Shown here piece after piece: positions 1-33,334 of a stretch of DNA of 33,334 nt; positions within the stretch are counted from its first letter, which is position 1, and the number at the start of each line of letters is the position of its first letter. Source of the stretch: Rhodoferax sp. OV413 (lineage in GTDB: Bacteria > Pseudomonadota > Gammaproteobacteria > Burkholderiales > Burkholderiaceae_C); assembly GCF_945881795.1 (NCBI RefSeq), contig NZ_CAMCVG010000016.1:1-33334 (forward strand), in the 5' to 3' direction. The translations under genes and the position numbers were made by a program. Below the pieces are notes generated by a model that worked only from the letters and a program-made list of their open reading frames with translations, made no database searches and was not told the origin of the DNA.

Positions 1-147
1 AGCCTGGCCAGCGGCGTGCCCATGGCCAAGGTGCTGTTCGCCGCGCCGGTGGTGGGCATGATGCTGCTGCCGGTTATGGTGTTCCACCAGATCCAGCTGA
101 TGGTGTGCGCGGTCATGGCGCAGCGCTACGGGCGGCGGCCGGAATAG
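1..147 (+). CDS. C-terminal end of a bile acid:sodium symporter-like protein (partial)
   Basis: The first 49 codons read open in frame 1 and stop at the TAG at 145-147; the start lies outside the window. The visible tail is hydrophobic and ends with the segment FHQIQLMVCAVMAQRYGRR. From memory this matches the end of SBF-like transporters of the CPA family (the bacterial relatives of bile acid/sodium symporters, Pfam SBF_like), where a phenylalanine-histidine-glutamine stretch closes the last membrane helix and a basic tail follows. Substrate cannot be told from this fragment. The stop is 18 bases before the next start, so it may be cotranscribed with the EamA gene downstream. Confidence 0.6.
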   Translation, partial: SLASGVPMAKVLFAAPVVGMMLLPVMVFHQIQLMVCAVMAQRYGRRPE

Positions 148-165
148 CCCCGTCGGAGTCGGACT

Positions 166-1125
166 TTGAGTTCAGTGCCAAATCAGCCCTTGGCGCCCGT
201 GCACTCTGCGCAAGCAGCTCCTCAATTCATAGCAACCGGCCTCTTATTGGGTGCCGCCGGTGCGGTGGCGTTCAGCGGGAAGGCGATTATTGTGAAGCTG
301 GCCTACCGCTACCCCGGGGTGGATGCGGTGGGGCTGATCATGTTGCGCATGCTGATGGCGCTGCCGTTTTTTCTGGCGATTGTGTGGTGGACGGGCCATC
401 GCGCGCGGCGCCTGGGCCGGCCGGTGGTGCCGCTCACCGGCAAAGACCGGCTGGGTATCGTCTGGCTGGGGATTACCGGCTACTACCTGGCCAGTTTTCT
501 GGACTTTGCGGGCTTGGCCTATATCTCGGCGTCCCTTGAGCGGCTGATTCTGTACCTGAACCCGACACTGGTGGTGATCCTGGGCTGGGCCCTGTACGGC
601 CGGCGCATCACCCTCGCTCAGGCGGCGGGTATGGCGATCAGCTACGGCGGCGTGCTGCTGGTGTTCGGCCACGAGGTGAAACTTGCCGGCGCTGACGCGG
701 CGCTGGGTGCCCTGCTGGTGTTGGGCAGCGCCATCAGCTACGCCATTTACCTGAGTTACAGCGGCGAGATGGTGCAGCGCCTGGGCTCGCTGCGGCTGGT
801 GGGGCTGGCGACCAGCGTGGCCTGCGTGCTGTGTATCGCGCAATATGTGCTGCTGCGGCCGCTGGATGCGGCGTTTGTGGTGGCGCCGCAGGTGCTGTGG
901 CTCTCGCTGCTTAACGCTACCGCCTGCACGGTGGTGCCGGTGCTGTTGGTGATGATGGCGATTGAACGCATCGGGTCGGGGCTGGCAGCACAGGTGGGCA
1001 TGGTCGGGCCGATGTCGACCATCCTCATGGGCGGGCTGCTGCTGGGGGAGCCCATCAACGCGTGGGTGCTCGCCGGCACCCTGCTGGTGTTGTTGGGCGT
1101 GTATGTGGTGAGTAGCCGTCGTTAA
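166..1125 (+). CDS. EamA/DMT-family membrane transporter
   Basis: A 319-residue, very hydrophobic protein with about ten predicted membrane helices in two EamA repeats, the usual architecture of drug/metabolite exporters in the inner membrane. The first repeat starts near residue 24 (GAAGAVAFSGKAIIVKLAY) and the second near residue 180. The substrate cannot be predicted. I chose the TTG at 166 because GGAG at 155-158 sits seven bases upstream; a GTG at 175 is the alternative. The N-terminal 23 residues are not needed for the fold and contain a copy of the 27-bp dispersed element (207-233). The stop is 18 bases before the dehydrogenase gene, which suggests cotranscription with it. Confidence 0.85.
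   Translation: MSSVPNQPLAPVHSAQAAPQFIATGLLLGAAGAVAFSGKAIIVKLAYRYPGVDAVGLIMLRMLMALPFFLAIVWWTGHRARRLGRPVVPLTGKDRLGIVWLGITGYYLASFLDFAGLAYISASLERLILYLNPTLVVILGWALYGRRITLAQAAGMAISYGGVLLVFGHEVKLAGADAALGALLVLGSAISYAIYLSYSGEMVQRLGSLRLVGLATSVACVLCIAQYVLLRPLDAAFVVAPQVLWLSLLNATACTVVPVLLVMMAIERIGSGLAAQVGMVGPMSTILMGGLLLGEPINAWVLAGTLLVLLGVYVVSSRR
207..233 (-). repeat. 27-bp dispersed element, copy 1 (in EamA gene)
   Basis: In element orientation it begins GCTATGAATT and ends GCTTGCGCA. It is in reverse orientation to the gene, in its N-terminal extension. Confidence 0.7.
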
Positions 1126-1143
1126 CTCGTAAAGGAACAAATC

Positions 1144-1935
1144 ATGGATCTGGGAATCAAAGGCAAATGGGCGCTGGTGTGCGGCGCGAGCAAGGGGCTG
1201 GGCCTGGGGTGCGCGCAGGCGCTGGCAGCCGAGGGGGTGAATGTATTGATGGTGGCGCGAGGTGCCGACGCGCTGGCTGCTGCTGCTACCCAATTAAGAG
1301 CAGCCCACGCAGACGCGGGCGCTGAGGTGCTCATTTGTGCCCAAGACATCACGACCGGGGCAGGCCGCGCGGCGGTGTTTGCCCTGCGGCAGGACTTTGA
1401 CATCGTGGTCACCAACGCCGGCGGCCCGCCCACCGGCGACTTCCGCGACTGGGACCGGGAGGCCTGGATTCGCGCGGTGGATGCCAACATGCTCACCCCG
1501 ATTGAGCTGATCAAGGCCACGGTGGACGGCATGGCCGCGCGTGGCTTCGGGCGGATTGTGAACATCACCTCCAGCGCGGTGAAGGCGCCGATCGACATTC
1601 TGGGCCTCTCCAACGGCGCGCGCAGCGGTTTGACCGGTTTCGTGGCTGGCGCCTCCCGCGGCAGCCTGGCCGCGCGCGGAGTGACCATCAACAACCTGCT
1701 GCCCGGCAAGTTTGATACCGACCGTCTGGCCACCACTCTGGGTGGCACCGCCGCCAAGACCGGCAAGTCGCTGGAGGAGGTGCGCGCCCAGGTGCAGGCG
1801 CAGATTCCGTCGCGGCGGTTTGGTACTGCGGCCGAGTTCGGCCAGGTCTGTGCGTTTTTGTGCAGCCAGCAGGCCGGCTACATGACCGGCCAGAACGTGC
1901 TGTTGGACGGCGGGGCGTATCCGGGCACGTTCTGA
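1144..1935 (+). CDS. atypical short-chain dehydrogenase/reductase (SDR)
   Basis: A 263-residue Rossmann-fold protein of the SDR family, similar to 3-oxoacyl-ACP reductases. The cofactor loop GASKGLG is at residues 14-20 and the NAG motif of strand beta-4 is present (TNAGGPP). The serine of the active site is in NITSSAV, but the usual YxxxK is replaced by a segment reading LSNGARSG, so the catalytic tyrosine and lysine appear to be Ser and Arg. This fits my memory of a BKR-like SDR subgroup (CDD cd05344) described as lacking the full tetrad. The C-terminus (LLDGGAYPGTF) is typical of the group. A good ribosome site (AAAGGA) precedes the ATG. Oxidoreductase activity is uncertain and the substrate unknown. 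A weak copy of the 27-bp element lies at 1285-1311. Confidence 0.85.
   Translation: MDLGIKGKWALVCGASKGLGLGCAQALAAEGVNVLMVARGADALAAAATQLRAAHADAGAEVLICAQDITTGAGRAAVFALRQDFDIVVTNAGGPPTGDFRDWDREAWIRAVDANMLTPIELIKATVDGMAARGFGRIVNITSSAVKAPIDILGLSNGARSGLTGFVAGASRGSLAARGVTINNLLPGKFDTDRLATTLGGTAAKTGKSLEEVRAQVQAQIPSRRFGTAAEFGQVCAFLCSQQAGYMTGQNVLLDGGAYPGTF
1285..1311 (+). repeat. 27-bp dispersed element, copy 2 (weak, in SDR gene)
   Basis: Begins GCTACCCAATTA and ends GCCCACGCA, the least conserved copy. It is in the same orientation and frame as the ileS and lolA copies. Confidence 0.4.
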
Positions 1936-1945
1936 TTCGCGCGGC

Positions 1946-2848
1946 TCACTTGCGCGAAGACATCACAATGCCTGAGACGATCAGCACAAAGGCCAGCGCG
2001 TGATACAGGCGGGGCGCCTCACCCAGAAACACCGATGACAGCACCGCGGTAAACAGCGGCGTGAGGTTGATAAAAAACCCTGCGACTGCCGGCCCCGCCC
2101 GGGCCACGCCGGCGCCCCAGGTGCCGTATGCAATCACCGCGGGACACAGCGCAATAAACGCCAAGGCAGCCAGCAGACCGCCGCTCCAGTCGATGTGGGC
2201 TGGAGTTAGCAGCCACTCGCCGCCGGTAAACAGCGCCGACCAGCCCAGCCCGAACACCACCTGCCCAAGCAAAAACGTGGCCCAGTTGGCGCGGATGCCG
2301 GCAGACTCCGGTGTCGGGTGCGCCAGCAGCCAGCTATAAGCCGCCCAGCCCACCGAGGCCACCAGCACATACAGGTCGCCCGGCACCAGTTGCAGGTGCG
2401 AGATAACTTCCCAGTCGCCCCGCCCCAGCACCATGAGCACACCGCCAATCGAGAGCACCGACCCCAGCATCTGCCGCGAAGACACGGGGACGCCGTACAG
2501 AATCCGGCCGAGGAGCAGCATCCAGACCGGTGTGCTCGCACCGACCAGTGTCACGTTGATGGCCGTCGAGGTGTGCAGCGCCAGGTAGAGCATGGCGTTG
2601 TAGCCGCCAATGCTGAAGAAGCTCAGCAGGGCAAACCGGCGCCATTGACGCCACAAGCCGCTCGCAGGTCGCAGCACCTGGCTTGCCAGCGGCAGCAGAA
2701 TCAAAAACGCAATCGACCAGCGCAGCAGATTCAGCGTCATGGGCGAGATGTGCGGCGCCACCATGCGCCCCACTACCGCGTTGCCGGCCCACATCAAGGG
2801 GGGAATCACCAGCAGCAGGGCGGCGGTCGGGGTCAGGCCTTGGGTCAT
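1946..2848 (-). CDS. second EamA/DMT-family membrane transporter
   Basis: A 300-residue membrane protein with about ten helices in two EamA repeats, starting MTQGLTPTAALLL and ending MSSRK. The frame stays open upstream to 2932, but the 28 extra residues are polar, unlike the family, so the ATG at 2848 was chosen; no clear ribosome site precedes it. It converges on the SDR gene with only ten bases between the two stops and no terminator between them. It shares fold but little obvious sequence with the EamA gene at 166, so a recent duplication is not indicated. Export substrate unknown. Confidence 0.85.
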   Translation of the reverse strand: MTQGLTPTAALLLVIPPLMWAGNAVVGRMVAPHISPMTLNLLRWSIAFLILLPLASQVLRPASGLWRQWRRFALLSFFSIGGYNAMLYLALHTSTAINVTLVGASTPVWMLLLGRILYGVPVSSRQMLGSVLSIGGVLMVLGRGDWEVISHLQLVPGDLYVLVASVGWAAYSWLLAHPTPESAGIRANWATFLLGQVVFGLGWSALFTGGEWLLTPAHIDWSGGLLAALAFIALCPAVIAYGTWGAGVARAGPAVAGFFINLTPLFTAVLSSVFLGEAPRLYHALAFVLIVSGIVMSSRK

Positions 2849-2987
2849 GCTGCGACTGTAGCAAGGTGGCAGAGTCCGCCGCGGGACTGCGGCCGCGTTA
2901 CTTTTCTGGCAGGATAAAGTCAAATTTTTCAATTTGCCTTTTCGTCTTTTTCTGATTAGCTTTCACCCCCCCGATTGGAGACCCCCC

Positions 2988-3983
2988 ATGACTTCCGTAA
3001 CATCCCGCGCCATCCATATCGCCCAGCATGGTGGCCCCGAGCAAATGCAACTGGTTCAGGTGAGCGTCCGTGAGCCCGCAGCGGGCGAAGTGCGCATCCG
3101 CCACCACGCGGTGGGCCTGAACTACATCGATGTGTACCAACGCAGCGGCCTCTACCCGATGAGCCTGCCGGTGCAACTCGGCATGGAAGCCTCGGGAGTG
3201 ATTGAAGCGGTGGGCGAAGGCGTGACGCACCTGCAGGTCGGCGACCGCGCGGCCTACGCCAGCCAGCCCCCGGGCAGCTACTGCGAAGTGCGCGTCATGC
3301 CCGCCAAATGCGTATGCAAGTTGCCGGACGGCATCAGCTTCGAGACGGGTGCGGCAATGATGCTCAAGGGCCTGACCGCCCAGTACCTGCTCAAACGCAC
3401 CCTGCCCCAGGGCGGCCTGCAGGCCGGGGACTTTGTGCTCTTCCATGCGGCGGCGGGCGGCGTGGGCCTGATTGCCTGCCAGTGGGCCAAGGCGCTGGGT
3501 TTGCGCCTGATCGGCACTGCGGGTTCAGCCGAAAAATGCGCGCTGGCGCTTGCCAATGGTGCGGAGTTTGCTATCAATTACGCAGCAGAAGATTTTTCTG
3601 TCAAGGTCAAAGAGATCACCGGCGGTAAGGGCGTGAAGGTGGTTTATGACTCGGTGGGCAAGGACACCTGGGACAAGTCGCTCGACTGCCTGGCCCCCTT
3701 CGGCCTGATGGCCAGTTTTGGCAACTCGTCGGGCCCGGTGGCGCCGTTCTCCCCCGGCATCCTCGGCCCCAAGGGCTCGGTCTACGTGACCCGCCAGACC
3801 CTGTTCAGCCACATCGTTACCCGCGAAAGCACCCAGGCCATGGCCGACGATTTGTTCGACGCCGTGCTCAGCGGCAAGGTCAAGATCCACATCGCCCAGC
3901 GCTACACCCTTGAAAACGTGCAGCAGGCCCACCGTGACCTCGAAGCCCGCAAGACCACGGGTTGCACGATTCTCACCTTGTAA
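2988..3983 (+). CDS. qor: NADPH:quinone oxidoreductase (zeta-crystallin-like)
   Basis: A 331-residue, zinc-free medium-chain dehydrogenase that closely follows E. coli QorA: an N-terminal GroES-like domain (GLNYIDVYQRSGLYP), then a Rossmann domain with AAAGGVGLIACQWAKALG, then ITGGKGVKVVYDSVGKDTW and the C-terminal GNSSGPV and GSVYVTR blocks. Family members reduce quinones with NADPH, in the cytosol. The ATG at 2988 has GGAG seven bases upstream; an upstream in-frame start at 2934 would only add unrelated residues. Upstream (2849-2987) is an AT-rich stretch likely to hold the promoter, with no certain boxes. A hairpin terminator follows at 4005. A copy of the 27-bp dispersed element reads through as residues near FAINYAAED. 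Confidence 0.93.
   Translation: MTSVTSRAIHIAQHGGPEQMQLVQVSVREPAAGEVRIRHHAVGLNYIDVYQRSGLYPMSLPVQLGMEASGVIEAVGEGVTHLQVGDRAAYASQPPGSYCEVRVMPAKCVCKLPDGISFETGAAMMLKGLTAQYLLKRTLPQGGLQAGDFVLFHAAAGGVGLIACQWAKALGLRLIGTAGSAEKCALALANGAEFAINYAAEDFSVKVKEITGGKGVKVVYDSVGKDTWDKSLDCLAPFGLMASFGNSSGPVAPFSPGILGPKGSVYVTRQTLFSHIVTRESTQAMADDLFDAVLSGKVKIHIAQRYTLENVQQAHRDLEARKTTGCTILTL
3560..3586 (-). repeat. 27-bp dispersed element, copy 3 (in qor)
   Basis: In element orientation it begins GCTGCGTAATTGATAGC and ends TCCGCA. Its last 19 bases differ from the ribF-side copy at three or fewer positions. Confidence 0.6.
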
Positions 3984-4004
3984 TTCGTCGCCTATTTGTC
4001 GAGG

Positions 4005-4025
4005 AGCGGGAGGGCCTCCCGCTTT
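4005..4025 (+). terminator. probable terminator of qor
   Basis: A perfect inverted repeat, AGCGGGA (4005-4011) and TCCCGCT (4017-4023) around a five-base loop, followed by a short TTTC run. It lies 21 bases after the qor stop and just before the stop of the convergent toxin gene. The T-tract is short, so efficiency is uncertain. Confidence 0.5.
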
Positions 4026-4032
4026 CTGTCCA

Positions 4033-4422
4033 TCAGCGGGTAGGTTCCCAAATGGATTGGAAGTCAAACGAAAGTTGCCGTTGGTGACGGATGGCGAGTA
4101 AGTAGACTTCGTGAGGCAGGCGTAGGTACAAAAGCAGATAGCTTGACATGACGTACTCGCGGATTTCACCGTCTGCAGCCAAGGCATGAAGTTTGCGCTT
4201 GAGTGCGTCGAGCGCGTTGCTCGATTCCACGGAACCCGTCCGGCGTTCAAAAAACAAACGGCCCATACCGGGAAAACGCTCAAGGTTCGGGATGACGGTT
4301 TCGAGCAATTCGTCCAGCAAGAGATCGAATGCTCCCGGTGCCTCGGCGGCGACTAGAAAGGCGTCTATTTCTTCCAGGTTCCGCTCAAAATTCGCGGTGA
4401 GTTGAACGACGGGGGTACTCAA
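4033..4422 (-). CDS. RelE/ParE-superfamily toxin of a type II toxin-antitoxin pair
   Basis: A 129-residue basic protein with the alpha-beta layout of ParE/RelE toxins: N-terminal helices, then beta strands ending in YLLLYLRLPHEVYLLAIRHQ, where family members carry an H-x-R motif. RelE relatives cut mRNA on the ribosome and ParE relatives poison gyrase; which applies here cannot be told. It starts with TTG at 4420-4422, which overlaps the antitoxin stop (TTGA), so the two are translationally coupled, antitoxin first. It is slightly longer than usual (about 90-110 residues), mainly in the N-terminal half. The pair sits between two unrelated chromosomal genes, consistent with an acquired module. 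Confidence 0.75.
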   Translation of the reverse strand: MSTPVVQLTANFERNLEEIDAFLVAAEAPGAFDLLLDELLETVIPNLERFPGMGRLFFERRTGSVESSNALDALKRKLHALAADGEIREYVMSSYLLLYLRLPHEVYLLAIRHQRQLSFDFQSIWEPTR

Positions 4423-4721
4423 AGGCCGGCTCGCGCGACGCGGCGGATTTTCAGAGCGGCGAGCGTTGCGCTAGCTTCTTTGACCTTACCGCAGGCTATA
4501 TCGTCGAGGCCCTTGGCTGCCTCATCAATGAGGAGCAAGTGAATGCGCTCACGCTCTAGCTGGTGGTAGTAGTCCAATCGGCGGGAGTCGATGATTGCCA
4601 CATAGCTCTCCCCGTTTTTGGTTACGATTTTTTCGGCGCCACCCTTCACCTGGTCAGCCAGCTCGGACAAATTGGCCCGCGCTTGAGAAAGCGAGACGAT
4701 ATCGTTGGCAGAAAAAGTCAT
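4419..4721 (-). CDS. Phd/YefM-family antitoxin
   Basis: A 100-residue protein whose N-terminal half has the Phd/YefM DNA-binding fold: SLSQARANLSELADQV, then KIVTKNGESYVAIIDSRRLD. The C-terminal part, which in this family is disordered and wraps the toxin, is richer in charged residues. It neutralises the toxin encoded directly downstream and should repress the pair. The ATG at 4719-4721 is preceded by GGAGG (4726-4730) and was preferred over a TTG three bases upstream that nearly touches that site. An inverted-repeat operator lies 25 bases upstream of the start. Its stop overlaps the toxin start. Confidence 0.85.
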   Translation of the reverse strand: MTFSANDIVSLSQARANLSELADQVKGGAEKIVTKNGESYVAIIDSRRLDYYHQLERERIHLLLIDEAAKGLDDIACGKVKEASATLAALKIRRVARAGL

Positions 4722-4745
4722 CAAACCTCCGGCAGGGCTAAGAAA

Positions 4746-4763
4746 TGTACAGAATACTGCACA
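4746..4763. promoter_or_regulatory. probable autoregulatory operator of the toxin-antitoxin pair
   Basis: TGTACAG (4746-4752) and CTGCACA (4757-4763) form an inverted repeat with one mismatch in seven, spaced by AATA. It contains a TGTACA hexamer and a near copy, TGCACA, whose centres are 12 bases apart. As I recall, E. coli YefM-YoeB binds two palindromes with TGTACA cores at that same centre-to-centre distance. The position just upstream of the antitoxin gene fits repression by the antitoxin-toxin complex. Confidence 0.6.
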
Positions 4764-4799
4764 TCATAAGCACCTAAATCGAGTTGCCGGCGCCGCTGC

Positions 4800-5753
4800 C
4801 TAAAACAAGAAGCCCGCAGACAGCACCTGCTCGTTCATCCACAGGGTCTGGGAGGCGGTGCCTTTGTACACCGGCACGCCGCGCAGCACGCCGTAGGCGA
4901 CTTTGTTGGTGAGCTCGAGGTACATCGACTTGTAGACGCGGTAGCGAAGGCCGACCTCGACGCCGGCGGTCCAGCCGTTGATTTGCCACCAGTCGTTGCT
5001 CTTGAAGCAGCAGACGTTCTCATTTTTGGGGCCGACTTCGTTGGCGTTACCAAAGATGATGTTGTCGGCATGCGGGATCAAGAGGCCCGCGCCCACCCGG
5101 CTGATGAGTTGCAGATCGCCGGGCTTGTTCTCGGGGCCGCGCAGTCGGTGCAGCCAGACGGCGTTCACCATCACATGGTTCAGGCCGTTGTGCAGGGTGT
5201 AGTTGAAGTTCTGGCTGTTCACCACCAGGGGCGAGGTGGCGGGCTGGTTACCCACGGTGCCGTCCACGGTGACAGTTTGGCCCATGTCGACGTTGTATTT
5301 GCTGTGGTCCAGCGAGAACTCGACCGCAAAGGTCTTCTCGGGGTTCAGGAACTTGCCGATGCGAATGTTGTTTTGTGGATCGGTGAAGTCCAGCTTGATG
5401 AGCGAGTTGATGGTGTCGGAAATGCTGGACGGCGCATCGCTGCCGCGCGCCTGACGCACGGTGAAGTCGTTGCCCAGACTGGGCTGCGAGACGTGAATGT
5501 CGCTGGGCGCATATTGCTGGCGGCTGTAGCCCCAGGAGAAGTACCAGTTTTCATCGTTGTTGACCGCGCGGTCAAACTGCGTGGACACCGCGTTGGGCGC
5601 AGGCGACTGGGGCATTGATGCCGATGCAGGTGCCGAACCACCGGCTGCGCCCGTGTTTTGCGCCAGCATCACGCTTTGGGCCAGCGCTGGGGACGCGGCA
5701 AAAGAAGCGCAGGCAGCGGCGGTGAGCAGGAATTGGTTCAGGTGGCTTCGCAT
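4800..5753 (-). CDS. outer-membrane beta-barrel protein of unknown family
   Basis: A 317-residue exported protein. A signal peptide is clear (MRSHLNQFLLTAAACASFAA, cleavage likely after SPALA or ALAQ near residue 26), followed by a Gly/Ala/Ser/Pro-rich linker to about residue 55. The rest has alternating polar/aromatic strands typical of an outer-membrane barrel and ends in phenylalanine (LSAGFLF), the usual terminal signature. A cysteine pair (NVCCFKSNDWWQ) is unusual for a barrel. I do not recognise a named family; lipid A deacylase-like, Omp25-like or porin-like barrels are possible. The frame is open up to 5822, but the signal peptide decides for the ATG at 5753. It is the last gene after lspA on the minus strand, 87 bases away. 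Confidence 0.65.
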   Translation of the reverse strand: MRSHLNQFLLTAAACASFAASPALAQSVMLAQNTGAAGGSAPASASMPQSPAPNAVSTQFDRAVNNDENWYFSWGYSRQQYAPSDIHVSQPSLGNDFTVRQARGSDAPSSISDTINSLIKLDFTDPQNNIRIGKFLNPEKTFAVEFSLDHSKYNVDMGQTVTVDGTVGNQPATSPLVVNSQNFNYTLHNGLNHVMVNAVWLHRLRGPENKPGDLQLISRVGAGLLIPHADNIIFGNANEVGPKNENVCCFKSNDWWQINGWTAGVEVGLRYRVYKSMYLELTNKVAYGVLRGVPVYKGTASQTLWMNEQVLSAGFLF

Positions 5754-5840
5754 GGTGAGGTTCCGTGGGTAGGGACGATCGATAAGGCCGCGGGTGGTTT
5801 GTAACATGCCAATTTTTGCCATGAGGGATTTTGTGCCGGC

Positions 5841-6347
5841 TCAGGACTTGCGCACGCGGCGCAATTCGTCGAGCACCAGGCACAGCGCGCCGACCGAGAT
5901 GGCGCTGTCGGCTACGTTGAATGCCGGAAAGTGCATACCGCTCCAGTGGAAGTCCAGGAAGTCCACCACATAGCCGTACATCATCCGGTCCACCACATTG
6001 CCGATGGCGCCGCCCAGAATGCAGGCCAGCGCAAAGCTGAATAGCTTTTGCCCCGCATGGGCGCGCAGCAACCAGAAGATCACGAACGCAGCGACCAATC
6101 CCACGACAGTGAAGAACCAACGCTGCCAGCCGCCCGCGTTTGCCAGAAACGAGAAGGCAGCGCCGGTGTTGTGCACCCGCACCACATTGAAGAAGCTGGT
6201 CACATAGGTGCTGTCTCCGAGCTGGTAGTTGCCCACGATCAACACCTTGGTGAACTGATCGACCAGCAGCAGGATGAGCGCCAGCCCCAGCCACTGCTGC
6301 AGGCCGGGAGGCTTGGGTGCGCTAAAGCGGTTGCGACTGCGGGCCAT
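5841..6347 (-). CDS. lspA: prolipoprotein signal peptidase II
   Basis: A 168-residue inner-membrane aspartic protease that removes the signal peptide from lipid-modified prolipoproteins. Four membrane helices are visible. The two catalytic aspartates are in the conserved blocks [15 protein letters not shown] and FNVADSAIS, and the conserved [13 protein letters not shown] is present. The ATG at 6347 overlaps the TAA stop of ileS by one base (TAATG), so translation is coupled, and the order ribF-ileS-lspA is the standard one in proteobacteria. Length is normal. Confidence 0.97.
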
Positions 6348-9300
6348 TACGCGCACCTCCGCACTTCGCCGGTGCCAAACAGGTTGCCGGTGCAGCGCCC
6401 GCACAGCGTCGGGTGCGCGGTGTCGTGCCCGACATCGCTGCGGTAGTGCCAGCAGCGCTCGCATTTCACAGCATTCGAGGCGGAAACGCTGATACTTTGT
6501 GCGCTACCAGCTATCAAAGTAATAGCGGAAGTGATGAAAACAAATTTCAGGTCCTCGCCCAGGCTACTCAGAATGGCAAATTCTTCCACCGGTACGGTGA
6601 GGGTCACTTCGGCCTGCAGCGACGCGCCCACGTGCCCCGCGGCGCGCAGGGTTTCAATGTCTTTGTTCACCGCCTCGCGCACCGCGCGGATGCGGGCCCA
6701 CTTGGCCAGCAAGGTCTCGTCTGGCGCGGGCAGGGTGGAGTAGGTGTCCAGGAAGATGGAGGCACGGGTGGCTTCGGGGGTCTTGCCCTCGGCGCCCAGC
6801 ACGGCCCAGGCCTCCTCGGAGGTAAAGCTCAGGAAAGGCGCCATCCAGCGCAGCATGGCCTGGGTGATCTGCCACAGCGCGGTTTGCGCCGAGCGGCGGG
6901 CCAGGCTGTTGGCGCCGGTGGTGTAGAGGCGGTCTTTGAGCACATCGAGGTAGAAGGCGCCGAGGTCCTCGCTGCAATACACCTGCAGCTTGCTCACCAC
7001 CGGGTGGAACTCGTACACCGTGTAGTGCGCCAGGATGTCAGCCTGCAGCTGTGCTGCTCGGGCCAGCGCGTAGCGGTCGATTTCCAGCAACTGGTCGGCG
7101 GGCACGCTGTCGGTGGCGGGGTTGAAGTCGCTCACATTGGCCAGCAGGAACTTGCAGGTGTTGCGGATGCGGCGGTAGGTGTCAACCACGCGGGCAAGGA
7201 TCTTGTCGTCGATGTTGAGGTCGCCCGAATAGTCGGTGCTGGCCACCCACAGGCGCACGATTTCGGCGCCCATCTTGCTGGTCACGGTATGCGGGTCTAC
7301 CGTGTTGCCCAGCGATTTGCTCATCTTGCGGCCTTGGCCGTCAGTCGCAAAGCCGTGGGTCAGCAGGCCCTTGTAGGGCGCGCGGTCATAGAGCGCGCAG
7401 CCCAGCAGCAGCGAGCTGTGGAACCAGCCGCGGTGCTGGTCGTGGCCTTCGAGGTAGAGGTCGGCCTCGGGGCTGGAGTTGTCGGCGCTGGCATGAAACG
7501 GCGCCACGCCGTAGGCGTCCTTGTGGCTGCCGCGCAGCACGTGCTGGAAGGTGGAGCCTGAGTCGAACCAGACTTCCAGAATGTCGGTGCTCTTGGTGTA
7601 GTGGGCGGCGTCTGCTGCGCCCAGAATGTCTTGCGCGCTCACCCGGCTCCAGGCCTCGATGCCGCCGGCCTCAACGATGTCAGCCGCCTGGTCCAGGATT
7701 TCCATGGTCCGGGGGTGCAGTTCGCCGCTGTCTTTGTGCAAAAAGAAGGGCACCGGCACGCCCCAGCTGCGTTGGCGGCTGATACACCAGTCCGGCCGGT
7801 TGGCAATCATGTCGCGCAGCCGGGCGCGACCGTTTTCGGGATAGAAGCTGGTGTGCTCAATAGCGTCCAGCGCCAGCTGGCGCAGGGTCTTGGGCGCCTT
7901 GTCAGAGGTAAACACGCCCGCAGCGCCACTGCGCCCCTCTGCGTCCGCGTCGTCCATGCGGATAAACCACTGGGCTGCAGCGCGGTAGATGACCGGCGTC
8001 TTGTGGCGCCAGCAGTGCGGGTAGCTGTGGGTGATGGCAACAGTGGCCATCAGGCGGTCGCTCTGGCCGAGCACCTCGATCACGCGCTCGCAGGCCTTCC
8101 AAATGTGCTGTCCGCCGAACAGGGGCAATTCGTCGGCATAGACGCCATTGCCCTGCACCGGGTTCAAGATGTCGTCGTATTGCAGGCCATGCGCGACGCA
8201 GGAGTTGAAATCGTCTACCCCATAAGCCGGCGCGGAGTGCACGATGCCGGTGCCGTCGCCGGCGGTTACGTAGTCAGCCAGATACAGCGGGCTCTTGCGG
8301 CGGTAGCTGTATTTGTTGTCGGCAGTATTGTCTGTAGTAGCGTCTGCATCAGCGTCTGCATCAGCGTCTGCGGAAGCGCCGGTGGCGGTATCAAACAGCG
8401 GGTGGCGGAACACCAGGCCCTTGAGCGACGCGCCCGGCGCGGTGGCGATCACCGAGCCTTCGAGTTTGTAGCGCTCCAGGCACTTTGCCACCAGTTCTTC
8501 TGCCAGCAGCAACACGCCGCGTGGGGTGTCGACCAGCGCATAGATCAGCTCGGGGTTGGCATTCAGGGCCTGGTTGGCGGGAATGGTCCAGGCGGTGGTG
8601 GTCCAGATCACCGCGAAGGCTTTTTTGCTGCCGTTGGCCAGCGATTCAGCGGCCGATCCGGGCAGTGTGCTGAGGCCGAAGGCAGCGGCTAGCGCCGCCG
8701 CGTCATCCGCCTCAAAGGCCACGTCCAGCGTGTCGCTCTTTTTGTCGGCGTATTCAATTTCAAACTCGGCCAGGCTGGAGCCGCAGTCAAAACACCAGTA
8801 CACCGGCTTGAGGCCGCGGTACACAAAGCCGCGCTCGATGACGCGCTTGAATGCGCGAATTTGGCCCGCCTCGTTTTTGGGGTCCATGGTGCGGTAGGGG
8901 CGATCCCAGTCGCCGAGCACGCCCAGGCGCTTGAAGTCTTCGCGCTGCTGGGCGATTTGTTCGGTGGCAAATGCGCGGCTCTTGGCCTGCATGTCGTCGC
9001 GGCTCAGGTTGCGGCCGTGCAGTTTTTCGATGGCGTTTTCAATCGGCAGGCCGTGGCAGTCCCAGCCGGGGATGTACTGCGCATCGAAGCCTGCGAGCTG
9101 CTTGCTCTTGACGATCATGTCCTTGAGCACCTTGTTGAGCGCGTGACCGATGTGCAACTTGCCGTTGGCATAGGGCGGCCCGTCGTGCAACACAAAGAGA
9201 GGCTGTCCGGCCCGGGCATCACGCAGTCGCTTGTACAGGCCACCGGCCTGGGCGCCGGTGCCGGAGTTCCATTCGTTGACCCATGCCGGCTCGCGCTTAG

Positions 9301-9373
9301 GCAGATCGCCCCGCATGGGGAAGGGCGTGTCCGGCAGGTTCAGGGTGCTACGGTAGTCAAGGGGTTCGGTCAT
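6347..9373 (-). CDS. ileS: isoleucyl-tRNA synthetase
   Basis: A 1008-residue class I synthetase that charges tRNA-Ile. HIGH is at residues 74-77, KMSKS at 683-687, and the C-terminal zinc site begins with CERC at 971-974 and continues CGRC. It is longer than E. coli IleS (938). Part of the excess is two visible inserts: an Asp-Ala repeat around residues 333-355 in the editing domain, encoded by a 12-bp tandem repeat, and a segment just before the zinc site ([14 protein letters not shown]) encoded partly by a copy of the 27-bp dispersed element. The ATG at 9373 has GAGAG six bases upstream; a TTG two codons earlier is less likely. It is followed by lspA with a one-base overlap and preceded by ribF. 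Confidence 0.97.
6500..6526 (-). repeat. 27-bp dispersed element, copy 4 (in ileS)
   Basis: In element orientation it begins GCTATTACTTTGATAGC and ends TAGCGCA. Same orientation as ileS; it encodes AITLIAGSA just before the zinc site. Confidence 0.85.
8341..8371 (-). repeat. 12-bp tandem repeat inside ileS (Asp-Ala insert)
   Basis: On the plus strand the unit CGTCTGCATCAG occurs 2.6 times in succession. On the coding strand it gives alternating Asp and Ala codons. Because the unit is a multiple of three, expansion or contraction keeps the frame. Confidence 0.9.
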
Positions 9374-9469
9374 GGCCAACTCTCGGTTTGGAGGCTTGTT
9401 GCAAGCGATTCGGTGGGGCAGGGCGTGACGCGGGGCAAAGTGCGTCGGGCGGCCGGGAGGCCGGCCCCG

Positions 9470-10456
9470 TCAAATTCGGGTGCCGCTGTAGCTGCGCAGC
9501 CAATCGAGCGCGTCGGCGCAGTCCTTCTGAATGCCGCGGGTCAGGGCTTCGAGGCCGTCGTACTTCAGCTCGTCGTGCAATTTGTGCAGTAGTTCCACCC
9601 TGATGATTTTACCGTAGGCCCCCTCGGGCCCCAGCGACGCGGGCCAGTGCAGGCAGTGGGTTTCGAGCAGCACGCGACCGCCGTTCACGTCGCTTGCGTC
9701 CAGCGAGGGTCGCACCCCCAGGTTGGCCACGCCTTGCAGCGGCTCGGGGGTAAGACCGTGCACCAGCACCACAAAAATGCCGCTGGCTGCGGGCTTCCAA
9801 TGGGCAAAGCGCAGATTCAGGGTGTTAAAGCCCAGGGTTCTGCCGAGCTTGCGCCCGTGCACCACATGGCCGGAGATGCAGTAGGGCCGCCCCAGCAGCC
9901 GTGCAGCGTCCTGCATGCGGCCTTCACCCAGCGCCTCGCGCACGACCGAGCTGGAGACCCGCAGGCCGTGCACTTCGTACGAATTCATGCGGGCCACATC
10001 AAAGCCGTGTCTGGCACCTGCGGCGTCCAGCAGCGCGTAGTCGCCGGCCCGGGCTTTGCCGAAGCGGAAGTCGTCGCCCACCAGCACATAGCGCGCGCCT
10101 AGACCCTGCTGCAGCACCCGCCGCATGAAATCCTGAGGGCTCTGGTTGGCCAGCTGGGCGTCAAAGGGCAGCACGATGGCCTGGTCTATGCCGGTCTTGG
10201 CCAGGTCCTCGAGCTTGTCGCGCAGGGTGCCTACGCGGGCGGGGGCCAGCTCGGGCTTCTGGTGCAGCTTGGCAAAGTAGTCGCGCGGGTGCGGCTCAAA
10301 GGTCAGCGCGCAGCTCCGCACACCGCGTTGCTGCGCCTCGCCCCGCAGCAGGGCCAGCATGGCCTGATGCCCGCGGTGCACGCCGTCGAAGTTGCCTATC
10401 GTTACCGCGCACGCAGCGGCCACGCCGGGGTGCTTGAAACCGCGAAAAACCTTCAT
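9470..10456 (-). CDS. ribF: bifunctional riboflavin kinase / FAD synthetase
   Basis: A 328-residue enzyme that phosphorylates riboflavin to FMN and adenylates FMN to FAD. The nucleotidyltransferase domain begins with IGNFDGVHRGHQAML (GNFDGVHRGHQ at residues 21-31) and includes LVGDDFRFGKARAGD. The kinase domain contains GRPYCISGHVVHGRKLGRTL and the conserved ANLGVRPSL. Length is normal. The ATG at 10456 gives the conserved start MKVFRGFKH; it has no good ribosome site and instead follows a copy of the 27-bp dispersed element (10463-10489). It is the first gene of the ribF-ileS-lspA run, 96 bases before ileS. Confidence 0.96.
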   Translation of the reverse strand: MKVFRGFKHPGVAAACAVTIGNFDGVHRGHQAMLALLRGEAQQRGVRSCALTFEPHPRDYFAKLHQKPELAPARVGTLRDKLEDLAKTGIDQAIVLPFDAQLANQSPQDFMRRVLQQGLGARYVLVGDDFRFGKARAGDYALLDAAGARHGFDVARMNSYEVHGLRVSSSVVREALGEGRMQDAARLLGRPYCISGHVVHGRKLGRTLGFNTLNLRFAHWKPAASGIFVVLVHGLTPEPLQGVANLGVRPSLDASDVNGGRVLLETHCLHWPASLGPEGAYGKIIRVELLHKLHDELKYDGLEALTRGIQKDCADALDWLRSYSGTRI

Positions 10457-10462
10457 GAAACT

Positions 10463-10489
10463 GATATCTTTTTGATAGCAGACTGCGCA
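10463..10489 (+). repeat. 27-bp dispersed element, copy 5 (in front of ribF)
   Basis: Begins GATATCTTTTTGATAGC and ends CTGCGCA. It ends six bases before the ribF start codon, in place of a ribosome site. Confidence 0.8.
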
Positions 10490-10631
10490 CGCCACACCGG
10501 CGCGAGAAGCCAATTTGTCATTGAAACACGGTATATTGTCACCGAGCAGGGCACGGGATTCTTCCGGTGCGCACTTGCAGACCTTTGCAGACTGTGTTGG
10601 TGGTCTTTAGAACCGTTGATGGAGGCGATGC

Positions 10632-11189
10632 GTGAAAGTCTTGAAGTTGTCGGCCCAAGGGCTTCCCCAGTCCTGGATCTCTCTGGAGCAGGCGGTCATT
10701 CACTACGCCGCGGGTGAAGTGCGCTGGGAAGCCGGCGGCGAGGTCGCCGTGTTTCACGGCGGTCACAACGCAATCACCGGCAACCAGTCCATCATCCGCG
10801 TCAACAGCATCATCGGCACCCGCGGCGTTCCCCGCATCAACCCGTTCAACCTGCGCCCCGGCCTGACCAATGCCAAGCTCTTCATCCGGGACCGCAACGT
10901 CTGCGCCTACTGCGGCGGCCATTTTCACGAGAGCGATCTCACCCGCGAGCACATCATCCCCTTCGCCCAGCACGGCATAGACACCTGGATGAACGTGGTC
11001 ACCGCCTGCAAGCCCTGCAACCACCGCAAGAGCCACCGCACCCCCGAGCAGGCCAACATGCCGTTGATCTACACCCCCTACGTGCCCAGCCTGTGGGAAG
11101 ACTTCATCCTGCGCAACCGCCGCATCCTGGCGGACCAGATGGAGTTCCTGATGGCGCATGTGCCGGCGTCCTCCCGGCTGCTGAACTAG
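10632..11189 (+). CDS. HNH endonuclease domain protein
   Basis: A 185-residue protein with a C-terminal HNH nuclease domain: zinc-binding CAYC at 91-94, REHIIPFAQ with His107, the Asn at 121, and CKPCNHRKSH with Cys126, Cys129 and His131. The N-terminal 80 residues include a conserved-looking VNSIIGTRGVPRINPFNLRP but no domain I can name. It resembles small stand-alone HNH proteins common in beta- and gammaproteobacteria whose role is unclear; no restriction or phage genes are nearby. It starts at a GTG with GGAGG six bases upstream and is divergent from ribF. The last six codons lie in a 35-bp tandem repeat. Confidence 0.85.
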   Translation: MKVLKLSAQGLPQSWISLEQAVIHYAAGEVRWEAGGEVAVFHGGHNAITGNQSIIRVNSIIGTRGVPRINPFNLRPGLTNAKLFIRDRNVCAYCGGHFHESDLTREHIIPFAQHGIDTWMNVVTACKPCNHRKSHRTPEQANMPLIYTPYVPSLWEDFILRNRRILADQMEFLMAHVPASSRLLN

Positions 11190-11270
11190 CGCCGGGCCTC
11201 ACATCCCCCCGGCTGCTGGACTAGCGCCGGGCTTCACATCCTCCCGGCTGCTGGACTATCGCCCCGCCTC
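11170..11270 (+). repeat. 35-bp tandem repeat covering the 3' end of the HNH gene
   Basis: Three consecutive units of 35 bases start near 11170, 11205 and 11240. The block CCCGGCTGCTG recurs at 11173, 11208 and 11243. Unit 1 carries the gene's last codons and TAG stop; units 2 and 3 repeat them outside the gene with small changes, unit 3 having lost the stop. Units 1 and 2 each hold a CCCGGC/GCCGGG inverted repeat that could fold into a 6-bp hairpin; unit 3 has lost one arm. Confidence 0.9.
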
Positions 11271-11272
11271 CC

Positions 11273-13963
11273 TCAGAGCGGGTGGCTCACCAGCTTGAAG
11301 TCGGCGTCTTCCTCAAAGGTTTTGACGGTAAAGCCCAGGCTGCGCATCAGCTTGAGCATGCCCGGATTGTGGGTCAGCACCAGGCCTTCCATCTCGACCA
11401 GGCCGTGGTCGCGGGCAACGTCCATGATGGACAGCATCAGCCGTGAGCCCAGGCCCTTGCCGGCAAAGTCGTCGGCCACCACCAGCGCGAACTCGCAGCT
11501 GGCCTTGTCGGGATTGGTGACGTAGCGCGACACGCCCACGATGCGCTCGGTTTCCAGAATCTCGCCGTCAACTCCGGCGGTGCGGGTTTTGTGCACAGCC
11601 ACCAGCGCCATCTCGCGGTCGTAGTCAATCAGGGTAAAGCGCGCCAGCATGGCCGGCGGCAGCTCGTGCATGCTGGAGACAAAACGGAAATAGCGGCTTT
11701 CTTTGGACAAACCCTGCACCAGGTCCTGCAGCATCTGTGCATCGTCGGGCTGCACCGGGCGCACGGTGTATTCGCCGCCGCCGCGCAGGGGCCACAGCTG
11801 CTCGTACTGCGCGGGGTAGGGCAGGATGGACAGGTGGTTGTAGCTGTGGCCGCGGCTGCTGAGGCCTTGCGGCGCGGTGTCGATGACGATGCGCGCATCC
11901 ACCGCCATGGCCCCGTGCTCGTCCACGATGATGGGGTTGATGTCCATCTCCCGCAGCTGGGGCAGCTCGCACACCATTTCCGAGACGCGCAGCAAAATCT
12001 GCTCGAGCATCTCCATGTCCGCCGGCGCGCTGCCGCGCCACTCGCCCAAGGTTTCGGCCACACGCGATCGATCAATCAGGCGCCGAGCCAGAAACTGGTT
12101 GAGCGGCGGCAGCTCCATGGCGCGGTCGTTGATCAGCTCGATCATGGTGCCGCCGGCACCAAAGGCAATCACCGGGCCGAAGGGGTCGTCGGTCACCAGC
12201 CCGATGTAAATCTCGCGGCCGTGGCGCGAGCGCACCATGCTTTGCACCGTGACACCGTTGATGCGCGCATCGGGGCAGTTGCGCTTCACCGTCTGCATCA
12301 TGTCGTTATAGGTGTCGCGCACGCCGGTGGCGTTCATGATGTTGAGCGCCACGCCGCCCACGTCTGACTTGTGGCTGATGTCGGGCGAGTCAATCTTGAG
12401 CACCGCCGGAAAGCCCAGCTGGGTGGCAATCATCATCGCCTCGTTCGCGCTGCGGGCCAGGATGGTGCGCGTGACCGGAATATGGAAGGCCGACAGCAGC
12501 GTCTTGGACTCCATCTCGGTAAGCACCTTGCGCCGCTCCGCCAACACGCTCTCAATCACCAGCCGCGCGCCTTCAATATCGGGCTTGGCCAGAGTAGATA
12601 AGGGGGGCGGTGTTTGCTGCAGCAGCAGCTGGTTTTGATAGAAGGACGCGATGTTGCCAAATGCCCCCACCGCCGCTTCCGGCGTGCGAAAGCTTGGAAT
12701 CTCGGCCTCTTTCAGGATGCTGCGCGCTGCGTGTACCGTGCTGTCGCCCATCCAGCACGAGAGCAGCGGCTTGCCCATGGCTTTTTTCATGTTCGCCAGC
12801 GCGGTGGCAACCTCGGCGCCGTCGTGCCCTGTTTTGGGCGAATAAATCGCCAGCACGCCGTCCACGCCGCGGTCTTTGGCTGCGGCTTCCAGCGCCGCCT
12901 TGAAATGGCTGCCATCGGCTTCTTCCGAGAGGTCAATCAAATCAACCAATGAAGCCAGCGCGGGCAGCTGCGGCTTGAGCGATGCGACCGTCTCGTCGGA
13001 CAAACGGCCCAATTGCAGTTGCAGCTCGTGGATCCAATCGGCCGCCAGCACACCGGGCCCGCCGCCGTTGGTCACGATGGCCAGCCGCTTGCCCACCGGC
13101 CGGTAGCGGGATGCCAGGCACTTGGCTGCCGAAAACAACTCAACAAAAGACCGCACCCGCACCGCGCCGGCACGGCGAAGGGCGGCGTCAAACACATCGT
13201 CGCTGCCCACAATCGCGCCGCTGTGGGTCTGCGCGGCCTGGTTGCCGGCCTGGCGGCGCCCTGCTTTGAGCACCACCACCGGCTTGGAGTTGGCCGCCAT
13301 GCGCATGGCGCTCATGAAACGCCGCGCGTCCGAGATGCCTTCCATGTAGACCACGATGCTCTGGGTTTGCGCATCGTTGGCCAGAAAATCGAGCACATGC
13401 GCGATGTCCACGGAGGTGTGTGGCCCCAGCGAGACTACCGACGAGAACCCCACCGCATTGTTGGCCGCCCAGTCGAGCATGGAGGCGGTCAGGGCGCCGG
13501 ACTGCGACACCAGCGCCAGCGGGCCGCGCTGGGCCAGCGGGCCGGCCAGGCTGGCGTTGAGCTGCAATTGCGGGCGCTGCAGGCCCAGTGAGTTGGGGCC
13601 GAGCAGCTGCACGCCCTCGCGCCTGGCGATTTTGCGCAAAGACGCCGCCAAATCGGGCCCGACGCCGCTGGACACCACCATCGCGGCTTTGCAGCCGATA
13701 CGGCCTGCGATCTCCAGAGCTGCGGCCATGTCCTGCGCGGGGAGGGCAATAACCGCCAGATCGGCGCGGACCTGGGCGAGGTCGGCCAGCGTGCCGGTGC
13801 TGTGGATATCCAAAAAGCGCAATGTTCCGGTGAATTCCTGCGTCTGCAGGGCCGCCACCAGCGCGCGTGATGCGGCCGGGAGCAGCTCGGGCTGCCCGAT
13901 TTCGCCGGCAAATACCACCACTGACTGCGGCGTCAGAAGCGGAGACAAAAAGTGCTTGTCCAT
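11273..13963 (-). CDS. pat: Pat-type protein lysine acetyltransferase (ADP-forming acyl-CoA synthetase-like + GNAT)
   Basis: An 896-residue fusion. Residues 1 to about 690 are an NDP-forming acyl-CoA synthetase-like module: a CoA-binding domain (LVSQSGALTASMLDW), a ligase-CoA domain with QTHSGAIVGSDDVFDAAL, then an ATP-grasp domain (FPAVLKIDSPDISHKSDVGG). The last 170 residues are a GNAT acetyltransferase, with the acetyl-CoA loop near FAGKGLGSRLM. This architecture and length match Salmonella Pat / E. coli PatZ (YfiQ), which acetylate and switch off acetyl-CoA synthetase. A histidine is present where active ADP-forming synthetases carry their phosphorylated His (THSG). The ATG at 13963 has GGGGAG five bases upstream. 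It lies 20 bases after the deacetylase gene, probably in one operon with it. Confidence 0.9.
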   Translation of the reverse strand: MDKHFLSPLLTPQSVVVFAGEIGQPELLPAASRALVAALQTQEFTGTLRFLDIHSTGTLADLAQVRADLAVIALPAQDMAAALEIAGRIGCKAAMVVSSGVGPDLAASLRKIARREGVQLLGPNSLGLQRPQLQLNASLAGPLAQRGPLALVSQSGALTASMLDWAANNAVGFSSVVSLGPHTSVDIAHVLDFLANDAQTQSIVVYMEGISDARRFMSAMRMAANSKPVVVLKAGRRQAGNQAAQTHSGAIVGSDDVFDAALRRAGAVRVRSFVELFSAAKCLASRYRPVGKRLAIVTNGGGPGVLAADWIHELQLQLGRLSDETVASLKPQLPALASLVDLIDLSEEADGSHFKAALEAAAKDRGVDGVLAIYSPKTGHDGAEVATALANMKKAMGKPLLSCWMGDSTVHAARSILKEAEIPSFRTPEAAVGAFGNIASFYQNQLLLQQTPPPLSTLAKPDIEGARLVIESVLAERRKVLTEMESKTLLSAFHIPVTRTILARSANEAMMIATQLGFPAVLKIDSPDISHKSDVGGVALNIMNATGVRDTYNDMMQTVKRNCPDARINGVTVQSMVRSRHGREIYIGLVTDDPFGPVIAFGAGGTMIELINDRAMELPPLNQFLARRLIDRSRVAETLGEWRGSAPADMEMLEQILLRVSEMVCELPQLREMDINPIIVDEHGAMAVDARIVIDTAPQGLSSRGHSYNHLSILPYPAQYEQLWPLRGGGEYTVRPVQPDDAQMLQDLVQGLSKESRYFRFVSSMHELPPAMLARFTLIDYDREMALVAVHKTRTAGVDGEILETERIVGVSRYVTNPDKASCEFALVVADDFAGKGLGSRLMLSIMDVARDHGLVEMEGLVLTHNPGMLKLMRSLGFTVKTFEEDADFKLVSHPL

Positions 13964-13983
13964 GAAGACTCCCCGGTCGGTGA

Positions 13984-14910
13984 TTAATCGGCGCCGATCA
14001 GCACCTTGACATGCTCAGACACGCTGCGTGCCAGCGCATTGAGCGCATAGCCCCCCTCCAGGCATGACACGATGCGACCCCGGCAGTGCCGCTGGGCGAC
14101 GCCCATGAGCTGTTTGGTGACCCAGGCGTAGTCGGCATCCACCAGCCCGAGGTTGCCCATGTCGTCCTCGCGGTGCCCGTCGAAGCCGGCGGAGATGTAG
14201 ATCAGCTGCGGGGCAAACGCATCCAGCGCCGGAATCCACCGCGCCGCCACCGCCTCGCGGAACTTGTCGCTGCCTGAGCGGGACGGCAGGCCCACGTTCA
14301 TCATGTTGGGGCCCACCGCCTGGTCCCCGGTGAAGGGGTAGAGGCCCTGCTCAAAAATAGAGCACATGAACACCCGCTCGTCGCCGCGAAAGATGTCTTC
14401 GCTGCCGTTGCCGTGGTGCACATCGAAGTCAATAAGGGCAACGCGCTGCAGGCCGTGCACGTCCAGCGCATGGCGAATGCCCACCGCCACGTTATTGAAA
14501 AAGCAAAAGCCCATGGCCGCAGCGCGCTCGGCATGGTGGCCCGGCGGGCGGATGTTGCAAAACGCGGTGGGCACCTCTCCGCTCAGCACCAGGTCGGTGG
14601 CCTGCACCGCAGCGCCCGCTGCGCGCAGGGCGGCGGGCAGGGTGAAGGGATTCATCTCGGTGTCGGGGTCCAGCCGGTGGTAACCCGCGGTGGGCGCGGC
14701 CTCCATGAGCTCATGCACATAGTTGCTGGCGTGGGCGCGGGCGAGCTGCTCTTCGGTGGCCAGGGGCGCGTCGTAGGTGTTCATGTAGTCCAAGAGGCCG
14801 CGCTGCAGCAGCATGTCCTGGATGGCGCCCAGTCGTTCGGGGCATTCGGGGTGGTGCGGGCCCATCTCGTGGCGGGCGCAGTCGGCGTGGGAAATAAAGG
14901 CGGGCAGCAT
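13984..14910 (-). CDS. histone-deacetylase-family protein (zinc-dependent deacetylase)
   Basis: A 308-residue protein of the arginase/deacetylase fold. The zinc-site and catalytic motifs are intact: RPPGHHAE (the paired histidines), DFDVHHGNG (zinc Asp and His), SAGFDGHRED (second zinc Asp) and CLEGGYALNALA. Bacterial relatives remove acyl groups from lysines or polyamines; Rhodopseudomonas LdaA, of this family, deacylates acyl-CoA synthetases. The ATG at 14910 has GGAG six bases upstream. Being directly upstream of a Pat acetyltransferase gene, it may reverse that enzyme's modifications, but this is inference. Length is typical of the class. Confidence 0.92.
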   Translation of the reverse strand: MLPAFISHADCARHEMGPHHPECPERLGAIQDMLLQRGLLDYMNTYDAPLATEEQLARAHASNYVHELMEAAPTAGYHRLDPDTEMNPFTLPAALRAAGAAVQATDLVLSGEVPTAFCNIRPPGHHAERAAAMGFCFFNNVAVGIRHALDVHGLQRVALIDFDVHHGNGSEDIFRGDERVFMCSIFEQGLYPFTGDQAVGPNMMNVGLPSRSGSDKFREAVAARWIPALDAFAPQLIYISAGFDGHREDDMGNLGLVDADYAWVTKQLMGVAQRHCRGRIVSCLEGGYALNALARSVSEHVKVLIGAD

Positions 14911-15033
14911 GGGGTCTCCGGCGTCAGAGGGCTGAGTCTAGGCACAGTTTCTGACAGATAACTTGATGTGGGGCAATAGTGGGCGGGTCAGTCCGGCGGC
15001 GACACACGGCACTGTCAGCTGCCGGCGCCACGT

Positions 15034-15039
15034 TACTAT
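15034..15039 (+). promoter_or_regulatory. candidate -10 box for leaderless transcription of the AI-2E-family gene
   Basis: TACTAT lies ten bases before the ATG at 15050, and no ribosome site is visible. If it is a -10 element the transcript would start at or next to the start codon. No -35 match is clear. Confidence 0.35.
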
Positions 15040-15049
15040 CGCCGCTTCT

Positions 15050-16084
15050 ATGACGCCCACACCCCCTCTGCCGCCTGCCGCCCCCGGCGGATCCATTCCC
15101 CGCTTTGTGGCTGCAAGTACTTTTGTGATGGTGGCTTGCGTGTGCCTGTGCGTGCTGGTGTACGGGCTATTGCCCGGCTTGCTGGCGATGTGTCTGGGCT
15201 TTATGGCGACACAGGCCCTGAGTACCAGCCGGTTCCTGGGCCGCCTGCGCCCCAGTGCTTTCACGGCGGCGGCGGTTGTGATTCTGGTGCCGCTGCTGTC
15301 GATGGGCCTGGCTCTGTCGCAGGCCAAGGGTGTGGTGTTCAGCGCGGTCGCGCAATATGAAGCGCTGCTGCAGCACCTGGCTGGCACGGTGCTGGAAATC
15401 CGCCAGAAGCTTCCCCCCAATCTGGCGGCCCACCTGCCCGACGAGCTGGTTGCGGCCCAAGCGTGGCTGGCGGCCTACTTGCAAAGCCAGGCCTCAGCCC
15501 TCACCGGCTTCGGCTCGGCGGGATTGCAGGGCGGCTTGCTGGCCTTTGTGGGGCTGGTGGTGGGCGCGCTCATTGTCGGCACCCCCGGGCACCAGCAGCC
15601 AGCGCCGCTGCGGGCTGCGGTGCGGGTGCGGGCGCGGCACTTTATCGGCGCGTTCAGGCAGATCGTGGTGGCCCAGTTCTGGATTGCGACCTTCAATGCG
15701 GTATGCACCTCCGCTTTTTTGTTCGGCGTCTTGCCCTTGTTGGATGTGCAGGTTCCCTACAGCGGCATGCTGGTGGCGCTCACGTTTTTTGCCGGGCTGA
15801 TCCCCATTGTGGGTAACTTGCTCTGTAACGGCGTGCTCACACTGGCCGGTATGTCGGTCGCGCCCATGGTGGGTCTGGCCTGTCTGATGTTTTTGATTGC
15901 CATCCACAAGTTTGAATACGTCATCAACGCCAAGGTGGTGGGCAAGCGCACCGGCACCACCGCCTGGGAGCTGCTGACCGTGATGTTTGTGGGCGAGGCG
16001 ATTTTTGGTGTTGCCGGTCTGGTGGCAGCGCCGCTGTACTACGCCTATGTGAAGCGCGAGCTGCTGGAGGCGGGGCTGGTGTGA
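15050..16084 (+). CDS. AI-2E/PerM-family membrane protein
   Basis: A 344-residue inner-membrane protein with seven to eight predicted helices, of the family that includes E. coli TqsA (autoinducer-2 export), YdiK and PerM. The C-terminal region carries the family blocks SGMLVALTFFAGLIPIVGNL and the tail VGEAIFGVAGLVAAPLYYAYVKRE. Family members include AI-2 and ion exporters, so the substrate is open. The frame is open from 14963, but the ATG at 15050 gives a sensible short Pro-rich N-terminus before the first helix. It has no ribosome site; a TACTAT box lies ten bases upstream. It is divergent from the deacetylase gene and 37 bases upstream of purN. Confidence 0.85.
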   Translation: MTPTPPLPPAAPGGSIPRFVAASTFVMVACVCLCVLVYGLLPGLLAMCLGFMATQALSTSRFLGRLRPSAFTAAAVVILVPLLSMGLALSQAKGVVFSAVAQYEALLQHLAGTVLEIRQKLPPNLAAHLPDELVAAQAWLAAYLQSQASALTGFGSAGLQGGLLAFVGLVVGALIVGTPGHQQPAPLRAAVRVRARHFIGAFRQIVVAQFWIATFNAVCTSAFLFGVLPLLDVQVPYSGMLVALTFFAGLIPIVGNLLCNGVLTLAGMSVAPMVGLACLMFLIAIHKFEYVINAKVVGKRTGTTAWELLTVMFVGEAIFGVAGLVAAPLYYAYVKRELLEAGLV

Positions 16085-16106
16085 GGGTTTGGTCTGAGGC
16101 GGTGGG

Positions 16107-16112
16107 GATAAT
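16107..16112 (+). promoter_or_regulatory. candidate -10 box for leaderless transcription of purN
   Basis: GATAAT lies nine bases before the purN ATG at 16122, in a GC-rich setting without a ribosome site. The spacing would place transcription start at the start codon. No clear -35. Confidence 0.4.
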
Positions 16113-16121
16113 GCGGCCGCT

Positions 16122-16715
16122 ATGAGAAACATCGTCATCCTGATTTCCGGCAGCGGCACCAATTTGTCGGCCATCGTGCGGGCCTGCCGCGAGGAAGACT
16201 GGCCGGGCCGGCTTGGCGCGCAAGTCGCCGCCGTGGTGAGCAACAAGGCCGGCGCCCCTGGCTTGGCGCTTGCCCAATCGCAGGGCCTGGACACCCATCT
16301 GCTGGAGCACAGCGCCTACCCCGACCGCGAAGCATTTGACGCCGATTTGGCCGCAGTGATTGACCGCTACCACACGCCGCAGGAACCGGTGCTGGTGGTG
16401 CTGGCTGGCTTCATGCGGATATTGACGCCCGGTTTTGTCGACAAGTATGCGGGCCGCCTGGTCAATATCCACCCCTCCCTGTTGCCGGCCTTTGGCGGGC
16501 TGCACACCCACCAGCGGGCCCTGGACGCCGGTTGCAAGTTTGCGGGCGCCACGGTGCATCTGGTGACGCCGGAGCTGGACCACGGGCCGATTCTGGAACA
16601 AGCGGTGGTGCCGGTGCTGCCCGGCGACACGGCGCAAACGCTCGCCGCCCGCGTGCTCACCCAGGAGCACCTGATTTACCCCCGCGCGCTTGCTAAATTG
16701 CTATCAAAAAAATAG
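16122..16715 (+). CDS. purN: phosphoribosylglycinamide formyltransferase
   Basis: A 197-residue enzyme that transfers the formyl group of 10-formyl-THF to GAR in purine synthesis. The phosphate loop ISGSGTNLSAI is at residues 8-18. The catalytic block NIHPSLLPAF.GLHTHQRAL and the TVHLVTPELDHGPILEQ segment hold the Asn, His and Asp of the active site. The last codons and the TAG stop lie within a 27-bp dispersed element (16700-16726), so the C-terminus LLSKK is set by the element. No ribosome site is seen; a GATAAT box is nine bases upstream. Confidence 0.97.
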   Translation: MRNIVILISGSGTNLSAIVRACREEDWPGRLGAQVAAVVSNKAGAPGLALAQSQGLDTHLLEHSAYPDREAFDADLAAVIDRYHTPQEPVLVVLAGFMRILTPGFVDKYAGRLVNIHPSLLPAFGGLHTHQRALDAGCKFAGATVHLVTPELDHGPILEQAVVPVLPGDTAQTLAARVLTQEHLIYPRALAKLLSKK

Positions 16716-16726
16716 CTAACTGCGCA
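16700..16726 (+). repeat. 27-bp dispersed element, copy 6 (end of purN)
   Basis: Begins GCTATCAAAAAAATAGC and ends CTGCGCA. The purN stop TAG is inside it, and the element runs on into the gap. Confidence 0.85.
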
Positions 16727-16737
16727 TATTCCGCAAG

Positions 16738-16760
16738 GGAAAAAGGCCGATTTGGCCTTA
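16738..16760 (-). terminator. intrinsic terminator after the DUF1653 gene
   Basis: On the minus strand AAGGCC-AAATC-GGCCTT (16743-16759) is followed by further T residues (complement of the A run before 16743), the form of a short rho-independent terminator. It lies 20 bases past the stop of the DUF1653 gene. On the plus strand the hairpin is followed by A residues, so it would not end purN. Confidence 0.6.
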
Positions 16761-16779
16761 AAAAATGAGTCTTGGACAG

Positions 16780-17019
16780 TCAGTCTTCAAGACGCGCGAA
16801 GCGGGGCTGCTCGAGGCCGTCAATCACCACAGTTTCCAAAAACATGGCCGCCGGTCGTACCCACAGGCCTTGCTCGCCATAGAGCGCGCGGTACAGCGTC
16901 ATGGGTTCGCAGGTTTCGCTGTGGCGCACGGTGTCAAGCACCTGGTACAGGCCACCTTTGTAATGGCGGTAGCGGCCGGGCGGGGTGATGATCAGCGGGG
17001 GAAGCGTTTCAGCGGGCAT
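16780..17019 (-). CDS. DUF1653 domain protein
   Basis: A 79-residue protein made almost entirely of a DUF1653 domain: GRYRHYKGGLYQVLDTVRHS, then EPMTLYRALYG and LWVRPAAMFLETV. The family is small, widespread in bacteria, sometimes fused to other domains, and has no known function that I can state. The frame is open to 17169, but only the ATG at 17019 gives a normal-length family member; the upstream part is the reverse of the methyltransferase gene. Its start is 16 bases from that of the divergent methyltransferase, and a terminator follows it. Confidence 0.85.
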   Translation of the reverse strand: MPAETLPPLIITPPGRYRHYKGGLYQVLDTVRHSETCEPMTLYRALYGEQGLWVRPAAMFLETVVIDGLEQPRFARLED

Positions 17020-17021
17020 GG

Positions 17022-17027
17022 GACAAT
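17022..17027 (+). promoter_or_regulatory. candidate -10 box for leaderless transcription of the methyltransferase gene
   Basis: GACAAT lies eight bases before the ATG at 17036, in the 16-base gap between two divergent start codons, with no ribosome site. It is the third plus-strand gene in a row with this arrangement. Confidence 0.3.
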
Positions 17028-17035
17028 CGTAGTCT

Positions 17036-18307
17036 ATGCATCCAAAAGCTCTGCTTGACGCCTGTTCCGAACTGGTCCGGCTCACCCTCAAATTCGACCA
17101 CCCCGCAGACGCTATCGTTTCCCGATTCTTCCGTGACAACCGTGGCCTGGGGCCGCGCGAGCGCGCCACGCTGGCCGAGACGGTCTACACCGTGTTGCGC
17201 AAGAAGCTGTTGTTCGACCACCTGGCCCCTTCTGGCAGTGGCCCCAAGGAGCGGCGCTTGGCTATTTTGGGTTTTTATGGCCCCGGTGATTTTTTGCGCA
17301 GCGCCCTAAGCGACCAGGAGAAGCGCTGGCTGGACCAGTGCGAAGCCGTCAAGGCCGATGACCTGATGGAGCGCCACCGCCACAACCTGCCGGAGTGGCT
17401 GGTGCAGCCGCTCAAAGACCAGTTGGGCACGGGCTTCTGGCCGCTGGTGGAGCACCTGAACCTGGGTGCGGGGCTGGATTTGCGCGTCAACGCGATAAAG
17501 GCCAAGCGCGCCGATGTACAAAAAGAGCTGCAGCAAGCCGGGATCAAGGCCGTGCCCACACCGTTTTCCCCCTGGGGCCTGCGCATTGCCGGAAAGCCCG
17601 CACTGAATAAGAACGACGCGTTCCTGCGTGGCGACTTTGAGGTGCAGGACGAGGGTTCCCAACTGCTGGCCATGCTGGTGGATGCCAAGCGCGGCGAGAT
17701 GGTGGTGGACTTTTGCGCCGGCGCCGGCGGCAAGACCCTGGCGCTTGGAGCCGCCATGCGCAGCACCGGGCGCCTCTATGCCTTTGATACCTCCGCCCAC
17801 CGGCTCGACGCGCTCAAGCCCCGGCTTGCTCGCAGCGGGCTCTCGAACGTGCACCCCGCAGCGATTGCCCATGAGCGCGATGACCGTGTGAAGCGTCTCA
17901 GCGGCAAGCTCGACCGCGTGCTGGTGGACTCTCCCTGCACCGGTTTGGGCACCCTGCGCCGCAACCCCGACCTGAAATGGCGCCAGAACATGGCGGCCGT
18001 CGATGAAATGGCGGTGAAGCAGGCCGCCATTTTGCAGAGCGCAGCCCGCATGGTGAAGGCCGGCGGACGGCTGGTGTACGCCACCTGCAGCGTGCTGCCC
18101 CAGGAAAATGAAGCCATCGCCGACGCCTTCAGCGTCGCCAACCCCGAATTCGCGCCGCTTGCGGCCGGAGAATTGCTCGCCCAGCTCAAGGTGGAAGGTG
18201 CCAGCGGCCTGTGCAGCGGCGGCGCTGACGGGCGGTTGTATTTGCGCCTGTGGCCCCATTTGCACCAGACAGACGGGTTCTTCGCGGCGGTTTGGCAGAA
18301 AAAGTAA
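17036..18307 (+). CDS. RsmB/RsmF-family rRNA (cytosine-C5)-methyltransferase
   Basis: A 423-residue SAM-dependent RNA methyltransferase of the RsmB/NOP family. The SAM-binding loop is VVDFCAGAGGKTLALGAA. The two family cysteines are in DSPCTGLGTLRRNPDLKW (Cys301) and YATCSVLPQENE (Cys351, the expected nucleophile). The N-terminal 130 residues resemble the NusB-like/RsmB leader only loosely, and the C-terminus reads YLRLWPHLHQTDGFFAAVW, as in this family. It should make m5C in 16S rRNA, the exact site unknown. The start MHPKALLDA is conserved-looking, with no ribosome site. It is divergent from the DUF1653 gene. Confidence 0.9.
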   Translation: MHPKALLDACSELVRLTLKFDHPADAIVSRFFRDNRGLGPRERATLAETVYTVLRKKLLFDHLAPSGSGPKERRLAILGFYGPGDFLRSALSDQEKRWLDQCEAVKADDLMERHRHNLPEWLVQPLKDQLGTGFWPLVEHLNLGAGLDLRVNAIKAKRADVQKELQQAGIKAVPTPFSPWGLRIAGKPALNKNDAFLRGDFEVQDEGSQLLAMLVDAKRGEMVVDFCAGAGGKTLALGAAMRSTGRLYAFDTSAHRLDALKPRLARSGLSNVHPAAIAHERDDRVKRLSGKLDRVLVDSPCTGLGTLRRNPDLKWRQNMAAVDEMAVKQAAILQSAARMVKAGGRLVYATCSVLPQENEAIADAFSVANPEFAPLAAGELLAQLKVEGASGLCSGGADGRLYLRLWPHLHQTDGFFAAVWQKK

Positions 18308-18311
18308 AACT

Positions 18312-18389
18312 TTGACGTAAGTTAGTGTTTTTTGACTGCTGAATGATTTATCTCGCCAAAATTGACAGAGGCGTTTAAAATCTTTGACA
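18312..18389 (+). promoter_or_regulatory. upstream region of the desaturase with four TTGAC direct repeats
   Basis: TTGAC occurs at 18312, 18332, 18362 and 18384, all on the plus strand, in a 143-base AT-rich gap before the desaturase. Two are followed by A (full -35 consensus TTGACA at 18362 and 18384). The best -10-like box, TAAAAT at 18376, is too close (8 bases) to the TTGACA at 18362 to pair with it. The repeats may be regulator sites, -35 boxes, or both. Confidence 0.35.
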
Positions 18390-18392
18390 GTC

Positions 18393-18413
18393 AAGGGGCG
18401 CTTGTCGCCCCTT
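18393..18413 (+). other. hairpin in the leader of the desaturase gene
   Basis: AAGGGGCG (18393-18400) and CGCCCCTT (18406-18413) pair perfectly around a five-base loop, followed by TGTCG. The T-run is too short for a confident terminator. It could end the methyltransferase transcript weakly or be a 5' leader structure of the desaturase, whose ATG is 37 bases on. Confidence 0.55.
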
Positions 18414-18450
18414 TGTCGTACCCGAATCAACTAGAGAGAGATAACCAACT

Positions 18451-19665
18451 ATGCTGTTACCTGATTGGGCTGTCCTGAATGCAGCCATCGACTGGCTGGC
18501 CCATGGCGCTTGGGACCTTGTCTGGTGGCAAAAGCTGTTGTTCGCTTTGGCCCTGACCCACGTCACCATGATCAGCGTGACCGTCTTCCTGCACCGTCAC
18601 CAGGCCCACCGCTCCCTCGACCTGCACCCGATTGCGTCGCATTTTTTCCGTTTCTGGTTGTGGCTGACCACCGGGCAGGTGACCAAGGAGTGGGCGTCCA
18701 TTCACCGCAAGCACCACGCCAAGTGCGAGCAGGCAGACGACCCGCACAGCCCGCACATCCACGGCATCAAGACCGTGCTCTTCCAGGGCGCTGAGCTCTA
18801 CCGTGCCGAGTCCAAGAACAAGGAAACCATGGCCCGTTTCGGCCACGGCACGCCTGACGACTGGATTGAGCGCAACCTGTACACCCGTTTTTCCTGGCAG
18901 GGTGTGGGCCTGATGATGGTGATCGACCTGTTCCTCTTCGGCGCATCCGGCTTGGCCGTGTGGGCTATGCAGATGGCGTGGACCCCCATCACCGCGGCCG
19001 GCATCATCAACGGCGCAGCCCACTACTGGGGTTACCGCAACTTTGAGGCGCCCGATGCGTCCACCAATATTTCGCCCTGGGGCATCCTGATTGCCGGCGA
19101 AGAGTTGCACAACAACCACCACACTTATCCCACGTCGGCCAAGCTGTCGGTCAAGCCCTACGAGTTTGATATCGGCTGGATGTACATCTCCATGATGCAG
19201 GCGGTTGGCCTGGCCAAAGTCAAAAAGACGCCGCCCAAGGCCGCTTACGGCGACGTGCGCCCTGTTGCCGACGAGAAGACCCTCGAAGCCCTGATCGCCA
19301 ATCGCTACGAAATCATGGCCACCTACGCCAAGGGCGTGCGCGAAGCCGCCCGCCATGAGCTGGCTGCCATGAAAGCGCGCAGCGCAGACGCCGCCGTGAT
19401 TCAGGCCGCCAAGCGTTGGATGCACCGCGATGTTGAGAAAGTGCCGGCCACCGCCGCCACCCAACTGGCACAGGCCCGTGCGGCCTCTCCAGTGCTGGAC
19501 AAAATGGTCACTATGCGCGAAGAGTTGCGCCAGCTGTGGCTCAACACCAGCGTCTCGCGAGAGCAGCTGACCAAAGACCTGCAAGCCTGGTGCCACCGCG
19601 CAGAAGAAAGCGGCATTGCTGCTCTGAGCGATTTCTCCATGAAGCTTCGCGCAGCACGCGTATAA
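18451..19665 (+). CDS. membrane fatty acid desaturase (delta-9 type)
   Basis: A 404-residue inner-membrane di-iron desaturase. The three histidine boxes are HRHQAH (48-53), HRKHH (85-89) and HNNHH (220-224), with membrane helices between. It should introduce a double bond into acyl-CoA or phospholipid acyl chains with electrons from a ferredoxin or cytochrome. Residues after about 300 form a soluble, helical, charged tail ending LQAWCHRAEESGIAALSDFS. I recall the same motif (LQ.WC..AE.SGI..L..F) at the end of ISL3-family transposases. An AGAGAGA stretch precedes the ATG. A terminator follows at 19686. Confidence 0.92.
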   Translation: MLLPDWAVLNAAIDWLAHGAWDLVWWQKLLFALALTHVTMISVTVFLHRHQAHRSLDLHPIASHFFRFWLWLTTGQVTKEWASIHRKHHAKCEQADDPHSPHIHGIKTVLFQGAELYRAESKNKETMARFGHGTPDDWIERNLYTRFSWQGVGLMMVIDLFLFGASGLAVWAMQMAWTPITAAGIINGAAHYWGYRNFEAPDASTNISPWGILIAGEELHNNHHTYPTSAKLSVKPYEFDIGWMYISMMQAVGLAKVKKTPPKAAYGDVRPVADEKTLEALIANRYEIMATYAKGVREAARHELAAMKARSADAAVIQAAKRWMHRDVEKVPATAATQLAQARAASPVLDKMVTMREELRQLWLNTSVSREQLTKDLQAWCHRAEESGIAALSDFSMKLRAARV

Positions 19666-19685
19666 GCGGTTGTTGCCGCAGATGC

Positions 19686-19712
19686 AAAGCCCGCCTTGTG
19701 CGGGCTTTTTTG
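19686..19712 (+). terminator. intrinsic terminator of the desaturase gene
   Basis: AAAGCCCGC (19686-19694) and GCGGGCTTT (19700-19708) form a 9-bp stem with loop CTTGT, followed by more T residues. It is 20 bases after the desaturase stop. Confidence 0.9.
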
Positions 19713-19772
19713 TTACCGGGACTCTTGTTGCCGGTGCATTTTTGAATGTGAAAGTAGATATCTCGCGGAAGA

Positions 19773-19862
19773 AGAGGTAGTGAGGCTGGCGGTTTTGCGC
19801 AGGTAAAGGAGGAGCCCGAAGGGCGGGGGACACGGAGCAAAACCGCCGGCCTCGCTGCCTCT
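19773..19862 (+). ncRNA. possible structured RNA or repeat hairpin in a gene-free stretch
   Basis: The 273 bases between the desaturase and rpmG hold no gene. Within them, 19774-19798 and 19837-19861 are complementary over 25 positions, 26 with the flanking A-U pair. The only three departures from Watson-Crick pairing are U opposite G in plus-strand RNA, so the stem is unbroken there, while on the minus strand they would be A-C mismatches. The 38-base loop contains a smaller GCCC-GAA-GGGC hairpin and purine-rich sequence (AAAGGAGGAG). No promoter is certain. It could be a small RNA, a mobile palindromic repeat, or a protein-binding structure. Confidence 0.45.
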
Positions 19863-19891
19863 GGGTCGGCCGCAGGGGAATCGACGGGCAC

Positions 19892-19915
19892 AAAAAAGCC
19901 CGCACAAGGCGGGCT
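19892..19915 (-). terminator. intrinsic terminator of the rpmB-rpmG unit
   Basis: On the minus strand AGCCCGC-CTTGT-GCGGGCT is followed by six T residues. It is 22 bases after the rpmG stop. Stem, loop and T-tract are nearly identical to the plus-strand terminator at 19686. Confidence 0.9.
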
Positions 19916-19937
19916 CTTCGGAGGGGCCAAGCGTGAA

Positions 19938-20108
19938 TTACTTCAGCTTGATTTCCTTGTAGTCGACGTGCTTGCGAGCAACGGGATCAAATTTCTTGAT
20001 CAGCATTTTCTCGGGAGTCGTCTTCTTGTTTTTGTCGGTCGTGTAGAAGTGACCGGTGCCGGCTGTGGATTCCAGCTTGATTTTTTCGCGTCCGCCTTTG
20101 GTTGCCAT
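19938..20108 (-). CDS. rpmG: 50S ribosomal protein L33
   Basis: A 56-residue basic protein, [17 protein letters not shown] at the start and DYKEIKLK at the end, the standard L33 of proteobacteria without the zinc-binding cysteines found in some paralogues, which suggests no zinc dependence. The ATG at 20108 has AAGGAG nine bases upstream, overlapping the end of rpmB. It is 13 bases downstream of rpmB in the conserved rpmB-rpmG order, and a terminator follows. Confidence 0.97.
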
Positions 20109-20121
20109 GGTGCTTTACTCC

Positions 20122-20355
20122 TTAAGCTTGACCGCGTGCGCGCAGATCGGCGAGCACAGAATCGATACCGTTTTTGTCGATCAAACGCAGGCCGGCGTTT
20201 GAAATACGCAGGCGAATCCAGCGGTTTTCAGACTCGACCCAGAAACGGCGGTATTGCAGGTTCGGCAGGAACCGGCGCTTGGTTTTGTTGTTGGCGTGGG
20301 AAACATTGTTCCCGACCATGGGGCCTTTGCCCGTGACTTCACATACGCGTGCCAT
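20122..20355 (-). CDS. rpmB: 50S ribosomal protein L28
   Basis: A 77-residue protein starting [20 protein letters not shown], followed by [13 protein letters not shown] and [16 protein letters not shown], the conserved L28 sequence. It binds 23S rRNA in the large subunit. The frame is open to 20490, but the ATG at 20355 gives the family start and has GGAG eight bases upstream. It is the first gene of rpmB-rpmG and has a leader of about 150 bases if the TATAAT at 20515-20520 is its -10 box. Confidence 0.97.
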
Positions 20356-20481
20356 GTGGACACTCCGATCAAAACGGCCGCTGCAAAAGTGCCCCGGCCT
20401 CACCTCGCCATGAAAAAGGGTGGCGGTAACCCCCCGCAGGTTGCCCCCGCGGAACTTGCCGAACCCCTTGTGTGAAGGGCG

Positions 20482-20520
20482 GCCCCTCACGGGGCGAATT
20501 CAGCAAAGCCTAAAATTATA
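20482..20520 (-). promoter_or_regulatory. candidate promoter and leader hairpin of rpmB
   Basis: On the minus strand a perfect TATAAT is at 20520-20515, between trxB and rpmB; no good -35 is seen. Downstream on the same strand GCCCC-GTGA-GGGGC (20495-20482) is a short hairpin capped by a GNRA-type tetraloop. The predicted leader to the rpmB start is about 150 bases. Confidence 0.45.
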
Positions 20521-20542
20521 GCGACTCCGCGACCGGCCAGGT

Positions 20543-23969
<3,427 letters not shown>

Positions 23970-23976
23970 GACAACC

Positions 23977-24606
23977 ATGAAGCAATTTGCTGCGTTTTTG
24001 ATAGCTGCTAGCGCAATATCGGCGTGCGCTGGCGGCATGAATGACCTTGAAAACTTCGTCAAGAACGTCAAATCAGGCCGGGCCGAATTCACCCAGACCG
24101 TGACTGCGCCGCCCAAGGCGGGGCAGATGGCGCGCACCCGTGTATCCACCGGCACCTTCGAGTTTTTGCGGCCCGGGCGCTTCAAGTTCAGCTACAAAAA
24201 GCCTTTTGAGCAAACCATCGTCGCCGACGGCCAGACCCTGTGGCTCTACGACGTGGACCTCAACCAGGTTACTGCCCGCAAGCAAGCGCAGGCGCTGGGC
24301 GCCACCCCCGCGGCGCTGATTGCCGCCGCCGTGGACATCAAGGCCCTGCAGGCGGACTTTCAGCTGGCCGATGCGCCGGACAAAGACGGCTTGCAATGGG
24401 TGCAAGGCACCCCCAAGGCCAAAGACAGCCAGTTGCAGCAGGTGCGGGTGGGTTTCAGGCAGGGCGAGTTGGCAGCGCTGGAGATGGTGGACAGCTTCGG
24501 CCAGCGCTCGGTGCTCAGCTTCAGCAACCTGCAGACCCAGGCGCCGCTGGATGCGTCGGTCTTCCAGTTCAAGCCGCCGGCCGGTGCCGATCTGGTGCAG
24601 CAGTAG
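23977..24606 (+). CDS. lolA: outer-membrane lipoprotein carrier protein
   Basis: A 209-residue periplasmic chaperone that carries lipoproteins from LolCDE to LolB. The signal peptide is MKQFAAFLIAASAISACAGG; the mature part has the LolA barrel (FEFLRPGRFKFSYKKPFEQT, then DGQTLWLYDVDLNQVT). An upstream ATG at 23962 inside ftsK is in frame, but the ATG at 23977 has AGGA six bases upstream and gives a normal signal peptide. Most of the hydrophobic core (AAFLIAASA) is encoded by a 27-bp dispersed element. The lolA start is seven bases after the ftsK stop, and rarA follows 53 bases later, so ftsK-lolA-rarA is likely an operon. Confidence 0.93.
   Translation: MKQFAAFLIAASAISACAGGMNDLENFVKNVKSGRAEFTQTVTAPPKAGQMARTRVSTGTFEFLRPGRFKFSYKKPFEQTIVADGQTLWLYDVDLNQVTARKQAQALGATPAALIAAAVDIKALQADFQLADAPDKDGLQWVQGTPKAKDSQLQQVRVGFRQGELAALEMVDSFGQRSVLSFSNLQTQAPLDASVFQFKPPAGADLVQQ
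23989..24015 (+). repeat. 27-bp dispersed element, copy 7 (lolA signal peptide)
   Basis: Begins GCTGCGTTTTTGATAGC and ends TAGCGCA. Same orientation and frame as in ileS; it encodes AAFLIAASA. Confidence 0.85.
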
Positions 24607-24659
24607 GGCGCCCTTCAGCCTTGGCCCCAGCCTCCGTGCCACCGTCCCCGCGACCTCCC

Positions 24660-25949
24660 GTGTCACACCCCAAACACCAGCCGCTGGCCGAGCTGCTGCG
24701 CCCCACGACACTGGGCGAAGTCATTGGCCAGCAACACCTGCTGGGCGAAGGCATGGCGCTGCGCCTGGCGTTTGAGTCCGGCCAGCCGCATAGCTGCATC
24801 CTGTGGGGCCCGCCCGGCGTGGGAAAGACCACGATTGCGCGCCTGATGGCGCACGCGTTCGATGCGCAGTTCATCACCATCAGCGCGGTGCTGGGCGGCA
24901 TTAAGGAAATCCGCGAGGCGGTAGAGCTGGCGCTGCAGGCGCGCGACAGCCTGGAGCAGCGCCGAACCATGGTGTTTGTGGACGAGGTGCACCGGTTTAA
25001 TAAAAGCCAGCAGGATGCTTTTTTGCCGCATGTGGAGAGTGGGCTGTTCACCTTCATTGGCGCTACCACCGAGAACCCGTCCTTCGAAGTCAACTCGGCG
25101 CTGCTCTCGCGCGCTGCGGTCTATGTGCTGCAGCCGCTGGATGCCGAGAGTTTGGGGCACATTGTGGCCCGCGCGCAGGCGCAGTCTGCGCTGCCAGCTA
25201 TCGAAACTGTAGCAATTAACCGCTTGATTGAATACGCCGATGGCGACGCCCGCCGCCTGCTCAACACGCTGGAGACGCTGGCCGTGGCCGCTCGGCAGGA
25301 GCAGGTGGCCGAGGTCTCGGACGCCTGGCTGCTCAAGGTGCTGGGCGAGCGCATGCGGCGCTACGACAAGGGCGGCGAGCAGTTCTACGACACCATCTCC
25401 GCCCTGCACAAAAGCGTGCGCGGCTCCGACCCCGACGCTGCCCTCTACTGGTTCGCCCGCATGCTCGACGGCGGCGCCGACCCGCGCTACATGGCCCGCC
25501 GCTTCATCCGCATGGCGGCCGAAGACATTGGCCTGGCTGACCCCCGCGCGCTGCGCTTGGCGCTGGATGCGTCAGAAGTTTATGAACGGCTGGGCAGCCC
25601 AGAGGGCGAGCTGGCGCTGGCCGAGTGCGTGGTCTATCTCGCTGTGGCCCCCAAGAGCAACGCGGTCTACAAGGCGTTCAACGAGGTCAAGGCATTCGTC
25701 AAGAAAGACGGCACCCGCCCGGTACCCATGCATTTGCGCAACGCGCCCACCGCGCTGATGAAGGCGCTCGACTACGGCAAGGGCTACCGCTACGCCCACG
25801 ACGAGGACGACGCATTCGCCGCCGGCGAGCACTACCTGCCCGAGGGCATGCCGCGCACCGCCTTTTACCGGCCGGTCGAGCGCGGGCTGGAAATCCGCAT
25901 CGCCGAAAAACTCCGTAATTTGCAGGAACGCAATCAGCGTAAAGACTGA
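24660..25949 (+). CDS. rarA: replication-associated recombination protein A (RarA/MgsA) AAA+ ATPase
   Basis: A 429-residue AAA+ ATPase related to clamp loaders that acts at stalled forks. Walker A is GPPGVGKTT (50-58), Walker B and following block VFVDEVHRFNKSQQDAFLP, sensor 1 GATTENPSFEVNSALLSRA, and the C-terminal tetramerisation domain includes DGGADPRYMARRFIRMA. The start is uncertain: GTG at 24660 gives the usual N-terminus (LAELLRPTTLGEVIGQ), with an in-frame GTG at 24636 also possible; neither has a ribosome site. A 27-bp element (25187-25213) is translated as LPAIETVAI in the AAA+ lid region. Confidence 0.94.
   Translation: MSHPKHQPLAELLRPTTLGEVIGQQHLLGEGMALRLAFESGQPHSCILWGPPGVGKTTIARLMAHAFDAQFITISAVLGGIKEIREAVELALQARDSLEQRRTMVFVDEVHRFNKSQQDAFLPHVESGLFTFIGATTENPSFEVNSALLSRAAVYVLQPLDAESLGHIVARAQAQSALPAIETVAINRLIEYADGDARRLLNTLETLAVAARQEQVAEVSDAWLLKVLGERMRRYDKGGEQFYDTISALHKSVRGSDPDAALYWFARMLDGGADPRYMARRFIRMAAEDIGLADPRALRLALDASEVYERLGSPEGELALAECVVYLAVAPKSNAVYKAFNEVKAFVKKDGTRPVPMHLRNAPTALMKALDYGKGYRYAHDEDDAFAAGEHYLPEGMPRTAFYRPVERGLEIRIAEKLRNLQERNQRKD
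25187..25213 (-). repeat. 27-bp dispersed element, copy 8 (in rarA)
   Basis: In element orientation it begins GCTACAGTTTCGATAGC and ends AGCGCA. Reverse to the gene, in the same relative frame as the EamA and qor copies. Confidence 0.75.
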
Positions 25950-26101
25950 TGCCCGGCACCCCCGGACATGGCTAGAATCGCCCACTTGCTCAAGGCCTGC
26001 GACGCCGGTGAACCTGGTGTGGCAGGCTTATTGCTTTGAATGGTCTGACACCACAGTGTTAACGGCCATGGTCGTTCTCACACAAGAACAACGGAGTTTT
26101 T

Positions 26102-27031
26102 ATGGACATATTGATACAGCAGATCATCAACGGTCTGGTGTTGGGCAGCATGTATGCGCTCATCGCACTGGGCTACACCATGGTGTACGGCATCATCAAC
26201 CTGATCAACTTTGCCCACGGCGAGGTGGTGATGGTGGGGGCGCTGACCAGCTGGTCCATCATCGGCTTGATGAAAGACTCCATGCCCGGCACCCCGGGCT
26301 TTGTGATTCTCTTGATCGCTTTGGTCATTGCCTGTGTGGTTGCGGCCGCGCTCAACTTTGTGATTGAAAAAGTGGCTTACCGCCCGCTGCGTAACAGCCC
26401 CAAGCTGGCCCCGCTGATCACGGCCATCGGCATGTCCATCCTGCTGCAGACGCTGGCCATGATCATCTGGAAGCCCAACTACAAGTCCTACCCCTCGCTG
26501 CTGCCGGGCAACCCGATCGAGCTGGGCGGCGCGGTGATTACGCCCACGCAGCTGATGATTCTGGGGGTCACTGCGGTGTCGCTGGCTTTGCTGATGTGGT
26601 TGGTGAATTACACCCGGCTGGGCCGCGCCATGCGCGCCACCGCCGAGAACCCGCGTGTGGCCGCCCTCATGGGCGTGAAGCCCGATGTGGTGATTTCGGC
26701 GACCTTCATCATCGGCGCGGTGCTGGCCGCCATTGCCGGCGTGATGTACGCCTCCAACTACGGCACGGCGCACCATGCCATGGGCTTCCTGCCGGGCCTC
26801 AAGGCCTTTACAGCGGCGGTGTTCGGTGGCATTGGAAATTTGGCCGGTGCGGTGGTGGGCGCTCTGTTGCTGGGCCTGATCGAGGCCATCGGGGCCGGCT
26901 ACATCGGCGCCCTGACCGGCGGCGTGCTGGGTAGCAACTACTCCGACATCTTTGCCTTCATCGTGCTCATCATCGTGCTGACCCTGCGCCCCTCGGGCCT
27001 GCTGGGCGAGCGTGTGGCCGACCGCGCGTGA
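26102..27031 (+). CDS. livH: branched-chain amino acid ABC transporter permease LivH
   Basis: A 309-residue inner-membrane permease with about eight helices, one of two forming the channel for branched-chain amino acids. Family blocks are INGLVLGSMYALIALGYTMV near the N-terminus, LGRAMRATAENPRVAALMG in the cytoplasmic loop that meets the ATPase, and GFLPGLKAFTAAVFGGIGN. GGAG five bases upstream of the ATG supports the start. It is the first of four consecutive liv genes; the 150 bases before it hold no gene, only a TAGAAT box near 25971 without a partner. Confidence 0.95.
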   Translation: MDILIQQIINGLVLGSMYALIALGYTMVYGIINLINFAHGEVVMVGALTSWSIIGLMKDSMPGTPGFVILLIALVIACVVAAALNFVIEKVAYRPLRNSPKLAPLITAIGMSILLQTLAMIIWKPNYKSYPSLLPGNPIELGGAVITPTQLMILGVTAVSLALLMWLVNYTRLGRAMRATAENPRVAALMGVKPDVVISATFIIGAVLAAIAGVMYASNYGTAHHAMGFLPGLKAFTAAVFGGIGNLAGAVVGALLLGLIEAIGAGYIGALTGGVLGSNYSDIFAFIVLIIVLTLRPSGLLGERVADRA

Positions 27032-27044
27032 GGAGAAACCTGTC

Positions 27045-28142
27045 ATGAACTCTCAGATGAACCCCCAAAAGCGCTTTCTGGTGATGATGCTGGCCGCTGC
27101 CGGCTTGCTCATCCTCCCCTTCGTGTTGCAGGGCTTTGGCAACGCCTGGGTGCGTATTGCCGACATGGCGCTGCTGTTTGTGCTGTTGTCTCTCGGGCTG
27201 AACATCGTGGTGGGCTATGCCGGCCTGCTCGACCTGGGCTATGTGGCGTTTTTCGCTATCGGTGCCTATATGTACGGGCTGATGTCCTCGCCCCATCTGG
27301 TGGAAACCTTTGCCTTTATCGCCGCCATGTTCCCCAACGGCATGCACACCCCGCTGTGGTTGGTCATTCCGCTTGCGGCGGCGCTGGCAGGTGTGTTTGG
27401 CGTGTTGCTGGGCGCGCCCACCTTGCGTTTGCGGGGCGACTACCTCGCCATCGTGACTTTAGGTTTCGGCGAAATCATCCGCGTGTTCATGAACAACCTG
27501 GATCACCCTTACAACATCACCAACGGCCCCAAAGGCATCAACCAGATTGATTCGCTGCACTTTTTTGGCATCGATCTGGGTAAGCGGCTCTTCGTCGGCG
27601 GGGTGGAAGTGGCCTCGGTCACCTTGTATTACTACCTGTTCCTAGCGCTGGTGGTGGTGAGCGTGATCATTTGCCACCGGCTCGAGGTGTCCCGCGTCGG
27701 CCGGGCCTGGATGGCCATCCGCGAAGACGAAATCGCCGCCAAGGCCATGGGCATCAACACCCGCAACATGAAGCTGCTGGCCTTCGGCATGGGTGCCACC
27801 TTCGGCGGCGTGTCGGGCGCGATGTTTGCCTCGTTCCAGGGCTTTATTTCGCCCGAGTCCTTCAGCCTGATGGAGTCGGTGATGATTGTGGCCATGGTGG
27901 TGCTTGGCGGCGTGGGGCACTTGCCCGGCGTCATTCTCGGGGCGGTGCTGCTGGCGGCCTTGCCCGAGGTGCTGCGCTACGTGGCCGGCCCCTTGCAAAC
28001 CCTGACCGATGGCCGGCTCGACGCCTCCATCCTGCGCCAGCTGCTGATTGCGCTGGCCATGATCAGCGTGATGCTGTTGCGCCCGCGCGGCTTGTGGCCT
28101 TCGCCCGAGCACGGCAAGTCGCTTCAAAACGCCAAGAGCTGA
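27045..28142 (+). CDS. livM: branched-chain amino acid ABC transporter permease LivM
   Basis: A 365-residue inner-membrane permease with about ten helices, the partner of LivH. Recognisable blocks are LNIVVGYAGLLDLGYVAFFA near residue 60, LRLRGDYLAIVTLGFGEIIR and the ATPase-contacting loop VGRAWMAIREDEIAAKAMGI. The frame is open from 27012, but the ATG at 27045 has AGGAG nine bases upstream and lies 13 bases after the livH stop. It is followed by livG 14 bases on. Confidence 0.95.
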   Translation: MNSQMNPQKRFLVMMLAAAGLLILPFVLQGFGNAWVRIADMALLFVLLSLGLNIVVGYAGLLDLGYVAFFAIGAYMYGLMSSPHLVETFAFIAAMFPNGMHTPLWLVIPLAAALAGVFGVLLGAPTLRLRGDYLAIVTLGFGEIIRVFMNNLDHPYNITNGPKGINQIDSLHFFGIDLGKRLFVGGVEVASVTLYYYLFLALVVVSVIICHRLEVSRVGRAWMAIREDEIAAKAMGINTRNMKLLAFGMGATFGGVSGAMFASFQGFISPESFSLMESVMIVAMVVLGGVGHLPGVILGAVLLAALPEVLRYVAGPLQTLTDGRLDASILRQLLIALAMISVMLLRPRGLWPSPEHGKSLQNAKS

Positions 28143-28156
28143 GCCGGGAGACACTG

Positions 28157-28927
28157 ATGACAGAAACCGTATTGAACGTCTCCGGCGTCTCCAAGCGATT
28201 CGGCGGCCTGCAGGCCCTGAGCGGAGTGGGCATCAAGATCGAGCGCGGCCAGATCTACGGCCTCATCGGCCCCAACGGTGCCGGTAAGACCACCTTCTTC
28301 AACGTGCTCACCGGCCTTTACACGCCTGACAGCGGCAGCTTCGAGCTGGCCGGCAAGCCTTATCAGCCCACCGCGGTACATACCGTGGCCAAGGCCGGCA
28401 TTGCCCGCACCTTTCAGAACATCCGCCTGTTTGCCGAGATGACCGCGCTGGAAAACGTGATGGTGGGCCGCCACATCCGCACCCATTCGGGCTTGTTAGG
28501 TGCCGTGTTCCGCACCGCGTCTTTCAAGGCCGAAGAGGCCGCCATCGCCCAGCGCGCGCAGGAGCTGCTGGACTATGTGGGCATCGGCAAATTTGCCGAC
28601 TACAAGGCCCGCACGCTCAGTTACGGCGACCAGCGCCGCCTTGAGATTGCCCGCGCGCTGGCCACCGACCCCCAGCTCATCGCGCTCGACGAACCGGCCG
28701 CCGGCATGAACGCCACCGAGAAGGTCATGCTGCGCGAGCTCATCGACCGAATCCGCAAGGACAACCGCACCATCCTGCTGATTGAGCACGATGTGAAGCT
28801 GGTCATGGGCCTGTGCGACCGGGTGACCGTGCTCGACTACGGCAAGCAAATCGCCGAGGGCACGCCCGCCGAAGTGCAAAAGAACGACAAAGTGATTGAG
28901 GCCTATCTGGGCACGAGCGGCCACTAA
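28157..28927 (+). CDS. livG: branched-chain amino acid ABC transporter ATPase LivG
   Basis: A 256-residue ATPase: Walker A GPNGAGKTTFFN, Q-loop in ARTFQNIRLF, signature LSYGDQRRLEIARAL (a variant of LSGGQ usual for LivG), Walker B LIALDEPAAGMN and the switch His in LLIEHDVKLVM. It powers uptake with LivF. The ATG at 28157 has GGGAG six bases upstream. Length is normal. Confidence 0.96.
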   Translation: MTETVLNVSGVSKRFGGLQALSGVGIKIERGQIYGLIGPNGAGKTTFFNVLTGLYTPDSGSFELAGKPYQPTAVHTVAKAGIARTFQNIRLFAEMTALENVMVGRHIRTHSGLLGAVFRTASFKAEEAAIAQRAQELLDYVGIGKFADYKARTLSYGDQRRLEIARALATDPQLIALDEPAAGMNATEKVMLRELIDRIRKDNRTILLIEHDVKLVMGLCDRVTVLDYGKQIAEGTPAEVQKNDKVIEAYLGTSGH

Positions 28928-28937
28928 GGATGTACGA

Positions 28938-29657
28938 ATGACTACCCAGACTCTGCTCAAAATTAAAGGCCTGCAGGTGGCCTACGGCGGCATTCAGGCC
29001 GTCAAGGGCGTGGACTTCGAGGTGCGCGAGGGGGAGCTGGTCTCCCTGATCGGCTCCAACGGCGCCGGCAAGACCACCACCATGAAGGCCATCACCGGCA
29101 GCCTGCCGATTCATGCCGGCGACATTGAATACCTCGGTAAAAGCATTCAGGGCCAAGGCCCCTGGGACCTGGTCCAGCAAGGCCTGGCCATGGTGCCCGA
29201 GGGCCGCGGCGTCTTCACCCGCATGACGATCACCGAGAACCTGCTGATGGGTGCCTACATCCGCAGCGACAAGGACGGCATCGCGGCCGACATCGAAAAG
29301 ATGTTCAGCATCTTCCCCCGCCTGCGTGAACGAAAAGACCAACTCGCCGGCACCATGTCCGGCGGCGAACAGCAAATGCTGGCCATGGGCCGCGCCTTGA
29401 TGAGCCGGCCCCGCGTTTTGCTGCTCGATGAGCCGTCCATGGGCCTGTCCCCCATCATGGTGGACAAGATTTTTGAGGTGGTGAGGGACGTTTTTGCCCA
29501 AGGCGTCACTGTGCTGCTGGTGGAGCAGAACGCCAGCCGTGCCCTGGCGATTGCCAACCGTGGCTATGTGATGGAATCCGGTCTCATCACCATGACGGGC
29601 AATGCCACCGACATGCTGAGCGACCCCAAGGTGCGGGCCGCTTATCTGGGCGAATAA
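28938..29657 (+). CDS. livF: branched-chain amino acid ABC transporter ATPase LivF
   Basis: A 239-residue ATPase: Walker A GSNGAGKTTTMK, signature MSGGEQQMLAMGRAL, Walker B VLLLDEPSMGLSPIM and the switch region LLVEQNASRALAIA (Gln-Asn replaces His, as usual for LivF). AAGGA lies seven bases upstream of the ATG at 28938. It closes the livHMGF run. No livJ/livK-type binding protein gene is in the window, so the complex needs one encoded elsewhere; specificity (branched-chain amino acids, amides or urea) therefore stays open. Confidence 0.95.
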   Translation: MTTQTLLKIKGLQVAYGGIQAVKGVDFEVREGELVSLIGSNGAGKTTTMKAITGSLPIHAGDIEYLGKSIQGQGPWDLVQQGLAMVPEGRGVFTRMTITENLLMGAYIRSDKDGIAADIEKMFSIFPRLRERKDQLAGTMSGGEQQMLAMGRALMSRPRVLLLDEPSMGLSPIMVDKIFEVVRDVFAQGVTVLLVEQNASRALAIANRGYVMESGLITMTGNATDMLSDPKVRAAYLGE

Positions 29658-29663
29658 GGCCCC

Positions 29664-29689
29664 GCTGCCGCATAGGTTCAGGCGGCGGC
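29664..29689. terminator. possible bidirectional terminator between livF and the reductase gene
   Basis: GCTGCCGC (29664-29671) and GCGGCGGC (29682-29689) pair over eight positions with one G-T, around a ten-base loop, in the 38-base gap between convergent stops. There is no T-tract, so this is weak. Confidence 0.35.
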
Positions 29690-29695
29690 TTAGCC

Positions 29696-30748
29696 TTAAG
29701 CAGTCGCGGCTTTGTCGGCCTCTGAGGTAAAGGCGTCGGCAAAAAATTCATCCGCCGGCAGGCCGGCCATGGCTGCAAAGTCCCGCTTGGCCGAATCCAC
29801 CACCACCGGCGCCCCGCAGGCATAGACCTGGTATCCGCTCAGGTCGGGCCAGTCGGCCAGCACCGCGCGGTGAACAAATCCGGTGCGCCCCGTCCAAGCG
29901 TCTTCGGGCAGCGCGTCAGACACCACCGGCACATAGCTCAGATGGGGCATGCGGGTCTGGAGTTCGCGCACCCAAGCGTCCATGTACAAATCCGCCGGCC
30001 GGCGCCCACCCCAGTAAAGGGTTGCGGGGCGTTCTATGCCCTGCGCCAGCATGTGTTCCAAGATCGCCTTGATGGGTGCAAAGCCGGTGCCGGAGGCCAG
30101 CAGAACGATGGGCTTTTTGCTGTCTTCCCGCAGGTAAAACGAGCCCTGCGGCCCCTCCATGCGGAGGATTTCTTTTTCTTTCATCGCGCCGAACACGTGG
30201 TCGGTGAACTTGCCACCGGGCATGTGGCGGATGTGCAGTTCCAGGCTGCTGCCCTGCGGCGCATTGGCCATGGAGTAGCTTCGGCGTGCGCCATCGCGCA
30301 GCAGGAAATCGATGTACTGGCCGGCGCGGTACTGAAAGCTGTCGTTGGCGGGCAGCTGCAAGTTCAGCACCATCACGTCCTCCGAGGCCTTGTGCATCGT
30401 GGTCACCCGGGTCGGCACCTTCTTAATAGGCAGCGCACCTTCGGCCGCGACCTGGCGGGACTCCAGCACTACATCCGCGGTCGCCGTAGCACAGCAGGTC
30501 AGCACCAGGCCCTGGGCTTCCTCGTCCGCGCTGAGCGCCTTGCTCTGGTGGGTGCCGTGGACGACGCTGCCCGAGACCATCTTGCATTTGCAGGAGCCGC
30601 AGGCTCCGTCCTTGCAGCCGTAGGGCAGGCCCACGCCCTGGCGAATGCCGGCGGCCAGCAGGGTCTCGTCGCTCTGAGCGCTAAAGCTGCGCCCGCTGGG
30701 CTGCACGATGACAGAAAAAGTGCGGCTTGCGCCAACGGGTTCGCTCAT
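29696..30748 (-). CDS. [2Fe-2S] ferredoxin-FAD/NAD reductase (CDP-6-deoxy-delta-3,4-glucoseen reductase-like)
   Basis: A 350-residue electron-transfer protein. The plant-type ferredoxin domain has cluster cysteines 45, 50 and 53 (YGCKDGACGSC) and a fourth at 85 (LTCCA). An FAD-binding domain follows (RAGQYIDFLLRDGARRSYSM), then a NAD-binding domain (PIVLLASGTGFAPIKAILEH, ending YACGAPVVVDSA). This order is that of AscD-like reductases and of many oxygenase reductases; genomes of this group carry it under the AscD name although no dideoxysugar pathway is present here. The electron acceptor is unknown. The ATG at 30748 has AGGA eight bases upstream. It is divergent from the next gene with 32 bases between starts. 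Confidence 0.9.
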   Translation of the reverse strand: MSEPVGASRTFSVIVQPSGRSFSAQSDETLLAAGIRQGVGLPYGCKDGACGSCKCKMVSGSVVHGTHQSKALSADEEAQGLVLTCCATATADVVLESRQVAAEGALPIKKVPTRVTTMHKASEDVMVLNLQLPANDSFQYRAGQYIDFLLRDGARRSYSMANAPQGSSLELHIRHMPGGKFTDHVFGAMKEKEILRMEGPQGSFYLREDSKKPIVLLASGTGFAPIKAILEHMLAQGIERPATLYWGGRRPADLYMDAWVRELQTRMPHLSYVPVVSDALPEDAWTGRTGFVHRAVLADWPDLSGYQVYACGAPVVVDSAKRDFAAMAGLPADEFFADAFTSEADKAATA

Positions 30749-30780
30749 CTTCGGTATCCTAGGTGGCTGGTGTGTAGAGA

Positions 30781-31704
30781 GTGTCGATTTTGCCTTCAAA
30801 CCAATCCCCCCTTGGCGCCTTGCCTTCGCGCTTTCGCCGTCAGCGCATTCTTGTCATCGGTTGTGGTGATGTGGCCCTGCGGGTGGTGCGTCAAGCCACC
30901 GCCGGCGTGCGCTGGCTGGCGCTCACCTCCAGCCCCGAGCGGCTCGGGCCGCTGCGCGCTGCCGGCATTACGCCGCTCGTTGGTAACCTCGACCAGTCGG
31001 CCGGTTTGCGGCGACTGGCCGGCCTGGGGCACAGGCTCTTGTACTTAGCACCCCCTCCCACCGATGGCCGGACCGACCCGCGCGCGTCCTCGCTAGCCCG
31101 CGCTTTGCGTCGGCGCAGCGGCCTGCAATCGGCGGTGTACGGTTCCACCACCGGGGTGTATGGCGACTGCGGTGGCGATTGGGTTGATGAACGCAGACCC
31201 GTGATGCCCCAGACCCCGCGCGCCCAGCGGCGCGTGTACGCCGAGGCGGTGATGCGCATTTGGGGCAAGGCCACCGGTACGCCGGTGTCAGTCTTGCGCA
31301 TTCCCGGCATCTATGCGCCCGACCGCGAAGGCGGCACCCCCGAGGCCCGCCTGCAAAAAGGCACGCCAGTGCTGCGGCAAGAAGACGATGTGTACACCAA
31401 CCATATCCACGCCGACGACCTGGCCCGTGCCTGCTGGCGCGCGCTTTGGAAAGCGCCCGCGCAGCGCGTGTTCAACATCAGCGACGACACCCAACTCAAA
31501 ATGGGCGACTACTTTGACCTGGCCGCCGGCATCTACGGCCTGCCCAAGCCGCCGCGCATTGCTCGGGACAGCGCGGGCAGCGTGTTGCCGGTCATGTTGC
31601 TGAGCTTTATGAGCGAATCGCGCCGCATCGATAACTGCCGAATGAAGGCGGAGCTGGGTGTGCGGCTGCGCTTTCCTGATGTGGCTGACGGACTGCGGGG
31701 TTGA
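30781..31704 (+). CDS. NAD(P)-binding epimerase/dehydratase-like protein
   Basis: A 307-residue extended-SDR-like Rossmann protein. The cofactor loop reads VIGCGDVALRV near residue 26-36, and STTGVYGD and RIPGIYAPDREG are the usual later blocks. The YxxxK of true epimerases is not evident (RVYAEAVMR instead), which fits the atypical YeeZ-like group. The substrate is unknown. The GTG at 30781 gives the longest model; a poor AGAGA precedes it, so a later start is possible. It is divergent from the reductase gene. Confidence 0.8.
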   Translation: MSILPSNQSPLGALPSRFRRQRILVIGCGDVALRVVRQATAGVRWLALTSSPERLGPLRAAGITPLVGNLDQSAGLRRLAGLGHRLLYLAPPPTDGRTDPRASSLARALRRRSGLQSAVYGSTTGVYGDCGGDWVDERRPVMPQTPRAQRRVYAEAVMRIWGKATGTPVSVLRIPGIYAPDREGGTPEARLQKGTPVLRQEDDVYTNHIHADDLARACWRALWKAPAQRVFNISDDTQLKMGDYFDLAAGIYGLPKPPRIARDSAGSVLPVMLLSFMSESRRIDNCRMKAELGVRLRFPDVADGLRG

Positions 31705-31786
31705 ACACAACTAGCGGGGGCTTCTTCCGCCCGGCGCACTGCTACATTGGGCATAAGCACCGAAGCCCCTAACGATTGGATTCACC

Positions 31787-32650
31787 ATGACGATGCACCT
31801 CAAAGCAGCACAGCCCTCTGGCAAGGTCCGGGGCCTGTTGACTCTGGTGCCTCTGGTGGCACTTTTTGCTTTTGGCAGTGCGGCAGCCCTCGCGAACAAC
31901 ACGATTTACCTGCTGGGTGAGGTACACGACAACCCGAAGGCGCATTCGCAGCGCCTGGAATTTATCGAAAAGCTGCTCTCACAGAGCTTTAAGCCGGTGA
32001 TTGCCATGGAGCAGTTCGACCGGGAAAACCAGGCCTTACTCCAACAGGCAATGACTTCCTGTCAAGACGCGGATTGCGTGATTCAGAAGGCCGGCGGCAA
32101 GGGCTGGGAATGGGCGTACTACAAGCCGGTGATAGAGGCTGCGCTTAAGCGCCGGCTCACCATCGTCGCAGCCAACCTCTCAACCAACGACGCGATGAAG
32201 GTCGTCCGCAACGGCCTGGGCGCGGCCTTAAATCATGAAACCTTGCGCGAATTCAACCTGGACCTGCCGCCGGATGCCGGTCTTTTCCAAAAACAGAAGA
32301 CTGCGATTGAAGTTGGTCACTGCAATATGTTGCCGGCATCAGTGGTGCAGGGCATGGTGAATGCGCAAGTAGCGCGTGATGTGTGGATGGCCAAAACAAT
32401 CCGCGAGAACGCCTCCCATGGTTTGATTTTGTTGGCCGGAAACGGCCATGTTCGTAAGGACATCGGCGTGTACCACTGGCTCAATGGCGCCGAGCGCACG
32501 CGCACCGAAGTAATTGCCTACAGCGAAGACAAAAGCGACACAGTCAGTGAGCAAGGCGCAGGGGAATACGACCGTGTCGTTCGGGTTGAGCCCTTTGAGC
32601 GGGGCGATCCGTGTGAAGCATTCACCGGCAAGAGCAAGCTCCAGAACTGA
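31787..32650 (+). CDS. ChaN-like haem-binding-family protein (exported)
   Basis: A 287-residue protein with an N-terminal hydrophobic segment (LVPLVALFAFGSAAALA, cleavage likely near residue 36) and then NTIYLLGEVHDNPKAHSQRL, the opening block of the ChaN/DUF399 (Cofac_haem_bdg) family; a later conserved histidine block is LLAGNGHVRKDIGVYH. Campylobacter ChaN binds haem and is linked to iron uptake; the wider family is related to TIKI/TraB-type proteases, so a hydrolase role is also possible. The signal suggests a periplasmic location. No iron-uptake genes are nearby. Its stop is 16 bases from the convergent DCC gene. Confidence 0.85.
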   Translation: MTMHLKAAQPSGKVRGLLTLVPLVALFAFGSAAALANNTIYLLGEVHDNPKAHSQRLEFIEKLLSQSFKPVIAMEQFDRENQALLQQAMTSCQDADCVIQKAGGKGWEWAYYKPVIEAALKRRLTIVAANLSTNDAMKVVRNGLGAALNHETLREFNLDLPPDAGLFQKQKTAIEVGHCNMLPASVVQGMVNAQVARDVWMAKTIRENASHGLILLAGNGHVRKDIGVYHWLNGAERTRTEVIAYSEDKSDTVSEQGAGEYDRVVRVEPFERGDPCEAFTGKSKLQN

Positions 32651-32666
32651 TTGCCGGTGCGACCTG

Positions 32667-33077
32667 CTAGGGGCGCTTGTTCAGCTCCGCACGCCGAGCC
32701 AACTGCTGCAAGCCGGGCCTGAGCTTCAAAAACCCCCGATACGCCAGTTCTAAAGCCGGAGTGACGCCTGGAAGCCTGGCAATCCGGCCCAACCACCGCC
32801 ATCCCGGCATCACCAGCCAAAGCGCCACAAAAGCGGCGGCTCCACTGACCATACGCCCGTCCTGCAGCTGAACATGGAACCGCGCCATATACCGGGCTTG
32901 GTCCTGCGGGCTCAGGTCTGCGTGGTCTTTGCTGACATCCCGCCACGACACCGCTTGCAGCGGAGCAAGCGATTGGTACATGGCGATTTCTCTCCTGCAC
33001 AAAGGGCAGGCCCCATCGAACATTACGGTGAGCGCCTCGCAGCCTGTTGCCTGCTGCTGGGTGGGTGTCTGGTTCAT
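32667..33077 (-). CDS. DCC-family thiol-disulfide oxidoreductase-like protein (DUF393)
   Basis: A 136-residue protein opening with VMFDGACPLCRREIAMY, the DxxCxxC (here DGACPLC, Cys24 and Cys27) signature of the DCC family, followed by hydrophobic helices and a basic C-terminus. The family is thought to be redox active or membrane-associated; no partner is visible. The start is either ATG 33077 (AAGG nine bases upstream) or ATG 33083 (three bases); 33077 is preferred on spacing. Confidence 0.85.
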   Translation of the reverse strand: MNQTPTQQQATGCEALTVMFDGACPLCRREIAMYQSLAPLQAVSWRDVSKDHADLSPQDQARYMARFHVQLQDGRMVSGAAAFVALWLVMPGWRWLGRIARLPGVTPALELAYRGFLKLRPGLQQLARRAELNKRP

Positions 33078-33196
33078 GAGCATTAGCCTTGGTAGCCCAG
33101 AACATGCTGGTGGGCGTTTGTAGCGCATCAGCGCTGCGCTTGCCCTTGTCGGGGAATTGGGCGTGAATCACATCGGCAATTCAGTACGCAAAAGAA

Positions 33197-33234
33197 AAAG
33201 GCCCCGCTGCAATTTCTATAGCAGCGGGGCCTTT
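33197..33234 (-). terminator. strong intrinsic terminator after tRNA-Leu
   Basis: A 14-bp perfect stem (33197-33210 with 33221-33234) around a ten-base loop. On the minus strand the stem ends in a TTTTTCTTTT tract; on the plus strand the T-run is short. It lies directly after the tRNA gene in its direction of transcription. Confidence 0.93.
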
Positions 33235-33241
33235 ACATGTG

Positions 33242-33326
33242 TGGTGCCCAGGGCCGGACTCGAACCGGCACGCCTTGCGGCGGGGGATTTTGAGTCCCCT
33301 GAGTCTACCAATTTCACCACCTGGGC
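33242..33326 (-). tRNA. tRNA-Leu (anticodon CAA)
   Basis: An 85-base class II tRNA. The acceptor arms GCCCAGG/CCTGGGC pair fully (33326-33320 with 33252-33246), the anticodon stem GGGGA/TCCCC encloses CTCAAAA giving anticodon CAA for UUG codons, a long variable arm CGCC-GCAA-GGCG is present, the T-loop is TTCGAGT, and the 3' CCA is encoded. All expected leucine features are seen. Confidence 0.97.
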
Positions 33327-33334
33327 AGGTCTCT

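Follow-up and report, generated by a model that had tools for sequence, protein, structure and literature searches.

A strand-biased folded repeat between a putative desaturase gene and rpmG in Rhodoferax, one copy of a dispersed, apparently mobile family in Burkholderiales

In the window, meaning the whole stretch of 33,334 bases from Rhodoferax sp. OV413 that was analysed, a long hairpin lies between two terminators that face each other from two convergent genes (Table 1). We take the upstream gene to encode a fatty-acid desaturase, based on the name given by the first-pass annotation and on histidine motifs. The other gene is presumably rpmG, encoding the 50S ribosomal protein L33, a name that likewise comes from the first-pass annotation.

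Table 1. Features of the desaturase-rpmG region, in window coordinates
Feature	Position	Strand	Description
Putative fatty-acid desaturase gene	18451..19665	+	ORF upstream of the hairpin; matched in 55 of the 61 genus genomes
Desaturase-gene terminator	19686..19712	+	Host feature; kept in L188 and L189 without the hairpin
Left (5') arm	19773..19798	+	Pairs with 19837-19862; three U-G wobbles, other pairs Watson-Crick
Conserved core between the arms	19799..19836	+	G-X-AGGTAAAGGAGGAG, inner hairpin, CGGGGGACACG-Y-A
Inner hairpin P2 (GCCC GAA GGGC)	19814..19824	+	Homologous P2, in a longer form, in 78 aligned copies
Right (3') arm	19837..19862	+	Pairs with 19773-19798
rpmG terminator	19889..19917	-	Host feature, outside the element
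Presumed rpmG	19938..20108	-	ORF; anchor for the locus comparison

The hairpin had been described as a long stem whose three deviations are all U opposite G, enclosing a loop with an inner hairpin, and both points were borne out. The stem has 26 pairs with T19778-G19857, T19781-G19854, and T19787-G19848 as the sole deviations, and within the 38-nt loop 19814-19817 pairs with 19821-19824 around a GAA loop. Position 19800 (X) stands opposite 19835 (Y), a pair that covaries throughout the family described below, and it is flanked by the purine-purine oppositions G19799-A19836 and A19801-G19834, which are present in 78 and 77 of the 78 aligned copies, respectively. Searching the window for inverted repeats with 25-base arms, matched ends, 22 or more matching positions, and a spacer of 3-59 gave only this hairpin, in two registers. 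For both strands of a 241-base stretch that includes the terminators, the folding energy is 10-11 standard deviations lower than in dinucleotide shuffles. The hairpin itself does not have the form of an intrinsic terminator, a GC stem with a U run following at once: GGGTCGG comes next, and U runs are present only at the two outer host stems. A search of the whole window against Rfam gave nothing above the gathering threshold except a tRNA at 33245-33326, and all 16 matches around the hairpin were below threshold.

The two terminators are indeed near-identical and facing, as previously noted, with arms (19688-19718 and 19885-19915) that are 94% complementary; their motif occurs in the window at these two places and at one further match with three mismatches, versus 0.01 expected. 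They are not part of the hairpin element. The relatives L188 and L189 have both genes, each with such a terminator, while the hairpin is absent and little sequence lies between; the terminators are therefore host features. With rpmG as the anchor, which could be placed in 17 of the 30 fetched loci (window included), the site was compared by reading the sequences. Eleven of the 17 loci carry one or two elements, with the core in either orientation, and the core is inverted in four of the eight single-element loci. The rest comprise the two empty sites, three with another palindrome family, and one that was unread. The inverted cores sit inside corresponding arms of related species (L179, L181, L183, and L184 as compared to L176-L178 and L182 here, as well as L222 and L224 in mpl), and hairpins therefore flip their orientation over evolutionary time. 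The second palindromic family is of like design, with a CGATTTGTGG..CCACCATGAGG core between variable pairing arms; it is found at L193, L199, and L202 (desaturase-rpmG site) and at L048:2267, and has five copies in 1.35 Mb of loci.

The hairpin is one copy of a dispersed, apparently mobile, folded repeat family in Burkholderiales, and not a single-locus small RNA. In its own genome, the loop sequence occurs at four further places, giving at least five copies, whose arms differ from copy to copy but pair within each copy, while a reversed-pattern control gave none; a covariance model found six places. The covariance-model search of related genomes proposed by the first-pass annotation was productive: with model R1, matches are present in 49 of the 61 genus genomes (own genome included), and in a family-level sample in 85 of 200 genomes and 65 of 141 genera, again with the own genome included. 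The copy numbers per genome given below are lower bounds, as at most 68 candidates were scored per genus genome and at most 20 per family genome. The exact core pattern is more restricted. Of 61 genomes searched, every one from the genus, 22 contain it, with the own genome among them, and the reversed-pattern control gave no match. In a sample of 150 genomes across the order it occurs in three, one being the own genome and the other two belonging to another family. Among named genomes, at least 120 stretches were found, and the 80 listed among them are mostly from Rhodoferax, Hydrogenophaga, Curvibacter, and betaproteobacterial MAGs, with three from Ideonella. The match length is 92 for the window copy, 96 for most copies, and up to ~127 in some genera, and the GC content of 78 aligned copies is 69.3%. 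Placement could be assigned for 143 of 144 copies (one locus was too short), with 50 intergenic, 48 inside an ORF, and 45 overlapping an ORF end, counts that are rough owing to heuristic gene calls based on long GC3-rich ORFs. With the L107 copy as query, the only plasmid match was 29 bases long and came from a Variovorax record, and phages gave no match at that sensitivity; among viral contigs, the exact pattern has one match, at L363:7369-7413 (IMGVR_UViG_3300024949_000020). The core pattern is also seen outside the family with a far longer inner hairpin (G048:C2:274400-274667 and G120:C20:44792), in G048 as an outward pair. The first-pass annotation had stated that palindromic repeats without expression would speak against its proposal, and the dispersed-repeat half of that outcome is what was found.

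Out of 197 copies, 79 mutually dissimilar ones sharing one core length were selected, and 78 of them were aligned (L108 was omitted by hand) in 96 gap-free columns with a hand-written structure. Standard pairs fill 93.6% of the cells, and the outer helix has two-sided changes at 26 of 29 pairs; the covariation score is 0.517, as compared to 0.163 for shuffled and at most 0.117 for slid alignments. The core is nearly invariant, in part because it was used to find the copies, and it lies between arms that vary from copy to copy yet still pair. Even within this core, the X-Y pair covaries (C-G in 59 copies, U-G in 9, U-A in 6, G-C in 2, and C-A in 2), and a purine pair is swapped, with A39-G60 in 68 copies, G39-A60 in 6, and other combinations in 4. 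The inner stem differs in both length and sequence between subfamilies. Outside the stem, CTAG occupies one particular offset in 9 of 109 copies (left) and 10 of 109 (right), as compared to at most two copies at any other offset.

The wobble pairs of the window copy are part of a family-wide strand bias. When G-T and A-C were given equal treatment during arm extension, the arms of 110 copies of the main class contained 180 G-T versus 36 A-C oppositions. Across all 144 copies, two of which have weak arms, the count is 241 G-T versus 50 A-C, so the other copies do not show A-C as often as G-U, an outcome that the first-pass annotation had set against its own idea. G-T exceeds A-C in 109 of these 144 copies, equals it in 21, and is exceeded by it in 14. 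The bias is present when only dissimilar copies are counted (108 versus 12, n=60; 88 versus 13, n=62), and also over all 25 arm columns of the 78 aligned copies with the frayed outer positions included (142 versus 46). It peaks near the core (65 versus 4) and is gone past position 23 (12 versus 11). RNA folding gave the better result for the core strand in 71 of the 78 copies, and the other strand was at least equal in 7.

One could regard these hairpins as dead repeats in ordinary palindrome evolution, in which hairpin-templated repair maintains the similarity of the arms with no selection on either strand. The occurrence of the core in either orientation within corresponding arms of relatives and the sometimes abrupt changes of the arms would fit such a process, but repair acting equally on both strands should not yield 241 G-T versus 50 A-C, and we consider this account highly unlikely, the more so as the core exceeds synonymous sites in conservation among recognisable mpl copies (see below). 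We lean toward selection as the cause of the strand bias, since conversion alone is not expected to favour G-T over A-C. The first-pass annotation had suggested that selection acts on a plus-strand RNA rather than on DNA. The family-wide bias upholds one folded strand, while RNA as such does not follow: G-T should be better tolerated than A-C in single-stranded DNA hairpins as well, so a single strand is implied and not RNA specifically. The core strand thus appears to be selected as a folded single strand, either RNA or single-stranded DNA. The copies in long ORFs bear on the same point. The bias is 28 versus 8 in 22 sense copies and 12 versus 1 in 8 antisense copies; because it tracks the core strand in gene-antisense copies, selection in those copies is not acting on the host mRNA.

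Copies inside genes are best documented in mpl, whose identity was supported by TIGR01081 (649 bits versus a cut-off of 389), with 3hn7 and 3eag as the best sequence matches in the PDB. An in-frame element lies between SARL and an EADEYD motif in 19 loci (L210-L225, L231, L058, and L064; L091 duplicates L210, and L145 duplicates L213). Of 13 other mpl loci fetched, five (L235-L239) show nothing but a bare loop and the remaining eight contain different linkers; a search of the core-less linkers for remains of the element gave no convincing trace of the core. The L226 linker has a short palindrome at the position of the element, which is no more stably folded than shuffled sequences (33 of 200 as low) and could be a decayed copy. 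Across the 19 loci, core identity is 0.95-0.98 in each divergence bin, while identity at synonymous third positions falls from 0.83 to 0.56 and that of the arms from ~0.75 to ~0.60. The arms of each mpl copy pair with each other at 17-22 of 22 positions, with 24 G-T versus 5 A-C. Among recognisable copies, therefore, the core in mpl is more conserved than synonymous sites, a measure that covers core-recognisable copies only and misses decayed ones. Selection on the in-frame peptide AQVKEEPAxRAGDTE was considered as well and is disfavoured by the inverted core in two mpl loci. The constraint looks to be at the level of the nucleic acid and not of the peptide, because the inverted cores of L222 and L224 encode a different peptide. 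As the core and the pairing are kept against synonymous drift, the element either has a role in place or is refreshed by conversion or re-insertion. L213 and L214 are 87% identical at synonymous positions and 55% in the arms, with an identical core; abrupt arm differences of this kind between close relatives hint at replacement and not slow compensation.

Other host genes were also found. Among nine proteins run, mpl, mutL, putA, hrpA, and the error-prone DNA polymerase III alpha subunit were above the family cut-off; below it, one host resembles hybrid histidine kinases and one S1-domain and similar proteins, and one further host had no match. In-frame copies in information-processing genes are present in hrpA (L002 and L108), mutL (L030), and the error-prone DNA polymerase alpha gene (L038). 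L041, L043, L045, L070, and L096 resemble the L038 polymerase gene in flank or peptide, and this similarity between sequences suggests that one polymerase gene may have been used repeatedly or anciently.

Another reading is that of a functional RNA, a protein-binding or processing site in transcripts that has spread and is kept for the benefit of the host, with mobility being secondary. The conserved internal loop, the X-Y covariation, the purine-purine swap, and the strand bias are all consistent with it, as are the mpl conservation beyond synonymous sites (with the same reservation about decayed copies) and the 31 long-ORF insertions, in 22 of which the core strand is the coding strand. If the family is BRE, discussed below, the 80-nt transcript bprJ1 from a BRE-bearing region of Bordetella pertussis points the same way, according to the available part of the account (PMC3110155). 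However, the core strand is opposite to the coding strand in the other 9 of the 31 insertions, and the eight countable ones keep the bias; moreover, 12 of the 61 genus genomes have no match, and none of the Rfam matches is above threshold. Taken together, we find host benefit through transcripts rather unlikely as the main explanation.

The arrangement of neighbouring elements gives a different clue. Of 29 element pairs less than 400 bases apart, 28 are (-,+), with the cores facing outward, and some of these represent the same site in relatives. Core-to-core distances cluster near 100 bases in a sample that includes units fetched as pairs. Flanks are visible for 247 copies, of which 167 stand alone, 77 belong to (-,+) pairs, and three to other pairs; only two of the 80 paired copies are in a same-direction pair. 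In G381, a single-contig genome of 6.6 Mb, the twin pair together with its spacer and flanks recurs as a ~280-300-bp unit at about nine sites, with eight long matches (query included; the others with 85-92% identity) and one partial match, in surroundings that are unrelated by eye. This repeated unit contains no gene. Its recurrence provides the strongest support for a replicating unit, while the high proportion of single copies (167 of 247) counts against the twin-unit view. In one of the G381 units L320-L328, namely L328, one core is split by a further GC-rich palindrome. Imperfect inverted ends are clear at one G381 unit (L302), with similar end sequences at others by eye; terminal inverted repeats exceeded shuffles (p ≤0.025, 200 shuffles) in five of 20 units, including the host-type terminator L317, and in only one of six G381 units. 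When the G381 end sequence was used to look for a partner element, 13 matches were obtained, seven at the units and six isolated with three mismatches, and no autonomous partner was among them.

Twin hairpins of this kind could be moved as single-stranded DNA by a RAYT (Y1 transposase, PF01797), as in REP/REPIN systems. The organisation in inverted pairs is REPIN-like, judging from the available part of PMC3116915, and the enzyme is usually present, as PF01797 genes occur in 54 of the 61 genus genomes. The hairpin is nevertheless ~92-96 nt or longer, as compared to 20-40 bp for REP sequences, and has no conserved one-sided GTAG/CGTC tag (the available text of PMC3733652). PF01797 also does not track the copies: no match was found in five of 49 copy-bearing genomes (G011, G030, G066, G075, and G084, with at least 12, 34, 16, 46, and 31 copies, respectively), while 10 of 12 copy-free genomes have one. 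The absences in those five genomes are weak evidence, because these are MAGs that are 66-91% complete. On balance, mobilisation by a RAYT seems unlikely. Spread by reverse transcription of a plus-strand RNA would produce the strand bias expected of an RNA intermediate, but PF00078 has no match in G001, G033, G071, and G073, which are 100% complete and carry at least 28, 28, 68, and 32 copies, respectively, nor in the own genome, and this route is scarcely credible.

The hairpin probably represents a resident copy of a mobile repeat of Burkholderiales that is not autonomous and is itself probably BRE; its twin unit would replicate and leave single copies behind. The replicating form would be the outward twin hairpin, presumably mobilised in trans by an enzyme recognising the core strand in its folded state, as RNA or single-stranded DNA; the candidates examined (PF01797, PF00078, and a partner with the G381 ends) yielded no mobilising enzyme. 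Single copies, including that in the window, would be left-overs that have since descended vertically, persisting where they do little harm, which may often be between convergent genes or as an in-frame protein linker. At mpl, the folded strand could have a role in place, or copies could be refreshed by conversion or re-insertion. A second possibility, which we hold only tentatively, is that the family is a structured RNA or single-stranded DNA module shared by dozens of genera of one family, whose conserved purine-rich internal loop is read by a putative protein, so that it would serve as a working RNA signal between and in genes with the fold selected whatever the peptide.

Under the favoured account of a mobile repeat with a twin replicating unit, a repeat family previously known, if at all, only as a 90-bp element awaiting characterisation acquires a definite fold with one strand apparently selected, a putative binding-site-like loop, and a likely replicating unit. 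This makes testable what moves palindromic repeats in bacteria without a known enzyme, and whether in-gene repeats become working RNA parts. The count of G-T versus A-C is also a cheap test that can be applied to other palindromic repeats.

The family shares features with several known systems. As in MITEs, the repeated unit in G381 is gene-free, ~280-300 bp long, and has imperfect inverted ends at L302; however, no partner transposase with such ends was found, the end repeats of most units are no better than shuffles, and no target duplication could be defined. Rickettsia palindromic elements are palindromic repeats found in frame in unrelated protein genes, as described in the available part of PMC10969869, and in-frame insertion is common to both. 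In contrast, it is the nucleotide core and not the peptide that is conserved here, as seen from the inverted core in two mpl loci, and the hosts, among the matches listed, are Comamonadaceae-type bacteria and MAGs. In REPINs, closely linked short palindromes form inverted pairs that were proposed as the replicating unit, with singles decaying (PMC3116915, as far as that source was available). The inverted doublets here, some of them orthologous, resemble REPINs and BIMEs. The present hairpin is several-fold longer and contains an extensive conserved internal loop; its copy number does not follow the presence of PF01797 genes, and some copies sit in frame within genes. By the description of REP sequences in the available part of PMC3733652 (a 20-40-bp palindrome with a one-sided unpaired GTAG/CGTC), the family also differs, having a 27-pair outer stem and no conserved end tetranucleotide. 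The CTAG found here is palindromic and occurs on both sides, unlike the one-sided REP tag.

The R. ferrireducens genome paper, in its available part (PMC2755013), mentions palindromic repeats only as CRISPR. One paper found, Hot et al. 2011, may describe the same repeat: the family is probably the Beta-proteobacterial Repeat Element (BRE), matched by description only and not by sequence. According to the available part of that account (PMC3110155), BRE is ~90 bp long (75-91 in Bordetella) with a GC content of 69.0%, and it occurs in Rhodoferax, Polaromonas, Acidovorax, Delftia, Bordetella, and others, where it is scattered and mostly intergenic, with some copies wholly within coding sequence and more than one copy at some sites. 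In B. pertussis, it is present in the region that gives rise to the 80- and 200-nt bprJ transcripts; no function was proposed in that part, and the authors call for further investigation. GC content (69.0% versus 69.3%), hosts, and placement agree with our family, whose copies are likewise scattered and partly within genes, and the length is close (75-91 versus 92-96 for most). The arrangement differs, with tandem arrays having few or no bases in between in Bordetella and outward pairs with cores ~100 bases apart here. Strand asymmetry, covarying arms, outward pairs, and in-frame conservation are not reported in the available part of the BRE account (PMC3110155). While the family itself has probably already been named, the present analysis adds how it folds, the strand bias across its copies, the twin unit with its outward-facing cores, and its conservation within genes.
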